A stretch of 64,000 nucleotides of DNA from Caldilineaceae bacterium (GTDB lineage Bacteria > Chloroflexota > Anaerolineae > Caldilineales > Caldilineaceae): positions 82,173 to 146,172 of the forward strand of contig JAPKMW010000015.1 of assembly GCA_026645575.1 (NCBI GenBank), given 5' to 3'. Positions 1-64,000 of this stretch are shown here, piece after piece (the stretch's first letter is position 1; each line of letters begins with the position of its first letter). Position numbers and translations under genes: made by a program. The notes under the pieces were generated by a model. That model was given only the letters and a program-made list of their open reading frames with translations. It was not told the origin of the DNA and did not search any database.

Positions 1-2252
1 TTATGGGCAACGGTCTGCCAGTGAGCCAATCGTTCATCGGTGAGATCCAACATAGTGCGCAATTCCGCCGCTTTGGCCGGTTCATGCGTTTCCAGCCAGC
101 CGATCACCGCAATGGCCGTTTGCAGATGCCAGCGCACCATGCCATTGGTAAAAGCGTTGTTGTTGACATGATCATGGTACTCATCCGGCCCGATCACGTC
201 GGAGATCGAGAATTGACCGGGTGCTGGCTTATCAGGCTCGACGCGGCTCTCCCAGAAGCGCGCCGTCTCCAGCAGAATCTGCGCACCGACGTTGGTGATG
301 AACTGGTCATCAGCAGTAACGTGCCAGTATTGCATGATGGCATAGACGACATCCACCGTAATATGCAGTTCAATGTCGCCGCACCAGATGCGCACTAACC
401 CTTCACCGCGCGGCCCTGGGACAAAGCGCGGCGTCACCTCTTCGCCGGTCTCGGCGCTTTCCCAAGCGTACTGGGCGCCGACAAAGCCATTCCCGGCGGC
501 TTTGCGGTGCGCCCCATCGAGCGTATGCCAGCGGTACATGAGTAAATTGCGGGCCAGTTGCGGTTGGGTAAAGGTGAAGAAGGGCAGGACAAAAATTTCC
601 GTGTCCCAAAAGACATGGCCGCGATAACCAAAGCCGCTCAGGGAGCGGGCGCCAATGCTGACCCGGTCATCGTAGGTGGGGGCGGCGATGCGCAATTGGA
701 AGAGCGCATGCCGCATGGCGGTCTGCGCTTCGTCGTCGCCTTCGATGATTACATCGCTGGCTTCCCAGAAGCGCTGCCAGGCGGTTGCATTGGCGCGCTG
801 TAACTGGTCAAAGCCCGGGCCGGCAATTTCATCCACCTTGGTCAACGCAGCGGCTAACGGCTCAGGCGTATCACGGTCCGTGTAGACGCTAACAAACTTC
901 TCCAAGGTCAAGCTTGCTTGGACGGTGACCTGTGCCTTTAGCGAAAGACCGGGGCTGCCGGGGCTATCGGCCAGGCTTGTTTCGTTGATGGCGCTGGTGC
1001 AACTAGTGCGCATCGCCTGCACCAGCCGTTTGTTGGTAAAGCGGGTGGCGCCGCTCAAGTAGACCGCATTTTCCTGCTGCCCCTGATCAAAGTTGTGCCA
1101 GTGGAGCAAGCCTTCGTTTTCCACATGGCCCATCAACCGTGGGCGCAACCGGATATCAACATCCCTGACCAAGGGCGTTACCTGGAGTTGGACCGCCAGC
1201 ACATGTTGATCGGCCAGACTCGCCAGTCGGATAAAGTGGAGTTCCACCGTAGCGCCATCGGGCGGCGTCCAACGTAGGGTGCGGTGTAACTCGCCGGTGC
1301 GGAGATCGAGCCACCGGCAGTAATCCTCGATCTTTCCTCGATTCAAGCGGAACGGCTGGCCGTTGACCCAGAGATCGATGACTGTCCAATCGAAGGCGTT
1401 GGCGAGTTCGGTGTAAGCGATGGGTACATCGTCCCATAGCCCGTGGAGCAGGGTGGCGGGTTTCTCCCCAGGCGAATCTTCCTCCAGCGTGCCACGTGTA
1501 CCCAGATAGCCGTTGCCGATGGTAAAAATGGTCTCCCAAGCGTTCTGGCTTTGGGGATCAAAGTGTTCCTCGGCGACGCGCCAGGTGGCGGCGTAGAGCA
1601 GTTGAGCGACAGTGGCCTGCGCCAGATCCGGCAGCACCAGGTCGGCATGACCCACCCGTTCCACCGGCCCGATGCCCACCGTCGCCATGCCGGCCACCTG
1701 CGCCGCCGCAATGCCGGCGGCGGCATCCTCCACCACCAGACAGGCCGCCGGCGCCAGTGCCAGCCGTTCCGCTGCCAGCAAAAAGAGATCGGGCGCCGGT
1801 TTGGCGCGGTTTTTGCCCGGCCCTGCGTCCGCTTCCGGTCCGGCGACAATCACGGCAAAGCGGTCGGCAATGGCAAGTTGTTGTAAGACAAAGTGGGCAT
1901 TTCGGCTGGCCGACACCACCGCGGCGCGTAGACCACGGGTTTCGCATTCATCCAGCAGCATGGTGACGCCGGGCAGCAGAGCGGCTGGCGTCACCTGTTG
2001 CAGCAGTTCCTGATATTTCTGGTTCTTGTCGGCCATCCACTGTTGGGCGGTTGCTTCATTGATGGTGCGGTTGCCCAGGAGCAGCATGAGCGATTCCCGG
2101 CGCGAGACGCCGCGTAACTGCTCATTGTGGGTGCGGTCAAAGGGAATGCCTTCGCGATCGGCTAACCACTGCCAGGCTTGATAATGGTACTCGGCGGTGT
2201 CGGTGAGGACGCCATCGAGATCAAAGAGAATGGCCTGAATGCGACTGGACAC
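1..2252 (-). CDS. HAD beta-phosphoglucomutase / GH65 disaccharide phosphorylase fusion (3' end outside window)
   Basis: One open frame runs from a GTG at 2252 off the window edge, about 750 codons. The start is chosen because an AGGAAGGAG ribosome site lies 8 nt upstream. Residues 1-225 are a HAD phosphatase-fold mutase: motif I DLDGVLTD with nucleophile D11 and acid/base D13, a [12 protein letters not shown] lysine loop, and VEDAAAG metal site. After about residue 230 comes a GH65 beta-sandwich and catalytic barrel ending in the GPDEYHD motif, whose general-acid Glu codon is at 180-182. Known biology: GH65 enzymes phosphorolyse maltose, trehalose or kojibiose to beta-glucose-1-phosphate, which beta-PGM converts to glucose-6-phosphate, so the fusion joins consecutive steps. 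The disaccharide specificity cannot be read by eye. Confidence 0.93.
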
Positions 2253-2400
2253 CCAATTGTCTCCTTCCTCTCCCCGTGGGGACGGCTTCTGTCCCTATTG
2301 TAGCGAGGATTGGCAAGGAGAAAAGAGAGTATGCTAACAAAGTTGGCAGATTGGGGTGTGGAATTTGCGGTGGGTGTGTGATCGTTAAAGCTGCTCGTAG

Positions 2401-2513
2401 CTTTAGGGTAACTACTACCCCCTCCCTAACCAGCTTGGGGAGGGAATCGTTGAGCGTATAACGATTCCTCCCCTTATCAGGAGGAGGGGGTGGCTTGGTA
2501 GTTACGCTTTAGG
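2401..2513. repeat. Imperfect inverted repeat (MITE- or terminator-like)
   Basis: Two arms of about 50 bp face each other: GTAACTACTACCCCCTCC with GGGGAGGGAATCGTT on the left, and AACGATTCCTCCCC with GGTAGTTAC on the right. The right arm runs into the end of the GNAT gene and supplies its TAA stop (2509-2511). It lies between two minus-strand genes and could act as a terminator for the GNAT gene. It could also be a short mobile element. The rest of 2253-2400 shows nothing recognisable beyond the ribosome site of the GH65 fusion. Confidence 0.55.
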
Positions 2514-2994
2514 ACGATGTGGATGGATTGGTCGGTGTCAACGTCACTGCCATGAGGGTGACGACTTCGCCGCGGTATTCGAGATCGCGTTGCGCTACCC
2601 AGCCTAAGCGGGCATAGAGTCTTTGTTGATCAGGCGTAATCAGGTAGAGGAGCGGAAAGCCCAGCTCCTGCGCGACCACTTTCATCTGGGCTGCCAGTGC
2701 TGTGGCAATGCCGCGCCCACGATAGGCCGGATCAACAAAAACGCTTGCCATAAAGGGCATGAGGTCAGGGTGGCTGCGTAGATCATTGACCACTAGCCCG
2801 GCAGAACCCATGACGACAGCGTTTTCTACTGCGATCAAGGTGGTGGGAATGCCTGGGCGGCCAACGTGCTGACCAAGGCGTTCAATCCGCCCCTGAAGGG
2901 AATCACCCGGATTCAAATGGCCCCACTCCGCATATTGCCAGGCGGCGACGGTGGGGATATGGTGCGGGTGGTCGGCAAGGTAGGCGATTTGCAT
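2509..2994 (-). CDS. GNAT family N-acetyltransferase
   Basis: A 161-residue protein of normal GNAT length. The acetyl-CoA-binding motif A is clear around residues 86-103 (VFVDPAYRGRGIATAL, matching the R/Q-x-x-G-x-G/A pattern), followed by the typical aromatic strand and C-terminal LYARLGW motif. Such enzymes move an acetyl group from acetyl-CoA to an amine on a small molecule or protein; the substrate here is unknown. It starts 18 bp after the stop of the small membrane protein gene on the same strand, so the two may be cotranscribed. No strong Shine-Dalgarno site is visible. The last residues (PTNPSTSS) and the stop codon lie in or next to an inverted repeat, so the C-terminus may have been altered by that element. 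Confidence 0.88.
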   Translation of the reverse strand: MQIAYLADHPHHIPTVAAWQYAEWGHLNPGDSLQGRIERLGQHVGRPGIPTTLIAVENAVVMGSAGLVVNDLRSHPDLMPFMASVFVDPAYRGRGIATALAAQMKVVAQELGFPLLYLITPDQQRLYARLGWVAQRDLEYRGEVVTLMAVTLTPTNPSTSS

Positions 2995-3012
2995 AGCGCG
3001 TTCTTTCTGTCG

Positions 3013-3363
3013 TTAGGTGGTGAGCCAGGTAAAAATCAGCCCAGCCAGAATAATGATCCCTTGTAGCACGGTCACACGGGCAAAGCGTGACCAAAGCTGC
3101 TTGCGTTCTACGCCCTGGCGGTAGTAATACTCCAGATAGAGAATCAAGCTGAGTGCGATCAGACCCAGGATGAGTACCCCGGCCCGATCAATAAAGCTCA
3201 TTAACCAGCGGTTCAACGGAGTCAGCCCAACCAACCCCATGATGAGCAAGCGGCCATAGAGAAAGTCGAGTATCATCAGGCCGGCGGCGACCAGCCAAAG
3301 CAGAAAGCTGACAACATAATTGGTGGTCAGGCGCTGAAACAAGGTGGGTGGATCTTTCGTCAC
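3013..3363 (-). CDS. Small integral membrane protein of unknown function
   Basis: A 116-residue protein with about four hydrophobic segments (roughly residues 15-34, 37-50, 62-81 and 97-115). The loops are short and charged, including an RQGVERKQLWSRFAR stretch before the last segment. I recognise no family. The composition is convincing for a real inner-membrane protein, and the gene sits 18 bp upstream of the GNAT gene in the same direction. Its upstream side faces the palindromic array at 3438-3510. Function cannot be assigned. Confidence 0.65.
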   Translation of the reverse strand: MTKDPPTLFQRLTTNYVVSFLLWLVAAGLMILDFLYGRLLIMGLVGLTPLNRWLMSFIDRAGVLILGLIALSLILYLEYYYRQGVERKQLWSRFARVTVLQGIIILAGLIFTWLTT

Positions 3364-3435
3364 GATTCATCTTCTTGGACATATTCACGATATGGCATAA
3401 CGCAGTGGCGAACTTGGAAGCGTCACTGTTGCTTA

Positions 3436-3512
3436 CAGCGAGTCACGGACTCGCTGTGAGCAGTGCGAGTCACGGACTCGCTGTGAGCAGTGCGAGTCAC
3501 GGACTCGCTGTG
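3436..3512. repeat. Tandem array of the GCGAGTC palindrome, 27-bp period
   Basis: Three cores GCGAGTCACGGACTCGC start at 3438, 3465 and 3492, exactly 27 bp apart, separated by TGTGAGCAGT. Each core is a 7-bp perfect inverted repeat around an ACG centre. The array lies 20-odd bp past the stop of the oppF-like gene and upstream of the small membrane protein gene. Other clusters of the same core are at 10540, 36203, 39717-40054, 60371 and 63914. Confidence 0.9.
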
Positions 3513-3534
3513 AGCAGTGTTCGTTTGCGAGCAT

Positions 3535-4587
3535 TTACACAGATCCGGTCAGTTGCAGGGTATCGGCAAAATGACAGGCGGCAAAGTGACCGGGTTTGAT
3601 CTCTTGCAGCGGCGGTCCTTCTTGTTTACAAATATCCTTCGCATAGGCACAGCGAGGGTGGAAGTAGCAGCCGCTGGGTGGCTTGGCCGGGTTAGGGACA
3701 TCGCCTTCTAGGATGATGCGCGAGCGTTTGGCGCGCGGGTCGGGCTTGGGAATGGCTGACAACAGCGCTTCGGTGTAGGGGTGCAACGGATTGGCAAAGA
3801 GTTCGCGGGTGGGGGCCAATTCGACAATTTTGCCCACATACATCACCGCCACCTGGTCACAGATATGCTTGATCACACTCATATTGTGGGCGATGAAGAG
3901 GTAGGTGAGATCAAATTGCGTCTGGAGGTCGGTGATCAGATTCAACACCTGCGCCTGCACCGACACATCGAGCGCCGAGACCGGTTCATCCAGCACAATA
4001 AAACTGGGGTTGAGCGCCAAGGCGCGCGCCAGCCCAATGCGTTGGCGTTGACCGCCGCTAAAGGCGTGGGGATAGCGGTTCATATGTTCCGGGCTGAGAC
4101 CGACGGCGCGTAACAGTTGCCCAACGCGTTCATTCAACTCTTTGCCGCCGGCGATTTTGTTGATGACCAACGGCTCCCCTACAATCTGGCGTAAAGTCAA
4201 GCGCGGGTTGAGTGAGGCATACGGGTCTTGGAACATGATCTGCATATTGCGCCGCATGGTGCGCATCTGTGCGCCATCCAGTTGCTCAATATGGAGCGGC
4301 CCCTCCTCTTTGTCATAGAAAACAATTTCACCGGCGGTGGCATCGAGCAGCCGCATGATACAGCGCCCCGTGGTGCTTTTGCCGCAGCCGCTTTCACCCA
4401 CGAGACCAAAGGTCTCGCCCCGGTGGATGGTAAAGCTGACCCCATCCACCGCTTTGACATAGCCGACGGTGCGTCTAAAGAAGCCCCGCTTAATGGGGAA
4501 GTGCATTTTGAGATCATTGACCGTCAGCAGCAGATCATCGCGCTTGTGCGTTGCTGCCTGACCGTCATGGGTTGTTACCGCCGTCAT
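3535..4587 (-). CDS. Oligopeptide/dipeptide ABC transporter ATP-binding protein (OppF/DppF type)
   Basis: A 350-residue ABC ATPase that powers peptide or glycoside import with the OppD-like partner. Visible motifs: Walker [10 protein letters not shown] near residue 64, Q-loop [10 protein letters not shown], signature SGGQRQRIG, Walker B IVLDEP, and H-loop IAHN. The C-terminal oligo_HPY domain contains the GCYFHPRC cysteine motif of the Opp/Dpp family. It is the last gene of a five-gene minus-strand operon (A-B-C-D-F) and starts 3 bp after the OppD-like stop. Family members import di- and oligopeptides, but in Chloroflexota and Thermotogae many carry oligosaccharides, so the substrate is open. 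A palindrome array follows its stop codon. Confidence 0.95.
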
Positions 4588-4590
4588 GCC

Positions 4591-5661
4591 CTACCCCTCT
4601 CTGGCCGGCGCCATTTTGGCTGATTGCTGAAGCTTTTCATCGTATAGGAGACAACGCACACCCCGGTTGTTAGTGGCGCCGTTGACGGCGATCATGGTCG
4701 GCTCGATCCGGTTGCAGACCCCAGGCAACACCTCCGGGCAACGGGGATGGAACGGACAGCCCAATGGCACAACCGATGGGTCGGGGACATTGCCACGAAT
4801 CACCTCCAGCCGCTGGCGCCCTTCCGTATCCAAGCGCGGGATGGAACGCAAGAGCGCTTTGGTGTAGGGGTGCTTGGGGGCATAGAAGGCAGCATCAACA
4901 TCGGTCTTCTCCACCACCTTGCCCAGATACATCACCGCCACCTCATTGCACATCTCCGCCACCACCCCTAGATCGTGGGTGATAAAGATAATGCTCATGG
5001 CGGTGGCCTCTTGCAATTCCTGCATGAGATCAAGAATTTGCGCCTGGGTGGTCACATCCAACGCCGTGGTCGGTTCATCCGCAATGAGCAGGGTCGGGTT
5101 GCAACTGAGCGCAATCGCGATCATGACGCGCTGCCGTTGCCCGCCGCTCAACTGGTGTGGATAGCTATCAAAGATGCGGTGCGGCTCTGGCAGATGGACT
5201 TTGGCCAGGGCATCTTCCGCCACCTCGCGCGCCACCTGTTTGGTGACATTTTGGTGCAACGTAATTGCCTCTAGCAGATGGCTACCGACCGTAAAGAGCG
5301 GGTTCAACGAGGTCATCGGCTCCTGGAAGATCATGGCGATCTCATTGCCGCGGATGGTGCGCATCTCGCGCCCCCGTGGGTTCAACTTGGTGATCGTGAT
5401 CGCTTCTGTCGGGCCGCCGGCGCCGCTCCCCCGATAGTAGGTGATCTCACCGCCCATAATCCGGCCACGGCTTGGCACCATGTTCATAATGCACTGGGCG
5501 GTCACGCTTTTCCCACAACCGCTCTCCCCCACAATGCCCAACACTTCACCCCGGCGCAACGTAAAGTCAACCCCGGACAAGGCGCGTGTCACGCCGCTTT
5601 CGGTGAAGAAATGAGTGTGTAGGTCTTTGACTTGCAGAATAATGTCGTTCGTTTGTGTCAT
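4591..5661 (-). CDS. Oligopeptide/dipeptide ABC transporter ATP-binding protein (OppD/DppD type)
   Basis: A 356-residue ABC ATPase, the second nucleotide-binding subunit of the importer. Walker [10 protein letters not shown] lies near residue 45, signature [15 protein letters not shown] near residue 168, Walker [14 protein letters not shown]-loop ITHD. The C-terminal oligo_HPY domain has [16 protein letters not shown] cysteines, which in relatives can hold an iron-sulfur cluster. It precedes the OppF-like gene by 3 bp, implying coupled translation. A repeat hairpin separates it from the OppC-like gene upstream, so read-through past that structure would be needed for a single transcript. Confidence 0.95.
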
Positions 5662-5683
5662 GGAATGAGTCTATCGAAATAAA

Positions 5684-5762
5684 AGTTTGGTGATTGGGTG
5701 ATTCGGTGATTGAACGGGGGCCTGGGGGCGCGAAATCACCCAATCACCCATTCACCAAGTCA
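5684..5762. repeat. Hairpin built of short GGTGATT-type repeats between oppC- and oppD-like genes
   Basis: The left arm TTGGTGATTGGGTGATTCGG is made of 7-8 bp units and pairs imperfectly with the right arm AATCACCCAATCACCCATTC. The right side abuts the OppC stop. It may attenuate transcription inside the operon, or it may simply be one of the degenerate heptamer/octamer hairpins also seen at 7945 and 62344. Confidence 0.65.
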
Positions 5763-6947
5763 TTAAATCGCAAACGGATCCGCCGCATCACGAATACCGT
5801 CGCCGACAAAGTTAAAGCTGAGGACAGCCATAATGACAAAGAGACCGGGCAGCATCAGCCACGGTTTCTTCACCACCACGCTGACAGTTTGCGCATCTTG
5901 CAGCAGCGTTCCCCAACTGACAGCCGGGGGAAGAATGCCTAAACCGAGAAAGCTCAACGCCGTCTCGGCCAGGATCATGCCGGGGATGGCCAAGGTGGCG
6001 ACAACGATGATATGGCTCAGAGCGTTGGGCAGCATATGGACCAAGATGATGCGCGTATGGTTGGCGCCGGCGGCTTTGGCCGCCGAGGCAAAATCCATCT
6101 CGCGATAAGCTAAGACCTTGGCCCGCACCTGGCGCGCCAGACTTGTCCAGCCAAGCAAGGAGAGAATGATCGAGATGAAAAAGAAGCGGGTGGTGTTGGT
6201 CATGTCCGCCGGCAGTGCAGCGGCAAAGGCCGCCCACAGCGCAATGCTGGGAAAGGACATCAGCAACTCGGTGGCGCGTTGGATCAATGTATCGACAATG
6301 CCGCCAAAATAGCCCGAAACGGTTCCTAGCACCGAGCCGAAAATGATGGTCAGCGCCACGCCAATCAGCCCAACCGTCATCGAAATGCGACCGCCGTAGA
6401 TAATGCGCGCCACCATATCGCGGCCATTGCGGTCGGTACCCAACAAAAAGACCGTCCCCGGCTCTTCCACCCCATAGAAGTGGCGGTCACTTTCAATGAA
6501 GCCAAAGAGCTTGTAGGGTTGCCCTTTGACAAAGAAGTAGATGGGAAACTTCTGGCTCTGATCATCCTCATGCAGCCAATCGAGATTGACGGTATCCAGC
6601 GTGGTCGTCGTGCCATAGACAAAGGGGCGTAAGTGAAAATTGCCCTCGGCGTCAAAAAAGCGCGGCAGTTGCGGCGCACGGGCAACAAAATCCTCATTGG
6701 AGATGAGATGGTCATATGGGGCAAAGAATTCGGCAAAGACAATCACCGTATACATGCACAAAAGGATAACTGCCCCGACGACCGCTAAGCGATTGCGCAA
6801 GAAGCGCCGCCACATGAGCCGCCCAATCGAAAGTTGCCCAATATCGCCGGCCACATTGGCGGCTTGGGCATAGGCGGCGTTCTGCGGCGCCTCTTCTTCG
6901 TAGGAAGGCGGTAAAGGAAGTGCTTGTTGAGCCATAGTTCTCCTCAT
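5763..6947 (-). CDS. Peptide ABC transporter permease, OppC/DppC type, with enlarged periplasmic loop
   Basis: A 394-residue permease. After a cytoplasmic N-terminus (about 45 residues) and a first transmembrane helix (about 50-72), there is a long periplasmic insert of roughly 100 residues before the conserved GTDRNGRDMVARIIYGGR motif. The usual five-helix binding-protein-dependent transport domain follows. The EAA loop (EMDFASAAKAAGANHTRIILVHMLPNA) that docks onto the ATPases is clear. Typical OppC is about 300 residues, so the insert accounts for the extra length. Its ATG overlaps the end of the OppB-like gene by 4 bp, indicating translational coupling. Confidence 0.93.
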   Translation of the reverse strand: MRRTMAQQALPLPPSYEEEAPQNAAYAQAANVAGDIGQLSIGRLMWRRFLRNRLAVVGAVILLCMYTVIVFAEFFAPYDHLISNEDFVARAPQLPRFFDAEGNFHLRPFVYGTTTTLDTVNLDWLHEDDQSQKFPIYFFVKGQPYKLFGFIESDRHFYGVEEPGTVFLLGTDRNGRDMVARIIYGGRISMTVGLIGVALTIIFGSVLGTVSGYFGGIVDTLIQRATELLMSFPSIALWAAFAAALPADMTNTTRFFFISIILSLLGWTSLARQVRAKVLAYREMDFASAAKAAGANHTRIILVHMLPNALSHIIVVATLAIPGMILAETALSFLGLGILPPAVSWGTLLQDAQTVSVVVKKPWLMLPGLFVIMAVLSFNFVGDGIRDAADPFAI

Positions 6948-7927
6948 TCATACCGGATGCGCGGATCGACCAGCGCCAGCAAAATATCGGCCAGAAAATT
7001 GCCCAACACCAACATGCCGGCCAGGAACATGAGAATTGTGCCGGCCAGATACATATCTTGTTGACGGAGGGCATTGAAATAGAGCGGGCCGGTGGTGTTC
7101 AACCCCAACACAATCGAGACGACCAACGAGCCGGAAATAATCGACGGTAAACTCAGCCCCAGCAACATAATCAGCGGGTGGATGGCGTTGCGCACTGCGT
7201 GTTTGAAGATGACCGTGGGTTCACGCAAGCCGCGCGCACGGGCGGCCTGGACATATTGCATATTCAAAATATCAAGGAGGTTGCCGCGCATAATACGCAT
7301 CAACCCGGCGGTGCCTGAAGTGCCGACCACCAAAACCGGCACCCAGAGATGCTTGAGCAGGTCGAGTACTTTGGCAAAGCTCCACGGTGCGTCAATATAT
7401 TCGCGCGAGAAAAGGCCGCCGACGGAAAAGCCAAACCACTGTTGCGCCAACACCATTAAGACCAGCGCCAACATAAAATCGGGGATCGACAACCCAGCCA
7501 TACCCACCAACGTGGCGACATTGTCGCCCAATTTATACTGATGGGTGGCGGCATAGATGCCAATCGGAATCGCCACAAGCCAGGTGAAAAGCAAGCTAAA
7601 GAACGCAATCAACGCTGTATAGCCCAGCCGCGCCCAGATCAGATCCTTCACTTCCTGGTTATACTGAAAGGACTCGCCAAAATCGCCCTGGACAAAGCCG
7701 CTGATCCATTTCCAGTATTGCATATAGAGCGGCTGGTCCAACCCATAGCGCCGCTTGAGCGCTTCTAACTCCGCTTCTGCTGTGTGCGTCCCCTGATTTT
7801 GGCGTTGGGCCTGATACACTTCAATATAACTGCCGGGGGGCAGATTAATAATGAAGAAACCGATCATCGAAATGAAGACCAGCGTTGTGACCATGTAAAG
7901 TAAACGACGGGCGAGAAAGGCAAGCAT
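6944..7927 (-). CDS. Peptide ABC transporter permease, OppB/DppB type
   Basis: A 327-residue six-helix permease beginning MLAFLARRLLYMV, the standard OppB start. A longer in-frame reading back to 8011 exists but would translate the hairpin repeat, so the ATG at 7927 is preferred (AGGAT lies 7 nt upstream). The EAA motif is MQYVQAARARGLREPTVIFKHAVRNAIHPLI. It forms the transmembrane channel with the OppC-like protein, whose start overlaps its stop (ATGA). The gene follows the binding-protein gene after an 80-bp gap occupied by an inverted repeat. Confidence 0.94.
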   Translation of the reverse strand: MLAFLARRLLYMVTTLVFISMIGFFIINLPPGSYIEVYQAQRQNQGTHTAEAELEALKRRYGLDQPLYMQYWKWISGFVQGDFGESFQYNQEVKDLIWARLGYTALIAFFSLLFTWLVAIPIGIYAATHQYKLGDNVATLVGMAGLSIPDFMLALVLMVLAQQWFGFSVGGLFSREYIDAPWSFAKVLDLLKHLWVPVLVVGTSGTAGLMRIMRGNLLDILNMQYVQAARARGLREPTVIFKHAVRNAIHPLIMLLGLSLPSIISGSLVVSIVLGLNTTGPLYFNALRQQDMYLAGTILMFLAGMLVLGNFLADILLALVDPRIRYE

Positions 7928-7944
7928 AGATGATCCTGTCTCCG

Positions 7945-8035
7945 AAAGGGGCGGGTGGCGAGTAGCTGATGGCGAGTGGCGAGTCGAGATCGTGTACCCG
8001 CCACTCGCCACCCGTTACCCGTTACCCACTACTCT
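7945..8035. repeat. Heptamer/octamer inverted repeat between oppA- and oppB-like genes
   Basis: The left arm GGGTGGCGAGTAGCTGATGG and the right arm CCGCCACTCGCCACCCGTTA are made of short repeats (GGCGAGT, CCCGTTA). They face each other across a short loop. The right arm extends into the binding-protein gene and contributes its TAG stop. A structure here could lower transcription of the permease genes relative to the abundant binding protein, a common arrangement in ABC operons; that role is inference. Confidence 0.65.
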
Positions 8036-10110
8036 TTGTAATACATCTGTTCCGGATAGACGGCGCCAAAGTAGGACATGATCCAGGGGCCGACAAAACC
8101 GCCCTGGCCTAGTTGTTCTTTGGAGGGGAAGTTGCCGACTTTCTCCAAGGCGGTCACAATCACAACTTCATTACCGACTGTGCCGATAAAGAAGGGACCC
8201 TCTTCAATGTGGACACGAATGATGTCCTGGCTTAACGCCAACCGTTTGGCATCATCGGGTTCCACGCGGGCGGCGTCGTAGATCTCCCACAGCTTCCAGG
8301 CCGGATCACCAGGCGGAGGTTCTTCGCGCGGTGGGTTGCGTTCCAGCGGGTCGAGATCCAGTTCGGTGCCTTCTTTATCTGTGCCACGCACCTGATACCA
8401 GGAGCCATAGAGCGGCGCTGTGCGGTCGTTGTCCACCCAAACGACCCAGTTCGGGAAGACCAGGAAGTTCGGCCCATCACCGACACCCCAACAGCCACGG
8501 ATATCGATTTCAGAGTTGTCTTGCATGATCCCCATTTGTTCGTCAGGGACCACGTTGATTTGCACCTTAAAGCCGACCGCTTCCCAGCCTTCTTTGATAA
8601 TTTCCGTTGCTTGGCTTTGGGTGCGGCTTTGCATGGCGCCGGCGCTGCAATCGATACGCAAGGTCAATTCATCACCGCTCGGCAAATCGCGGACGCCATC
8701 ACCATTTGCATCAACAGCGCCGGCTTCGTCCAGCAAAGCGTTAGCCTTGGCGGTATCATACTCTACCGCCAGGTCACGCCACTGCTCGTAAAGTTGACGC
8801 CCTTCGTCGTTGGCCGTGAATTCTTGGGCTTTGGGACTCATGGTGCCGGTGGTCTTTTCGCCGGTGCCGAAGTAAACAATTTTCTGAATCTTGTCACGGT
8901 CGATGGCATGGGAGAGCGCCAGGCGGAAATTGCGATTGCGGTAGAGTTCGCGCTTTTGCGGATCTTGGTGCGTCCAATTCGGATAGACCATGACACCAGT
9001 GCCACCGCCGCCGTCCCACAAGTAGGTCTTTAACCCTACGGTGGCTTCGGCATCGCGGAAGACGGAAAGTTCACTCAGCGGTTGGCTGCTGCAAGGGCGA
9101 CCACAGATTTCCTGTTCGCCGGCCAGCACGCGCAACTTAGAAACTTCCAGATTTTCGATGTAGGTGACGTCGATATAGTCGATGTAGGGCAGTTGATTGC
9201 CTGCCGTATCGACGGCATAGTAGTAGGGGTTGCGCTCCAACTTCAGGCGCGTACCGGCTTCATACTCGACCGGCATCCAGGGATTCAGCACCGGCGTATC
9301 GGGGTTGGCGCGCCAGTCGATCTTCTGATCATGCTCCTCAAAGGTAGTGACAGCCGTGTTGTATTTAGGATGGAATTGGCTGGCATAATGTTTGGGAACA
9401 AACAGCCGTTCCCCCGCTGGCACCATGCCATTGGGCCACATGGCCAGGCGATCCAAGAAAAGTGGCGCCGGCGCCGCAAAGTTAAACTTCAAGGTGTAAT
9501 CGTCCACCTTGGTGACTGTCGCTGTTTCACCACCAGAGATCAAATAATCAGGCGGCACATCGGAATGATCCGGGTTGATGACCATGTCTTCCCACCAGTA
9601 GAGGAAGTCATCGACCGTAAAGGGTTGACCATCAGACCACTTGGTTCCTTCGCGGAAGAAGAGGGTATACTCGGTCTTGTCCTCGTTGAAATCCCACCCC
9701 TTGGCCAACCCCGGTCGCTTGTCCAAACCATCTTTGACCCAGTGGACAGGAGAATAGCCATACATTGCCATCGCCAAATGGTTGCCATTGGTCGCTGTAT
9801 CAAAGCGATGCCAAGTGCCGCCATATGTGCCGATTTCATTGTAAGGTGTAATGACCAGTGGTTCCGCCGGAATCCGTTCGTCTAGCGGCGGTAACTCACC
9901 AGCCATGACCTTCTCGTGCAACATGGGGGCTTCGTGGGTGTCGCTCATCTCTTCAGCAGGGGCGGCTGTGGCTTCTTCTTGGGCGGCTGGCTGTTCGGCT
10001 TGCGCCGCTGGTTGCTCCGGCGCTGGGGCCGGTTGGCCGCCGCCACAGGCTGCCAGAATGAGCGTGGCGATCAAGAAGATGCCCAAACTGGTATGCAATT
10101 TTCGCTGCAT
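8029..10110 (-). CDS. Peptide/oligosaccharide ABC transporter substrate-binding lipoprotein (OppA/DppA, SBP family 5)
   Basis: A 693-residue extracellular binding protein. The N-terminus has a lipoprotein signal peptide with lipobox LAAC (C22), then a low-complexity Pro/Ala/Glu/Gln tether to about residue 55. The SBP_bac_5 fold follows, with the typical KWSDGQPFTVDDFLYWWEDM region and a long C-terminal lobe. It is longer than the usual 520-600 residues. An AAGGAGG site sits 6 nt before the ATG. It is the first gene of the importer operon, which fits the need for excess binding protein. Relatives in thermophiles and Chloroflexota often bind oligosaccharides rather than peptides, so the ligand is uncertain. 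Confidence 0.94.
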   Translation of the reverse strand: MQRKLHTSLGIFLIATLILAACGGGQPAPAPEQPAAQAEQPAAQEEATAAPAEEMSDTHEAPMLHEKVMAGELPPLDERIPAEPLVITPYNEIGTYGGTWHRFDTATNGNHLAMAMYGYSPVHWVKDGLDKRPGLAKGWDFNEDKTEYTLFFREGTKWSDGQPFTVDDFLYWWEDMVINPDHSDVPPDYLISGGETATVTKVDDYTLKFNFAAPAPLFLDRLAMWPNGMVPAGERLFVPKHYASQFHPKYNTAVTTFEEHDQKIDWRANPDTPVLNPWMPVEYEAGTRLKLERNPYYYAVDTAGNQLPYIDYIDVTYIENLEVSKLRVLAGEQEICGRPCSSQPLSELSVFRDAEATVGLKTYLWDGGGGTGVMVYPNWTHQDPQKRELYRNRNFRLALSHAIDRDKIQKIVYFGTGEKTTGTMSPKAQEFTANDEGRQLYEQWRDLAVEYDTAKANALLDEAGAVDANGDGVRDLPSGDELTLRIDCSAGAMQSRTQSQATEIIKEGWEAVGFKVQINVVPDEQMGIMQDNSEIDIRGCWGVGDGPNFLVFPNWVVWVDNDRTAPLYGSWYQVRGTDKEGTELDLDPLERNPPREEPPPGDPAWKLWEIYDAARVEPDDAKRLALSQDIIRVHIEEGPFFIGTVGNEVVIVTALEKVGNFPSKEQLGQGGFVGPWIMSYFGAVYPEQMYYKE

Positions 10111-10608
10111 TCAATTCCTCCTTGGTTGGTAAAGAATAGTGAAGTACCCGCCGGGGAAAGGCGCGCGTGATGCCAAGCAGAATGCTGTGCTTGCGGACTA
10201 CTGACATTGCTTTAGCGCTGTTCACCTCCTTTGTATGCTTGTGCTACTTTTGACCCTGGCCGCCGTTACGTGCAGTGGTAGGAGGGACTGGTCGCAGGCC
10301 GGCTATGATCAAAAGGAGCCGCTACAAATGTTGGTTCTGTGCTTCTTGACAATAAACGTTAGTGGATAAAATGACCTGAAAGTTTGCTACACTGTTGGGA
10401 CGTGTATGGTTGGGATAACAACTTCAGGATGTGTAACAGATGTTAGCATAGAAGATGAAATCGCGCAACCGTGATAAAGCGAGAAGGACATTTCAGCGTT
10501 AGGCCCATCAAACTAGACCTTGAGACGCCGCGCTCTGCCGGTCACGGACTCGCAATGGACAGGGCGAGTCACGGACTTGCGGCGCGCGGTGAGAAGAACA
10601 TTTCAGAA
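10111..10608. other. Intergenic control region of the importer operon
   Basis: About 500 bp without a gene. Reading the minus strand towards the importer, the operon's own AAGGAGG site is at 10117-10123. A second, very strong AAAGGAGGTGA lies at 10222-10232, about 110 nt before the start. The latter is followed immediately by an in-frame GTG (10225) that could open a short leader reading into the binding-protein region, or it may be a ribosome-binding stabiliser in the leader. No convincing -35/-10 pair is visible on the minus strand. The left part (10530-10592) holds two palindrome cores. Confidence 0.45.
10526..10592. repeat. Two copies of the GCGAGTC palindrome in a larger hairpin
   Basis: The cores CCGGTCACGGACTCGC (degenerate left arm, near 10539) and GCGAGTCACGGACTTGC (10564) sit 10 bp apart. 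They are flanked by CGCCGCGC on the left and GCGGCGCGCGG on the right, which can pair. Unlike the other paired hairpins, both cores have the ACG centre on the plus strand. It lies just past the stop of the 799-residue glycosyltransferase gene. Confidence 0.75.
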
Positions 10609-13008
10609 TTAGGGTGCGCTTGCGGCGTGGATCACCACCGTTGTCAGCGCAACAAAGGCATCATTCAGCGCCACTTCCAGTTGATAGTTGCCAGCCGTGA
10701 GCGTTGCCGGTAGCCGGGCGCGCACCCGTTGGCAAACCACATCCGTAGTTTCTGGCGCGGCGTCAAGTTCTGGCGCAATGTCCCCTTGCCATAGGTCAAG
10801 CCGCTCATCACGCACGAGTAAGCGCAGGGTAATCGGACTAGTTGGTGCTGCACCGCCACCCCAGTAGAGATCAACGGTAAGGGGCGCACCAGCCTGTAAG
10901 GGATCGGTTTGCACCTGATACCCAATGATCTCTACCGCTGATGGCAGTGCCAGGGCGACGGGATTGGGGATGCCAATCTCGTCGCGTCGGTAACTGCGTA
11001 CAGGCAGCGTCACCTGGCCGGCAATCACCGAGTCACCTAAGCCATCCAGACGCGAGCGGCGTTGACCGGCGGCAGCCAGTTCATACCAGCCGGTAACAAC
11101 ATCAACCGTCGAACCGCCGGCGCACGGATCGGTGACTTCAAACGGGTAGCGCTCAATCACCCGTTCCCCCGGCGACCAGACTGGGGTTAGATAGCTGCCG
11201 TTGCCGGGTAATTTGTCCACTTGTGCGACCCGGCGGCCATCGCCGTCAATAAAGTGGAGAAATGTAGTCAAACTCCGGTGCGTTGGTTGTTCGGCGCGCC
11301 AGAAGAGGGTTACTTCGTTGCGCTCTTTATGTGGTTTCATGCCCAGCAGCGTTGGGCCATCGTCAAAGCGCACTTCCATGGTGTTGGCCGGTTGGAAATC
11401 TGCCGGCCACGCATTGCTCATTGGCGCATCGATCTTGACCAGCGCCAGCAGCCGTTGCCCATAGGCATCCAGTACCTCTGCCGCCTGCACCCCCGGCCAG
11501 CGTTCGGCTAGTTGTTCGGCGCGCGCCATCTTTTCACCGGGATACGCATAAATTACCCCCTGTCCCACCGGTGGCAGCACCAACGTCTCCACCGGATCGA
11601 GCGCTTTGACCCGGCTGTTGCTGCGCAAAAAGGTAAAGGTGGCGTGGTCGGCCCATAGCGGTTGCAGGAAGACTTCGTACCCCTCGGCGGCCAGCTTTTC
11701 CAGTGCGGCCAGCGCATCCAATTTGTCAGCGTCGTAGGCGTAATAACTTTCAGGCTGTTGGGGAAAGCGCACAAAAAAGTCGTAACTGGCCCAACCGCCG
11801 CTGATGGTGAGCAGCAGTCCGGCCAATGCCGTACCACCCCAGGCCGGTAAACGGAGGGACATGTGGATCGTGCGCCACTGTTGCCACCGTTCAATGAGCC
11901 AACTCAACCCTAAGCCCACCGGCAAAAAGGTGGCCGGCAGCGAAGGCAATGTGCGCGAATAGTTGGGCGCCGCTTCGCTCAAGACCGAGGGCATGAGCAT
12001 GACCAGGCTCCAAATTGCCAGCAGGACCAACGCATTGACATCAGGATCATCTTCCCGCCACCGCCAGAGTCGTCCTGCCCAGAGGCCGACGCCCACCAAA
12101 AAGGGAATAGACAGCAGCGGGTCAAAGACCGGTCGCCCAGCCAAGTTGTGCGCCCATTCCACATCGCCGGCAAAGTTGAACATGCCCAGGACATGGCCGA
12201 CATTTGCCAGCAACGCCCGCCACGGTTGATCGCCACTCACGCGGTCGGCAAAGATCGAAACCTCCGAGGCGTGACCAAAGAAGAAATCGGGGTGGCGATA
12301 GAACTCGATCCCCAGCGGCAGAAAGACCAGAAAGGCGATCACGCCGGTCATGAACAGAATGCCGACGGCGCTGTCCACCGCCAATCGCCGCTCTTTGGGA
12401 TTGCGCCAGAGTAGCCAGGCGGTATAAGCCAGCAAGATAAAGGGGACAAAGCGTCCACTTGGGTGTGTCCAGACGGTCAGACCGGTGAGAATCCCGCTTG
12501 CCGGCAGCGCCCAACGGCGTGACCAAGCGCGCTGGGCATGGTGGGCAAGCCAGTAGGCGCCAAAAAGCAGACTCAGGATCAGCGGCATGGTGATGACCCG
12601 GATGCCATAGTGGCTAAAGTGCAGGTGCCAGAAACTAATCGCCAGGGTGACGCTGGTGCAAAGGGCAATGGTGCGTGAATGGCGGGTCAAAATTGTGCGG
12701 AGCAGCCAATAGGTCGCGGCCACGGCGCCAATGCCGACCAGCGCCGACGCCAGGCGCAAGCTATAGACATGGAAGCCAAGAAAAGTTCCCAGCAAGGCTT
12801 GAAAATAGCTGTAGAGCGCTTCCCGTCCGCCATTGGCCGGCAAAAAGAGGGGCCGATTGCCATACCAAATTTGCTCGGCGTCAATCGCGTTAAAGGCTTC
12901 ATCAAATTGAAAACCGGGCGGCACTTCGCCCAGCTTGTAAAAGCGTAGTACAGCGGCCAGCAAAGTTACCGCCAGCAACAATAGCCAATCACGTCGGTTC
13001 CATTTCAT
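10609..13008 (-). CDS. GT-C fold membrane glycosyltransferase (GT39/PMT_2-like)
   Basis: A 799-residue integral membrane protein. The first helix (about residues 8-26) is followed by an extracytoplasmic loop with the acidic GFQFDEAFN motif characteristic of dolichyl/polyprenyl-phosphate-sugar-dependent GT-C enzymes. About ten more transmembrane helices extend to roughly residue 420. The remaining 380 residues are soluble and probably extracytoplasmic, with beta-rich segments. Such enzymes transfer a sugar from a polyprenyl-phosphate donor to protein or envelope glycan outside the membrane. A second, shorter enzyme of the same class lies at 13646-15616, with a toxin-antitoxin pair between them. 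Acceptor unknown. Confidence 0.82.
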   Translation of the reverse strand: MKWNRRDWLLLLAVTLLAAVLRFYKLGEVPPGFQFDEAFNAIDAEQIWYGNRPLFLPANGGREALYSYFQALLGTFLGFHVYSLRLASALVGIGAVAATYWLLRTILTRHSRTIALCTSVTLAISFWHLHFSHYGIRVITMPLILSLLFGAYWLAHHAQRAWSRRWALPASGILTGLTVWTHPSGRFVPFILLAYTAWLLWRNPKERRLAVDSAVGILFMTGVIAFLVFLPLGIEFYRHPDFFFGHASEVSIFADRVSGDQPWRALLANVGHVLGMFNFAGDVEWAHNLAGRPVFDPLLSIPFLVGVGLWAGRLWRWREDDPDVNALVLLAIWSLVMLMPSVLSEAAPNYSRTLPSLPATFLPVGLGLSWLIERWQQWRTIHMSLRLPAWGGTALAGLLLTISGGWASYDFFVRFPQQPESYYAYDADKLDALAALEKLAAEGYEVFLQPLWADHATFTFLRSNSRVKALDPVETLVLPPVGQGVIYAYPGEKMARAEQLAERWPGVQAAEVLDAYGQRLLALVKIDAPMSNAWPADFQPANTMEVRFDDGPTLLGMKPHKERNEVTLFWRAEQPTHRSLTTFLHFIDGDGRRVAQVDKLPGNGSYLTPVWSPGERVIERYPFEVTDPCAGGSTVDVVTGWYELAAAGQRRSRLDGLGDSVIAGQVTLPVRSYRRDEIGIPNPVALALPSAVEIIGYQVQTDPLQAGAPLTVDLYWGGGAAPTSPITLRLLVRDERLDLWQGDIAPELDAAPETTDVVCQRVRARLPATLTAGNYQLEVALNDAFVALTTVVIHAASAP

Positions 13009-13028
13009 TCACAGATCCAACTATCTCT

Positions 13029-13295
13029 TTAGCGCGCTTCAATCGCCGCCATCAGTAAAAATTTGCCATCAACAATGCGTTCGTAGAGGATCTCGTAACC
13101 CGCCACTTGCCAACGAACAATGTCACCAGTCTGATCCTCTATGCTGTATTCGCCTTCTCGTGGGTAGCCATCTTGAGTTTGTTCCAAGCGATCAAGGGCA
13201 TCAAATAACTGGGTGCCTTTCGTCAGCAAATCAGCAATGATCTTGCGATAGAGGTCATTATAGAGGTCATTAATGATCCAGCGCCACGGTCTCAT
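13029..13295 (-). CDS. Putative RelE/ParE-like toxin of a type II toxin-antitoxin pair
   Basis: An 88-residue protein ending in a compact beta-rich segment (VRWQVAGYEILYERI, then FLLMAAIEAR) that resembles the RelE/ParE fold, though key ribonuclease residues cannot be confirmed by eye. Its ATG lies inside the last 26 bp of the Phd-like antitoxin gene, with GGAG 7 nt upstream, the usual antitoxin-first coupled layout. Residues 9-16 are NDLYNDLY, produced by a perfect 12-bp tandem duplication in the DNA. If this is a toxin, that N-terminal duplication could affect activity. The family assignment rests mostly on context. Confidence 0.55.
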   Translation of the reverse strand: MRPWRWIINDLYNDLYRKIIADLLTKGTQLFDALDRLEQTQDGYPREGEYSIEDQTGDIVRWQVAGYEILYERIVDGKFLLMAAIEAR

Positions 13296-13560
13296 GTCGG
13301 CACTCCTCTACGTATTGTTGGCGAATGTCATCAAGGGTGTAGAGGGGCGCTGTAAACCAGGGGCGGGTTTTTCGGATGATCGCTAACATCGCCTCCATGC
13401 TTAACGCCGTGCGATTCCACTCTTCCACACTGACAAGAATGGCTGCCGGTTGTGACCTGGACATTAACACAAGGGGGCCATCGTCCAAGCGCTCTAATAG
13501 CTCTTTTTGACGCAAATGAACGTCGCTAATCGGCGCCGTTGGCATGATTTTGTCCATCAC
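13270..13560 (-). CDS. Phd/YefM-family antitoxin
   Basis: A 96-residue protein. Residues about 8-50 (ISDVHLRQKELLERLDDGPLVLMSRSQPAAILVSVEEW) match the Phd/YefM DNA-binding dimerisation fold: a short strand, a helix, then the 'G/S-x-P-x-A-I/V-L-V-S/P-x-E-x-W/Y' element. The C-terminal half would wrap the toxin. The gene overlaps the downstream toxin candidate by 26 bp. Known biology: these antitoxins repress their own operon together with the toxin. No operator was picked out. The pair sits between two related glycosyltransferase genes with no obvious functional tie. Confidence 0.75.
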   Translation of the reverse strand: MMDKIMPTAPISDVHLRQKELLERLDDGPLVLMSRSQPAAILVSVEEWNRTALSMEAMLAIIRKTRPWFTAPLYTLDDIRQQYVEECRHETVALDH

Positions 13561-13645
13561 TGTTCTTCCTGCGAAACACTAGCATAAGCCGAATCTGAAA
13601 GTAGTTTATGTTTCGACCCTAGTATAGTTGATCGAGGATGGATGG

Positions 13646-15616
13646 TCAATTCTGGGGCGTGGGCAATGGCGCCGCCTCTGCTATCGTCATGGTATTACTG
13701 ACAACCAGTGTAGCAAGGGGGAGTGCTGTTTCCTGGCCGGTGCCATAAGTGACAAGGTTCAGTGTAGCCGGTTCATACAGCGCGGTAACGACACTATACT
13801 GCCCTTCCGTCAACTGAGACGGTAGCGGCAGAGTCAGATACCCCGGCTTCTCATCACCGGCATTCCAGGTGCTAGGAGGCAACAGCGGCCCAATCGGAAA
13901 ACTGTCCCGCTGGCTGACAACGGCGCCGCTGGCGTCCAGTAAGCGCAAGGTGACACGGTAGTCGATGGTCGGCTTGTTTTGGGCCAGCCAGGTCAGCGTT
14001 GTGAGTAGATAAGCCGGTTCCTCAAGCCGAGCTGGATGTAGCGTGACCGCCGTCGTTTGCAGAAGCAGTTCATTATTGAAGAGCGCCGTCGGTTGACTTT
14101 GCACCTGCGGCTCAACAAAGTGCGGGCTGACAAAGTGGCAGAGGCGCACATCCAACCAGGCGTAACACTCCCGTTGAAAGGCGATGGCCGTTAGAAACTT
14201 GGGTACAAACTCACCGGGATCAACTTCGTTTTCGGCGGTGAGACTCAACCAGAGACCGGGATGGTCAACCAGCGCCTGCCGCAAATGGTCGTCCATCTCC
14301 TCCGGCACCACCGGCGGCGCGTTGACCGGCCAGTAGTCCGGCAGGGGAATCATCGGCGCGGTAAGAAACGTTTTTTCTGTCGGCAGATAATATTTTGCCA
14401 GCAGATGTTGCCGTGGCCCTTCCAACAAAAGAGCCTCATCAGGCTGGCGGTGGGTGGTCAGATACGCAGTCATTTCCCGGTAGGCGCTCTTCTGGTAGGG
14501 CCCAAAATAGTGGGACAAGGCGAGGGCGCTGGGGGGCATCGCAACGAGTAACGCCGCCAGCCCTACCATCCAGTGCCGCCGACCCAACCAGCCGATCCCG
14601 GCGGCAATCACCACCAGCAACGGCGGCATGATGTAGAGCAGATAGCGTGTTGCTAGGGTGCGCGAAACCAGTAACGAGAGTACAATTGGTAGGAGAGCGA
14701 CTAGAAGCAACAGCAGCCAGCCTTGTTTAGGGGCAAAACCAGACAGGTTTGTCAAACCTGTCTGGTTTATGGGTGACAGCAAGGCGACAAACCCCAGTAC
14801 CAGCAATGGCAGGAGAAGATACCCCCAGACCGCGTCGGCGCTGCCCCAGCGAATGGCGGCGAAGGTGAGATCGCGCCAGAGCGCATCGACAAATTGGAGC
14901 GGTGTTGGTTGCGGTCCGCCACTACCACGGAGAACAATTGCCGCCGTGTCGTGAAAGCCAGGAGCAAAGGCCATCCAGAGCGCCAACGGTGCGAGGGTCA
15001 ACAATAGCGCTGCGCCATGCCAAAGCCAGTAGCGCACGGGCAGCCGTTGCCAGATCAGCCAAGCCAAGAGAAAGCAGCCTTCCGCCCCAATCAACAGTAC
15101 ACTGTAGTAATGCAACCCCATCATGCCCCAGTTGACCAGTAGGTACACCCCAACCGTACCGGCGCTCGGGGCGCTTGCCAACTGTTGGGTGAGCAGTATC
15201 GAAGCCAGCGCCAATGCTACCACCAACGTGTACATGCGTGCTTCTTGGCTGTAGTAGACCAGGATGGGCGCGGTGGCAGTCAATAGCATGGCTGTCAACG
15301 CTGTCCAGTTTGTCAAGCCCAACCGGCGCGCCAACTGCCAAACCAGTGGCAGCGCTGCCACGCCGGCAAAGACGGCGAGCAGGCGCAAGGCAAATTCACG
15401 CTGCCCAACGCCGAGCGACCAGTAGTGCATGAGCAATTGCCAAACGGGTGGGTGTTCAAAGGCGGCGCGCCAGTGGAAATCGCTGATCGCCGCCGGGGTC
15501 GCCCGCGCCATCAGCGCCGTGGCCGCCTCATCATAGGCCAGCCCTTTGGCATCCAATGCCCAGAGGCGCAAAGCAAAGGCGGAGAGCAGCAAAAGCAGCA
15601 AGGCAAGACGGTGCAT
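13646..15616 (-). CDS. GT-C fold membrane glycosyltransferase (GT39/GT83-like)
   Basis: A 656-residue protein with an N-terminal helix, then the GLAYDEAATALMAR motif (acidic YDE of GT-C enzymes) and the H-x-P-P-x-W loop (FEHPPVWQLLMHYW). About ten transmembrane helices extend to roughly residue 375, followed by a soluble C-terminal domain. It is similar in plan to the 799-residue enzyme at 10609-13008 but diverged. Residues encoded at 14736-14768 (NQTGLTNLSGF) come from a perfect 33-bp palindrome inserted in frame in a loop between helices. Function: transfer of a sugar from a lipid-phosphate donor at the outer face of the membrane; acceptor unknown. Confidence 0.8.
   Translation of the reverse strand: MHRLALLLLLLSAFALRLWALDAKGLAYDEAATALMARATPAAISDFHWRAAFEHPPVWQLLMHYWSLGVGQREFALRLLAVFAGVAALPLVWQLARRLGLTNWTALTAMLLTATAPILVYYSQEARMYTLVVALALASILLTQQLASAPSAGTVGVYLLVNWGMMGLHYYSVLLIGAEGCFLLAWLIWQRLPVRYWLWHGAALLLTLAPLALWMAFAPGFHDTAAIVLRGSGGPQPTPLQFVDALWRDLTFAAIRWGSADAVWGYLLLPLLVLGFVALLSPINQTGLTNLSGFAPKQGWLLLLLVALLPIVLSLLVSRTLATRYLLYIMPPLLVVIAAGIGWLGRRHWMVGLAALLVAMPPSALALSHYFGPYQKSAYREMTAYLTTHRQPDEALLLEGPRQHLLAKYYLPTEKTFLTAPMIPLPDYWPVNAPPVVPEEMDDHLRQALVDHPGLWLSLTAENEVDPGEFVPKFLTAIAFQRECYAWLDVRLCHFVSPHFVEPQVQSQPTALFNNELLLQTTAVTLHPARLEEPAYLLTTLTWLAQNKPTIDYRVTLRLLDASGAVVSQRDSFPIGPLLPPSTWNAGDEKPGYLTLPLPSQLTEGQYSVVTALYEPATLNLVTYGTGQETALPLATLVVSNTMTIAEAAPLPTPQN
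14736..14768. repeat. Perfect palindrome embedded in the glycosyltransferase coding sequence
   Basis: AAACCAGACAGGTTTG and CAAACCTGTCTGGTTT pair perfectly over 16 bp around a single central T. The 33-bp length keeps the reading frame. It encodes NQTGLTNLSGF between predicted membrane helices, the sort of place where an inserted peptide is tolerated. No second copy was noticed in the window. Confidence 0.85.
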
Positions 15617-15663
15617 GGGTGGAAGTATACCAGCCTAACCCGTCGTCGGTCAATGTAGTGGGG

Positions 15664-15767
15664 ATCACAAACCTAATTTCTGTCAGAAACGTAACTGCTC
15701 CGCTCCTAGCCAGTCCGTAACTGGCTAGGCGCGGGCTGAGTAATTACTCAGAAACTAGGTTTGTGAT
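15664..15767. repeat. Compound (nested) inverted repeat downstream of the ybjQ-like gene
   Basis: The outer arms ATCACAAACCTAATTTCTG (15664-15682) and CAGAAACTAGGTTTGTGAT (15749-15767) match at 18 of 19 positions. Inside is a second perfect stem, CCTAGCCAGT (15705-15714) with ACTGGCTAGG (15720-15729), plus the small palindrome AGTAATTACT. It would fold as a branched hairpin. It lies between two minus-strand genes and could end the ybjQ-like transcript. Confidence 0.8.
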
Positions 15768-15771
15768 GTCT

Positions 15772-16089
15772 TTAGATCACAACTGCCGTGCCGCTGACGG
15801 CGACCATCAACATACTGCCGCCCTGACCGACGGTTTCATAGTCCAAATCGATGCCGACGACGGCGTTAGCGCCCATCTTGGTGGCGGCTTGTTTCATTTC
15901 GTTGATGGCGATCTCCTGGGCGCGGCGCAACTCTTCTTCATAGGCGCCGGAACGACCGCCGACAATGTCCCGGAAACCAGCAAAGAGATCTTTGAAAATA
16001 TTGGCGCCCAAAATGGCCTCCCCAGTGACCAGGCCAAGATATTGTTTGATGGGCTTGCCTTCAATGGTAGGCGTTGTTGTCACTAACAT
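15772..16089 (-). CDS. YbjQ/UPF0145 family protein
   Basis: A 105-residue protein matching the full length of the YbjQ (UPF0145, 'heavy-metal-binding domain') family. Recognisable segments are [10 protein letters not shown] at the start, [29 protein letters not shown] in the middle, and [25 protein letters not shown] towards the end. Members form ring-shaped oligomers; their biochemical function is not settled and the metal-binding label is historical. It is monocistronic, with a branched hairpin immediately after its stop codon. Confidence 0.92.
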
Positions 16090-16244
16090 GGCTCAAACTC
16101 CTTCGCTTTTTTGCTTATTACAAGAGCATAACAGGTGAGCAGTGCGGCTGTAGTGTACCAGTCAACACCTGATGGGTCAGGTGGCAAGCTTCCAGTAGGC
16201 GCTCTGTGTACATGATGACCTGGTGTTGGTGTACGTAGCGCACC

Positions 16245-18056
16245 TTACCGTGTGATGATGGGCAGATAATAGTGAGCCGCAATCCGTATCTCAACGTTTC
16301 TACTGCTTTGAACCGGTGCGCCATCGCCGGTCACGGTAGCAAGTGTCAGGGCCACGGCATAGCGCGTACCCAACGGCGCAACGGGTGCTTGTACATACAG
16401 ATTAATGGTATCGGCCGCCCAAGGCGCTAAATCGGGCAGTTGCCAGACGAGAACGTTCCCCTGCACGGTGGGTTGGACAACGCCGTTGCTACCGTGATAG
16501 GTTAAGCTCTCACTGAGTACTGCCGTTAAGGTGATCTGGCGCTGCGGGTTCCAGTCACGGTTCATGTAATCGATCTGAATATTCGCAATTCCGTCCGAGC
16601 CTGTGTGGACCAATGTAGATAGTTGGAGTGACGAATTACGCAGCTCTGGTTGCTGGTTAATATCCGCTACAACTGTTGTACCCGCCGCTGTCCCATCGCT
16701 GCGCCACAATTCGACGCCATATTGCCTGTCATACGCTGGAAAGAAAAGCTGGTTGCCGGCCACAGTAAACAAAACTGCTCCTGAACTATCGAGGGTTGGT
16801 GTAACATCTTTGATGATGGTTGTACCGTCCGCTGTGCCATCGCTGTGCCAAAGTTGTGGACCGTGTACACCATCATCAGCTAATAAGATGGCTTTGTCAT
16901 AGAGGGCGGTTAAGCGGCGAATATAGCTCTCCCCCACCAGATTAATATCTTTGACCAGGAGCGTACCATCGGTTGTCCCATCGCTACGCCACAACTCCAG
17001 TCCATGGACGCTTTCATACCCGACCATCAAGAGCAAATCCCCAACCGGTTGAAATTGTGAAATGAACAACGCTGGTTTTATCAGGTGAGTGCCGGCGGCT
17101 GTTCCGTCGCTTTTGGCAAAGCCTTCGTTTGTCGAAAAGAACAACGTTCCCTGAAAACTGGTAAATGACCAGGGGGCGGAACTCAGGGGGCCTGGATTGA
17201 GATCTTTGACCAGAACCGTTCCTTCCGGCGTACCATCGCTTTTCCATAGCTCGATGCCATGAAGGTCGTCGTCAGCGCGAAAGAAAAGCGTGTCATTCAC
17301 GGCCGTGAGCAACGGATCATACGGCGGAACGATTGGGGGGTGGGCTGTGCTGCTAGTCGTTAGCGCTGTGCCATGCCCAAATTCCCTGAGCATGATCGTC
17401 CCAGCATCTGTGCCATCGCTGACCCATAATTGAATGGTAGCTTGCCCACTGCTGGCTACCAGATAAAGCTTATGGTTGACCTGCGTTACATAGTACGGTG
17501 ACACGCGATCGGTAACTACCTTCGTCCCCGCCGCTGTGCCGTCACTCTGCCAAAGTTGATTGACCGTATTTCCTTGGGCTGCTGTAAAAAAGAGGGCGCC
17601 GTTAACATCGGTGAATGCAGTCGGGTTGGAGCCGGCCAAACCCGGATTGAGATCAGCCACCAACTGCGTACCAGCGCTTGTGCCGTCGGTGCGCCAGAGT
17701 TCAACACCATGTTCGCCATCATCGGCGGCAAAGAAACCAATCCCGCTACTCACGACAATGGTGGAGCGCGGTATAATTGCTTTTATGTGGACGACGCTGG
17801 TTGCCGCTTCCTCTGTCGCCCACAATCCATAACCGTTCACCCCATCGGTAGCGGCAAAGAGTAGACGATTGCCAACTTTGCTTAAATAATGGGGATCTGA
17901 GGACTGAGTGACGCTGCTTGCCGCTTCCCCCGCAATGGTCGGGTTGCTCTCTTCGTTAACCGCTCGCACTGTTGGTGTGCCGAACAATAGTACCATCAGT
18001 AACACGACCAATCCAACCGAAGAGAGACGGCTTCTCCAGGGATTGCTAGAATTCAT
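16245..18056 (-). CDS. Secreted ELWxxDGT-repeat protein with [YF]LP-type C-terminal tail
   Basis: A 603-residue exported protein. The signal peptide covers about residues 1-33 (ends TVRAVNEE). About nine repeats of the ELWxSDGTxxGT type follow, spaced about 45-50 residues apart across residues 60-450 (for example VELWRTDGTSAGT, IELWKSDGTPEGT). This pattern is known from cell-surface proteins of Myxococcota, Bacteroidota and Chloroflexota and is expected to fold as a propeller. A beta-sandwich-like region follows, and the protein ends HYYLPIITR, a tail shared with other secreted proteins in this window. An excellent GGAGG site lies 6 nt before the ATG. Likely extracellular; substrate unknown. 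Confidence 0.85.
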   Translation of the reverse strand: MNSSNPWRSRLSSVGLVVLLMVLLFGTPTVRAVNEESNPTIAGEAASSVTQSSDPHYLSKVGNRLLFAATDGVNGYGLWATEEAATSVVHIKAIIPRSTIVVSSGIGFFAADDGEHGVELWRTDGTSAGTQLVADLNPGLAGSNPTAFTDVNGALFFTAAQGNTVNQLWQSDGTAAGTKVVTDRVSPYYVTQVNHKLYLVASSGQATIQLWVSDGTDAGTIMLREFGHGTALTTSSTAHPPIVPPYDPLLTAVNDTLFFRADDDLHGIELWKSDGTPEGTVLVKDLNPGPLSSAPWSFTSFQGTLFFSTNEGFAKSDGTAAGTHLIKPALFISQFQPVGDLLLMVGYESVHGLELWRSDGTTDGTLLVKDINLVGESYIRRLTALYDKAILLADDGVHGPQLWHSDGTADGTTIIKDVTPTLDSSGAVLFTVAGNQLFFPAYDRQYGVELWRSDGTAAGTTVVADINQQPELRNSSLQLSTLVHTGSDGIANIQIDYMNRDWNPQRQITLTAVLSESLTYHGSNGVVQPTVQGNVLVWQLPDLAPWAADTINLYVQAPVAPLGTRYAVALTLATVTGDGAPVQSSRNVEIRIAAHYYLPIITR

Positions 18057-18381
18057 GAGTTACCTCCAGTGCTGTCAAGTTGTAAGTAGACGCTACGTTT
18101 ACTTTATGGGAGCGATAAAGGCTTGTCAATGCTCTCTTTGGCTTAAATTTGCGTCTGTCTCCTTAGGGAGTAGTAACTTTTTCGTCATAACTAAAAAGTA
18201 CATACTATTTGGGGTGCGAATACCCCAAATGGTACTATTCAAAGGCTCTGTCGCAAAAAGGCGTATAGCCATTCGGGGTATGGGTAGCTGGTTGCTGAAA
18301 GCAGCAATAACGCTATCTCTACACTAAATAGCTACACTCGATTAATCTGGAGTACGCCTACATCCTGACTGCACACCAAAT
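18057..18381. other. Intergenic region between divergent genes, with one strong hairpin
   Basis: This 325-bp gap separates the minus-strand ELWxxDGT gene from the plus-strand AarF-like gene, so it should hold promoters for both. I see no clear -35/-10 pair. It contains ATTTGGGGT (18207-18215) and ACCCCAAAT (18222-18230) around a 6-nt loop, extended by AGTAC/GTACT. This is a clean stem that could be an operator or a repeat remnant. Confidence 0.5.
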
Positions 18382-20196
18382 TTGACTTCCGTCTACCCCT
18401 GGGCTACGATCCGAGCTATGCAACAAGAAGTAGATGCCATCAGGCAAGTAACCTTACAGTCACCGCCAATCAGTGCTGAGTCGGTAATGGTAACGCCGGC
18501 AGCGCTGCCGTGGTCGGACGCCCCCATTGTTGATCAGCGCCGCTATCGTCGGATCTTGTGGTTTTTCGGCGGCATTATCGCGCACTTTATCGTGCTGGAT
18601 CTGCTGGTCGGGCGTCTACCCTTCATCGGTAGGTGGACGCGCGCCAGCCGGCCGGCTCGTCTCCAACAGATCGCACGCCGTTTTCGGGCGCTGGCAATTG
18701 AGATGGGCGGCGTGATGATCAAGCTGGGGCAATTTCTCAGCGCCCGCGTCGATGTGCTGCCGGCGGAGATTACCGCTGAACTGGCCGGCCTGCAGGATGA
18801 GGTGCCGCCTGTGCCTTTTCCGGCGATTATGGCTGCTTTATTGACGGAACTGGGCGAAGTGACCAGCCGCTTTACCGAGATTGAAGAACGACCGCTGGCT
18901 GCCGCTTCGTTAGGGCAGGCTCACCGCGCCACGTTACAGGGGAATTCGCCAGGTGGGGCGTCAAAAGTGGTGGTCAAGGTGCAGCGTCCCGGCATTGAGG
19001 AAGTGGTGCGCACGGATCTGGCGGCGTTGCGGGTGGTGGCGCGTTGGGTGATGCGCTACAAGCCGATTCGGCGGCGCGCCAATGTACCGGCGCTCATGGA
19101 GGAATTCGCCCGCACCCTCTGGGAAGAACTCGACTATCGCGCTGAAGCGGCCAATGCCGAACGCTTTGCGCAAATTTTTGCCGGGGAAGCGGATGTGGCG
19201 GTCCCCAAAGTTTATCACGAACACTCGACCGGGCGGGTTCTCACGCTGGAAAATGTTGAGGGCATTCGCATCAATGATGTCGCCGCCATGCGCGCCGTGG
19301 GCATTGAACCCACCGCTGTTGCCGAACGGCTGCTGGATGTCTACTTCAAACAGGTCTTTCAGGAAGGCTTTTTCCACGCCGATCCCCACCCCGGCAATAT
19401 CTTTGTCCGCCTCCGCCCGCGCCCCGTCAACGCGCCGACAGATGGGCCAACCCCGTTTCAGATCACCTTTATCGACTTTGGCATGATGGGCAACATTCAA
19501 TCGCTCATGGGCGAGAACTTGCGGCGGGTGCTGCTGGCCGTTGCCAAACGGGATGCCCGCGCCTTAACCCAGATTTACCAAGACATGGGCTTTTTCCTCC
19601 CCGGCGCCGACCTGGATCGCATCACCGAAGCGCAAGAGGCGGTGCTGGGTCGCATTTGGGGCCGTAGCCTGCAAGAGATGACACGCCCCAGCGCCGATGA
19701 GATCAAAGAACTAGGCAGCCAATTTAAAGACCTGCTGCGCGAATTCCCCTTTCAGGTGCCGCAAGATTTTATCTATCTAGGTCGCGCGGTTGGGATGCTC
19801 TCTGGATTGACCTCGCAACTGCACCCTGAGGTCAATCTTTGGACGCAGATGGAGAAATATGCACTAGAGATTGTGGGCAACGAGGGTCTCAAGCTCTTTT
19901 CGCCTACCGTTTTGATCGAAGAAGCGCGTTCCCTGCTGGCGGTGCCTGCCCAAATGCGCCGCTTGATCCAGTTGGCCGAATCGGGCCAGTTCCAGGTGCG
20001 CACCGTGGAAGATGCCGGCGTTGTTCGGCGACTGGCGCAGGTGGAACGACGGATTGTGCGGCTGAATACGTCGATGATGGCGAGTGCATCGCTGCTGGCC
20101 GGCGCCTTGCTTTATAGCACGGATCACATCTTTCTGGGTTTGGGCTTTTGGGGGATGGCGGGTCTACTTTGGGTAGTAGCACTGCTGCGAGAGTAG
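18382..20196 (+). CDS. ABC1/AarF/UbiB-family atypical kinase
   Basis: Up to 604 residues. The ABC1 core spans roughly residues 85-460: the alanine-rich nucleotide loop (AAASLGQAHRA), lysine motif (KVVVKVQRPGI), the ExD signature (LWEELDYRAEAANAERF), the HADPHPGN catalytic/metal motif, and the DFG-like FIDFGMMG. Two C-terminal hydrophobic helices (about 555-600) anchor it in the membrane. Family members support ubiquinone or other isoprenoid-lipid metabolism and have ATPase activity. The start is uncertain: the longest frame opens with TTG at 18382, and ATGs at 18418 and 18487 are alternatives; none has a good ribosome site. It stands alone on the plus strand. Confidence 0.9.
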   Translation: MTSVYPWATIRAMQQEVDAIRQVTLQSPPISAESVMVTPAALPWSDAPIVDQRRYRRILWFFGGIIAHFIVLDLLVGRLPFIGRWTRASRPARLQQIARRFRALAIEMGGVMIKLGQFLSARVDVLPAEITAELAGLQDEVPPVPFPAIMAALLTELGEVTSRFTEIEERPLAAASLGQAHRATLQGNSPGGASKVVVKVQRPGIEEVVRTDLAALRVVARWVMRYKPIRRRANVPALMEEFARTLWEELDYRAEAANAERFAQIFAGEADVAVPKVYHEHSTGRVLTLENVEGIRINDVAAMRAVGIEPTAVAERLLDVYFKQVFQEGFFHADPHPGNIFVRLRPRPVNAPTDGPTPFQITFIDFGMMGNIQSLMGENLRRVLLAVAKRDARALTQIYQDMGFFLPGADLDRITEAQEAVLGRIWGRSLQEMTRPSADEIKELGSQFKDLLREFPFQVPQDFIYLGRAVGMLSGLTSQLHPEVNLWTQMEKYALEIVGNEGLKLFSPTVLIEEARSLLAVPAQMRRLIQLAESGQFQVRTVEDAGVVRRLAQVERRIVRLNTSMMASASLLAGALLYSTDHIFLGLGFWGMAGLLWVVALLRE

Positions 20197-20200
20197 CCAA

Positions 20201-20483
20201 ACACTACAGCGGATTTAGGAAGCAGCAGATGCTTTGCACGCTTGCCGGAAACGGCTGTTATGGCTGGTATTCTCCAAGCAGCTTATTTGTTATTAACCTG
20301 AGTTCGGCATTAGCCAAAGACCTCCGCGCCCGATGGGCACCCGTGGGCAGATACGCGTTAGCCGCAGCTTCCTGTACCCACCTCCCGGAGGTCTTTGGCG
20401 GGTATACCCACGAAACGTCGAATTCACGTTATTCGCGTTGTGTTGTCACGCAAATCCGTTGCCGCCTAAATCCGTTGTAGTGT
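20201..20483. repeat. 283-bp element with 19-bp terminal inverted repeats (MITE-like)
   Basis: The ends ACACTACAGCGGATTTAGG (20201-20219) and CCTAAATCCGTTGTAGTGT (20465-20483) are inverted copies matching at 18 of 19 positions. Inside is a second perfect inverted pair, GCCAAAGACCTCCG (20313-20326) with CGGAGGTCTTTGGC (20386-20399). No coding sequence is evident. It fills the whole gap between the convergent AarF-like and sugar dehydrogenase genes. It could be a non-autonomous mobile element or an elaborate bidirectional terminator. No obvious target duplication is visible. Confidence 0.6.
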
Positions 20484-20487
20484 CGTC

Positions 20488-21801
20488 TTACCCACCCCAC
20501 CGAATCCGATACAACGTCCCACCCCGCACCGTCAACACATAGAGATTGCCATCCGGCCCCACACTGATCTGGACGAGACCAGGAAAGCCGCCGGCAAAGT
20601 CGTTGACCTGGACACCGCTGTTGGTCATGGTCAGCCGCCAGAGCTTGCCCACATGGTAATCGCCAAAGAAATAAGCGCCCTGGTACTCGGCTGGAAAGCT
20701 CGCCCCGGTGTAGAAGTCTCCGCCGATGATGGCGACACGCCCTTCGGTGTGGGGGAAGGCATGAAGGGGGAAGACCAACTGTTTTGGCGCGGCTTGCAGC
20801 TTATCACAGGGGGGTGTGGTCAGCTTAGGGTCGCCATTTTCAAAGCAGGGCCAGCCAAAGTTTGTCCCAGCCCGCCCCCGATTGACCTCTTCCCAGGAAC
20901 TTTGCCCCACATCACCGATAAACAAATCACTGCCATTAGGATGAAAGGTAAAGCGGAAGGGGTTGCGTAAGCCAAGCATGTAAACCTTGGCGCGATTGCT
21001 TTTGGGATCGCCATTGTAAAAAGGATTATTCGTGTAGCCATCGCCGGTCAGTGGGTTGATCCGCAACAGTTTGCCGGAGAGGCTATCGAGGTCTTGGGAA
21101 CGTAAACCGGCTGTCTCATATTCACCGCCGTCGCCCACGCCGACATAGAGGGCGCCATCGCGGCCAAAGCGCAACATGTTGGCCTGATGCGCCGTCCCTT
21201 CGACGGGGATGCAGTCGCGGATCGCCTTGCCGTTCGCATCCTGGCAAGAGAAGGGCGCGCGATCCGACTTGTCAGGATTACCAATCTGGGGGAATTCGCC
21301 ACCGGCGCCTAACAGGATCATTTTGCTTTCTGGCAGCGCCTTGTTTGCGTTGGCCGGATCAGCGGAAACCCGCATTACACGCGAGAGGCGGGCGCCGGTG
21401 GCCTTGTGGGCGTAGGCTTCTTTCGGTTGGTAAACATAGGCCAGATAGACATAGGGCGTCTGTGGAAAGCCGGGATGGACAGCAACCCCCACCAACCCGC
21501 GATTAAACGCCTGGTTCACCTCCTGGCTGATGTCGATAAAATTTTCGGGGAGCAGTTGATTGTTGGCAATGATCCGTACCGTTCCCGCCTTTTGCGTCAC
21601 AAAGATGCGACCATCGGGTGCAGAGGCAAAGGAAGTTGGGCCGTCGAGTTTGTTGGTCACCACCTCTTGCGTAAAGCCAGGGGGCAAGGTAATCTGCCCT
21701 GGTTGGGATTGGGCATGGCTGACGCTGCTGCCGACCAGCGCAAAGAGCAGAACGACCGGCAAGACAAGCCGCACAGATAACCGTTTTGCGATGAAGTTCA
21801 T
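20488..21801 (-). CDS. Secreted PQQ-dependent glucose/sorbosone dehydrogenase-family protein
   Basis: A 437-residue exported protein with signal peptide about 1-30 (ends SVSHAQS). A six-bladed beta-propeller of the GSDH/sorbosone dehydrogenase family follows: LDGPTSFASAPDGRIFVTQKAGTVRI, GLVGVAVHPGFPQTPYVYLAYVY, AHQANMLRFGRDGALYVGVGDGG, LRNPFRFTFHPNGSDLFIGDVGQSSWEEVN. Known enzymes of this family use PQQ and calcium to oxidise aldoses in the periplasm. No PQQ synthesis genes are in the window, and not all family members are proven dehydrogenases. A long hairpin lies upstream of its start, separating it from the GH3 gene. Confidence 0.85.
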   Translation of the reverse strand: MNFIAKRLSVRLVLPVVLLFALVGSSVSHAQSQPGQITLPPGFTQEVVTNKLDGPTSFASAPDGRIFVTQKAGTVRIIANNQLLPENFIDISQEVNQAFNRGLVGVAVHPGFPQTPYVYLAYVYQPKEAYAHKATGARLSRVMRVSADPANANKALPESKMILLGAGGEFPQIGNPDKSDRAPFSCQDANGKAIRDCIPVEGTAHQANMLRFGRDGALYVGVGDGGEYETAGLRSQDLDSLSGKLLRINPLTGDGYTNNPFYNGDPKSNRAKVYMLGLRNPFRFTFHPNGSDLFIGDVGQSSWEEVNRGRAGTNFGWPCFENGDPKLTTPPCDKLQAAPKQLVFPLHAFPHTEGRVAIIGGDFYTGASFPAEYQGAYFFGDYHVGKLWRLTMTNSGVQVNDFAGGFPGLVQISVGPDGNLYVLTVRGGTLYRIRWGG

Positions 21802-21820
21802 TGTAAGCTCCTGTGAAATT

Positions 21821-21894
21821 AGGGGCGCGGATTTAGGTGGCGCGGATTACTGTTGCGTGCTGAAATAATCCGCGCCACCTAAATCCGCGCCTCT
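21821..21894. repeat. Long hairpin with 29-bp arms between GH3 and sugar dehydrogenase genes
   Basis: The left arm 21821-21849 (core GGCGCGGATTTAGGTGGCGC) and right arm 21866-21894 match at 28 of 29 positions around a 16-nt loop. The arms contain the direct repeat GCGCGGATT. The right arm touches the GH3 stop codon, so it is well placed to terminate that operon. Related CGGATT wording occurs in the ends of the element at 20201-20483 and in the hairpin at 58300. Confidence 0.85.
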
Positions 21895-24167
21895 CAACCA
21901 TGCACCTGTTGTAACAACCCATCGACCAACTCATCCGCTCCCATTGGCAGCCGGCTTTCCTGGAAGTGCAGCAGACTGAGCAACGGCGTTTCCAGCAGAA
22001 AGCCCATCATATCCATGCCGACAGCGGCGCTCCCTTCACCGCCTGTCCCGAATGCCTCAGCCATTTGCGCCATCATCTGCTGGAACATGGGTTCAAAGAC
22101 GGCGCGGCCACGTCGATCCGTTAGCCAGTCACGCACGGTTGCTTCGCGGCTCAACAAACTGGGCAGCTCAAGCGTTGATTGCAAGGTGACAGTCGCTGCG
22201 CAACGAATATCCGCCGCCGAGGCGCCGACCAGAAGGTCAAAGTCGCCATCTTCGGTGATCCACTGTTGGTAGCCGGGGTGATAGTAGGCAAAGGCGCGGA
22301 AGTCGAGCGCCAGTGTGACTGTTTTGGTTTCGCCCGGTCGCAGCGCAACCTTGGCAAAGCCTTTGAGTTCCTTGGGTGGGCGTACTAAGCCGGCAACGTG
22401 GTCATGGACATAGACCTGCACAATCTCTTTCCCGGCTATCGTCCCGGTATTGGTCACATCCACCGCGAGGCTGATCCCTTCAATGTCGCGGAAGGTTGTG
22501 GCCGACAGTTGCAAATTGCTATAGGCAAAGGTGGTATAGCTCAACCCATGGCCAAACCCAAAGAGGACCGGCAGCGCCTTGGCGTCATAGTAACGGTAGC
22601 CGATAAAGATCCCTTCGCCATAGCGCACCGTCTTGGCATCGCCAGGGAAGTTGAGATAGGCGGGCGTATCCGTCAGCCGATGGGGGAATGTTTCGGTCAA
22701 TTTACCCGATGGATTGACCACGCCAAAGAGGACATCCGCAATGGCGCCACCGCCGGCCTGCCCCATCATCCACGCTTGCAGGATGGCCGCCGGGCCGTCG
22801 ATCCAATCGCCCATTGTCACCGCCGAACCGCTGTTGAGAATGACCACGGTCTTGGGCTGCACGGCGCAAACCGCTTTGATGAGCGCCACCTGCTGCGGCG
22901 TCAGCTCCAGATCGGGGCGATCATAGCCCTCCGATTCTTTGGAACTGGGTAGGGCGATATAGAGCAGCGCCACATCCGCTTTTTGCGCCACAACCACTGC
23001 ATCATCAATCCATGTTTGGTCAACGTCCGGGGTGGCGCTATAGCCGGCGCTGTAATGAATTTCTTCGGCATCAGCCAGCTTGTCCAGTTCGACAAAGGGG
23101 CTGTCCACTTGGGTTGGGTTGATGTGCGAACTACCGCCGCCCTGGAAATGAGGTTCCTGGGCGCTGCGCCCAATGACCGCAAGCTGGCGTGGCTGCTGGA
23201 GGGGGAGGATCCCATTGTTCTTGAGCAGGACAATGCTTTCCCCGGCAATACGGCGAGCGAGTGCATGGTGGGCCGCCAGATCAACGTTGCCCCCTTTGGG
23301 CGTTTGCGCCGCCTTGAAGGCGATGGTCAAAATGCGGCGCACCGCTTCATCTAGCACCGCTTCGTTCACTTCGCCGTTGCGTACCGCTGCGATAACTGCC
23401 TCGGTGCGGCGCGGTTTGGGGCCGGGCATCTCCAAATCAAGACCGCCCTGCAACGCCTTGACGCGATCGCGCACAGCGCCCCAGTCGGAGACAACAAAGC
23501 CTTCAAAGCCCCACTCTTCCTTGAGAATTTCCACCAGTAGCTCATGATGTTCGGAACAGAAGTCGCCGTTGAGTTTGTTATAGGCGCACATCACGCTCCA
23601 CGGTTGCGCCCGTTTCACTGCCGCCTCAAAGGCCGGCAGATAGATTTCGTGCAGCGTGCGTTCATCGACCGCGGCGTTGATGGTAAAGCGGCGGGTCTCT
23701 TGGTTATTGGCGGCATAGTGCTTGAGCGATGTACCAACCCCCTTGCTCTGGATGCCATTGATCAACGCCACCGCCAGTTCGCCGGCCAGATAGGGATCTT
23801 CGGCAAAATACTCAAAGTTACGTCCACAGAGCGGCGACCGTTTCATGTTGACGCCCGGCCCCAGCAAGAGATCGACCTCCAACGCAATGGCCTCTGCGGC
23901 TAACGTCTGGCCCAATTCATGCAGTAGATCGACATCCCAACTGGCCGCCAACGCCGAAGCTGTGGGAAAACAGGTTGCCGGTAGACTGGGCGCGCCCATC
24001 AGATTCACATCCGGCACGCGCCGCACGCCATGCGGCCCATCGGTCATCAAGAGCGCCGGAATGCCCAAGCGCTCCACGGGCGTTGTCGTCCACGCGCTCG
24101 CACCGGTGCAGAGCGCGGCTTTTTCTTCCAAGGTCATCTGTGCAATCAATTCAGCAATGGCTGCCAT
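21894..24167 (-). CDS. Glycoside hydrolase family 3 beta-glucosidase-type enzyme
   Basis: A 757-residue GH3 enzyme with no signal peptide, so probably cytoplasmic. The N-terminal barrel includes the KHYAANNQE substrate-binding motif and the nucleophile Asp in FVVSDWGAV (D228). The alpha/beta sandwich (about 300-520) and a fibronectin III-like domain (about 560-640) follow, as in BglX-type enzymes. The last 100 residues are extra. It would release glucose or xylose from the non-reducing ends of oligosaccharides. It starts 10 bp after the ChbG-like gene, so the two are probably cotranscribed, downstream of the caspase/STAND pair. Confidence 0.93.
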   Translation of the reverse strand: MAAIAELIAQMTLEEKAALCTGASAWTTTPVERLGIPALLMTDGPHGVRRVPDVNLMGAPSLPATCFPTASALAASWDVDLLHELGQTLAAEAIALEVDLLLGPGVNMKRSPLCGRNFEYFAEDPYLAGELAVALINGIQSKGVGTSLKHYAANNQETRRFTINAAVDERTLHEIYLPAFEAAVKRAQPWSVMCAYNKLNGDFCSEHHELLVEILKEEWGFEGFVVSDWGAVRDRVKALQGGLDLEMPGPKPRRTEAVIAAVRNGEVNEAVLDEAVRRILTIAFKAAQTPKGGNVDLAAHHALARRIAGESIVLLKNNGILPLQQPRQLAVIGRSAQEPHFQGGGSSHINPTQVDSPFVELDKLADAEEIHYSAGYSATPDVDQTWIDDAVVVAQKADVALLYIALPSSKESEGYDRPDLELTPQQVALIKAVCAVQPKTVVILNSGSAVTMGDWIDGPAAILQAWMMGQAGGGAIADVLFGVVNPSGKLTETFPHRLTDTPAYLNFPGDAKTVRYGEGIFIGYRYYDAKALPVLFGFGHGLSYTTFAYSNLQLSATTFRDIEGISLAVDVTNTGTIAGKEIVQVYVHDHVAGLVRPPKELKGFAKVALRPGETKTVTLALDFRAFAYYHPGYQQWITEDGDFDLLVGASAADIRCAATVTLQSTLELPSLLSREATVRDWLTDRRGRAVFEPMFQQMMAQMAEAFGTGGEGSAAVGMDMMGFLLETPLLSLLHFQESRLPMGADELVDGLLQQVHG

Positions 24168-24176
24168 GATTTTCTC

Positions 24177-24998
24177 CTACTTCACCAAACCCTGTTTGAC
24201 ATCGGCATAACTAACCAGGCGGATGTCACGGCGTGAAACGATTTCTAATACCTGTGGGTCAGTCCACGCTTCTGTCACCCCCTGGCGATCCTGTGCGACC
24301 TGCTCATAGCCGATGTGGTGGATGGCGCGCGTTTCCGGGGTGTCATAGGCCGGGTGATCGACAAAGATCCACTTGCCAGGCGTCAGGGTTTCTAAGTTTT
24401 GTCGCAAAGCCGCCACCTTTTCGGCCGGCGTCAACAACGTACTGTTTTCGCCAAAACCGCGGAAGCGCTCAAAACCATGCGCCGGCAGATCGACCGCCAG
24501 GTCATATTCCGCCATCAGCTTGGCAATGACCCCCTGAAAGGTGGCATCGTCCCGCAGGCCCATCATGTGGACGGTGAGATGGCTGACCCACGGGATATGA
24601 TTGCGCACTAGTTCAATCTGTGCCCGCACTTCACTTTCCAGATCCGCCGGCGTCCAAGGTAGATCGCAGAAGGGAACCAGATCGGGGTAGCGACTGCCCT
24701 GCCAAAAGGTGTGACAGAAGTAGCCATTGGCATCGACAATGCTTTGGGCATTGGAAAGCGGTCGCCATTTGACATTCTCCCACTCGCTAGTCAAGGTCAG
24801 ATGGACGCCAACATCATAGGTGGGGTGCGCTTGCAACAACTTCACCGCTTCGGGAAACCAGGCGCATGGCGCCATGATCTCGACCGAACGGGCAATGCCT
24901 TTGGTGAAAACGTCCATACAGGCGGCGTTGGCGGCTTGGGCGCAGCCAATGTCATCGGCGCGGACGAGTAGGTAGATGGGTGGTTGTATTGTCATCAT
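24177..24998 (-). CDS. ChbG/HpnK (YdjC)-family carbohydrate deacetylase
   Basis: A 273-residue protein of the YdjC/ChbG family. The metal-binding Asp pair is in LLVRADDIGCAQAAN (D14/D15), and the family motif DVGVHLTLTSEW carries the metal His. A later HMMGLRDDATFQG region corresponds to the third metal-ligand segment. Known members remove acetyl groups from diacetylchitobiose or related glycans. Its ATG overlaps the stop of the STAND gene by 4 bp (ATGA), implying translational coupling. It precedes the GH3 gene by 10 bp, so deacetylase and glycosidase plausibly act on the same sugar. Confidence 0.85.
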   Translation of the reverse strand: MMTIQPPIYLLVRADDIGCAQAANAACMDVFTKGIARSVEIMAPCAWFPEAVKLLQAHPTYDVGVHLTLTSEWENVKWRPLSNAQSIVDANGYFCHTFWQGSRYPDLVPFCDLPWTPADLESEVRAQIELVRNHIPWVSHLTVHMMGLRDDATFQGVIAKLMAEYDLAVDLPAHGFERFRGFGENSTLLTPAEKVAALRQNLETLTPGKWIFVDHPAYDTPETRAIHHIGYEQVAQDRQGVTEAWTDPQVLEIVSRRDIRLVSYADVKQGLVK

Positions 24999-27900
24999 TT
25001 CTTTCTTTTGGCAGCACGCTTTTTATTTGATTTATCTCTACTGACTCCGCCAGGTACCAACTTTAGTGACTGTTTCACTTTTTCACATACCGCATACACT
25101 CCGTTTGTGTTTTGACAAATATTGTATGCACGCGTTAAATATTGTCGTGCTAGTATAAATTGTTTCAAATGTAACATAATGATGCCCAAATTGTATAACA
25201 ACGTGACCAATTGTGGATGATTTTTTATGAGTAAGGCATCATATATGTGTAATGCCCATTCTAGGTATAAGCGGGCACCCACGAGTTGACCTTGCGCTAG
25301 TAATAATGATCCGAGGTTGTTAAGGCTTGTAGCAGTGTCTAAATGATTGTTGCCTAACACCTGTTGGTGGATTGCCAGCGCTTTTTCGTAATAAGCACGA
25401 GCTTTTTCATATTCCCTTTGGGCCTGTAATAGCGAACCAAGGTTGTTTAGGCTAGTAGCTGTGTCAGCGTGGTTGTCTCCTAACGTTTGTTGGCAAATCT
25501 CTAGTGCTTCTTCATAATAGTTACGAGCTTGTTCATGCTTGCCTTGCGCTTGTAATAGCAACCCAAGATTGTTCAAGCTTGCAACGCTATCAGGATGATT
25601 AGTGCCAAGAACTTGACGTCGAATCGCCAACGCTTCTTCAAGATGAATGCGTGCTTCTTCATACTTACCCTGAGATTGTAAAAGTGTCCCAAGATTATTT
25701 AGACCCATAGCCGTATCAGGATGAGTGTTACCTAACACCTGACGACTAATTTCTAACGCTTCTTTATGGTAAATATATGCATGCTCACATTTTCCCAGTG
25801 ACTGTAGCAGGCAGCCAAGGTTGTTTAGACAAGAAATTGTATCAGGATGATGATTGCCTAGCACTTGACGGAAAATTGTTAGCGCTTCCTCATGATATAT
25901 ACGTGCTTGCTCGTATTTACCGTGTTCATGTAGCAACGCTCCGAGATTATCTATACTCAAGGCTGTGGCAGAGTGATTACTGCCCAAAACCTTGCGTCGG
26001 ATTTCTAGAGCTTCTTGATGATATTGATGTGCTTGTTTATAATCACCCTGTGCCTGGCATAGTGTGCCAAGGTTGGATAAAGTATTAGCTGTGTCAGGAT
26101 GGTTACTGCCTAATATCTCCCGACGATTTGTCAAAGCTGTTTCATAGTGTGTGTACGCCATGTCATAGTTGCCTTTGGCTTGGGCAAGAAATCCAAGATT
26201 ATGCAAAGCAGTGGCAGTATTTGGGTGAAAGTTTCCTAGTACTTGACGGCAAATCATTAGTGTAGCTTCGTAATAAAAATGTGCTTGCTCATACTTGCCT
26301 TGCAATTGAAAAATCAAACCGAGATTGTTTAAACTCACTGCTGTATCAGGATGATTATCGCCCAGTATGTGTTGGCGAATTGCTAAAGCAGCTTCATAGT
26401 AATCCTGAGCTTTTTGATACTCACCTTTCTCCTGAAATAGATAACCGAGGTTGTTAAGGCTTTTAGCCGTGTCCTCATGCTCTTGCCCTAAAGATGCCTG
26501 CCGAATCCTTAAAGCTCGCTCATGGCAAAGTTGGGCATGAGAATAATTTGTTTGCTCTCTTTGTAATTGACCTAGAAAATCGAGGCTTTCTGCGGTGACT
26601 AAGTGGTCTTCGCCAAAGAGTATACTGCGAGTTTTGAGTGCTAGCTCAGTAACAGACTGTGCTTTCGCATACTCGCCTTGTTCGTTTAAATAGTAGGCTG
26701 CTTTCTGCCATAGTGTGGCGACTAACTCAGGTTCGATTTTCTGCTTTTCGGCATGGTTCACAACAGTTATGAGATGGGGGAGTATATTGCCGCTGGCCGC
26801 CCATGTCTCTAAGTTATACTGATCGAAGGGAAAAAATTGATTGACCAAATGAATTGCTGCTTCGAGCCACCTTTCTTTTTCCTCTTTATGCAATCGATCT
26901 TGGGTAACTTCCTGAACCAGACGATGAATGGTGATCGTCTCTTCTTTGCGCGAAATGAGGGAATAGCGGTAAAGTGTAGCCAGCATCTCTTCCACTTCCA
27001 GCATATTTTCTAACGTCGCTTGCAGGGTTGGTGATAAGCCGGCTGCACCAAAGCGGATCATGGTAATAGAGATATTATCTGGTGCTAGAAAGGCGCAGAG
27101 ATTGAGTAAGTGGGCGGCAGCAGGATTGGCTTGTTGAACTTGTTGAAAGGCGATCTCCCAAGTGGTCAAGACTGTCGCTGGATAATTGCGCGGCGGTGTT
27201 GCCCGCTGCCAAAGTTCTTGCCGTCGCTCGACATACAGGGTTGCATAGGTCGTAAGCGGCATCCCTCGTTCACTCATAAAAGCGGCGGCCTGCTCAAGCG
27301 CTAATGGCAACTTGCCGAGAAGCTCAGCCACCTGTTCGGCGGCGGCTTGATTGGTATCACCAGTACGCTTGATCAAGAAAGCGCTTGCTTCGGCCAGGGA
27401 AAACTCGTTCAGTTGCAAAACGTTGCCTAAGTGCCGCCAATTTGGATTACGCGATGTGATGATGACATGACCATTGCCCTGGGCTGGTAATACATCCTGT
27501 AATTGCTCCGCTGTTTCGGCATTATCAAAAATCAACAACCAGCGCTGGGCTGTAGCGGCCAACCAGCCACGGACAAGATTGATCAAAATATTCTTATCAA
27601 CGGCTGTTTTTACCGGTAAGTTGAGCCGACTGATTAGCGTTGCATAGTCCGCCGAAAATAACTCATCGTTTTCGGTCCGTATCCACCAAACCAAGTCATA
27701 ATCGGCGGCATGGCGGTACGCAAATTCAACTGCGCTTTGCGTTTTGCCAACACCACCCAAACCTGCCATCGTCTGTACTAAAACCGTCGTATTGCCTGCT
27801 GACAGATTTTGTGTAAGAATGGCTAAAGTATCTTCGCGCCCTGCGAAATTAGGATTGCGATGGAAGGGTACATAGAAGATAGGAAACTGCAGCTCATTGT

Positions 27901-28102
27901 TTTGCTGTGCATCATCTGGCTGAGCCATCTCTAGTTTGGCTTTGAGATCAGCAATCTTTCCCTCCCACTCGCGTTCAGCATCAATCAGAGCTAGTGGAAT
28001 ATCTGTCCGTAAAATGAACTCTTCTTTGCGCTCTTGAATGAGACGCATCTTCCGCTCTGCACGCGCTAATTCATCTCTCAAAGCCTGCACACTTTTATCC
28101 AT
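24995..28102 (-). CDS. STAND NTPase: adaptor-like N-terminus, NB-ARC domain and 12 kinesin-light-chain-type TPRs
   Basis: A 1035-residue signalling NTPase. Residues about 8-57 are a charged helical module resembling the C-terminus of the neighbouring caspase. The NB-ARC domain follows: an FAGREDTLAIL entry motif, Walker A GLGGVGKTQ (114-122), Walker B RWLLIFDNAE, the RNPNW sensor and the GKLPLALEQAAAF motif. A winged-helix region leads to about 12 TPRs of 42 residues (repeat theme LNNLGxLLQAQGKYEQA...LGxNHPDTA) from about residue 480 to 995. Such proteins sense a ligand through the TPRs, oligomerise on ATP and activate an effector. It lies 4 bp after the caspase gene. The DNA is lower in GC than its neighbours. 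Ligand unknown; no signal peptide. Confidence 0.92.
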   Translation of the reverse strand: MDKSVQALRDELARAERKMRLIQERKEEFILRTDIPLALIDAEREWEGKIADLKAKLEMAQPDDAQQNNELQFPIFYVPFHRNPNFAGREDTLAILTQNLSAGNTTVLVQTMAGLGGVGKTQSAVEFAYRHAADYDLVWWIRTENDELFSADYATLISRLNLPVKTAVDKNILINLVRGWLAATAQRWLLIFDNAETAEQLQDVLPAQGNGHVIITSRNPNWRHLGNVLQLNEFSLAEASAFLIKRTGDTNQAAAEQVAELLGKLPLALEQAAAFMSERGMPLTTYATLYVERRQELWQRATPPRNYPATVLTTWEIAFQQVQQANPAAAHLLNLCAFLAPDNISITMIRFGAAGLSPTLQATLENMLEVEEMLATLYRYSLISRKEETITIHRLVQEVTQDRLHKEEKERWLEAAIHLVNQFFPFDQYNLETWAASGNILPHLITVVNHAEKQKIEPELVATLWQKAAYYLNEQGEYAKAQSVTELALKTRSILFGEDHLVTAESLDFLGQLQREQTNYSHAQLCHERALRIRQASLGQEHEDTAKSLNNLGYLFQEKGEYQKAQDYYEAALAIRQHILGDNHPDTAVSLNNLGLIFQLQGKYEQAHFYYEATLMICRQVLGNFHPNTATALHNLGFLAQAKGNYDMAYTHYETALTNRREILGSNHPDTANTLSNLGTLCQAQGDYKQAHQYHQEALEIRRKVLGSNHSATALSIDNLGALLHEHGKYEQARIYHEEALTIFRQVLGNHHPDTISCLNNLGCLLQSLGKCEHAYIYHKEALEISRQVLGNTHPDTAMGLNNLGTLLQSQGKYEEARIHLEEALAIRRQVLGTNHPDSVASLNNLGLLLQAQGKHEQARNYYEEALEICQQTLGDNHADTATSLNNLGSLLQAQREYEKARAYYEKALAIHQQVLGNNHLDTATSLNNLGSLLLAQGQLVGARLYLEWALHIYDALLIKNHPQLVTLLYNLGIIMLHLKQFILARQYLTRAYNICQNTNGVYAVCEKVKQSLKLVPGGVSRDKSNKKRAAKRKK

Positions 28103-28106
28103 TTTT

Positions 28107-29108
28107 CTACCCCTGGCTCAGTTTGCGCTCTAATTCTTGAATATCCGCTTCGGTGCGGCGTTTGTTGTCGATCAATTGCAGCGGAATGTCTTGATATTCA
28201 ATATATTCCGTCATACGTTCTTCCATCAGCAATAATGCCCTGCGGCGGTTTTCAAGCCGGCGTTTCAACGTGGCGATCTGTTCCTGATTGATCCCCGCCC
28301 CTGGTTGCGCCACAGGCAAGGTAGAGCCATCGCTAGACCAGGTCAACTTTTTCGGCATTTTGTCTCCTGCGGCGTAATAGGCCAGAGCAAAGTTATCTTC
28401 CAGCGCACTCACCTTCAGAATCGGATGCTGTTTATCTTGCGTGCGTTCCGGTACTTTCCGCCCTAACCACATGCTGAGATCCAGAACGCGTACATAACCA
28501 TCATTCTCAAAACTGCCGTACCCAGCGAATGCCTCCAGGAGCGCTGCCGTGAAGACGCTATAAGGTTTTCCTGTCCATGAAACTTCGTCTTTGCGTGAGG
28601 AGGCAATCACCACCCGCCCGCTACTTTTCCTAAGCTCGGTTGCAACTTCATTTGGCAAAGGTGATTTCATCCCGGCCAACCCTTTTGCTTCCGCCTGTCC
28701 ACCCGCATGGCAACAGTCGAGTAAGACCACCAGCTTTTTTGCCTGAATCTTGCGCAGACAGTTTGTAAATTCAAGACCAGAGATCGCTGTATTTGGCAGA
28801 TCAGCCAAATCATAACCAAACGGCATCAGGTGGTAAGCCGGTGTTTCCAGCCCATGCCCTGAAAAGTAAACGATGACCGTTGCTTCAGGATCATTTTGTG
28901 TCTGATTCGCAAGTTGTGTCAGCGCCGTCAAAACGGCGTCACGTTTGGCCGCTGGGCCGGTTAGCAGTTGTACTTGCTGGGGTGGGTATGCGCAGCGCGT
29001 TGCATCACAAAGTAAATCAGCAACGCCTTGTGCATCAGCAATGGTTACCGGCAGATCGGCCCCGACCCCAATCACAACAGCATAGCCGTGGGTAAATGTC
29101 TGAGTCAT
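28107..29108 (-). CDS. Caspase-family (peptidase C14) protease with C-terminal adaptor-like helices
   Basis: A 333-residue protein. The caspase fold covers residues about 8-245. The catalytic His is H85 in YFSGHG and the catalytic Cys is C133 in LLDCCHAGG (D-x-C-H as in metacaspases and other prokaryotic caspases). After a linker, residues 279-331 are charged helices that align without gaps with residues 8-57 of the downstream STAND protein. Context and this shared module suggest the STAND protein recruits and activates the protease, as in apoptosome-like or prokaryotic immune systems; that is inference. AAGGGA lies 7 nt before the ATG. It is the first gene of the run caspase-STAND-ChbG-GH3. 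Confidence 0.92.
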   Translation of the reverse strand: MTQTFTHGYAVVIGVGADLPVTIADAQGVADLLCDATRCAYPPQQVQLLTGPAAKRDAVLTALTQLANQTQNDPEATVIVYFSGHGLETPAYHLMPFGYDLADLPNTAISGLEFTNCLRKIQAKKLVVLLDCCHAGGQAEAKGLAGMKSPLPNEVATELRKSSGRVVIASSRKDEVSWTGKPYSVFTAALLEAFAGYGSFENDGYVRVLDLSMWLGRKVPERTQDKQHPILKVSALEDNFALAYYAAGDKMPKKLTWSSDGSTLPVAQPGAGINQEQIATLKRRLENRRRALLLMEERMTEYIEYQDIPLQLIDNKRRTEADIQELERKLSQG

Positions 29109-29343
29109 TTGCTAGTCCCTTCTACGTGATTGTGCTTCTGAAGCTGATCGGATGAAAGAGTTGCATAATTGCTTCGGTAAGCGGAATAGCTTGGTTGCTA
29201 CCTCTAGAAAATCCGACTGCCCATCGAGTTGAACTTGCTGACCAGGTAACGGATGCCGAAAGAGGAATAACGATACTTACGAAGTATATTTAAAATTGTA
29301 AATATAAGCAAAAAGCACTTTGGGTTGACTGAGTCTAGAAAAG
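29109..29343. other. Upstream region of the caspase operon
   Basis: This AT-richer stretch precedes the caspase start on the minus strand. A small palindrome ATACTT-ACG-AAGTAT lies near 29272-29286. No convincing promoter hexamer pair was found. Left of it, towards the sensor gene, is the long hairpin element at 29344-29472. Confidence 0.35.
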
Positions 29344-29472
29344 GTGGCTCAACCGGAATCCAAGGGATTGACAAAGGAATCTTCCGGGAAGGTCGGTTCT
29401 GTCGACCGGCTCGTCCGGTTAAACCTTCCCGGAAGATGGTTGTCAAGTCCCTGAGTTTCGGTTGAGCCGAAA
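29344..29472. repeat. Long dispersed hairpin element, copy 1 (CTTCCGGGAAGG family)
   Basis: The arms of about 48 bp pair with interruptions. The left arm carries GGCTCAACCGGAA, GGGATTGACAA and ATCTTCCGGGAAGGT; the right arm carries ACCTTCCCGGAAGAT, TTGTCAAGTCCC and CGGTTGAGCC. The loop contains GTCGACC. A second element with the same ATCTTCCGGGAAGG core and GTCGACC loop is at 56551-56672. It carries no reading frame. Confidence 0.8.
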
Positions 29473-29493
29473 AGGTTACACTGCCTATCGGTC

Positions 29494-30975
29494 CTATCCA
29501 GTCTGTGATCTTTGCTGGCGTCTACGGTAAACTTCTGGGTACAATGTCTTCATGCAGTCGGTGCAAATCCCGTGGCTGAACTGGGCGTCGGTGTGCTGGC
29601 TAATATAAGTCTCCAACCCTTGCCAGGCGCCTTCCTCATCGCGAATCTTTTTACAATTGGCGCAGATGGGCAAAATGCCGTGAAGCGTTTTGATCTCGGC
29701 GGTGCGTTCGGCCACCAGGCGTTCTAACTCTTCGCTGCGAATCTCCAGATTTTGGCGTGCTTGTTCTTCCGCTTGTAACCGCGCCCGCTGTAAAATACGA
29801 ATGCGATCTGTTAGCGCAAACGAGAGCAAAAGCGTACTAACGGCAACGCCAATCGTAGGACTTTGAAAGAGCAGGAGATGGTAGGGAAGAATATTGGCGC
29901 CTAATAGACCGATAATGATGGTGCTGCACCATAAGCAAATCTGCCCCATGAGATAAAAGCGGGCTTCCGTCTGTTTGTGGCGCCAGGCGATCACACTGAT
30001 GATGGAACAAAAGGCAGGGTAGAGAAAGATTGCCACCATGATGAGACTATAGGCAAAGCGCCAAGACCACAAGAACGGACTAATGCCTATAATGATGGCC
30101 CCAATGATGAAAATTTTCAGCCAGCGTTCAAGCCGCCGATTGGTTTGTATCTGCAAAAGTTCCCGTAGGATGAGGATATTCATCAATAGGCTAATCCCAG
30201 AAAAGACCACAGTCCCTTCGTTGCCAAGCCAGGTGTTGTCAGGATAAAGCGCGGCTGGGCCAAAGCCACTGCCCCCGGCTATCGCCAGATAAGTGATCGG
30301 TAAAAAAAGTACGTAGTATAAGTGTAGACGGCTGCGCAGGAGAGAAAGGACAAAGAGGTTGTAAATGAACAAGGCGCCGAAAACTCCTAAGAATAAGCTG
30401 TGCAGCATCCAAGCAAAAGTTATCGAGCTTTGGAGCGCCTTTCCCTCCAATACGGCAAACGGTACGAGCAAAGGCTCCCCATCAGATTTAACCTGCACAT
30501 ACAACTCGGCTGATGTGCCAGGCGCCAGATGAAATGGTAAAACTAAAGTGGTCGCTGGATAAGGACGCTGGCGTGCTGGCAACTTGTCACCTGAGTGTAC
30601 GGTCTCTTGGAGCAGGCCCTGACTAACCACATAAAGCGTGACATAATCGAGCACCGCATTTTTGATGTCGAGGTAGAACTCTTGAGGCGCATCGGTTTGG
30701 TTCTGTACCGGGATCCGCAGCCAGTAGGCTGAAGGGGTGAAGCCAAAGTTAGGCGTTGTCAAGTCCAGATCGGTAAATTGCGCGCGTTGCGCCAGGATTT
30801 GGTCAAGTGTGGCGATTGCTGATGGATCAGCCAACACCTGTACCTGGCTGACATCTATCGTTTGCTGCCGCGGCGCCGCATGGGCTACACTTGTCAGCCC
30901 CAGCACGCAAATGAGTAGCGCAAGTGCAGAGCGCCCACCTAGATCCCTCCATAAATTAACCCTAAGATTTGTCAT
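29494..30975 (-). CDS. 7TM-DISM sensor protein with coiled coil and C-terminal CxxC/CxxC tail
   Basis: About 493 residues from the ATG at 30975, chosen because AAAGGGG lies just upstream and because this aligns with the paralogue's start. A longer frame to 31065 exists. Order: signal peptide, 7TMR-DISM extracellular beta-sandwich (FTPSAYWLRIPVQN, FYLDIKNAVLDYVTLYVV), seven transmembrane helices, then a coiled coil (RQNLEIRSEELERLVAERTAEIKTL). The tail ILPICANCKKIRDEEGAW...HGICTDCMKTLYPE has four cysteines in two CxxC pairs. This tail is common behind PAS and receiver domains; its role is not established. There is no kinase or cyclase domain, so the output is unclear. A paralogue is at 31260-32126. 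Confidence 0.82.
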   Translation of the reverse strand: MTNLRVNLWRDLGGRSALALLICVLGLTSVAHAAPRQQTIDVSQVQVLADPSAIATLDQILAQRAQFTDLDLTTPNFGFTPSAYWLRIPVQNQTDAPQEFYLDIKNAVLDYVTLYVVSQGLLQETVHSGDKLPARQRPYPATTLVLPFHLAPGTSAELYVQVKSDGEPLLVPFAVLEGKALQSSITFAWMLHSLFLGVFGALFIYNLFVLSLLRSRLHLYYVLFLPITYLAIAGGSGFGPAALYPDNTWLGNEGTVVFSGISLLMNILILRELLQIQTNRRLERWLKIFIIGAIIIGISPFLWSWRFAYSLIMVAIFLYPAFCSIISVIAWRHKQTEARFYLMGQICLWCSTIIIGLLGANILPYHLLLFQSPTIGVAVSTLLLSFALTDRIRILQRARLQAEEQARQNLEIRSEELERLVAERTAEIKTLHGILPICANCKKIRDEEGAWQGLETYISQHTDAQFSHGICTDCMKTLYPEVYRRRQQRSQTG

Positions 30976-31129
30976 CTGCGCCCCTTTGGTCACTCGCCCC
31001 ATCGCTGACCTGACTTGGCTTGCTTTGCCGCGGCAGATAAGCTGCCTAGAAGCTTGCAAAGTCAAGCTGTTCCTCTCGCTCTAATGATTGATCGTTGCGA
31101 ATTCTTCCCGTAATACATCTTGCTGCTTT

Positions 31130-31259
31130 GCATTAGTAACTGATGTTGCGCACCGGGCCCAAGGGGCGCCCCGCCGCCATCGCTGGCGGCAGGCCGGCAG
31201 GATGCCGCGGGAACCCACTGGGTGCCCAGGAGAAGTTGCGTAACATCAGTTACTAATGC
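31130..31259. repeat. 130-bp element with about 22-bp terminal inverted repeats
   Basis: The ends GCATTAGTAACTGATGTTGC (31130-31149) and the inverted copy ending CATCAGTTACTAATGC (31259) pair with one or two differences. The interior is GC-rich and includes further small stems (GGGCCC, CGCCGCCATCGCTGGCGGC). It sits between the two DISM paralogues and abuts the stop codon of the second. It may be a mobile miniature element or a terminator. Confidence 0.65.
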
Positions 31260-32126
31260 TTAATTGGCCCGATTCTGCTGACGTTTGCGGTGAATTTCCG
31301 GGTATAACTCTGCTATACAGTCAACACAGATACCGTGGCTAAATTGGGCGTCGGTGTGTTGGCTGATGTAGGTCTCCAACCCTTGCCAGGCGCCTTCCTC
31401 ATTGCGGATCTTCTTGCAATTGGCGCAGATGGGCAGAATGCCGTGGAGCGTTTTGATCTCGGCGGTGCGTTCGGCGACCAGGCGTTCTAACTCTTCGCTG
31501 CGAATCTCCAGATTTTGGCGCGCCCGTTCCTCGGCAATCATGCGCGCCCGTTGGAGGAGGCGAATTGGGTCGGCCAGCGCGAGCGAAAGCAAAAGGGCAT
31601 CACTGGCGATGCCAAGGGCAGGGCTTTGATAAATGAGGAAATGATAGTATAGTTCCGCTGCCGCGCCCCCTGCCAGATGAAAGGGTAAGACCAATGTAGT
31701 GGCGAGATAAGGGCGCTGGTTGGTCGGTACTGTATCACCGGATAGTATGGTCTCATGCAGAGTAGCGTTACCGACCACATACAATGTCACATAGTCTAGC
31801 CCTGAATTTTTAATATCAAGGTAGAACCTATTTGGTACCTTATCTGGATTTTGTACAGGGATGCGGAACCAATAGGCTGATGCGGTGAACCCATAATTGG
31901 GGGCAGTCGTCTGTAAATCGGTAAATTGTGCGCGTTGCGCCAGGATCTGAGCCAACGTGGCCGTTGCCGACCGATCTTCCCACACTTGTACTTGGCCAAC
32001 GACTAAATCCTGGCGTACAGGCGCCGCTTGCACACTACTGGTCAGCCAGAAGGCACAGAAGATCAGCGCCAGCGCGATTTGCTCGATAACAGGTCGTGAT
32101 CCACCAAAACGGCCGACCTTGATCAT
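31260..32126 (-). CDS. DISM sensor paralogue with the transmembrane domain deleted in frame
   Basis: About 288 residues from the ATG at 32126 (AAAGGAG just upstream; a GTG 6 nt earlier is the alternative). It is closely related to the 29494-30975 protein over both ends: signal peptide plus DISM extracellular domain (FTASAYWFRIPVQN), then the final membrane segment, coiled coil and the LPICANCKKIR...HGICVDCIAELYPE tail. About 230 residues covering the first six helices are missing: the sequence jumps from GGAAAELY to YHFLIYQSPALGIA, which align with residues on either side of the helices in the paralogue. The frame is intact, so it may be a single-pass variant or a recent remnant. Confidence 0.78.
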   Translation of the reverse strand: MIKVGRFGGSRPVIEQIALALIFCAFWLTSSVQAAPVRQDLVVGQVQVWEDRSATATLAQILAQRAQFTDLQTTAPNYGFTASAYWFRIPVQNPDKVPNRFYLDIKNSGLDYVTLYVVGNATLHETILSGDTVPTNQRPYLATTLVLPFHLAGGAAAELYYHFLIYQSPALGIASDALLLSLALADPIRLLQRARMIAEERARQNLEIRSEELERLVAERTAEIKTLHGILPICANCKKIRNEEGAWQGLETYISQHTDAQFSHGICVDCIAELYPEIHRKRQQNRAN

Positions 32127-32343
32127 CTCCACTCCTTTGTTTGGGAGGCGGCGCCTTCCCGCCTATGGTTGATTTACCCGAGCGTTGTGTCTGGTTGACG
32201 AATACTACTGACTTTTCTATCAACCAAATGCAACGATCGGGTTCTACGGTTCATGATTCTACAGCAGACAGTTAACCAGAAATTTACCAGGGATGCCAGC
32301 TACAAATGTCAGTTGCTTGCCGGAAACCGCCTACAACTGGTCA

Positions 32344-34086
32344 TCAAGCATGGGCCAACGCCCCCGGTTGCGTCGCCATCTTTTCCTCTTCATGGGCAAT
32401 GAAGGGGACGCCAGGGCGACCAGTGGCCAGGGGTGTGCGATGAAAACTCGTAAAGGTTTTCGAGCCGCCGGCCAGCGTTGCCAGATTCGTGTAGCCAGCC
32501 TGGGTCAGAATCCGATAGGCCAGATAGCTGCGAAAGCCGACCCGGCAGTAGAGAAAGAGCGGCTGGCTACGATCTGGGTTGTCGAGCAACTTGTCCACCC
32601 GACTGCGCAGGACGCCAACCGGAATGTTGATCGCTTCCGGCATGTGCCAGGCCGCGTACTCTTCCTCGCTGCGCACATCGATGATCGTGCCGTTGGCGGT
32701 CTTTTCCGGGTACTCTTCGGCGTACCAGAATTTCACGTCACCGCGCAACAAGTTAGAGGCCACAAAACCTGCCATGTTGATCGGATCTTTGGCCGAACCA
32801 TAGGGTGGGGCGTAGGCCAGTTCGAGATGCTCCAGATCATAGACCGTCATGCCGGCGCGGATGGCGGTGGCAAAGACATCCAGCCGCTTATCAACGCCAT
32901 CATAGCCCACCACCTGGGCGCCCAGAATGCGGCCATTGTCCGGCGCAAAGAGCAATTTGAGGTGCATAGGCGCCGTGCCGGGGTAATAACCGGCGTGGCC
33001 GGAGGGATGAATGTAGATTTTCTGGAAGGGGATGTTGGCGCGACGCAATGTTTTTTCGGAAGCGCCGGTGCAGCCGCCGGTCATCTCAAAGACTTTGAGG
33101 ATGGCCGTGCCTTGGGTCGATTGATAGGCGCTGCCCCGCCCAAAGATGTGATCGGCCACAATGCGCCCTTGACGGTTGGCCGGCCCGGCAAGGGGAATGA
33201 CGGCTGGTTCGCCGGTGACCGTGTCGGTCACTTCAACCATATCCCCGGCGGCGTAGATGTCCGGGTCAGAGGTGCGTTGGTGGGGATCAACCTTGATGCC
33301 GCCGCGCGGGCCAAGTTCCAACCCCGCTTCCCGCGCCAGGTTCGACGCTGGTCGCACCCCCACCGCCATGATCGCCAGGTCGCTGACCAAGGTCACGCCG
33401 TCGCTCAACTTGACCTGAATACGACCAGCCACATCATCAAATGACTGGGCCGTGACGCCAAGGTGCAAGGTCACGCCGTGGCTCTCCATGTGGTAGGCCA
33501 AATCACGCGCCATCTCGGCATCCAGTGGCGGCACGACCTGCGTTAACATCTCGACCAGATCGACTTGCAGACCGCGCTGCCGCAGCGCTTCGGCAATTTC
33601 GACGCCAATGTAGCCGCCGCCGATGACGACCGCACTCTGCGCGCCCTGATCAACCACCGCTTTGATGGCGTCCATGTCAGGAATGTTCCGCAGCGTAAAG
33701 AGGCGCGGGTGATCAATGCCAGGCAATGGTGGCCGCACCGGGTTGGCCCCCTGGCAGAGAACCAATTTGTCGTAGTTTTCCTGGTACTCGTTGTCGCTGG
33801 CGCGATTGCGCACTGTCACCCATTTGTTGGCCCGGTCAATCGTCAACACTTCGTGACCCGTGCGCACATCCAGGTTCAAGGACGTTTTCAGACTCTCCGG
33901 CGTCTGGAGCAACAGCGCCGCCCGCTCTTTGATGTCGCCGCCAATGTGATAGGGCAGACCACAGTTGGCAAAAGAGACATATTCGTCCCGCTCCAAGATG
34001 ATAATTTCAGCTTCTTCGCTCAATCGTCGAGCACGCGCCGCTGCCGACGCGCCACCGGCCACACCGCCGATAATCACAAGTTTCAT
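32344..34086 (-). CDS. CoA-disulfide reductase with fused rhodanese domain (CoADR-RHD)
   Basis: A 580-residue FAD/NAD(P)H-dependent disulfide reductase fused to a rhodanese domain. Residues 1-450 form the flavoprotein: the FAD dinucleotide motif at 7-13 (GGVAGGA), the redox Cys C42 in SFANCGLPYHIGG (single-cysteine CoADR type), an NAD(P)H motif VIGGGYIGVE, and FAD motif IYAAGDMVEV. The C-terminal 100 residues are a rhodanese with active-site Cys C514 in LYCRVGFRS. Known members reduce CoA persulfide or disulfides and take part in sulfur and redox metabolism. It is monocistronic, with a 12-bp-stem hairpin upstream of its start. Confidence 0.95.
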   Translation of the reverse strand: MKLVIIGGVAGGASAAARARRLSEEAEIIILERDEYVSFANCGLPYHIGGDIKERAALLLQTPESLKTSLNLDVRTGHEVLTIDRANKWVTVRNRASDNEYQENYDKLVLCQGANPVRPPLPGIDHPRLFTLRNIPDMDAIKAVVDQGAQSAVVIGGGYIGVEIAEALRQRGLQVDLVEMLTQVVPPLDAEMARDLAYHMESHGVTLHLGVTAQSFDDVAGRIQVKLSDGVTLVSDLAIMAVGVRPASNLAREAGLELGPRGGIKVDPHQRTSDPDIYAAGDMVEVTDTVTGEPAVIPLAGPANRQGRIVADHIFGRGSAYQSTQGTAILKVFEMTGGCTGASEKTLRRANIPFQKIYIHPSGHAGYYPGTAPMHLKLLFAPDNGRILGAQVVGYDGVDKRLDVFATAIRAGMTVYDLEHLELAYAPPYGSAKDPINMAGFVASNLLRGDVKFWYAEEYPEKTANGTIIDVRSEEEYAAWHMPEAINIPVGVLRSRVDKLLDNPDRSQPLFLYCRVGFRSYLAYRILTQAGYTNLATLAGGSKTFTSFHRTPLATGRPGVPFIAHEEEKMATQPGALAHA

Positions 34087-34120
34087 GAGACTACTCCGTT
34101 CATTTGATCAATGCAGATGG

Positions 34121-34158
34121 CGTGACAGGCGCCGGTGTCAAGCCCCGCGCCTGTCACG
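34121..34158. terminator. Hairpin between PspC-like and CoADR-RHD genes
   Basis: CGTGACAGGCGC (34121-34132) and GCGCCTGTCACG (34147-34158) form a perfect 12-bp stem with a 14-nt loop. It is downstream of the minus-strand PspC-like gene, but no T run follows, so a factor-independent terminator is only possible. It could equally be a leader structure for the CoADR-RHD gene. Confidence 0.45.
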
Positions 34159-34244
34159 TTGTCTCTGCTATTATACCAGCAACGGTGTAAAAACGCTCAT
34201 CTTGTGATTTAATTCACATAGAATTTTCCCGGTCTGGCGCTCTC

Positions 34245-34490
34245 TTAGACGGCGACTGGCGCCATACTCTGCTCAACCGCTGATTGTTCGCTGCTGACCG
34301 ATGCTGCTTCAGGCACAATCAGCATGAGTGCGAGGTAGATCAAAATTGGACTGCCGATGCCGATGAGGGGTGGCACTGCAAAGGCGACACGGACCAATGT
34401 TGGATCAATGTCAAAATAATGCGCCAGTCCGCCACAGACCCCGGCCAACTTGCGGTCACTGCGGCTGCGGTAGAGATGTTTGTTTGTCAT
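34245..34490 (-). CDS. PspC-domain membrane protein
   Basis: An 81-residue protein, with the start set at 34490 because AAAGGAG lies 7 nt upstream (a longer frame to 34562 lacks this). Residues 4-60 are a PspC domain: LYRSRSDRKLAGVCGGLAHYFDIDPTLVRVAF followed by a hydrophobic helix (about 36-58). The short tail is rich in Ser/Glu/Val. PspC proteins are inner-membrane parts of the phage-shock envelope-stress response in proteobacteria; stand-alone PspC domains in other phyla are of uncertain role. No pspA is nearby. Confidence 0.9.
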   Translation of the reverse strand: MTNKHLYRSRSDRKLAGVCGGLAHYFDIDPTLVRVAFAVPPLIGIGSPILIYLALMLIVPEAASVSSEQSAVEQSMAPVAV

Positions 34491-34624
34491 GGTGTAACTC
34501 CTTTTGTCAATGGAATTTGTTCTGTATCTGACAATACGCAGCGTAGGACAAAAAGGCATCAACCAGTTGATGCGTACGCGCCTGGCTTATGAACCAGGGT
34601 AACACACCCCTGTTCGCCGCTTCC

Positions 34625-36109
34625 TCAACCATGTTCGCCAAAGCGGACATTCTGATCCAGCGGATAGATCGGTCGCGGCACGGCTTGCCAAGGGAATTGC
34701 TCCAGGTGGGACATGGTCGGCCCCAGCGTATCGACACGGATGATGGTGGCGGTCATGTCAGCGTAATATTGAAAATTGCTGGCCGTCTTCATCACCACCA
34801 TCTTGGCCTGGGCCGGCTCAATGCCAAAGTGACGATAGACCACCGGGTGATTGCCGCCGATGCCCTCATGTTCGCTGACGACAATTTTGATGGCGCCCGC
34901 TTCCAGCAGCACGGCGCGACCCATGTTAAAGGACTCCATGCCCACCACTTCGGCCTCAATCCGCCCGCCGCCAATAGCCGCAACCCTGGCCGTGACCGGC
35001 ACCGGTTGATGGAAGGCCGTCGCCAGTTTGCCACCCAACTGGGCCGTGATCGTGCTGCCGATGCCGGCGTTGATCGCCTGGGCCACAGTTTCGGCATCGA
35101 CGATTGGCACAAGCGCGGTCTGGTTGACCTGTTGGCGCAACAATTCTCGCAGAATGTGGGTGCTATCCCCCGGCGCGCCGCCAAAGACGCTGTCGCCGGT
35201 ATCGGAGAGGAGCACCACGCCCCGTTCGGCGGCGACGGCTTGCTCGACGGCCTGGGCCACCGGAATGCTCTCGTAAACCCAAAATTGATCACGCATCTCC
35301 CAGACCATGCGGGCATGTTCATCGGCCAGCCGCTCGGCCAGCGCTTGATCGTTGTTGGTGATGACCACTGTCGCCCAGCCGCCCTCCGGCACATCGAGCC
35401 AGGGCTGCATGGGGAAGGGGGAAACGCTGACCACGCCGGGCATGGTTTCGTACTCGCGGGCGCGATCAAACCAGGCCTTCATCGGCCCGCTACTGGTGAG
35501 AAATTGCTCCTGGTGGGCGAGCATGGGAATTTTGCGCCAGGCCATCGTCGGCTTAATGTCGCCGCGGAGGATGGCAAAGAGTTGATGCGCGGCCAGCTTG
35601 CCCGTCTCAAAAGGCAGGTGGGGCTGGGTGCGATGAGCGACCATGCCGGTCATCAGCGCCATCATCCGTTGGGTCACGTTGCCATGATGGTCCAGCGGGC
35701 AGACAATCGGCACATCCGGCCCCAACACCCGCCGCGCCGCCGCCAGCAGATAGCCTTCGACATCGGGGTCGTTGTCCGCCGCCGCGGCGCCATGTTGGCT
35801 AAAGAAAAAGCCATCGACCGGCAGCACGCGCTGGAGACCAGTGACGAGCTTCTCTTCCAGAAAGAGCAAGGTCTCGGCGGTCAACGCACCGTGCGCCCCG
35901 CCCCAGGCTTGCACCACCGGCAGCGGCGTATAATCGAGCTTTTCTTCTGCCGCTGCGGCGAGAAAGCCGCCCACCGGCCCGACATTGTGCATCTTGTCAA
36001 GAATTTCCTGACCTTCATACAGGCCAAACGAACGAAAGGTGTCGATAGTGGTAGGGCTGGGGGTGAAGCTCCCGGTCTCTTGCCCAATATGGGCGATGGC
36101 AATACGCAT
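34625..36109 (-). CDS. MlrC-family (M81) metallopeptidase-like protein
   Basis: A 494-residue protein from the ATG at 36109 (GAGGAG upstream; an alternative start is at 36121). The N-terminal DUF1485 region begins MRIAIAHIGQETGSFTP and contains SQHGAAAADNDPDVEGYLLAA and VCPLDHHGNVTQRMM, carrying the zinc-ligand Asp and His. The C-terminal MlrC domain (about 310-490) has VLLSDTGDSVFGGAPGDSTHIL. The family is named for the microcystin-degrading MlrC, but most members are of unknown substrate and often sit with sugar or peptide catabolic genes. No signal peptide. It is followed downstream by the PspC-like gene and preceded by the double-palindrome hairpin. Confidence 0.9.
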   Translation of the reverse strand: MRIAIAHIGQETGSFTPSPTTIDTFRSFGLYEGQEILDKMHNVGPVGGFLAAAAEEKLDYTPLPVVQAWGGAHGALTAETLLFLEEKLVTGLQRVLPVDGFFFSQHGAAAADNDPDVEGYLLAAARRVLGPDVPIVCPLDHHGNVTQRMMALMTGMVAHRTQPHLPFETGKLAAHQLFAILRGDIKPTMAWRKIPMLAHQEQFLTSSGPMKAWFDRAREYETMPGVVSVSPFPMQPWLDVPEGGWATVVITNNDQALAERLADEHARMVWEMRDQFWVYESIPVAQAVEQAVAAERGVVLLSDTGDSVFGGAPGDSTHILRELLRQQVNQTALVPIVDAETVAQAINAGIGSTITAQLGGKLATAFHQPVPVTARVAAIGGGRIEAEVVGMESFNMGRAVLLEAGAIKIVVSEHEGIGGNHPVVYRHFGIEPAQAKMVVMKTASNFQYYADMTATIIRVDTLGPTMSHLEQFPWQAVPRPIYPLDQNVRFGEHG

Positions 36110-36202
36110 AGCTCTCCTCAATTTCGATGATTTGATTGAATAATGATTCCACTGAAAGGGGGATGGCTAGTAAGTGTTCGTAACAATATAAATTACTACA
36201 CT

Positions 36203-36261
36203 GCTCTCAGCGAGTCCGTGACTCGCAACCGGCCAGGGCGAGTCACGGACTCGCTGAGAGC
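36203..36261. repeat. Perfect hairpin whose two arms are each GCGAGTC palindromes
   Basis: The arms 36203-36226 and 36238-36261 pair perfectly over 24 bp with an 11-nt loop. The left arm is GCTCTCA plus GCGAGTCCGTGACTCGC, and the right arm is its mirror with an ACG centre. The DNA can therefore fold either as one long stem or as two small ones. It is followed by TTTTTA on the plus strand. Located between the MlrC-like and ThpR-like genes. Confidence 0.9.
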
Positions 36262-36309
36262 GTTTTTACTTATTCATTGACGAACCCCAACCGCCGTTCT
36301 TGGTTTGTT

Positions 36310-36870
36310 CTATCCCTTAGCGACTAATGAAAAGGTGGCAATTTCCCGCCACGCTGGATCATCTGGCCCGCGTTGCATCAGTGCTAACCGCTCAATTGGT
36401 GCCGACCAATGTCCGGTCTGCCATTCACTCTGCTGTAACTCTTCCACCATCTGGCGCGCCGCCGACCCTTTCAGCCGCATCGCCAGCGTCAAGTGCGGTG
36501 TAAAGTGGCGATGTTTGTCCCGCCCCAGCACCTCCAGCAGCGCCGAACGCACCGCCAAGAGCGCCGGCGTCACTGCCACTTGCAGATAGATCACGGGCCG
36601 ATCCGCTGGTGGAAAGGTGGCAATGCCGCCCAGCGCCAACGCAAAGGGCTGCAATTCGCGTTGGCTGGCTTGTAACCGTGCAATTGTCTCTGTTTCATTC
36701 GCTGGCGTAGCCAAGCCGCCCCGCCAATAAGTGCCGACCAGCGTAACATGGGGCGCGGTAATGCGGGCCGTCACCGGATCGTACTGTTCCCGCAGCGCCT
36801 GGATGCGATTGGCAAGGTCGCCTTGGGGAAAAGCGCCAACGAAGATGCGATAGTCCTGATTTTGTGGCAT
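36310..36870 (-). CDS. thpR: RNA 2',3'-cyclic phosphodiesterase (2H family, ThpR/LigT type)
   Basis: A 186-residue protein with the two H-x-T/S-x catalytic signatures of the 2H phosphoesterase superfamily: H41 in APHVTLVG and H126 in FTPHLTLAM, 85 residues apart as expected. It starts YRIFVGAFP, the usual ThpR opening. Known activity is hydrolysis of 2',3'-cyclic phosphate RNA ends, with weak 2'-5' ligase activity. It begins 2 bp after the GH4 stop on the same strand, so the two are probably cotranscribed although functionally unrelated. Confidence 0.9.
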   Translation of the reverse strand: MPQNQDYRIFVGAFPQGDLANRIQALREQYDPVTARITAPHVTLVGTYWRGGLATPANETETIARLQASQRELQPFALALGGIATFPPADRPVIYLQVAVTPALLAVRSALLEVLGRDKHRHFTPHLTLAMRLKGSAARQMVEELQQSEWQTGHWSAPIERLALMQRGPDDPAWREIATFSLVAKG

Positions 36871-36872
36871 GG

Positions 36873-38264
36873 TTACCGCCAGAACTGCGGCAGATATTCA
36901 CGGTAACTCTCCAAATAATCCGCTAAAATCGCTTGTGCCGCCTCAATATCATCCACCACCGGGTCGAGCAGCAGACATTGCAACGCCGCCTGCCGATCGC
37001 CATGCACCGCCGCATCAACGGCCAGGCGCGCCACCGTGGTCTCACGGCGACAAAGTTCGGCAATCCCCTCTGGTAAGGCGCCCAACGTGAGCGGCTGAAT
37101 GCCGGCGCCGTTGCTGAACCCTGGCGTCTCGACAATCGCGCCAACCGGCAAGTTGGCAATCTGCCCCCGATTTGGCAAGTTGACCGCCAGGTGATAATGC
37201 TGCCCGGCGCCGGCAATGCTTTCGATCACCTCTAGCGCCCCTTCACTATCTGAGGCGGCTAACGCGTCAATCGAAGCTGTACCGGCGGCCATAGCGGCAA
37301 TCTCTTGCAACCGGTTTTCGCGCCGCTGGTTGTTGACCGCCCAACGGTAGAGCGCAACGTTATACTTTTCCCACGGCTTGGTGACGGGGTTACTAAGCCA
37401 GGGCAAATATTCACACATATGTTGATCACCTGGCACCGGCAGCCGACCAAAGGCATGAAACATGCGCGTCGTCAACGGCTCAAAATCGGCGGAGTGCCGT
37501 TGCCACCGTTCACGCACCAGCGGATAGAGATCAGCACCGGTGCGTTTGTCGCGAATGTCGAGCATCCAGGTGAAGTGATTGAGACCTGCCGCTTTGATGT
37601 CAATGAGCGGCAAGGTTTGGCGGATCACCTGCCCCATCTTCGGCCAGATGTCGGGGTCGGCGTTGGTGTTGATAATGCCCGGCGGCACGGTAATGCCCAA
37701 CTCGTCGGCCAGGGTCAAGCCGACCAAGCCAAAACCTTCCTTGACTTGGTGACACAGTCCCACCACCTTGATTTTGCTATAGCGAGCAATGGCGTCGCAG
37801 ACGCGGATCATGGGGTTGGAGTAGTTGACAAACCAGGCGTCGGGGCAGGCTTCCTCCATATCATGGGCAATTTCCAGCACCGGACCTACGTTGCGCAAGG
37901 TGTGGGCTAAGCCGCCTGGCCCGCCATTTTCGGCATAGGGTTGGCGCACGCCATGTTTACGGGTGATCTCAAAGTCGCGCTGCCACAGTTCTTCACGCGG
38001 ATTAACTTCAATTGCCGACACAACAAAATGGGCATCGGGCAAAGCATCGCGGTGGTGCGTGTAGGTCGTGATGGTCATGTCGGCGGCCCACTCCCGATTG
38101 AGACGCGCCGCCAATCGACCCATCAATGCGACCCGTTCGGCGTTGCGATCCACTAGCGCAATCTGACTGCCGCGCAGTTGTTCACTTTTCATGAGGGCAG
38201 CAATCGTATTCAGGCCGAAACTGGCGCTGCCCGCACCAATCACGACGATTTTGCTTGGAAGCAT
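36873..38264 (-). CDS. Glycoside hydrolase family 4 alpha-glucosidase/galactosidase-type enzyme
   Basis: A 463-residue GH4 enzyme. The N-terminal NAD-binding motif GAGSASFG is at residues 10-17. The metal-binding Cys appears in VVGLCHQV with NYSNPMIRV just upstream, and the metal His in GLNHFTWML. GH4 enzymes use NAD+ and Mn2+ and cleave by oxidation-elimination. Members with the GLCHQV signature are usually alpha-glucosidases, alpha-galactosidases or alpha-glucuronidases. It is cytoplasmic and is followed 2 bp later by thpR. It could act on sugars imported by the Opp-like system, but nothing in the sequence proves this. Confidence 0.93.
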   Translation of the reverse strand: MLPSKIVVIGAGSASFGLNTIAALMKSEQLRGSQIALVDRNAERVALMGRLAARLNREWAADMTITTYTHHRDALPDAHFVVSAIEVNPREELWQRDFEITRKHGVRQPYAENGGPGGLAHTLRNVGPVLEIAHDMEEACPDAWFVNYSNPMIRVCDAIARYSKIKVVGLCHQVKEGFGLVGLTLADELGITVPPGIINTNADPDIWPKMGQVIRQTLPLIDIKAAGLNHFTWMLDIRDKRTGADLYPLVRERWQRHSADFEPLTTRMFHAFGRLPVPGDQHMCEYLPWLSNPVTKPWEKYNVALYRWAVNNQRRENRLQEIAAMAAGTASIDALAASDSEGALEVIESIAGAGQHYHLAVNLPNRGQIANLPVGAIVETPGFSNGAGIQPLTLGALPEGIAELCRRETTVARLAVDAAVHGDRQAALQCLLLDPVVDDIEAAQAILADYLESYREYLPQFWR

Positions 38265-38625
38265 AGCTCATCTCCAAATCTTGGTATATGCTGATGAAAG
38301 AATTACCATCATTATACATCTTGACCTCAATTTATCCATTTGCCTAAAAATTGGGTGCGCCGAAAAAATGGCGAGTTTCGTCCGAACCGCAAGCGTTAGC
38401 GAGCAGAAAGCGCCGCTCGCTAACGCTTGCGGTTCGGATAGAGGGGGTACCCCAATCGGGACGCACCCAAAAAACAGTGAACACGGATAGGAAGGAACAC
38501 GGATAAATGATGAACAGATCCGTGTTACCTAATAATTTGTTGCGTAAAAGCGGAGATGCCAAAGTTCCCCTTTCCAGGTATAATAACCAGACACGCAACA
38601 CGAATCACGAGTAAGGAAATGTTTC
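38265..38625. repeat. Intergenic region with a compound long hairpin and a CACG-heptamer leader
   Basis: The main structure is a perfect 24-bp stem: 38381-38404 (TCCGAACCGCAAGCGTTAGC, then GAGC) pairs with 38415-38438 around a 10-nt loop. An outer pair TTGGGTGCG (38351-38359) and CGCACCCAA (38462-38470) encloses it. After it, GAACACGGATAGGAAGGAAC (38479-) repeats a phrase seen at 51841. Just before the amidohydrolase start is a degenerate heptamer run CACGCAACACGAATCACGAG. A possible promoter for the downstream gene was not resolved. Confidence 0.75.
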
Positions 38626-39690
38626 ATGCCCAAAGAATATCCGATTGTTGATGTAGACATCCATCCCGGCATCCCGGCCAAGTACATTGGTCATCGCCTG
38701 GCGCAGCCGTGGCGAATGCGGTTTGACTCAGGTAGCCGTGGCTCCGGCACGCTGGGCTATTGGAATCCCAATGGTGTCAATCGCCCTGACGCTATCCTGG
38801 AAGATGGTAGCCGGGTAGAAGATAGCCCGACCGCCCTTGCCACCCATCTGCTTGATCCGTTTGCGCTGGATATTGGCATTCTCAACACCGGTTCCGTGTT
38901 ACATCTGGGCCTCTCGCCGGAGCCGGACTATGCCGCAGCGCTCATTGCAGCCATGAATGATGCGCTAATTGAAGAGTGGTTGCCGGTTGATCCTCGGTAT
39001 CGCGCCTCGCTTGCCATCTATCCCAATGACCCGGAACTGGCGGTGCGCGAGATTCATCGCCTGGGCGATCATCCGGGTGTTGTCCAGGTCATCATGCCCA
39101 GCGCCGCACGGATGCCCTATGGTCAGCGCTACTACCACCCGATCTATGCCGCCGCCGTCGAACATGGCTTGCCCGTGGCGATCCACCCCGGTACGGAAGG
39201 GGTGGGCCTCTCTGGCCCGCCAACCAATGTAGGCTACCCGACCAGCTATTTTGAATGGCACACCAGCTTGGTTTGCAGTTACATTGCCCATCTAACGAGT
39301 CTGGTGACGGAGGGGGTTTTCACCAAATTTCCTGATCTGACCTTTGTCATGTTGGAAGGGGGCGTCTCCTGGTTGCCGCCGATCCTCTGGCGTTTTGACA
39401 AGAACTGGAAGGCGCTGCGCATGACCACGCCGTGGGTGGATCGCCTACCCAGCGAAATTGTAACCGAGCATGTTCGCTTTAGCACCCAGCCCATTGAAGA
39501 GCCGGAAGATACCAAACACTTTCATGCCATCCTGGAGATGTTCGACGCCGAACGCATGCTCATGTTCGCCACTGACTACCCCCACTGGGACGGGGACACG
39601 CCCGATTTCACCGCTCGCGCTTTCCCCAAAGCCATGCGCCCGGCGATTATGGGTGGGAATGCTCAGGCGGTTTATCGGCTGGCTATGTGA
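38626..39690 (+). CDS. Amidohydrolase family 2 (ACMSD-like) metal-dependent hydrolase or decarboxylase
   Basis: A 354-residue TIM-barrel protein of the amidohydrolase_2 family. The first metal motif is DVDIHPG (residues 9-15) in place of HxH. Further ligand positions are AIHPG near residue 187 and the C-terminal Asp in LMFATDYPHWDGD near residue 321, a hallmark of this family. Related enzymes are ACMSD, gamma-resorcylate decarboxylase and various hydrolases; substrate not deducible. GTAAGGAAATG lies before the start (AAGGAA about 6 nt upstream). It stands alone, followed by two long palindrome arrays. Confidence 0.87.
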   Translation: MPKEYPIVDVDIHPGIPAKYIGHRLAQPWRMRFDSGSRGSGTLGYWNPNGVNRPDAILEDGSRVEDSPTALATHLLDPFALDIGILNTGSVLHLGLSPEPDYAAALIAAMNDALIEEWLPVDPRYRASLAIYPNDPELAVREIHRLGDHPGVVQVIMPSAARMPYGQRYYHPIYAAAVEHGLPVAIHPGTEGVGLSGPPTNVGYPTSYFEWHTSLVCSYIAHLTSLVTEGVFTKFPDLTFVMLEGGVSWLPPILWRFDKNWKALRMTTPWVDRLPSEIVTEHVRFSTQPIEEPEDTKHFHAILEMFDAERMLMFATDYPHWDGDTPDFTARAFPKAMRPAIMGGNAQAVYRLAM

Positions 39691-39716
39691 TCCCACTGCT
39701 TGCCAACCGGCTCCTT

Positions 39717-39889
39717 GCAAGTCCGTGACTCGCCCTGGTTTTTGTACGCTCCCGGCGAGTCCATGACTCGCCCTGGTTTTTGTACGCTCCCGGCGAGTCC
39801 ATGACTCGCCCTGGTTTTTGTACGCTCCCGGCGAGTCCGTGACTCGCCCTGGTTTTTGTACGCTCCCGGCGAGTCCGTGACTCGCCCTG
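39717..39889. repeat. Direct repeat array, 38-bp period, carrying the palindrome in CGT orientation
   Basis: Units start at 39717 (variant CAAGTCC), 39755, 39793, 39831 and 39869 (partial), exactly 38 bp apart. Each unit is GCGAGTCCRTGACTCGC followed by CCTGGTTTTTGTACGCTCCC. There are no variable spacers, so it is not CRISPR. Units 2 and 3 have an A in the centre (CATGACTCG) and units 1, 4 and 5 have a G. Confidence 0.93.
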
Positions 39890-39944
39890 ACCTGTTATAA
39901 ATTACGCGTATTTCTGTGCCAAAATTTGTGGCAAGTGAACTGGT

Positions 39945-40054
39945 GCGAGTCACGGACTCGCGAGGAGCGGGAGGGGTGAACTAGTGCGAGTCACGGACTC
40001 GCGAGGAGCGGGAGGGGTGAACTGGTGCGAGTCACGGACTCGTAAGGAGCGGGG
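39945..40054. repeat. Direct repeat array, 41-bp period, carrying the palindrome in ACG orientation
   Basis: Three cores GCGAGTCACGGACTCG begin at 39945, 39986 and 40027, 41 bp apart. They are separated by CGAGGAGCGGGAGGGGTGAA-type spacers. The orientation of the central triplet is opposite to the 38-bp array 56 bp upstream, so the two arrays face each other. The array ends 31 bp before the AlkA-like start codon. Confidence 0.92.
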
Positions 40055-40084
40055 TTTGCGCTTTTGTGCTGGTAAAGGTCTCGT

Positions 40085-40726
40085 ATGGCTGATTTGTTTT
40101 TTGAACCACTAACCGAAGCCCGTCTGTTGGAAGGTGTAGCCATCCTGACAGCGCAGGATGCCGACTTGGCCGCGATTGTCCATCGCTGGGGGCCGCCGCC
40201 ATTGTGGGCGCGGGAACCGGGCTTTCCCACGCTGGTGCATATTATCTTGGAACAGCAGGTGTCGCTGGCTTCGGCGCGGGCGGCTTTTGATCGGCTGCTG
40301 GCCGTGGCGACGCCGTTGACGCCCACACGTTTTCTCGAATTGGATGATGAGACGCTGCGTGCGGTTGGTTTCAGTCGCCAAAAGGCCGGCTATAGTCGCC
40401 ATCTAGCACAAGCCATTATCACTGGTGCATTCAATATTGATGGGTTGCTGACGGCGCCCGATGAAACCGCACGCGCTGCGTTGGTAGCGCGCAAAGGCAT
40501 TGGGCCGTGGACGGCGGATATTTATCTGCTCATGTGTCTGGGGCGACCAGATGTCTGGCCCGTGGGCGATCTGGCGTTGCAAGTGGCGATGCAAACGATC
40601 AAAGGACTGGCGCAGCGGCCAACAGTGGTTGAGATGGAAACATTAGCGGAAGGGTGGCGACCCTGGCGGGCGGTGGCGGCACGACTCTTGTGGCATCATT
40701 ACTTGCGGGAACGGGGCTTACCATAA
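40085..40726 (+). CDS. DNA-3-methyladenine glycosylase II-like (HhH-GPD) repair enzyme
   Basis: A 213-residue HhH-GPD glycosylase. Residues about 45-75 (PTLVHIILEQQVSLASARAAFDRL) are the first helical pair. The helix-hairpin-helix is LVARKGIGPWTADIYLL, and the catalytic Asp follows in DVWPVGDLALQ. Such enzymes remove alkylated purines to start base-excision repair. It is shorter than E. coli AlkA (282) because the N-terminal beta domain is absent, as in many bacterial homologues. AAAGG lies 7 nt before the ATG. The palindrome array immediately upstream leaves little room for a promoter, so the array may contain or replace it. Confidence 0.88.
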   Translation: MADLFFEPLTEARLLEGVAILTAQDADLAAIVHRWGPPPLWAREPGFPTLVHIILEQQVSLASARAAFDRLLAVATPLTPTRFLELDDETLRAVGFSRQKAGYSRHLAQAIITGAFNIDGLLTAPDETARAALVARKGIGPWTADIYLLMCLGRPDVWPVGDLALQVAMQTIKGLAQRPTVVEMETLAEGWRPWRAVAARLLWHHYLRERGLP

Positions 40727-40824
40727 GCCAGAGTCCACTCCTGGGTGGTGGTATTGGTGGCTACAATGGCAGGAATGAACTCTGTTCCTACCTATTGTAA
40801 GGGCAAAGCCAAACTTATTCAACT

Positions 40825-41571
40825 ATGGCGGAGGACGTAAGGGGCTTGGCGGCGGTCTATTGCCCTATGTTTAGCCTGCGTTCACGCTTCGTGGGTAATT
40901 CGTCTAGTAAACGTCGTAATATGTGGGCTAACCTCATGGTAAGACGCCTCTACGCCTGGGCCTGTGAACGGTTGTATGCCGAACTGGCGGGCTACTATAA
41001 TCTCATCAGTTGGCTCGTGAGCTTTGGGCAATGGGACCGCTGGCGTCGGTTGGCGCTTGCCCATTTGCAAGGGCCCCGCGTCTTGGAATTGGGTTTTGGC
41101 ACCGGTGAATTGTTGCCGCATCTGGCCGCCAGAACAGCGCTCACCGTTGGCCTCGACCTATCACCAGCCATGCACAACGAGGCGAGACGCAAACTCCGCA
41201 CGATTGGTCTAGGGGTGCCACTGGTACAGGCGCAAGCACAGTCTATGCCCTTTGCCGATCACTCGTTTGACACCATCGTCGCCACCTTTCCGGCCCCCTA
41301 TATCCTGGAGTCGAGTACAGTAGCCGAATGCGCCCGCGTGCTTGCGCCAGCGTCCAGCGCTGGTGTTGGACGCCTGGTGATTGTTGGTCTTTGGGTAACA
41401 ACCACGAATCCACTATGGGAACGTTTCTTGCCGCTCTTCTATGGTCGCCCGGAACCGGCCGCGTTGGATCGCATCGCCGCCCGCCTGACGTTAGCCGGCT
41501 TTGTCCCAGCCCTGCACGAATGTACGGCTGGCCTGTTCAAGGTGGGCATCATTGTGGCGGAGAGCAGATAA
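40825..41571 (+). CDS. Class I SAM-dependent methyltransferase
   Basis: Up to 248 residues. Motif I for S-adenosylmethionine binding is VLELGFGTGELLPHL, followed by LTVGLDLSPAM (acidic end of strand 2), VQAQAQSMPFADHSFDTIVATFP (motifs II/III) and a C-terminal strand region. The UbiE-like phrasing (AELAGYYNLISWLVSFGQWDRWRRLAL) suggests a small-molecule or lipid/quinone-type acceptor, but this is unproven. The start is uncertain: in-frame ATGs at 40867 and 40921 (MWANLMVRRLYAW) are plausible because the preceding residues are not conserved-looking. The AlkA-like gene is 98 bp upstream. Confidence 0.85.
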   Translation: MAEDVRGLAAVYCPMFSLRSRFVGNSSSKRRNMWANLMVRRLYAWACERLYAELAGYYNLISWLVSFGQWDRWRRLALAHLQGPRVLELGFGTGELLPHLAARTALTVGLDLSPAMHNEARRKLRTIGLGVPLVQAQAQSMPFADHSFDTIVATFPAPYILESSTVAECARVLAPASSAGVGRLVIVGLWVTTTNPLWERFLPLFYGRPEPAALDRIAARLTLAGFVPALHECTAGLFKVGIIVAESR

Positions 41572-41671
41572 CCAGTCGTCTGCCCTTTCTTGGAGGAGTC
41601 AACGAGTGTTCACCATAATCGACCGACTTCTGCCTCTTTCAGGAAGGAGACCGTTCCCTTTGCTATGATGG

Positions 41672-42442
41672 ATGCAAAGCCCTATGATACCATTCAACCA
41701 CCTGCGGCCTTTGCTTGTTGGCAATAGTCAATTGACCCCAACCGCCACCGGTTGGCGACTAGCGAACGGCCAAACCGCCGCCAACCGCTATACCAACGCC
41801 CAACTTGACGATTACCAGGGGCTGCCGCGCCACCGCTTCCCCTGGCGACCGCCGTTGACCCTGACCCTGCGCGCCCGCTTCTCTCATCCAGTTGATCAAG
41901 TGCGCGGCACTGCCGGCTTTGGTTTTTGGAACAACCCTTTTGGCTTGGGGCGGCAACAGTGGCCGACCCTGCCCCGTGCTATCTGGTTCTTCTTCAGTTC
42001 GCCGCCATCCAATATGGCGCTGGCGTTGGATGTGCCGGGGCCGGGTTGGAAAGCGGCCACCATTGATGCCTGGCGCTGGCCCTTCTTTCTGTTGGCGCCG
42101 ACGACACCAATTGCCATGCCGCTGATGCGCATTCGCCCACTCTACCGTCTGCTTTGGCCGCTTGGGCAGCGGGCGATTGGCGTCCATGAAGCGCTGCTGG
42201 CGCTTGATATAACAGAGTGGCATACCTATCGTCTGGTCTGGGGCAACAAAGCGGCGCACTTTTTTGTTGATGACCAACCCGTGTTGCATTGTGATCAAGC
42301 TCCCGGTGGCCCACTCGGTCTGGTGATCTGGAAGGACAACCAGGCGATGGCCGTGACGCCCTGGTCTTTACCCAGGCACCAACTGGTCGCCTGTACCGAA
42401 GAACAGTGGCTGGAAGTGGCCGATCTGTCAATCGGAACCTGA
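41672..42442 (+). CDS. Conserved hypothetical protein, possible concanavalin-like beta-sandwich
   Basis: Up to 256 residues, with an alternative start ATG at 41684 (MIPFNH). I do not recognise a named family with confidence. The pattern AGFGFWNNPF, AIWFFFSSPPSNMAL, ITEWHTYRLVWGNKAAHFFVDDQPVLH and GPLGLVIWKDNQAM resembles the strand pairs of GH16/LamG-like concanavalin folds, where a Trp-His-x-Tyr strand is followed by a V-D-G/D turn. No clear GH16 catalytic E-x-D-x-x-E was found, so binding rather than hydrolysis is likelier. No signal peptide is evident. It lies 100 bp after the methyltransferase gene on the same strand. Confidence 0.6.
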   Translation: MQSPMIPFNHLRPLLVGNSQLTPTATGWRLANGQTAANRYTNAQLDDYQGLPRHRFPWRPPLTLTLRARFSHPVDQVRGTAGFGFWNNPFGLGRQQWPTLPRAIWFFFSSPPSNMALALDVPGPGWKAATIDAWRWPFFLLAPTTPIAMPLMRIRPLYRLLWPLGQRAIGVHEALLALDITEWHTYRLVWGNKAAHFFVDDQPVLHCDQAPGGPLGLVIWKDNQAMAVTPWSLPRHQLVACTEEQWLEVADLSIGT

Positions 42443-42541
42443 CCTACTGCAATTGTCAATTGGCTCTTTTATAGTGGACAGAAACTTCTTTGTTCATATT
42501 TTGCAAAGGATTTGCATCATCTTTATGGAAATGGATCTGCC

Positions 42542-43036
42542 ATGCAGTTAACAATTAATAATGAAATTTATGAAGTTGCTGCCGACCCTAGCCAGCCCTT
42601 GCTCTGGGCGCTACGTGATGAATTGGGGCTAACCGGCACTAAGTTTGGCTGTGGTATGGGCATCTGCGGCGCCTGTACCATCCACGTCGATGGCGTTGCC
42701 ATGCGCGCCTGTGTCACGCCGCTGGCTGCGGTAGAGGGGCGCGCCGTCCGTACCATTGAAGGGTTGGCGACCATCGGCAGCGACAATGTCATCACCCTGC
42801 ATCCGGTGCAACAAGCATTTATCGACGAGCAAGTACCCCAGTGTGGCTGGTGTATGAGCGGCCAGATCATGGCCGCCGCCGCCTTTCTCGAACAAAATCC
42901 GGCGCCCAGCGAAGAGGATCTAGTCAACGTCATGAGCAACAACTACTGCCGGTGTGGCTGCTATGTACGCATCAAGCGCGCCGTTTCCCGCGCCGCCAGC
43001 CAAATGGCCGCTAGTCAGCAGGAGGTGGCTGCATGA
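42542..43036 (+). CDS. [2Fe-2S] subunit of a molybdenum hydroxylase (isoquinoline 1-oxidoreductase alpha-like)
   Basis: A 164-residue protein from the ATG at 42542 (a start at 42512 would add ten unconserved residues). The plant-type ferredoxin cluster cysteines are in FGCGMGICGACTIHVDG plus RAC. The second all-helical cluster uses CGWC and the later CRCGC. This is the electron-transfer subunit that carries electrons from the molybdopterin subunit to an acceptor. Its TGA overlaps the ATG of the large subunit (ATGA), so the two are translationally coupled. No FAD subunit follows, as in the two-subunit IorAB-type enzymes that pass electrons to a cytochrome. Confidence 0.95.
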   Translation: MQLTINNEIYEVAADPSQPLLWALRDELGLTGTKFGCGMGICGACTIHVDGVAMRACVTPLAAVEGRAVRTIEGLATIGSDNVITLHPVQQAFIDEQVPQCGWCMSGQIMAAAAFLEQNPAPSEEDLVNVMSNNYCRCGCYVRIKRAVSRAASQMAASQQEVAA

Positions 43037-45267
43037 CCACGGAAACGCAAAACACAAAACATAAAACTGAAAATGTAAAACGGCGCTGGCGTATGAGTCG
43101 CCGGGGCTTTCTCATTGGCGCTGGTGTTACTGGCGTGGGGTTGGCGTTGGGGTGGACCTTTGGCATGCCAGCGTTGCATTTGCAGATGGCGAATTCGATG
43201 GACAGCGGTGAAGGTGTGCCGGGCGCTGAGTGGCCGCGCGATCCGTGGGCCTGGTTTGAAGTGCTGGAGGATAGCCGCATCCGCTTCTATACGGCCAAAG
43301 TAGAGATGGGGCAGGGGGTGCATACGGCGCTGGCCCAAATTGCCGCCGAAGAGTTGGGCATTGGTTGGGCGGATCTGGATGTGGCCCAAGCCACCACCCA
43401 CGTTGGCCCCGCCGATAGCTTTGGCACCAGCGGCAGCATGTCGGTCACAAGCGTTTATACGCCGTTGCGCGAAGCGGCTGCCACCCTGCGCGAGATGTTG
43501 CGGGCGGAAGCGGCGACCACCTTGGGTCAACCAGTAGACAAAGTGGTGATTGACGGGCGTGGCTTTGCTGTGACTGGCGACGCCACCAAACGGGTTGACT
43601 TTTCCGCCCTGGTCGCCAACAAGCGCGAGTGGGAAGTGCCGGAGACAGCACCGCCCCTGAAAAATTATACCGACTTTCAGGTGATCGGCCAGTCCCTGCC
43701 TCGTGTCGATATTCCGGCCAAAGTCACCGGCGCCGCGATCTATGGCTACGACATGCGCGTCGAAGGCATGAAATATGGCGCCATTGCCCGCCCGCCGACG
43801 ATTGAAGCCAAATTGACCGCCGCACAACCGGGTAAAGCGAAGGAGATGACCGGCGTCCATACCGTTGTCACCGAAGCCGACTTTGCTGGTGTCGTCGCCG
43901 ATTCTCGCGCCCAAGCCCGTGCTGCCTTGGCTGAACTCCAATTGACCTGGGAGGAGGGCAAACTTTGGCAACAGGCCGAGATCGACCAGGCGGTGACGGT
44001 AGGTGACAACGGCGGCGTGATCATTCAAAGCGAAGGTGACGCACCCACTCTTTTACAACAACAGACCACCCTGCGCGCCGAATATCGTTCCCCCTTTGCT
44101 GTGCAAACCCCGTTGGAAGCGCAAGCCGCCTTGGCCGATGTGCGCAGTGATAGCGCTCGTATCTGGGTTTCGACCCAAATGCAAGGGCGTACGCGTGACA
44201 TTGTGGCCGAGGCAATTGGCCTGGAAGCGGAAAAGGTCGAAATCATTCCGACCTACCTGGGCGGCGGCTTTGGGCGCAAGGCCGGCTTTGAAGTGGCGGT
44301 CGAGGCGGCGCGCCTCTCCAAAGCGGCGGGCGTGCCGGTGCATGTGGGCTGGGATCGCACCGAAGAGTTGCGCTATGGCTATTTCCGCCCGCCGACCCAT
44401 CATGTACTCTCCGCCAGCCTGGATGAGAATGGCAAGATCAGTGCGTTGGAACATCAGCAGGCCAGTGGTGATGTCGCTTTTGGCTTTCTCCCCGGCTTTC
44501 TGGCGTTGATCATGGGCGCCGACTTTGGGGCTGTTCGTGGCGCGCGCATTCCCTATGCAATTGCCAACCTGCAAACCGTCGCCCATCGCATTCAGTTGCC
44601 GGTGCGCACGGGGTGGTGGCGTGGGCTGGGTTTGCTGGCGAACGTCTTTGCCATTGAAAGCTTTATGGATGAATTGGCTCACAGCGCCGGCGTTGATCCA
44701 CTTGCGTTCCGCCTCAATCATCTGGGGGATGACCAGCGGAGCAAACGGTTGTGCGCAGTGTTAGAAGCTGTTGCGGAAAAGTCCGGCTGGGGACAAACTG
44801 CGCCAGAGGGACGGGCGCGTGGACTGGCCTGTTGCATCGACGCCGATACGGTGGTGGCGCAGGTGGCCGAGGTCTCTTTTGACGCCACAACCAACCGTAT
44901 CAAGGTACATCAGATCACGGCGGCGATGGATTGCGGTCTCACCATCAACCCCGACGGCGCGGCGGCGCAGATTGAAGGCAATATCATCTGGGGCGTCGGC
45001 TCGACCTTTTTGGAAGAGCTACAGGTGAAGGATGGGCAGATCGCGCTCAACAACTTTGACACCTACCCGCTCCTCACCATGCGCGACGCGCCTCATGTTG
45101 AAGTCGTCCTGCTGGAAGCCGGTGACGGCAAACCACGCGGCGTCGGCGAACCTCCGATTGGCCCAGTGGCGGCGGCGATTGGCAATGCGTTCTTCGCTTT
45201 GACGGGAACCCGTCTGCGTCAGATTCCCTTTACCCCGGAACGGGTGGCGGCGGCGTTGACGGCGTAG
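43033..45267 (+). CDS. Tat-exported molybdopterin subunit of a xanthine dehydrogenase-family enzyme (IorB-like)
   Basis: A 744-residue catalytic subunit. Residues about 17-42 form a twin-arginine signal (SRRGFLIGAG), so the complex is expected to be exported folded with its partner. The aldehyde-oxidase/xanthine-dehydrogenase Mo domain shows KVEMGQGVHTALAQIAAEEL, the FGRKAGFEVAVEAARLSK region and GGGFGRK. The C-terminal GVGEPPIGPVAAAIGNAF segment carries the conserved catalytic Glu. Relatives oxidise N-heterocycles or aldehydes. No accessory or chaperone genes for Mo-cofactor insertion lie nearby. A 17-bp stem hairpin follows the stop codon. Confidence 0.93.
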   Translation: MTTETQNTKHKTENVKRRWRMSRRGFLIGAGVTGVGLALGWTFGMPALHLQMANSMDSGEGVPGAEWPRDPWAWFEVLEDSRIRFYTAKVEMGQGVHTALAQIAAEELGIGWADLDVAQATTHVGPADSFGTSGSMSVTSVYTPLREAAATLREMLRAEAATTLGQPVDKVVIDGRGFAVTGDATKRVDFSALVANKREWEVPETAPPLKNYTDFQVIGQSLPRVDIPAKVTGAAIYGYDMRVEGMKYGAIARPPTIEAKLTAAQPGKAKEMTGVHTVVTEADFAGVVADSRAQARAALAELQLTWEEGKLWQQAEIDQAVTVGDNGGVIIQSEGDAPTLLQQQTTLRAEYRSPFAVQTPLEAQAALADVRSDSARIWVSTQMQGRTRDIVAEAIGLEAEKVEIIPTYLGGGFGRKAGFEVAVEAARLSKAAGVPVHVGWDRTEELRYGYFRPPTHHVLSASLDENGKISALEHQQASGDVAFGFLPGFLALIMGADFGAVRGARIPYAIANLQTVAHRIQLPVRTGWWRGLGLLANVFAIESFMDELAHSAGVDPLAFRLNHLGDDQRSKRLCAVLEAVAEKSGWGQTAPEGRARGLACCIDADTVVAQVAEVSFDATTNRIKVHQITAAMDCGLTINPDGAAAQIEGNIIWGVGSTFLEELQVKDGQIALNNFDTYPLLTMRDAPHVEVVLLEAGDGKPRGVGEPPIGPVAAAIGNAFFALTGTRLRQIPFTPERVAAALTA

Positions 45268-45282
45268 TATTCTGAATGGCTG

Positions 45283-45321
45283 GGTGCATTTCTATTGTTG
45301 GCGAAACAGTAGAAATGCACC
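45283..45321 (+). terminator. Hairpin after the molybdenum hydroxylase operon
   Basis: GGTGCATTTCTATTGTT (45283-45299) pairs with AACAGTAGAAATGCACC (45305-45321) over 17 bp with one mismatch and a 5-nt loop, 16 bp after the stop. No clear T run follows. A terminator or mRNA 3'-end stabiliser is likely. Confidence 0.6.
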
Positions 45322-45431
45322 TGTAGGGCTACTGATCTCGCTTGATTGACAGATCTCCTGTGCTATACTGAGACCCCACTGAATTGTGTACGTTATCGCT
45401 TACGAGATTCAGATTGAGCCAGGTGAAACCT

Positions 45432-45749
45432 TTAGTCCACCACCAAAAAATCCCAGCGCAAAATAAAGTGCTGATTGTGCAGTAAGGTGGGATTTTGCCC
45501 AATCGCCAGGTCGCCAAAGAGCATGGCAAAGTCGGTAGCCCGCGCCACATTATAGTAGTTGGCTAAAGTGCTGATCCACATGCTCTTGCCAAAACGGCGC
45601 GGGCGCAGGAAGACCAACTGCTTCCCCCGCTCTTCCACCGTGCGGATAAACGCGGTACGGTCTTGATAAAAATAACCCTCTTTGCGAATGGAGTAGAAAT
45701 CGGCCAGGCCGTAGGGAAATTTCACGGTTGCCCCGTAGTCAATCAACAA
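45432..45749 (-). pseudogene. Truncated AAA-ATPase-like protein (PF09820-type) remnant
   Basis: An open frame of 105 codons covers only the start of a family normally about 500 residues long. It includes the recognisable KFPYGLADFYSIRKEGYFYQDRT opening, the Walker A-like LRPRRFGKSMWISTL, and the HFILRWDFLVVD segment, directly followed by a TAA. Beyond the stop the expected continuation and the C-terminal PD-(D/E)XK nuclease domain are missing. These genes are highly expanded and often decayed in Chloroflexota, Bacteroidota and Fusobacteria, where they behave like mobile or defence genes. Called a remnant. Confidence 0.8.
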
Positions 45750-45835
45750 TGACGCCGAATCTTGATGTTATCTTGGTATACCACACAGCGAGCCGCCCCT
45801 ATAAAGGTGTTTGTTATTGCGCGCTTTGCTGGGCA

Positions 45836-45865
45836 TTTACAGGCAAATTGTTATTATGCTATAAT
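45836..45865 (+). promoter_or_regulatory. Sigma-70-type promoter upstream of the 45920 secreted-protein gene
   Basis: TTTACA (45836-45841) and TATAAT (45860-45865) are separated by 18 bp in an AT-rich stretch, predicting transcription from about 45872. The consensus -10 makes this one of the clearest promoters in the window. Confidence 0.7.
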
Positions 45866-45919
45866 GGACGAACAAGTTCAGCCAACCAAGCAAAGCCATA
45901 GCAACCCTTTTCTCATCCT

Positions 45920-46864
45920 ATGCCAACATTCAATGTTTCCCTACGACGAACCGCTCCCTGCCTAACGGTCGGGATTGGCAGCCTGCTGTTGTTTTCTTTC
46001 CTTTGGCTCCTGGCCGCACCGCTGCCGGTCAGTGGCGCTGGCTTCAACCGCCCAACAGAGCGTCATGCCACTGCGCAATCCTTGCACCCGCTTGCTGCAT
46101 TGCACCAACTGGTTGCCCACGAAGTGGTGACACCTGCCGTTCACCTGAGCGTGACACCGCCAAGGCCAACCCGTAACGAGGCGATCATCCTCAGCGCCGG
46201 CGGTATCTGGCGGGATGCTTGTGTGCCCGTTTACAAGACGCACGAAGTAACGGCGAACCGCATCAGAGTCAACGCCATCATCCCGGTGGGCATTCCCTGT
46301 GGTCAAGCCTTGACACCGTGGGCCTTATCGATTTGGCTTGACCCGTTGCCTGTCGGTCCTTATGCGGTTGATCTCTTGATCGTTGGTGAAGATGGCACGG
46401 AAAGTTTTACCTACACAACCACCTTCACGGTTACCCTTACCCACAGCACTCGGTTTATCACCAGCGCCGGCGGCATCATGACCCACCACGACAGCGGTCA
46501 ACATGCAACCCTGGTGGTGGCGCCGGGCAGCGTTATGACCGCAACGCTCTTTACCATGAGCTATGAGCCTGCGCCCACCACACCCAATCCCCTGCTGCCG
46601 ATTGGTCATGTCGTGGCGCTGACGGCTACGCCAACAAGCTTGACCAATCCGCTCACCCTTACCCTGCGCTACAGTGATACGCTGCGCGGCCCGGTTATGG
46701 CCGACACAGTCCAGCTCTACCGTTTACAAGGCAGCCAGTGGGTGACTGATGGCATCACCATCACCGCACGCCTGAGCGATGGGATAACCGCCCAAATCAC
46801 CCAGTTGTCGCGCTATGGTCTGCTGGGGCAGACAAATCGTTTTTATCTGCCGATCGTGAGGTAG
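45920..46864 (+). CDS. Secreted protein of unknown function with [YF]LP-type C-terminal tail
   Basis: A 314-residue exported protein. The signal peptide covers about residues 12-41 (LLLFSFLWLLAAPLPVSG-A). The middle part (about 75-165) is beta-rich. Residues about 180-300 (ITSAGGIMTHHDSGQHATLVVAPGSV...) resemble ZU5/autoproteolytic-like sandwich domains, in which a 'G-G-x-h' start and a charged loop are typical, but I cannot name the family firmly. It ends NRFYLPIVR, as do other secreted proteins here. The start has no Shine-Dalgarno site; a strong promoter lies about 50 bp upstream. Confidence 0.65.
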   Translation: MPTFNVSLRRTAPCLTVGIGSLLLFSFLWLLAAPLPVSGAGFNRPTERHATAQSLHPLAALHQLVAHEVVTPAVHLSVTPPRPTRNEAIILSAGGIWRDACVPVYKTHEVTANRIRVNAIIPVGIPCGQALTPWALSIWLDPLPVGPYAVDLLIVGEDGTESFTYTTTFTVTLTHSTRFITSAGGIMTHHDSGQHATLVVAPGSVMTATLFTMSYEPAPTTPNPLLPIGHVVALTATPTSLTNPLTLTLRYSDTLRGPVMADTVQLYRLQGSQWVTDGITITARLSDGITAQITQLSRYGLLGQTNRFYLPIVR

Positions 46865-46878
46865 CCGTTGGTTGGCAA

Positions 46879-46914
46879 GCTCAGAACTGGGAGCATTAGC
46901 GACCAGTTCTGAGC
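46879..46914. terminator. Hairpin between the secreted-protein and GIY-YIG-like genes
   Basis: GCTCAGAACTGG (46879-46890) and CCAGTTCTGAGC (46903-46914) form a perfect 12-bp stem with a 12-nt loop, 15 bp after the stop at 46864. No T run follows. TATGAT at 46921-46926 lies only 7 bp before the next ATG, hinting at a leaderless transcript for the next gene, though no -35 is apparent. Confidence 0.55.
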
Positions 46915-46932
46915 CTGTGGTATGATAGCGCT

Positions 46933-47412
46933 ATGCTCACCATCACCATCAAAGAATTCCTTACACACCAGGAATGTCCACCGATCTGGCTGCCCTATGA
47001 CTTATATCTCTTTCGCACCGACGCTGCTGCCCCGGTGGTCTTCTATGTCGGTCAGTCGGAATTGGCCTTTGCCCGTATCTGGCGGCATTTACACGATGGC
47101 TTTAAGGGGCGCTCGCTGATCGGCAAGTTTATTCGTGTCAACTGGCCCCGTTCGATGAACTTTGCCATTGACCTCTATACCGCCCAGGAAATCATCTTTG
47201 CTGATTTGGGCTATGATCGCACTGCTGCCGAAACGCGCCTGATCCAACAGTATCGCCCCTGTTTTAACGACACCCATAACCCCACGCCAACCCCGTTGCC
47301 GGCGCTCTACAAACCACCCACCGCCATCGTCCGCTACCCGCGCAGCCTTAGCCGCATGATGCGCGAGGCCGAAGCCGCCATGCGCCAGGTCAATAACGTC
47401 ACGACTTGGTGA
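46933..47412 (+). CDS. GIY-YIG-like nuclease-fold protein
   Basis: A 159-residue protein. VVFYVGQSELAFARIWRHLHDGF (about residues 36-58) matches the second half of a GIY-YIG core: a YVGQS strand followed by R-x-x-x-H. AETRLIQQYRPCFND (about 98-112) matches the distal Glu and the 'P-x-x-N' element. The first Tyr-containing strand (PYDLYLFRTD) is also in place. Stand-alone GIY-YIG proteins cut DNA or belong to mobile elements; no partner is visible here. The assignment rests on motif spacing, not on overall similarity, so treat the function as tentative. Confidence 0.6.
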   Translation: MLTITIKEFLTHQECPPIWLPYDLYLFRTDAAAPVVFYVGQSELAFARIWRHLHDGFKGRSLIGKFIRVNWPRSMNFAIDLYTAQEIIFADLGYDRTAAETRLIQQYRPCFNDTHNPTPTPLPALYKPPTAIVRYPRSLSRMMREAEAAMRQVNNVTTW

Positions 47413-47644
47413 TCGCTTCGACAACGCCTTTTTTTCTCTTTGTCGTCAAAGGCAAGGGAAAAATTTCGTTCAAGTTCTGGCGGCGGCTACCTTGTGTGTT
47501 GCTGTTAGATTCACAATTCCCCTATATCTCCTTCAAAAACCCATCACAACCCACGGCTATACTGAAGATGACAACGTCATCAACACTTCCTCCCCAAGGC
47601 TGAAAACCAAGGGCGGATCGACAGAAATAAGCTGGAGGTATCTA

Positions 47645-48394
47645 ATGCGTACGCAAAATTTAATTCGTATAGTCGTGATTTCTGCTCTTTTATTGGCTGT
47701 GACTGCTTGTGCGATGCCGGCCCAGGGTCTAATCCGCGCCGGGAATGGATCAGCCGTCGCCAACAACTGGCTGAAGGTTGACCGTATGGGCAGCACCACC
47801 ATCGATCCGGTGCAGTTGCGCGCGGCGATTGAGCAACTGCCACAAAGCGACCTCAGCACGGCTGAACGCGATGCGTTGCTCTATATGCGCGAAGAGGAAA
47901 AATTGGCGCACGATGTCTATATGACCCTCGCTGCGCAATGGTCGTTACCCATTTTCCAGAATATTGCCAACAGTGAGACCACCCATACCGAAGCAGTTCA
48001 GATGTTGTTGGATCGTTATGGTTTGACCGACCCAACCGTTGGCAAGGGGATCGGCGTCTTTACCGATGCAACGTTGCAAACGCTTTATGACCAACTCGTG
48101 GCCGAGGGTAGCCAATCGTTGGCCGCCGCGTTGCGGGTGGGGGCGACGATTGAAGATCTCGATATTGTTGATCTACAGAATCGTCTGGCCCAAACGGATA
48201 ATGCCGATGTTGAACAAGTCTTTACCAACCTAACCCGTGGCTCGCGTAATCATCTACGCGCCTTTACCCGCCTGTTGGCACAAAAGACTGGGGAGGGCTA
48301 CACACCGCAATACCTGGATCAAGCTCTCTACGATGAGATTATCAACAGTGCCATGGAACAGGGTTCCTCTGGGCGTGGCCGCAACGGGCGGTAA
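47645..48394 (+). CDS. DUF2202 ferritin-like lipoprotein
   Basis: A 249-residue protein from the ATG at 47645, chosen because GGAGG lies 6 nt upstream and a lipoprotein signal follows (LLLAVTACAMP, lipobox Cys near residue 20). The DUF2202 ferritin-like four-helix domain begins LSTAERDALLYMREEEKLAHDVYMTL, with EExxxH metal-ligand spacing. It continues IANSETTHTEAVQMLLDRYGL, a second E-x-x-H motif. Members probably bind iron or a di-metal centre at the cell surface. A perfect 40-bp palindrome ends the transcript. Confidence 0.9.
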   Translation: MRTQNLIRIVVISALLLAVTACAMPAQGLIRAGNGSAVANNWLKVDRMGSTTIDPVQLRAAIEQLPQSDLSTAERDALLYMREEEKLAHDVYMTLAAQWSLPIFQNIANSETTHTEAVQMLLDRYGLTDPTVGKGIGVFTDATLQTLYDQLVAEGSQSLAAALRVGATIEDLDIVDLQNRLAQTDNADVEQVFTNLTRGSRNHLRAFTRLLAQKTGEGYTPQYLDQALYDEIINSAMEQGSSGRGRNGR

Positions 48395-48427
48395 GGGTTG
48401 AACGTAGAACAACGCTACTGTCGCAGC

Positions 48428-48467
48428 AACGGGGGCCGGTTTGTTGATCAACAAACCGGCCCCCGTT
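48428..48467 (+). terminator. Perfect 40-bp palindrome, strong terminator after the DUF2202 gene
   Basis: AACGGGGGCCGGTTTGTTGA (48428-48447) is followed directly by its exact reverse complement, then ATTTTGT. The GC-rich base and T-containing tail fit a factor-independent terminator 33 bp past the stop codon. Confidence 0.85.
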
Positions 48468-48636
48468 ATTTTGTCAATAAGGATCCGTTTGAAGCGCCAT
48501 TGTTCTTCTTGCTTGTCTTGCAACCGGGTGGCGATCCGCTCTCCCTGCTTGTTAGCCCAATTTGCCCGCGTGGGGTAAAATAGCCAATATCAACTACCCA
48601 ATATTCACTACCCCAACTACATCACTGGAGAATCCT

Positions 48637-51834
<3,198 letters not shown>

Positions 51835-51847
51835 CCAGTAAACACGG

Positions 51848-51894
51848 ATAGGAAGGAAGACAGATTCAACAAAATCATCTGTGTTCCTTCCTAT
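51848..51894 (+). terminator. Hairpin after the propeller gene
   Basis: ATAGGAAGGAAGACAGAT (51848-51865) pairs with ATCTGTGTTCCTTCCTAT (51877-51894), 17 of 18 positions, 14 bp after the stop. The upstream phrase AACACGGATAGGAAGGAA also occurs at 38480, so it is a dispersed sequence as well as a likely terminator. Confidence 0.7.
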
Positions 51895-51899
51895 GGTGA

Positions 51900-52141
51900 G
51901 GCCAGTGCGCTCCTCTTTTTGCCGGTGATGCATGGCCGCCACTGAGCAAAAAACGCGATTGCGATAGGTTGCAGCTACAGGTACAATTTCTGAACATTTG
52001 CAATGCGTCGGCAACCAGCCGCCAACGGAGGAGCAGCGTATCTTTCGCGCCATTGGCGTCGAGCCGATCATCAACTGTCGCGGCACCTTCACCATCATCG
52101 GCGGCTCGGTGGAATTGCCGGCGGTACAGGCGGCCATCTCA
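51900..52141 (+). pseudogene. Decayed duplicate of the 56.4-56.9 kb region (tail of the metallopeptidase-like gene plus start of the SelA-like gene)
   Basis: Two pieces match the later region in the same order. First, 51903-51945 reads ASALLFLPVMHGRH-stop, matching EANALLFLPVTHRPH-stop at the end of the gene ending at 56453. Then a shared intergenic phrase GGTTGCAGCTACAGGTACAATTT (56.5 kb: GGTTGCATCTACAGGTACAA) leads into 51998-52141. This reads [20 protein letters not shown] and on to [10 protein letters not shown], matching residues 19-62 of the SelA-like enzyme. The middle of the intergenic region and the true start codon are missing. It is clearly a non-functional segmental copy, more diverged in the spacer than in the coding parts. 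Confidence 0.88.
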
Positions 52142-52341
52142 TGCACGAGCGCACCAGCTTTGTCATCGCCCACCGCCGCAGCACCATCGTCAACGCCGAC
52201 AAGATCGTGGTGATGGACCAGGGACAGATTGTCGAACTGGGCAACTACGCCGAGTTGCTGGCCCAGCGGGGGCGCTATTTTAACCTTTATACCATGCAGT
52301 GGGCGGCGCAGACGGATGGGCAGGCTAACAGAACTTTATAG
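52142..52341 (+). pseudogene. C-terminal scrap of an ABC exporter (MsbA/MdlB-type) fused to the duplicate fragment
   Basis: Immediately after the SelA-like fragment, in another frame, the sequence reads [49 protein letters not shown] and ends at a TAG. This is the H-loop and last 65 residues of an ABC exporter ATPase (family wording: FVIAHRLSTI-x-NAD-x-I-x-VM). All earlier parts (transmembrane domain, Walker A, signature) are absent. The junction near 52141 joins two unrelated gene fragments, evidence of deletion or recombination. Confidence 0.88.
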
Positions 52342-52612
52342 AGTTTGTTCTGTTGGCCCACTTATTGATTGGCTAATGTAACAGAGATCAAGAAAGTTTA
52401 CAAAGAACTCTGGTTGACAGAAAACTTAGAATCTAGTATACTCAATCTTAGCAAGCCGCTATGAATACTCTATAATCGTACAGATTAAAAATATATTTTT
52501 GTGTTCATGAAGTTTCTATATAATTAATATGTGACAATTATCAAGAGTAGCGTGAATTATTAGAAGTTTTTAATTCCAGTCGTTATTATACTCTGGTAAT
52601 ATAGAGAAACTT
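52342..52612. other. AT-rich upstream region of the ATPase/TOPRIM module
   Basis: About 270 bp with a sharp drop in GC content compared with the DNA to the left, marking the left edge of an AT-rich island. Several TATAAT-like hexamers occur (for example TATAAT at 52470 and 52520), but none has a convincing -35 partner. Nothing else is recognised. Confidence 0.4.
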
Positions 52613-53746
52613 ATGAGACTTATAGAATACCATTATCAAGATGTTGATAAACCTGGGTGGAATTTTGATGCCATTAAATTCAAAAACACTAATTTGTTGG
52701 TTGGGAATACAGCTACTGGTAAAAGTCGTTTATTGAATACAATTTTTAATTTGGGACGATTTGCAGTATCTAAAGATTTTAAACATGGGGATTGGTGTGT
52801 TAAATTTGAACACAATAGTACAATATACAAATGGGAACTTCGAACTGAAAAGCGGCTTGATTTGCCAGAATTAGGCGGTATTACTCAAGACAATATATGG
52901 AAGCTTGAAGATGATAACTGGGTTCCGATTGTTGCGAGGAATCAACATTTTTTTAGTTATAAAGGTAACACGTTACCTAAATTGTCATTGCAAGAAACGG
53001 CTATTTCTCTTCTCCAAGAAGAAGACGATATTAGCCCAATTTACGAAGGATTTACTACAATTCAACGTCGCCTGTTTTCCGTTGATGCGCTAAATAAGGT
53101 AACTAATCTCAATACGATTCCTGTAAGAATCATACAAAGCCTTGAAGCTAGTAAGGATATCAAAATTTTATTTCAGGCAGATATGAATCTGAGTGCTAAT
53201 CTATTCTTGTTATCTAAATACTTCAAGAATATTTTTCAGCAAATTATTAGTAGATATAAACAAGTATTTCCATTTGTGGAAGAAGCACGTATAACTGACC
53301 TATCCAAATTGGAACCTAACTTAGGTATGCCTGGAAATGTGCCTGTATTTACTATTCGTGAGCGCGGTTCTGAAGAATGGGTTACCGTTAACGAATTGTC
53401 TTCAGGCATGCAGAAAGTACTGCTAATTCTTACTGATCTTTTTATTCTGCCAAAGCACGGGGTCTATATTATTGATGAATACGAAAATTCTCTAGGAATA
53501 AATGCTATCGATTTTTTTCCTGAGTTTATTCTTGATTTAGATAAAGAAATGCAGTTTTTTGTGACAAGTCACCATCCTTATATCATTAATGAGATCCCTG
53601 TACAGGACTGGTATATATTTCACCGCGAAGGGATGCAAGTTTCAGTTAAACAAGGTGAAGAAGTAGCTGGCAGATTTGCTAAATCGAGACAGCAGGCGTT
53701 TATTCAACTTATTAATGATCCATTTTATAGACTTGGCGTAGAATGA
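52613..53746 (+). CDS. ABC-type AAA ATPase (OLD/RloA-like, AAA_21)
   Basis: A 377-residue SMC/ABC-type ATPase. Walker A is LLVGNTATGKSRLL (about residues 28-41), the signature region is VNELSSGMQKVLLIL (about 258-272), Walker B is GVYIIDEYENSLG (about 282-294), and a switch His occurs in FVTSHHPYI. The fold matches stand-alone ATPases that pair with TOPRIM or other nucleases in OLD, RloAB, PARIS or Gabija-like defence systems. It overlaps the start of the TOPRIM gene by 4 bp (ATGA). Codon use is strongly AT-biased, unlike its neighbours, suggesting horizontal transfer. Confidence 0.85.
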   Translation: MRLIEYHYQDVDKPGWNFDAIKFKNTNLLVGNTATGKSRLLNTIFNLGRFAVSKDFKHGDWCVKFEHNSTIYKWELRTEKRLDLPELGGITQDNIWKLEDDNWVPIVARNQHFFSYKGNTLPKLSLQETAISLLQEEDDISPIYEGFTTIQRRLFSVDALNKVTNLNTIPVRIIQSLEASKDIKILFQADMNLSANLFLLSKYFKNIFQQIISRYKQVFPFVEEARITDLSKLEPNLGMPGNVPVFTIRERGSEEWVTVNELSSGMQKVLLILTDLFILPKHGVYIIDEYENSLGINAIDFFPEFILDLDKEMQFFVTSHHPYIINEIPVQDWYIFHREGMQVSVKQGEEVAGRFAKSRQQAFIQLINDPFYRLGVE

Positions 53747-54484
53747 ATGTTTATGTAGTAACTGAAGGTAAGACTGAATCAATAGTCTATAAATCATGGA
53801 TACCTTTAGTAAATCCGATGCTGTCCCCAGTCAATTACATAACCGAAGTTACTGATAAACGTATTAGTTTATAATACCTGTTAACCCTGATTCAGCACCC
53901 TGCGACGATCATTAGTAAGTTGTGCGTTTATCAGTAGTGACAACAATTTCCTGATTGTGTCATCAATGGGTTACCCTGGCTACTTTGAGGTTATTGAAAA
54001 TGCTATACACGATATTAACGATAATCAGTTGTTTGATCGACTTGTAATAAGTGTCGATGCCGAAGATATGTCAAAACAAGAAAAGTACAATGAGATTTTT
54101 GAATTTATATGTAATCACCATTGTAATGTAGAGATTCATATTGTTGTACAATACTTTTGTTTTGAAACTTGGGCTTTAGGTAACCGAAAAGTCATCCGTC
54201 GTCAACCTAATTTGCTAAAACTTCGTGAGTACAAAAGGGTATTTGATGTTAGGGATAATGATCCTGAGTTACTTCCCTCTAAGCCCGATGAAAACATGAA
54301 CCGAGCACAATTTGCTGAAAAATATCTACGTCTAGCACTAAACGATAGACATCGAAATTTGTCCTACTCCAAATCAGATCCTCGTGCACTTGTTAATTCA
54401 AAGTATTTTGTCCAAGTAAAAAGTAGATATATAGAGACGCTCCATATTGGCAGCTTTGCCGACTTTCTTCGAGCATTTAACTAA
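53743..54484 (+). pseudogene. TOPRIM-type nuclease partner, split by an 85-bp insertion
   Basis: The gene opens at 53743 with MNVYVVTEGKTESIVYKSW, where the Glu of VTEGKTE is the first TOPRIM acidic residue. It runs to VNYITEV and is then interrupted. Reading resumes at about 53937 as DNNFLIVSSMGYPGYFEVI and continues to LVISVDAEDMS (the D-x-E/D TOPRIM metal motif), FCFETWALGNRK and the stop at 54484. Deleting the 85 bp between the two TA dinucleotides gives exactly 219 codons (218 residues plus stop) with no other stop or shift. RloB/PARIS-type TOPRIM proteins are the closest comparison I can make. As it stands the nuclease cannot be made as one chain, so the module is probably inactive. Confidence 0.85.
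53850..53936. mobile_element. Miniature inverted-repeat element (MITE) with TA target duplication
   Basis: The ends TACTGATAAACG (53850-53861) and CGTTTATCAGTA (53925-53936) are perfect 12-bp inverted repeats. The outer TA on each side is best read as a duplicated TA target, as made by IS630/Tc1-mariner transposases, leaving an 83-bp core. It encodes nothing. Excision restores the TOPRIM frame as ITEVSDNNF. Confidence 0.85.
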
Positions 54485-54496
54485 ATCAAAAACCAT

Positions 54497-54991
54497 TTGT
54501 TGTTGCTGCTAAAAAGGGGGGTATCAAACAAAAAACATCTGTCGATTGTTCCGAAAAACTATCCCTTGCTCATCTGTGCATCCAGTCAGCAAAAGTTTCG
54601 CGACTTTCTTCAACAGATGATCACTGAAGGCAAGCACACCTATATTCGCTACGCGTATGAGGTTCGACCGCAAGTCACGAAGGAGGTATTAACGATGGCC
54701 GGTATCTCATCCAGACTATCACGAAAAGATTTAGAGTTTATGGCTGAGGACATTGGTCGCGATCTGGTTGCTGTGATGGATCCACAAGATATGATCGAAG
54801 GCATGGATGTCGAAAAACAGCGCCAGCTTCTTGCTTTATTCAGCCCAGAAGAACGGTTGGCGGATATGAGCGTTGAAGAGTTGCTAAAGGGTATCACGCC
54901 TGAAACACAAAAAGCGCTTTTGGACTTCTTGTTAAAGAGTGATGCACCTCCTACTCCGGTAGAGAAGCAGTCAAATGGCAACAATCATTGA
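54497..54991 (+). pseudogene. C-terminal remnant of an Rpn/PD-(D/E)XK transposase-like protein
   Basis: Up to 164 codons are open, but only the C-terminal part of the family is recognisable: EVLTMAGISSRLSRKDLEFMAEDIGRDLVAVMDPQDMIEGMD followed by FSPEERLADMSVEELLKGI. In full-length relatives (about 300 residues) this tail follows an N-terminal PD-(D/E)XK nuclease domain with its D, E-x-K residues, which is absent. The upstream residues (FRDFLQQMITEGKHTYIRYAYEV) look like the join from the missing domain. No ribosome site stands out. Probably a decayed gene at the right edge of the AT-rich island, although a short expressed form cannot be excluded. Confidence 0.65.
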
Positions 54992-55301
54992 GAAAACTGA
55001 GATGAACGAGCCTGATGAGTGGTGGGAAGAAGCCATGTTGAGCCACCCCCTCTTTCAGCAGCGGGTTGCTCAAGCGCGTCAAAGCGCTCGTGAAGGTAAA
55101 GGGATCTCGATTGAGCAACTGCGCGCCGAGCTAGAGATCGACGCACCAGTTATTCTTGCTCCTACTAAAAATTCAGAAGAAGAAGGTGTTGCTTTGCTCA
55201 CGCCGGGTCGCGAATACCCGATTTGGACACCACTTAACGCCTTTGGGGTAGCAGGAACATTGATAAAGATGCTCGAAAATCATAGGGCTGCTAACGTATA
55301 A
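54975..55301 (+). CDS. Small hypothetical protein, antitoxin-like
   Basis: A 108-residue protein overlapping the end of the preceding remnant by 17 bp. The middle (WWEEAMLSHPLFQQRVAQARQSAREGKGISIEQLRAELE) resembles a common short helical module of uncharacterised proteins and antitoxins, in which 'A-R-x-S-x-x-x-G-K-G-I-S-x-E-x-L-R' precedes a regulator tail. The C-terminus (YPIWTPLNAFGVAGTLIKMLEN) is another widespread short motif in cyanobacterial and Chloroflexota small proteins, so this may be a fusion of two small modules. No toxin gene follows. Function unknown. Confidence 0.55.
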   Translation: MATIIEKTEMNEPDEWWEEAMLSHPLFQQRVAQARQSAREGKGISIEQLRAELEIDAPVILAPTKNSEEEGVALLTPGREYPIWTPLNAFGVAGTLIKMLENHRAANV

Positions 55302-55334
55302 AACCTTTCGTTACACTGACTGAAGAGGGAAAAG

Positions 55335-56453
55335 ATGAAGCGCCGTACTGCTATTACGCGCTATGTACTACTATCCTTGTTTTTCCTGCTGCTGATCCCA
55401 ATCAGCCCTAGCTTACCGGCCAAAGCCGGCGCCGGCCCGATCACCCGTGACGACGCCATCCCCCCATTCGACGGCACCATTTTTCTCGATCCCGACATCA
55501 TCATCGCCGGCGATCCGACCACCTTTCAGGACGCGCCCTATGCCGGCCAGGGAGAGCGGATGATGTTCGACCGGCGGGTGAATGATTGGGTGACGGTGAA
55601 CGCCTTTCTCTTCAACGCCAGCTTTACCGATGGTCTTACCACCGAAATTCAGGTCAATCCTGAATTTGGCACTGTGGACGCGGCAGCGGTGGAGGCGGCA
55701 AAATATGGCCGGGCCGTCGGTCAACTGCCCCACATCTTACGCACGGACGTGAAAATGGTCTGGATTCACCAGGGCGTCCAACTCTTTGGCGGCGGCAACC
55801 AGAGCATTCTGATCCACACTGGGCAATCGGCGTTCTATGAACAAGAGGGCATTCTGGAGGAAACATTGGTTCACGAGGCGGCCCATACCTCATTGGATGC
55901 CGATCACGCAACGGCGCCCCGCTGGATCGCGGCCCAATATGCCGACGGCAATTTCATCTCCACCTATGCCCGCGACTTTCCGGTGCGTGAGGATATTGCC
56001 GAAAGTTTTCTGCCCTACCTGGCCTACCGGCTGCGACTGGGCCGCCTCTCGCCCACACTGGCCGAGATCTTTGGCGAGACCATGCCCAACCGCATTCGCT
56101 ACTTCGATGAGCAAGCGTTTGACCTGCGCCCGTTGCTGGCCGTACCCGATCTGGTGGCGCGCCCTGATCGCGCCACGACTGCAGTGGATACCGCCGTGAC
56201 CATTGCCCCCCTCACCAATGATGCGCTCAACAGTGATCTAATCACTATCACGATTGATCTACTGCCGGCCCACGGCGACCTCAGCCTGATGGGCACAAAC
56301 TTTGTCTATACGCCTACAGCCGGCTTTCAGGGTGTCGATACCTTCGCCTACGCCATCCACTCCTTTGCCGAAAGCGCCTTTGCCGAAGTCGTTGTGACCG
56401 TCGGCGAGGCCAACGCGCTCCTTTTTTTGCCGGTAACGCACAGGCCGCATTGA
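55335..56453 (+). CDS. Secreted zincin-like metallopeptidase with Ig-like domain and [YF]LP-type tail
   Basis: A 372-residue exported protein. The signal peptide covers about residues 7-31 (ends PAKAG). A zinc-protease-like domain (about 45-255) contains LVHEAAHTSLD, an HExxH motif with a downstream Asp/His-rich stretch. A predicted Ig/cadherin-like repeat follows (about 275-355: ARPDRATTAVDTAVTIAPLTND...LPAHGDLSL...FVYTPTAGFQGVDTFAYAI). It ends LLFLPVTHRPH, related to the YLPI tails elsewhere. AGAGGGAAAAG precedes the start. The last codons and the following spacer exist as a decayed second copy at 51.9 kb. Confidence 0.78.
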   Translation: MKRRTAITRYVLLSLFFLLLIPISPSLPAKAGAGPITRDDAIPPFDGTIFLDPDIIIAGDPTTFQDAPYAGQGERMMFDRRVNDWVTVNAFLFNASFTDGLTTEIQVNPEFGTVDAAAVEAAKYGRAVGQLPHILRTDVKMVWIHQGVQLFGGGNQSILIHTGQSAFYEQEGILEETLVHEAAHTSLDADHATAPRWIAAQYADGNFISTYARDFPVREDIAESFLPYLAYRLRLGRLSPTLAEIFGETMPNRIRYFDEQAFDLRPLLAVPDLVARPDRATTAVDTAVTIAPLTNDALNSDLITITIDLLPAHGDLSLMGTNFVYTPTAGFQGVDTFAYAIHSFAESAFAEVVVTVGEANALLFLPVTHRPH

Positions 56454-56550
56454 ACGAAGGACAACTGACTTCCTTTTGTCGAGGTTGCGATTGGTTGCAT
56501 CTACAGGTACAATTTGTAGACAAAGCAAACGCAGGGGCATAGCCCTGTTT

Positions 56551-56672
56551 AACCGGAACAGAGGGGCGTCGAGTACAATCTTCCGGGAAGGGTTGACCAC
56601 TTCATCTGGTCGACCAAACTGACCTTCCCGGAAGATGGCCGATCCCCCCTTGTGTTCCTGCTGAACCGTTTT
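56551..56672. repeat. Long dispersed hairpin element, copy 2 (CTTCCGGGAAGG family)
   Basis: The arms include AACCGGAACA and ATCTTCCGGGAAGG on the left, and CCTTCCCGGAAGAT and TGTTCC...GAACCGTT on the right; the loop has GGTCGACCA. It shares the core and loop wording with the element at 29344-29472. It ends 26 bp before the SelA-like start and could affect its transcription. Confidence 0.8.
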
Positions 56673-56698
56673 TCCAACGCGTCAGAAGGAGTATCATC

Positions 56699-58276
56699 AT
56701 GGCACAGACAGCCGTGCCGGCGCCCTTGTCCGTCCTGGACTATTTGCAGACCGTCGGCAACCAGCCGCCAACGGAGGAGCAGAGCATCTTTCGCGCCATC
56801 GGCGTTGAACCGATCATCAACTGCCGCGGCACCTTTACCATCATCGGCGGCTCGGTGGAACTGCCGGCGGTGCAGGCCGCCATCAAAGAAGCGGCGCGCC
56901 ACTTTGTTCAGTATGACGAGTTAGCCGAGGGGGTGGGTCGCCGGTTGGCCGAACTCACCGGCGCCGAGTGGGGGATGATTCCGTCCGGCTGTGCGGCGGG
57001 TCTCAAACATGTCACGGCGGCTTGTGTCACCGGCGGCAACCCCGAACTGCTGATCCGCATCCCCAATCTCACCGGCTTTGCCAAAACGCAGGTCATCATT
57101 CCCGGCTCTTCACGCAATGTCTACGACCACGCCCTGCGCAACATTGGCGTTGAGATTGTTATGGTCGACACGCCGGCGGAACTCGCCCAGGCGATCAACC
57201 CCAAGACGGCGATGATCTACATCTTCTCCAACGCCGACTCGCAGCCGGGGCAACCCCTTTCCTTGGAAACCATTGCGGCCATTGCCAAACCTGCCGGCAT
57301 TCCCATCTTGGTGGATGCGGCGGCGGAGAATTTGACCATTCCCTGTATCCACCTGGAACGGGGCGCCGATGTGGTGGCCTATAGTGGCGGCAAAGCGCTC
57401 TGTGGGCCGCAGGGCGCCGGGCTGTTACTGGGCAACAAGAAAATTCTCATGGCGGCGTGGCAGGCCAGCTCACCCCACCACGGCCCCAATCGCGACAACA
57501 AAATTGGCCGTGAGGAGATCATGGGGCTGTTGGCCGCGGTGGAAATGTGGATTGTACGGAATCACGCCGCTGAGTGGCAACGCTGGCTGGACAAATTGGC
57601 TTACATTACCAAACGGGTTGGCGTCGTTGCGACGGTTGAAACTCACATCGAGGAGCCGACCGGTCTCTCCAATGTGGCGCCTGTGCTGGTGATTCGCTGG
57701 GGTCCGGCAACGCTGCATATTACCGGCGAGGAGGTGGCCGAAGAGTTTGCCCGCAAGCGGCCACGCATTGCCGTCGGCAGCCAGGATAGTGACGACAGTG
57801 CCGCTATCCGTATCAACCCCAGCCAGATGCAGCCAAGCCATGAACAGATTGTCGCTGACCGCATTGTCCAGCTTCTCACCGCGTCGCGCCCCCCCAAGCC
57901 AACCGGACTGGCGCCGGCCACCGTCAACCTTAGCGGCCACTGGGATCTGACGGTCGAATATTTTACCAGCACAAGCCACCATCATCTCTATCTGCAACAG
58001 GAAGACAACTGGATCACCGGCACCCACCGGAGCGACTTTGCCCAGCAGCCCATTGTTGGTACAATCGAAGGCGATCAGGTCAAGTTGCGCAGTGAAGTGC
58101 GCCAACCAGGAGACAGCATTCCCTTTCTCTTTGCCGGGCAAGTGGCGGACGGACGTATCAGCGGTTCGATCTTTCTCGGTGAGTACCTGACCGCCCAATT
58201 CAGCGCCGCCCGCACAACCTATCAACCGTTAACCAAACCCTTTGCGATTCCCAGCGGGCCACCGCTGGCGACGTGA
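56699..58276 (+). CDS. SelA-like PLP-dependent enzyme with extra C-terminal beta domain
   Basis: A 525-residue protein. Residues about 15-400 are a fold-type I PLP enzyme of the SelA/DgaE group: the PLP Asp in ILVDAAAE (D207) and the Schiff-base Lys K232 in VVAYSGGKALCGPQGAG. Known relatives are selenocysteine synthase and D-glucosaminate-6-phosphate ammonia-lyase (DgaE). The absence of other selenium genes and the presence of an aldolase two genes later favour a lyase role. Residues about 410-515 (LSGHWDLTVEYFTS...) form an added beta-barrel-like domain not found in SelA. AGAAGGAG lies 9 nt before the ATG. A decayed copy of its first 44 codons is at 52.0 kb. Confidence 0.87.
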   Translation: MAQTAVPAPLSVLDYLQTVGNQPPTEEQSIFRAIGVEPIINCRGTFTIIGGSVELPAVQAAIKEAARHFVQYDELAEGVGRRLAELTGAEWGMIPSGCAAGLKHVTAACVTGGNPELLIRIPNLTGFAKTQVIIPGSSRNVYDHALRNIGVEIVMVDTPAELAQAINPKTAMIYIFSNADSQPGQPLSLETIAAIAKPAGIPILVDAAAENLTIPCIHLERGADVVAYSGGKALCGPQGAGLLLGNKKILMAAWQASSPHHGPNRDNKIGREEIMGLLAAVEMWIVRNHAAEWQRWLDKLAYITKRVGVVATVETHIEEPTGLSNVAPVLVIRWGPATLHITGEEVAEEFARKRPRIAVGSQDSDDSAAIRINPSQMQPSHEQIVADRIVQLLTASRPPKPTGLAPATVNLSGHWDLTVEYFTSTSHHHLYLQQEDNWITGTHRSDFAQQPIVGTIEGDQVKLRSEVRQPGDSIPFLFAGQVADGRISGSIFLGEYLTAQFSAARTTYQPLTKPFAIPSGPPLAT

Positions 58277-58299
58277 AGGCCAATCACAACCGAACGTGA

Positions 58300-58353
58300 A
58301 TTGGGTGGATCAAGCGGATTTTGGCTGATTTTATCCGCTTTAATCCGCCCAAT
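58300..58353. repeat. Hairpin of CGGATT-type repeats between SelA-like and PhyH genes
   Basis: ATTGGGTGGATCAAGCGGAT (58300-58319) pairs imperfectly with ATCCGCTTTAATCCGCCCAA (58333-58352). The arms are made of short repeated units (GGAT, ATCCGC), like the other heptamer/octamer hairpins. It lies 24 bp after the stop of the SelA-like gene. Confidence 0.65.
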
Positions 58354-58383
58354 CCGCGTTCCATAGTATGACAGGAGCAATGA

Positions 58384-59310
58384 ATGAACCATACATATCC
58401 CGAAATCACGGCTGACCATGCTGCCTTTTACGCTGAAAACGGCTATCTGATTGTGGAGAATGCCTTAAGCCCCGACGAGTTGGCGGAACTGCGCACGGAA
58501 ACCACCGCCATCTGCCGCGGCGAACGGGGTATCGACATCCGTAACTATGAGCCGCCCCCCGCCGGCGCGACGGAAGACGAGGTCTTGCGCAACTATCTCT
58601 GCATCCATTTCCCCCATAAGCTTTCGACGGTGATGAAAAAACAGTTGGCCCATCAGACAATTGTCGATGTGTTGACCAAGGTCATTGGCCCCGATGTCAA
58701 GTGTATGCAGTCGATGCTCTTTATCAAAGCGTCGGGCAAACCGGGGCAAGCGTGGCACCAGGACGAATGGGCTATCCCCACCCGCGACCGCAGCTTGGCT
58801 GGCGGCTGGATCGCCCTGGATGATGCCACCGTGGAAAATGGCTGTCTCTGGGTGATTCCCGGCTCCCACAAACCGGGCGTGATCTGGCCCTTTGGCGCCC
58901 AAAATGATCCCCGCTTTGATTGCGGCACCGAAAGCTACGACTTCCCCTACCAGGACGAAGATGCCATCCCTGTGGAAGTGAAGGCCGGCGCCATCGTCTT
59001 CTTTAACGGTTACTTGCTCCACCGCTCGTTGCCCAACTACGCCAAAAGCGGCTACCGACGGGTGCTGGTCAATCATTACATGAGCGCCCAATCGCTCCTG
59101 CCCTGGCGCCGCCCCAAAGAAGGTGAGGGCATGGCGGTGACCGATTATCGCGATATTATTATGATCGCCGGCAAAGATCCCTATGCCTGGAAAGGGCTGG
59201 AAGATCTGGCTAAACCGTATCTTCGCCCCAGCGGCGAAGGCGGTTGTGACAATGGCGTCCGGCCAAAAGACGAACTGCCCCGGAGTACGGTGGTGGGGGG
59301 GATTCGCTAG
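58384..59310 (+). CDS. Phytanoyl-CoA dioxygenase (PhyH)-family Fe(II)/2-oxoglutarate oxygenase
   Basis: A 308-residue PhyH protein. The Fe(II) ligands are visible as H125 and D127 in AWHQDEW and the distal H213 in YLLHRSLPN. An Arg at about 225-226 in SGYRRVLVNHY would bind 2-oxoglutarate. The segment GGWIALDDATVENGCLWVIPGSH is the standard family core. These enzymes hydroxylate small molecules; substrates vary widely. AGGAG lies 8 nt before the ATG. It sits between the SelA-like gene and the HpaI-type aldolase on the same strand, so a joint pathway is likely, though the substrate is unknown. Confidence 0.92.
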   Translation: MNHTYPEITADHAAFYAENGYLIVENALSPDELAELRTETTAICRGERGIDIRNYEPPPAGATEDEVLRNYLCIHFPHKLSTVMKKQLAHQTIVDVLTKVIGPDVKCMQSMLFIKASGKPGQAWHQDEWAIPTRDRSLAGGWIALDDATVENGCLWVIPGSHKPGVIWPFGAQNDPRFDCGTESYDFPYQDEDAIPVEVKAGAIVFFNGYLLHRSLPNYAKSGYRRVLVNHYMSAQSLLPWRRPKEGEGMAVTDYRDIIMIAGKDPYAWKGLEDLAKPYLRPSGEGGCDNGVRPKDELPRSTVVGGIR

Positions 59311-59373
59311 TAGTAAGACAGTCTCACTGAACTAACTCAATTTCATCAAGATCACAAAGAGAGGAACTTGGAA

Positions 59374-60264
59374 ATGGCAAGAATCAACAAATGTATCGAA
59401 CTGCTGGAGGCGGGGCAACCCTTCTATGCAACGCATCCGTCCAAACTGACGTATGAAGCTGGCCTGGCCGACGCCAAGACCTGGGCGGATATGTTGCTCA
59501 TTGACTTTGAACATCATCCCTTTGACACCGTGGGGCTGACCGCCTACATGCGCGGCCTAAAGGACGGCGGCCCGACCGCCAGCGGCCATTTGACGCCGAC
59601 GGTGGTCTGCACCTTGCCTTCTAACGCCATCAGCCCGGAAGAGGTGCGCTACAACGCCTGGCAGGCGCGGCACGTCTTGACCGCCGGTGTCCACGGCATT
59701 CTCCACACCCATACACGCACCGCCGAATCGGTGAAGGCCTTTGTCCAGATCACCCGCTACCCCTTCCAAACGCTGGGGCGTGAGGTCATTGGCGAAGGGT
59801 TGCGCGGCGCCGGCGGTCAGCGACCGGCCAACGAAATCTGGGGCTTATCCACCGCCGATTACGCCCGTCTGGCCGACCCGTGGCCGCTCAACCCCAAGGG
59901 TGAACTGTTGCTGGGTCTCAAAATTGAGGATCGCCACTGTCTGGTGAATGTCGATGACATTGCCGCCGTGCCGGGGATTGGTTTTGCCGAGTGGGGACCG
60001 GGTGATATGGGCATGTCCTTTGGTCACGACGACGCCCATGATCCGCCCTATCCGCAAGATATGAACGATGCTCGCGACAAGATCAAGGCTGCGCTCGACA
60101 AGCAGGGCATTGGCTTCTATTCCAGTTGGGCCGATCCTAGCCTGACTATGGAGCAACGCATCGACTTCTCGCTGGATGTGTTGGGGGTACGGATGATGGG
60201 CGCCCCCAACAAAGCCTGGGCCGACTATGGACGCAAGCGGACCGGGCGCACGATGCCGGTCTAG
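59374..60264 (+). CDS. HpcH/HpaI-family class II aldolase
   Basis: A 296-residue TIM-barrel protein from the ATG at 59374 (AGAGGAA upstream; a TTG two codons earlier is the alternative). Family landmarks are LLIDFEHHPFD at strand 2, GVHGILHTHTRTAESVKAFVQITRYPF, and LGLKIEDRHCLVNVDDIAAVPGIGFAEWGPGDMGMSFG, which corresponds to the 'IE-x...NIDEIAAVPGID...GPGDLS' signature carrying the metal ligands. Known members cleave 2-keto-3-deoxy or 4-hydroxy-2-oxo acids to pyruvate and an aldehyde. Position after the SelA-like and PhyH genes suggests a sugar-acid breakdown route ending in pyruvate. Confidence 0.9.
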   Translation: MARINKCIELLEAGQPFYATHPSKLTYEAGLADAKTWADMLLIDFEHHPFDTVGLTAYMRGLKDGGPTASGHLTPTVVCTLPSNAISPEEVRYNAWQARHVLTAGVHGILHTHTRTAESVKAFVQITRYPFQTLGREVIGEGLRGAGGQRPANEIWGLSTADYARLADPWPLNPKGELLLGLKIEDRHCLVNVDDIAAVPGIGFAEWGPGDMGMSFGHDDAHDPPYPQDMNDARDKIKAALDKQGIGFYSSWADPSLTMEQRIDFSLDVLGVRMMGAPNKAWADYGRKRTGRTMPV

Positions 60265-60370
60265 CCCATCCCGCCCGCCTTCGCTTACCGCCTTTTTCCG
60301 TAAATGACCGATACAATTATAGAAGCAGTGAACTATACTTAGGGTTCGTAACAATATAACGCCGTCCACT

Positions 60371-60503
60371 GCTCTTGGCGAGTCCGTGACTCGCCCCAGC
60401 CCAGCAACGAGTCACGACTTGCCAAGAGCTTACTTTGTCCACTGCTCTTGGCGAGTCCGTGACTCGCCCCAGCCCAGCAACGAGTCACGGACTTGCCAAG
60501 AGC
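60371..60503. repeat. Two tandem copies (73 bp apart) of a GCGAGTC double-palindrome hairpin
   Basis: Each copy reads GCTCTTGGCGAGTCCGTGAC... then CCCAGCCCAGCAA, then CGAGTCACGGACTTGCCAAG AGC, so outer and inner arms pair over 23 bp. Copy 1 starts at 60371, copy 2 at 60444. Copy 1 has lost one G (GTCACGACTT). Left cores have the CGT centre and right cores ACG, the same rule as at 36203. Located between the aldolase gene and the small secreted-protein gene. Confidence 0.92.
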
Positions 60504-60535
60504 TTACTTTTATGATTGTATCAGGAGGCGCTCAA

Positions 60536-60739
60536 ATGCAACGGACGATGATGGGCTTTGCCAGACCGTGGTTGATCTTCCTGTCGCTCCTTTGGGGCGT
60601 GGCGGTCTGCACTGCGCTGCCAGTGGAAAAGCCCGTTGCCCCAATTTTTGACCAGTCAATTACCCTGTCGCTGATCGACCCCCATGAGGAAACCCTGCTG
60701 GCGAGCAAAGCCTACGATACAATTCTTAAAATCTATTAA
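60536..60739 (+). CDS. Very short secreted or membrane-anchored protein
   Basis: A 67-residue open frame beginning at an ATG preceded by AGGAGG at 7 nt, one of the best ribosome sites in the window. Residues 8-27 (FARPWLIFLSLLWGVAVCTA) look like a signal peptide or single membrane helix. The remaining 40 residues (PVEKPVAPIFDQSITLSLIDPHEETLLASKAYDTILKIY) match nothing I know. It may be a real small protein or the surviving front of a longer gene. It lies directly upstream of the promoter of the ArsR-type regulator and directly downstream of the palindrome hairpins. Confidence 0.5.
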   Translation: MQRTMMGFARPWLIFLSLLWGVAVCTALPVEKPVAPIFDQSITLSLIDPHEETLLASKAYDTILKIY

Positions 60740-60745
60740 AAAAGC

Positions 60746-60795
60746 TTGACACCCGCAGTCCGCCGTGCTATCCTCTCTGTTGTAAAAAATTACAA
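60746..60795 (+). promoter_or_regulatory. Promoter and candidate operator of the ArsR-type regulator
   Basis: TTGACA (60746-60751) and TATCCT (60769-60774) are 17 bp apart, a near-ideal sigma-70 promoter. At the expected start of transcription is TTGTAA-AAAA-TTACAA (60780-60795), a perfect 6-bp inverted repeat. This is the classic place for a repressor site, so autoregulation by the downstream winged-helix protein is likely. Confidence 0.75.
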
Positions 60796-60841
60796 TCGAA
60801 TAAAATAATTCAAATAACTAATGATTGAATGATCAGCACAG

Positions 60842-61429
60842 ATGACTAACCCAACGACGCCTGCCCCTGAACGCTGGATTCACGATGTCGAGACGATTAA
60901 AGTCTTTGCCGACCCCTTGCGGCTCAAAATCATCCGCTTCATGGCGCAGCCGACCACGGTGAAAGCCATCGCCGATCGCGTTGGTTTGCCGGCGGCCAAG
61001 CTCTATTATCATGTCAACTTGTTGCAGAAGCATGAGTTAATCCAGGTAGTCGGTCACAACCTGGAAAGTGGGATTGTTGAAAAGGTCTATCAGGTGACTG
61101 CGGTGCAATTCAAGCTGGTCAACCCTTTGATCGCTGGTAATGATTTTCCGGTCGAAGCGGCGGACGCCATCTTTACCGATATGTTGCAAAGCGCAACTGA
61201 GAACTTTCAACGCGCCCTGGCAACCCGTGACAAACGTGAAGGAACCCCGCCTCGTCACCCCTTCTTTTCGCAGAAAGCGGCGCGGTTGACCAACGACCAA
61301 TTGACTACGCTTCATGGTCGGCTTGATGCGTTGATCAAGGAGGTGACCGCCCTCGCCCAAGCTAATGAGACGACTGACGAACCACTCTATGAACTAAACG
61401 TCGTTTTTTATAAAAAGATAGTTGAGTAA
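60842..61429 (+). CDS. ArsR-type winged-helix transcriptional regulator
   Basis: A 195-residue regulator. Residues about 15-90 are an ArsR/HTH_20 winged helix: VETIKVFADPLRLKIIRFMAQPTTVKAIADRVGLPAAKLYYHVNLLQKHELIQVV. The C-terminal 100 residues are helical and probably form the dimer or ligand part. No metal-binding CxxC typical of ArsR/SmtB is present, so a small-molecule or other signal is likelier. No good Shine-Dalgarno site precedes the ATG. A strong promoter and a TTGTAA inverted repeat lie 50-100 bp upstream. The nucleotidyltransferase gene follows 51 bp later and may be cotranscribed. Confidence 0.87.
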   Translation: MTNPTTPAPERWIHDVETIKVFADPLRLKIIRFMAQPTTVKAIADRVGLPAAKLYYHVNLLQKHELIQVVGHNLESGIVEKVYQVTAVQFKLVNPLIAGNDFPVEAADAIFTDMLQSATENFQRALATRDKREGTPPRHPFFSQKAARLTNDQLTTLHGRLDALIKEVTALAQANETTDEPLYELNVVFYKKIVE

Positions 61430-61480
61430 CTCAAACGCGTCACCTATAATTCGTAACTCGTACTCCACAGGAGCAATCCC

Positions 61481-62359
61481 ATGACCCCGCAAAGCGACTA
61501 TCTTGTAACGCTGGCGCGCAAAGTGCTGCAACCCTACACGCAACTGCCGACCCTCCGCGCTGCGATGGTGACTGGTTCAGCAGCCAAAGGACTTGCCGAT
61601 AATTATTCGGACCTCGACATGACCTGCTATTACGCCGATACGTTGCCGGACGAGGAAGCGTTGGCCGCTATTCGCCAACAGCATGGCGTCGCCGACCGCA
61701 AATGGCTGTTGGGGGATCGAGCCGAGGGTTCCTTTGCCGAAGCGTATGATCTGTATGGTATCGAAGTGCAGATCGGCCACACCACCATTGCTGTCTGGGA
61801 AGCTGCTATCGACAAAGTGCTGGTCGAACTGGATTGTGCGTCGCCGCTGCAAAAAGCGCTGGAGGGGACGCTGGCCTGTCAAGCACTCTATGGTGACGCC
61901 TATATCCAACAGTGGAAGGAGCGTTTGTTGGCCTATCCGCCGGCCCTGGCCGAAGCAATGGTCAAAAAGCATCTCGCTTTCTTTCCGCTCTGGGGCTTAG
62001 AACCGCACTTTCGCACGCGCGACGCGACCATCTGGTTTTACCAAAGTATGGTCGAAGCGGCGCAAAATCTTGTTGGCGTGTTGGCCGGCCTCAACCAACT
62101 CTACTTTACGACCTTTCAATTCAAACGGATGAACCGTTTTCTCAAACAGATGACGATTGCCCCAGTCGATCTCGCACCCCGCCTGGAACGGCTCTTCCAG
62201 CCTGACCGCACCGTTGCCGTCGCTGAACTGGAAGCCCTGGTGGCGGAAACCGTTACCCTGGTCGAAACGTATATGCCTACAATCGATACCACCAAGGCCA
62301 AACGGCGGCTTGGCTGGCGGCAGCAGGCGTGGCAGACAGTAGAAGTCCGTAGTCCGTAG
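61481..62359 (+). CDS. Nucleotidyltransferase-fold protein (kanamycin/aminoglycoside NTase-like)
   Basis: A 292-residue protein. The polymerase-beta-type NTase motif is complete in residues 32-46: GS (32-33) followed by D44-x-D46 in NYSDLDM. The alpha-helical C-terminal half resembles that of DUF4037/aminoglycoside nucleotidyltransferases. The family adds AMP to small molecules or proteins; the target is unknown. AGGAG lies 8 nt before the ATG. The last codons (VRSP and the TAG stop) are read out of the first heptamers of the downstream repeat hairpin, so the original C-terminus may have been replaced when that repeat arose. Confidence 0.8.
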   Translation: MTPQSDYLVTLARKVLQPYTQLPTLRAAMVTGSAAKGLADNYSDLDMTCYYADTLPDEEALAAIRQQHGVADRKWLLGDRAEGSFAEAYDLYGIEVQIGHTTIAVWEAAIDKVLVELDCASPLQKALEGTLACQALYGDAYIQQWKERLLAYPPALAEAMVKKHLAFFPLWGLEPHFRTRDATIWFYQSMVEAAQNLVGVLAGLNQLYFTTFQFKRMNRFLKQMTIAPVDLAPRLERLFQPDRTVAVAELEALVAETVTLVETYMPTIDTTKAKRRLGWRQQAWQTVEVRSP

Positions 62360-62454
62360 TCCAAAGTCCAAAGTCAGTTGATCTACACTCTAAAGTAGGC
62401 TGTAACAGGCGCTAGACTCTGGACTACGGACTTTGGACTTTGGACTTTGGACTA
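62344..62454. repeat. Hairpin whose arms are tandem heptamers (AGTCCGT/AGTCCAA)
   Basis: The left arm 62344-62375 is AGTCCGT twice, AGTCCAA twice, then AGTC. The right arm 62421-62454 is GGACTAC followed by GGACTTT three times, then GGACTA. The arms pair with small slips around a 45-nt loop. The left arm provides the stop codon of the nucleotidyltransferase gene. The TldD ribosome site follows. Confidence 0.88.
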
Positions 62455-62476
62455 ACCGACTTACAAAGGAGAAGCT

Positions 62477-63889
62477 ATGTTACCAATCGAAAGCGTCCAA
62501 CGCATTTTGGGCGCCGCGCTGCGTAATGGCGGCGACCTGGCCGAACTCTATCTGGAAAATGTGGAAAATTTACGCCTCACCCTGGATGACCAACGGCTGG
62601 AGGGGGCGACGCAAGGGAATGACATTGGTGGCGGTGTGCGTGTCTTTTATGGCAACACCGCGGCCTATGCCTACACCGATGATCTGAGCGAAAGCGCCTT
62701 GATCGAAGCGGCCCATGCTGCGGCGGCAGCGGCACGGGGAACCAACAAGCCGCGGGTTGCCATCAACCTGACCCAAACCCGCAGCCCGCTCGCTTTTCCT
62801 GTGCGCCGCCCCTACGAGGAGATGCGCACGGCTGATAAGGCCGCGATTCTGCGCCAGATGGATCAGGCTGCGCGCCGCTATAGCCCCTACATCACCCAAG
62901 TGGGCGCCGGCTATAACCAAACCAGTCGGCGCGTCTGGATCTTCAACTCCGACGGTTTGTGGGCAGAGGATGACCGGGAGATTCTAGAGTTCACTGTCAA
63001 TGTGGTGGCGCGACGCGGCGAGACAATTCAAGCCATGCGCACCGGCTTAGGCGGCCAGATGGGGCTGGAATTGTTGGACGGCAAAGATCCCATCGCCATG
63101 AGCGTAGACGCTGCCGAATCAGCGGTGCGCATGTTGGATGCGCGCCCGGCGCCGGCGGGGGAGATGCCAGTGGTGATCAGTAACGGTTGGGGCGGTGTTC
63201 TCTTTCATGAAGCGTGCGGCCACTGTATGGAAGCCGATTTTGTTACCCGCGGCGGTTCGGCCTATGGTGATCTGGTGGGGCAACAGGTGGGGCCGGATTT
63301 CCTGACGGCGGTGGATGATGGCACTATCCCCGGTCGCCGTGGCTCCCTGCGCTTTGATGACGAAGGCGTCCCCAGCCAGCGCACCGTTCTCATCGAAAAT
63401 GGTATTCTCAAAGAGTATATGTGGGACTTAACCGAAGCGCGCCGGATGGGCCGCGCCTCCACCGGCAACGGGCGCCGTGAAAGTTTCCGCCACATGCCCA
63501 TGCCACGCATGACCAACACCTTTATCGCCGCCGGCCCCCATGACCCGGAAGAGATCATCCGCGCCACCAAGAAAGGCTTCTATGCCAAAAAGCTGGGCGG
63601 CGGTCAGGTGGAGATCGGGCGCGGCGACTATGTCTTTGCCGTGACCGAAGGTTATTTGATTGAGGACGGCAAATTGACGGCGCCCGTCCAAGGCGCCACT
63701 CTCGTCGGCAACGGCCCGGAGTCGCTGCGCCAGATCGATATGATCGGCACGGATTTTGATCTGGACCCCGGCGTCGGCACCTGTGGCAAGGGGCAGGGAG
63801 CCAAAGTTAGTGTCGGCCAACCCACTGTGCGTATCCCCAAACTAACGGTCGGCGGCACTGAACGGGCTATCGTGGGCGCAATGGGCTAA
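62477..63889 (+). CDS. tldD: TldD/PmbA-family metalloprotease
   Basis: A 470-residue protein of full TldD length. The zinc motif is HEACGH (H244, E245, H249) within GWGGVLFHEACGHCMEADF, followed by the conserved SAYGDLVGQQVG stretch and the C-terminal GGGQVEIGRGDYVFAVTEGYLIEDGKL region. TldD with TldE forms a heterodimeric protease that degrades unfolded peptides and matures some ribosomally made peptides. Its partner TldE/PmbA is not seen here; it would be expected just past the window end. AAAGGAGAAGC lies before the start at 62477. The gene is preceded by the heptamer hairpin and followed by palindrome repeats. Confidence 0.95.
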   Translation: MLPIESVQRILGAALRNGGDLAELYLENVENLRLTLDDQRLEGATQGNDIGGGVRVFYGNTAAYAYTDDLSESALIEAAHAAAAAARGTNKPRVAINLTQTRSPLAFPVRRPYEEMRTADKAAILRQMDQAARRYSPYITQVGAGYNQTSRRVWIFNSDGLWAEDDREILEFTVNVVARRGETIQAMRTGLGGQMGLELLDGKDPIAMSVDAAESAVRMLDARPAPAGEMPVVISNGWGGVLFHEACGHCMEADFVTRGGSAYGDLVGQQVGPDFLTAVDDGTIPGRRGSLRFDDEGVPSQRTVLIENGILKEYMWDLTEARRMGRASTGNGRRESFRHMPMPRMTNTFIAAGPHDPEEIIRATKKGFYAKKLGGGQVEIGRGDYVFAVTEGYLIEDGKLTAPVQGATLVGNGPESLRQIDMIGTDFDLDPGVGTCGKGQGAKVSVGQPTVRIPKLTVGGTERAIVGAMG

Positions 63890-63913
63890 GTAATTGTCCA
63901 GAACTAACTTCAC

Positions 63914-64000
63914 GCTCTTGGCGAGTCACGGACTCGCCAAGAGCAAAGCGGGAACGCAGCCAGGGCGAGTCACGGACTCGCCAGGAGCAAAGCGGGAACG
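63914..64000. repeat. GCGAGTC palindromes, 44-bp period, running off the window
   Basis: GCTCTTGGCGAGTC-ACG-GACTCGCCAAGAGC (63914-63944) is a perfect 14-bp-arm palindrome. A second core starts at 63965, 44 bp after the first at 63921, and the following AGCAAAGCGGGAACG is also repeated, so a tandem array continues beyond 64000. It lies 25 bp after the TldD stop. Confidence 0.88.

Follow-up and report, generated by a model that had tools for sequence, protein, structure and literature searches.

A two-helix module common to a bacterial caspase-like protease and the neighbouring STAND NTPase, a candidate adaptor

Do a caspase-like protease and the NTPase encoded directly behind it carry the same small adaptor, and what might this adaptor connect? 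The question is raised by a locus in the window, a stretch of 64,000 nucleotides from a Caldilineaceae bacterium. All features described here lie on its reverse (-) strand. The caspase-like protease gene (Peptidase_C14, 333 aa) occupies positions 28107..29108. Its stop codon is separated by 4 bp (28103..28106) from the start of the next gene, which encodes a STAND NTPase with a TPR array (1035 aa, 24995..28102). The original prediction had given this spacing, and the coordinates and frames of both open reading frames were correct. A YdjC-like gene (24177..24998; PF04794, E 8e-42) shares 4 bp with the end of the STAND gene (ATGA, at its stop) and is probably a carbohydrate gene outside the caspase/STAND system. 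Pfam recognised no defence genes among the 14 neighbours scanned, and PADLOC was applied to the caspase/STAND pair only.

The caspase domain (residues 1-245, 28374..29108) belongs to Peptidase C14 by its caspase fold and His/Cys dyad, with a PF00656 match at E 2e-21, His85 in FSGHG and Cys133 in DCCHAGG. Both residues were invariant in the 68 sequences of alignment A8, the window protein included; the His segment is absent from sequence P0008, which stands outside this alignment. Foldseek matched the caspase model to the MALT1 paracaspase (E 2e-8, TM 0.46), and a profile search matched metacaspase chains weakly (best E 2.5e-5). The domain is followed by a variable linker of about residues 246-274 (28287..28373), mostly predicted to be disordered, with pLDDT <50 at residues 235-270.

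The second protein was assigned to the STAND NTPases as a P-loop NTPase with NB-ARC type motifs and a repeat array. Its core, about residues 90-410 (26873..27835), was placed by a motif scan (GLGGVGKT at 114, LLIFDN at 189, TSR at 216, GKLPLAL at 263 and IHRL at 392), and residues 91-341 match AfsR chains. The Pfam NB-ARC model PF00931 reached 18.4 bits at residues 90-280, under its cut-off of 23.5; DUF7779 and TPR families were over cut-off. The TPR array of kinesin light chain type, about residues 541-955 (25238..26482), was matched by TPR_12 (11 stretches), TPR_10 (12 stretches) and kinesin light chain models. The protein scored 654.9 bits against NF040586 (cut-off 300), and the name FxSxx-COOH system TPR protein comes from this profile match only. 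In the FxSxx-COOH system the TPR protein co-occurs with an FxSxx-COOH peptide and a radical SAM partner.

A homologous module at two protein ends

The module is C-terminal in the caspase (residues 275-333, 28110..28286) and N-terminal in the STAND protein (residues 1-60, 27923..28102), and the two ends are homologous, as predicted. The ungapped alignment of caspase residues 281-330 with STAND residues 8-57 has 21 identities in 50 positions, including DIPLxLID and ER, which reproduces the original count. This pair ranked top among all 50-mer offset pairs, and the ten best pairs listed were all on one diagonal. BLASTP gave E 4e-7 without the low-complexity filter and E 3e-4 with it, when 30 residues of the match remained. 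The local score was 92, and none of 5000 shuffles scored as high (maximum 60). At the DNA level only 66 of 150 nt are identical; a recent tandem duplication of the module is thus ruled out.

The two ends had also been expected to find each other in profile searches, and they did. A profile of 123 caspase tails, built without any STAND or iSTAND sequence, retrieved the STAND N-terminus, which scored 39.0 bits within the whole protein and 45.0 bits as an isolated 62-mer. When 671 ORFs from the window and five loci were compared with this profile, only module-bearing genes appeared at E <= 1. Comparison of the caspase tails with seven partner N-termini, profile against profile, gave a probability of 98.9% and E 1.6e-17.

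Structure models of both proteins predict two helices and a short turn for each copy: helix 275-300, a turn with IPL and helix 310-332 in the caspase, and helix 3-30, a turn and helix 37-60 in the STAND protein. After a 273-residue offset the helix borders agree within three residues, in models of which the STAND one used an alignment that contained caspase tails. Block-mean pLDDT of the module helices (caspase 281-330, STAND 1-60) was 84-96. The models thus bear out a helical pair rather than a six-helix death fold, and membership of the death-fold superfamily (CARD, DED, Pyrin, Death) was rejected. In the Nostoc iSTAND, residues 29-62 matched DED at 13.5 bits, far under the cut-off of 35.9. 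The candidate adaptor has about 57 residues, no enzymatic features and the signature ER...IPL, and is probably a hairpin.

The tail was present in all 123 aligned caspases, of which 120 were the best listed of 2103 matches to a tail-including profile, so that this sample favours tail bearers. Among these 120 are proteins of Nostoc, Okeania, Rhizonema and Anaerolineales bacterium HSG6. Pairwise identity was 0.73 for caspase residues 1-245, 0.42 for the linker (250-275) and 0.66 for the tail (278-331); the tail is therefore more conserved than the linker. The original suggestion that the module may be undescribed agrees with Pfam, where no model was over cut-off on it. Short helical hairpins can converge.

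Recurrence beside other cores

Recurrence at matching ends of caspases and core proteins, as the original prediction implied, was observed. Among nine loci with a tailed caspase and a readable next gene, this gene begins with the module in eight (the window, L001, L023, L028, L043, L044, L046 and L110). The exception, L045, has a tailed caspase, and a search of its genome yielded no further copy of the module. In nine genomes searched, module matches numbered one or two per genome and fell only on the caspase and its neighbour. Likeness scores were only slightly higher for cognate than for non-cognate copies (mean 97.0 vs 89.8, permutation p 0.029, seven non-independent pairs).

A catalytic STAND-TPR partner was seen in the window only; the direct pairing of a caspase with a catalytic STAND is thus the unusual form among the nine loci. 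In six loci the module-bearing partner is an inactive STAND (iSTAND, PF19995) beside a MoxR-type gene. The AAA gene next to the iSTAND was Pfam-tested in three of these loci and is sequence-similar in the other three. When the cyanobacterial loci were compared with the MoxR-vWA-iSTAND ternary system, none of the six with an iSTAND showed a recognisable vWA protein, and the large gene after MoxR had no Pfam match over cut-off in the three tested. In L046 the module-bearing gene adjoins that of an ABC-3C ATPase (DUF2326, CTD10). Because the same caspase adjoins iSTAND/MoxR and ABC-3C type genes with the same adaptor, it appears as the constant effector and the core as exchangeable.

In a protein database search with the caspase tail, 8 of 12 candidates bear the module, all of them caspases. 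The STAND N-terminus, in a search of limited sensitivity, retrieved only the window protein itself (1 of 130 candidates), and of 79 stretches matched in a genome pattern scan one was confirmed.

Tails of other kinds were compared in 13 hand-picked loci, 12 of which hold more distant caspases, with the neighbour also chosen by hand (the upstream gene for L064, L068, L069 and L070, both for L066, the downstream gene for the rest). The caspase tail was matched in the neighbour gene in 9 of 13 loci, and for 8 of the 12 more distant caspases. Matches were to EAD1-annotated neighbours in L064, L068 and L070 and by short motifs in L065, L067, L031, L033 and L030; in L028 the match is the two-helix module. 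No tail match in the neighbour was found at E <= 1e-3 for L066, L069, L071 and L032, the L069 negative being weak as the stretch directly before the caspase holds no listed gene. With neighbours cut to 200 aa and E <= 1e-3, 7 of 13 adjacent vs 5 of 156 non-adjacent pairs matched, and three of these five were between EAD1-type ends. The short tails in L031, L033, L065 and L067 have the general look of BASS motifs.

Unexpectedly, the module was also found on 4 of 23 assessable related phage terminases. The INPHARED phages contained no match to the caspase tail and none to the terminase copy. The large terminase is a protein class sensed by other STAND immune proteins. The hairpin might be a contested docking code that wires one caspase into at least three unrelated NTPase cores, while a phage lineage bears the same hairpin at the N-terminus of its large terminase; the phage copy could act as a decoy that sequesters the caspase or its platform, or else the terminase ring might take the platform's role and trigger the caspase. 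We regard this reading as doubtful. The terminase copy gives the question of phage mimicry of immune adaptors a concrete example to work on.

A proposed docking mechanism

We consider it likely that the locus encodes a two-gene effector/NTPase system in which a matched effector-associated adaptor brings the caspase to an NTPase platform, where proximity would activate it; that the modules dock, that the caspase is activated and that the system serves defence is what we infer. The original interpretation is supported in part, namely in the homology, recurrence and helical build of the module. The module follows the caspase domain at the end of a flexible linker and forms the first residues of the STAND protein, which in the resting cell would be closed. 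A trigger acting on the TPR array would open it, and ATP-bound subunits would oligomerise. The clustered N-terminal hairpins could then pack against those of the caspases, in a bundle of perhaps four helices or more. Crowding would activate the caspase domains, and their cleavage of a host, phage or pro-effector protein would kill the infected cell or arrest it.

The same anatomy and the adjacent genes are compatible with a standing complex, in which, at rest, the hairpins tether the caspase to a closed STAND or core protein until the trigger releases or re-orients it; none of the findings sets the order of steps. Such a preformed, inhibited complex seems rather unlikely to us, as the proteases of comparable systems are described as oligomerisation-activated in the accessible part of the source (PMC12799240). 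The tail could also primarily be a caspase homodimerisation device that cores borrowed later, with the caspase assembling by itself and the core only nucleating. Its heptad-like hydrophobic spacing and its presence in 123/123 caspases, even at L045, fit this account. A partner copy in eight of nine loci would be superfluous for pure homodimerisation, and we hold the account to be improbable.

Finally, the charged helices might be alike by composition, a generic coiled coil with a functionless match. The module is indeed charged and helical in composition, its pieces matched Pfam models weakly and below cut-off (best E 0.008), and 12 of 386 genomes gave weak partial matches (20 to 24 bits) to module positions 27-57. 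Yet 20,000 shuffles reached at most 12.5 bits with the 123-tail profile, as against the 39-45 bits observed, and a nine-row module profile found nothing better than E 0.14 among 177,635 PDB sequences. Moreover, Pro309 and Arg298 are each conserved in 123/123 caspase tails and 7/7 partner copies; in the eighth partner (L110), Asn stands in place of this Arg. Based on shuffles, background ORFs and PDB sequences, a generic match is very improbable.

If matched adaptors do recruit the caspase, a minimal two-helix adaptor is added to the known effector-associated domains. One caspase family has neighbours of three kinds, catalytic STAND, inactive-STAND/MoxR and apparently ABC-3C cores, all with the same tag, and proximity activation of bacterial caspases thereby becomes directly testable with a two-protein system. 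The module profile is a means to find further members.

Comparison with known systems

The following comparisons draw on the accessible parts of the cited papers. The design principle of matched effector and core adaptors is already published (Kaur 2020, 2021), and apoptosome-like assembly via adaptors is in print for effector-associated domains (EADs) generally (PMC7159879, PMC8195603, PMC10907252). The module resembles EADs and bacterial death-like domains (Kaur 2020, 2021; PMC7159879, PMC8195603) as a small non-enzymatic domain with one copy at the end of a core and a second on an effector that the neighbouring gene often encodes. The iSTAND-MoxR context, caspase effectors and proposed homotypic docking are also common to EADs (PMC7159879, PMC8195603). 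It differs in having only two helices, no Pfam match over cut-off and one or two copies per genome; several copies on varied effectors, which are typical of EADs without defining them, were not seen.

Identity with EAD1 (PF19955) was rejected: Pfam gave no EAD1 match on the module, and hhalign gave 0.2% against a set of five EAD1 sequences that leaves out 7 of 12 EAD1 loci. Pfam found EAD1 in four of six of the genomes that contain the module. No Pfam match named EAD was obtained on the module at E 10, Pfam coverage of EADs being confirmed for EAD1 only. A literature search, by words rather than sequence and with supplementary files outside its scope, did not find the module in print. The module family thus appears to be new, set apart from EADs other than EAD1 by Pfam only.

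The window caspase shows family resemblance to EACC1-associated caspases (NF047832, 86.4 bits, cut-off 140). An EACC1-caspase system was rejected on this score, and no EACC1 gene was recognised adjacent among neighbours examined with models other than EACC1. BASS are beta-arch motifs of 21-40 residues (Dyrka 2020 as cited in PMC12261475). They similarly form matched segments at an NLR N-terminus and an effector C-terminus in collocated genes (PMC12261475), and identity was rejected as the module is alpha-helical in models of the pLDDT given above.

The window pair resembles canu caspase-nuclease loci and the Hachiman/AVAST protease-nuclease pairs (PMC12799240), where a protease module was acquired by several unrelated immune cores, and both the CanA caspase and the window caspase model resemble MALT1. 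In contrast to these systems, no pro-nuclease gene was recognised beside the window pair, and a common two-helix tag was not found described for them in the accessible part of that paper. A precedent for the proposed mechanism is that a c-Jun zipper replacing HamA renders its protease toxic (PMC12799240). A small helical domain also joins a peptidase to an NLR-like ATPase in the Lysobacter CARD-NLR systems and in Caulobacter LypABC (PMC13236601). As a further precedent, the N-terminal domain of LypB is where the LypA CARD binds, and LypB lacking this domain does not complement. In LypABC the peptidase is trypsin-like and its CARD-like helical bundle meets the N-terminal domain of LypB, whereas the window has a caspase as peptidase and homologous two-helix modules on both sides.

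A common module at the ends of the caspase and STAND proteins

The caspase-like protease gene (28107-29108, minus strand, 333 residues) matched Peptidase_C14 with E 2e-21. His85 and Cys133 were kept in all 68 caspases of the alignment, the window protein included; P0008, which was not among the 68, does not have the His segment. The caspase model resembled caspase-fold proteins such as MALT1 (E 2e-8, TM 0.46), with a mean pLDDT of 75 and low values at 136-162 and 235-270. On the same strand, 4 bp away, lies the STAND gene with its TPR array (24995-28102, 1035 residues). The protein carries the P-loop GLGGVGKT at 114 and also LLIFDN, TSR, GKLPLAL and IHRL, while its NB-ARC match was sub-threshold. 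The TPR repeats are of the kinesin-light-chain type, and the NCBIfam label, FxSxx-COOH TPR protein, was taken as a profile name only.

The original prediction held that the two proteins share a homologous adaptor module. Ungapped alignment of caspase residues 281-330 with STAND residues 8-57 indeed gave 21 identities in 50 positions (BLASTP E 4e-7), and none of 5000 shuffles came near. To keep the test from being circular, only caspase tails went into the search profile, 123 sequences in all: the best 120 of 2103 matches, the window protein and two of Trichodesmium type. With this profile the STAND N-terminus scored 39.0 bits, and shuffled versions of it (n = 20,000) reached at most 12.5 bits. 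The N-termini of two Trichodesmium-type inactive STAND proteins (iSTAND) scored 52.2 and 34.7 bits and that of a Nostoc one 28.0. At E <= 1, only module-bearing genes were matched among 671 ORFs. Profile-profile comparison of the caspase tails with seven partner ends, partners being the module-starting genes that adjoin tailed caspases, resulted in 98.9% (E 1.6e-17). Pfam matches to pieces of the module stayed below threshold (best E 0.008). Taken together, the case for homology and for the placement of the module is strong.

Both copies were modelled as two helices, in agreement with a predicted helical pair other than the six-helix death fold. The caspase copy consists of a helix at 275-300, a turn and a helix at 310-332 (pLDDT 84-94 across 281-330), preceded by a linker with pLDDT < 50. 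The STAND copy has helices at 3-30 and 37-60 around a turn (mean pLDDT 88). This second model was built from five module sequences with caspase tails among them, and the two models are thus not fully independent. Once numbering is shifted by 273 residues, the helices of the two copies begin and end within three residues of each other. The structure predictor returns helices, not contacts, and an antiparallel hairpin is our putative arrangement. Hydrophobic residues at 278, 281, 285, 292, 295, 302, 310, 323, 326 and 330 are common to both sides, apart from a few exceptions in partner copies. Further conserved positions are ER at 297-298 and IPL at 308-310; Pro309 and Arg298 each occur in 123/123 caspases and 7/7 partner ends. 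An eighth partner (locus L110) has Asn in place of Arg298.

Recurrence with other cores and on phage terminases

When genomes were scanned with four module sequences, one locus was obtained, L001, in a Trichodesmium metagenome genome. The cyanobacterial profile search gave full-length matches in 2/386 genomes and only weak partial ones in 12 more. Further searches gave matches in 7/388 (one cut by a contig end), 6/61 and 3/217 genomes; all four sets overlap, and the matches represent nine genomes altogether. The module was also found on a Nostoc edaphicum plasmid (L028), which is the match in genome G738 as well.

Recurrence at the ends of caspases and cores was borne out: the gene after the tailed caspase starts with the module in 8 of 9 readable loci, although L001/L023 and L043/L044 are close relatives and the independent cases are therefore fewer than eight. 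In the window this partner is the STAND gene; in L001, L023, L028, L043, L044 and L110 it is an iSTAND (PF19995), followed by a MoxR-type AAA gene, identified by Pfam in the first three and by sequence likeness in the others. The large gene after the MoxR-type gene had no Pfam match above cut-off in L001, L023 and L044, so that a vWA protein, the further component of the ternary systems in the literature, was not identified. In L046 the partner is a 206-residue protein with the module, followed by the DUF2326/CTD10 ATPase of ABC-3C systems. From its position it would be the ABC-3C middle component; its own Pfam matches were below threshold. The tailed caspase of L045 (2443-3471) has no module neighbour, and a second module was not found in its genome. 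Downstream of this tailed caspase is another one, fused to GUN4 (5500-7062).

On viral contigs with terminase genes, the module was detected at the N-terminus of the large terminase in L022 (5974-7686; 57.6 bits), L083 (869-2584), L085 (1272-2987, likewise L084) and L086 (from 1470), with about 55 bits for L083, L085 and L086. The set comprised 24 distinct contigs, of which L103 begins inside the gene, leaving 4 module-bearing large terminases among 23 related ones. The search query shares 96-100% identity with L083, L085 and L086, which leaves about two independent cases. The L087 terminase does not have the module, though it is 84% identical over residues 71-571. Genes for the small subunit, large subunit and portal are consecutive in L022. 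This copy of the module may have a role in packaging. Large terminases, portals or another phage protein are recognised by Avs1 to Avs4, according to PMC12931631.

Other caspase tails and the genomic surroundings

Caspases more distant from that of the window have different tails. Thirteen loci were picked by hand, twelve on plasmids and one on a viral contig, and in 9 of them a neighbour gene matched the caspase end. For Skermanella, Rhizobium and Enterobacter the match was an upstream gene annotated as containing EAD1, a published family of effector-associated domains (EADs). For Nostoc sp. UHCC 0926, Calothrix sp. PCC 7716, Pseudanabaena and Tolypothrix a short motif is common to the caspase end and the next gene, and in L028 the matched end is the present module. 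No match in a neighbour was observed at E <= 1e-3 for Calothrix NIES-22, Mesorhizobium, Azospirillum and Herpetosiphon. With neighbours trimmed to 200 residues, 7/13 adjacent pairs matched at E <= 1e-3 compared with 5/156 non-adjacent pairs, three of these five being an EAD1-type end against an EAD1-type neighbour. These matches in adjacent genes indicate that the caspase clan changes its tag and that the neighbour tends to follow.

On the viral contig (L030), the caspase (5908-6921; 51% identical in the best segment) and the next gene (6945-7961) share QPGWxVxxVI with E 7e-5. The short glycine/asparagine-rich caspase tails of four cyanobacterial plasmids (L031, L033, L065, L067), matched in the next gene, resemble amyloid signalling motifs as judged by eye.

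The G+C content is 0.516 for the caspase gene, 0.448 for the STAND gene and 0.554 for the window. In 1-kb bins the pair ranged from 0.42 to 0.51 and the wider flanks from 0.52 to 0.64; three bins upstream of the caspase, beyond the pair, were likewise low (0.49-0.54). Across 25000-32000 G+C falls to 0.42-0.54 and is lowest where the STAND gene encodes its TPRs. Acquisition of the region by transfer would fit these values. A Pfam scan of 14 neighbour genes recognised none as defence, and two had no match. Two tandem 7TMR-DISM proteins (29494-31065 and 31260-32132) have C-terminal ends that are almost the same (ICANCKKIR...); no 7TM match was obtained for the second. A YdjC-like gene (24177-24998) begins within the STAND stop (ATGA overlap) and is followed by a GH3 gene; its co-transcription with the pair is possible.

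Proposed mechanism and relation to known systems

In the most economical reading, the adaptor would bring the caspase to the NTPase platform, and crowding would then activate it. This reading draws on a fused protease that is toxic when a c-Jun zipper replaces HamA, as described in PMC12799240. Docking of the two copies is likely, and the steps after docking are proposed as a model. A substrate, a trigger and a defence role of the pair are likewise putative.

Identity with EAD1 was ruled out by Pfam and profile comparison, and a six-helix death fold and a beta-arch motif were rejected. Three EAD features were found in the module; several copies per genome, typical of EADs and not defining, were not. 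We class the module as an undescribed family within a known, EAD-like kind. Its architecture is that of the EADs of Kaur and colleagues, iSTAND-MoxR systems included (PMC7159879, PMC8195603).
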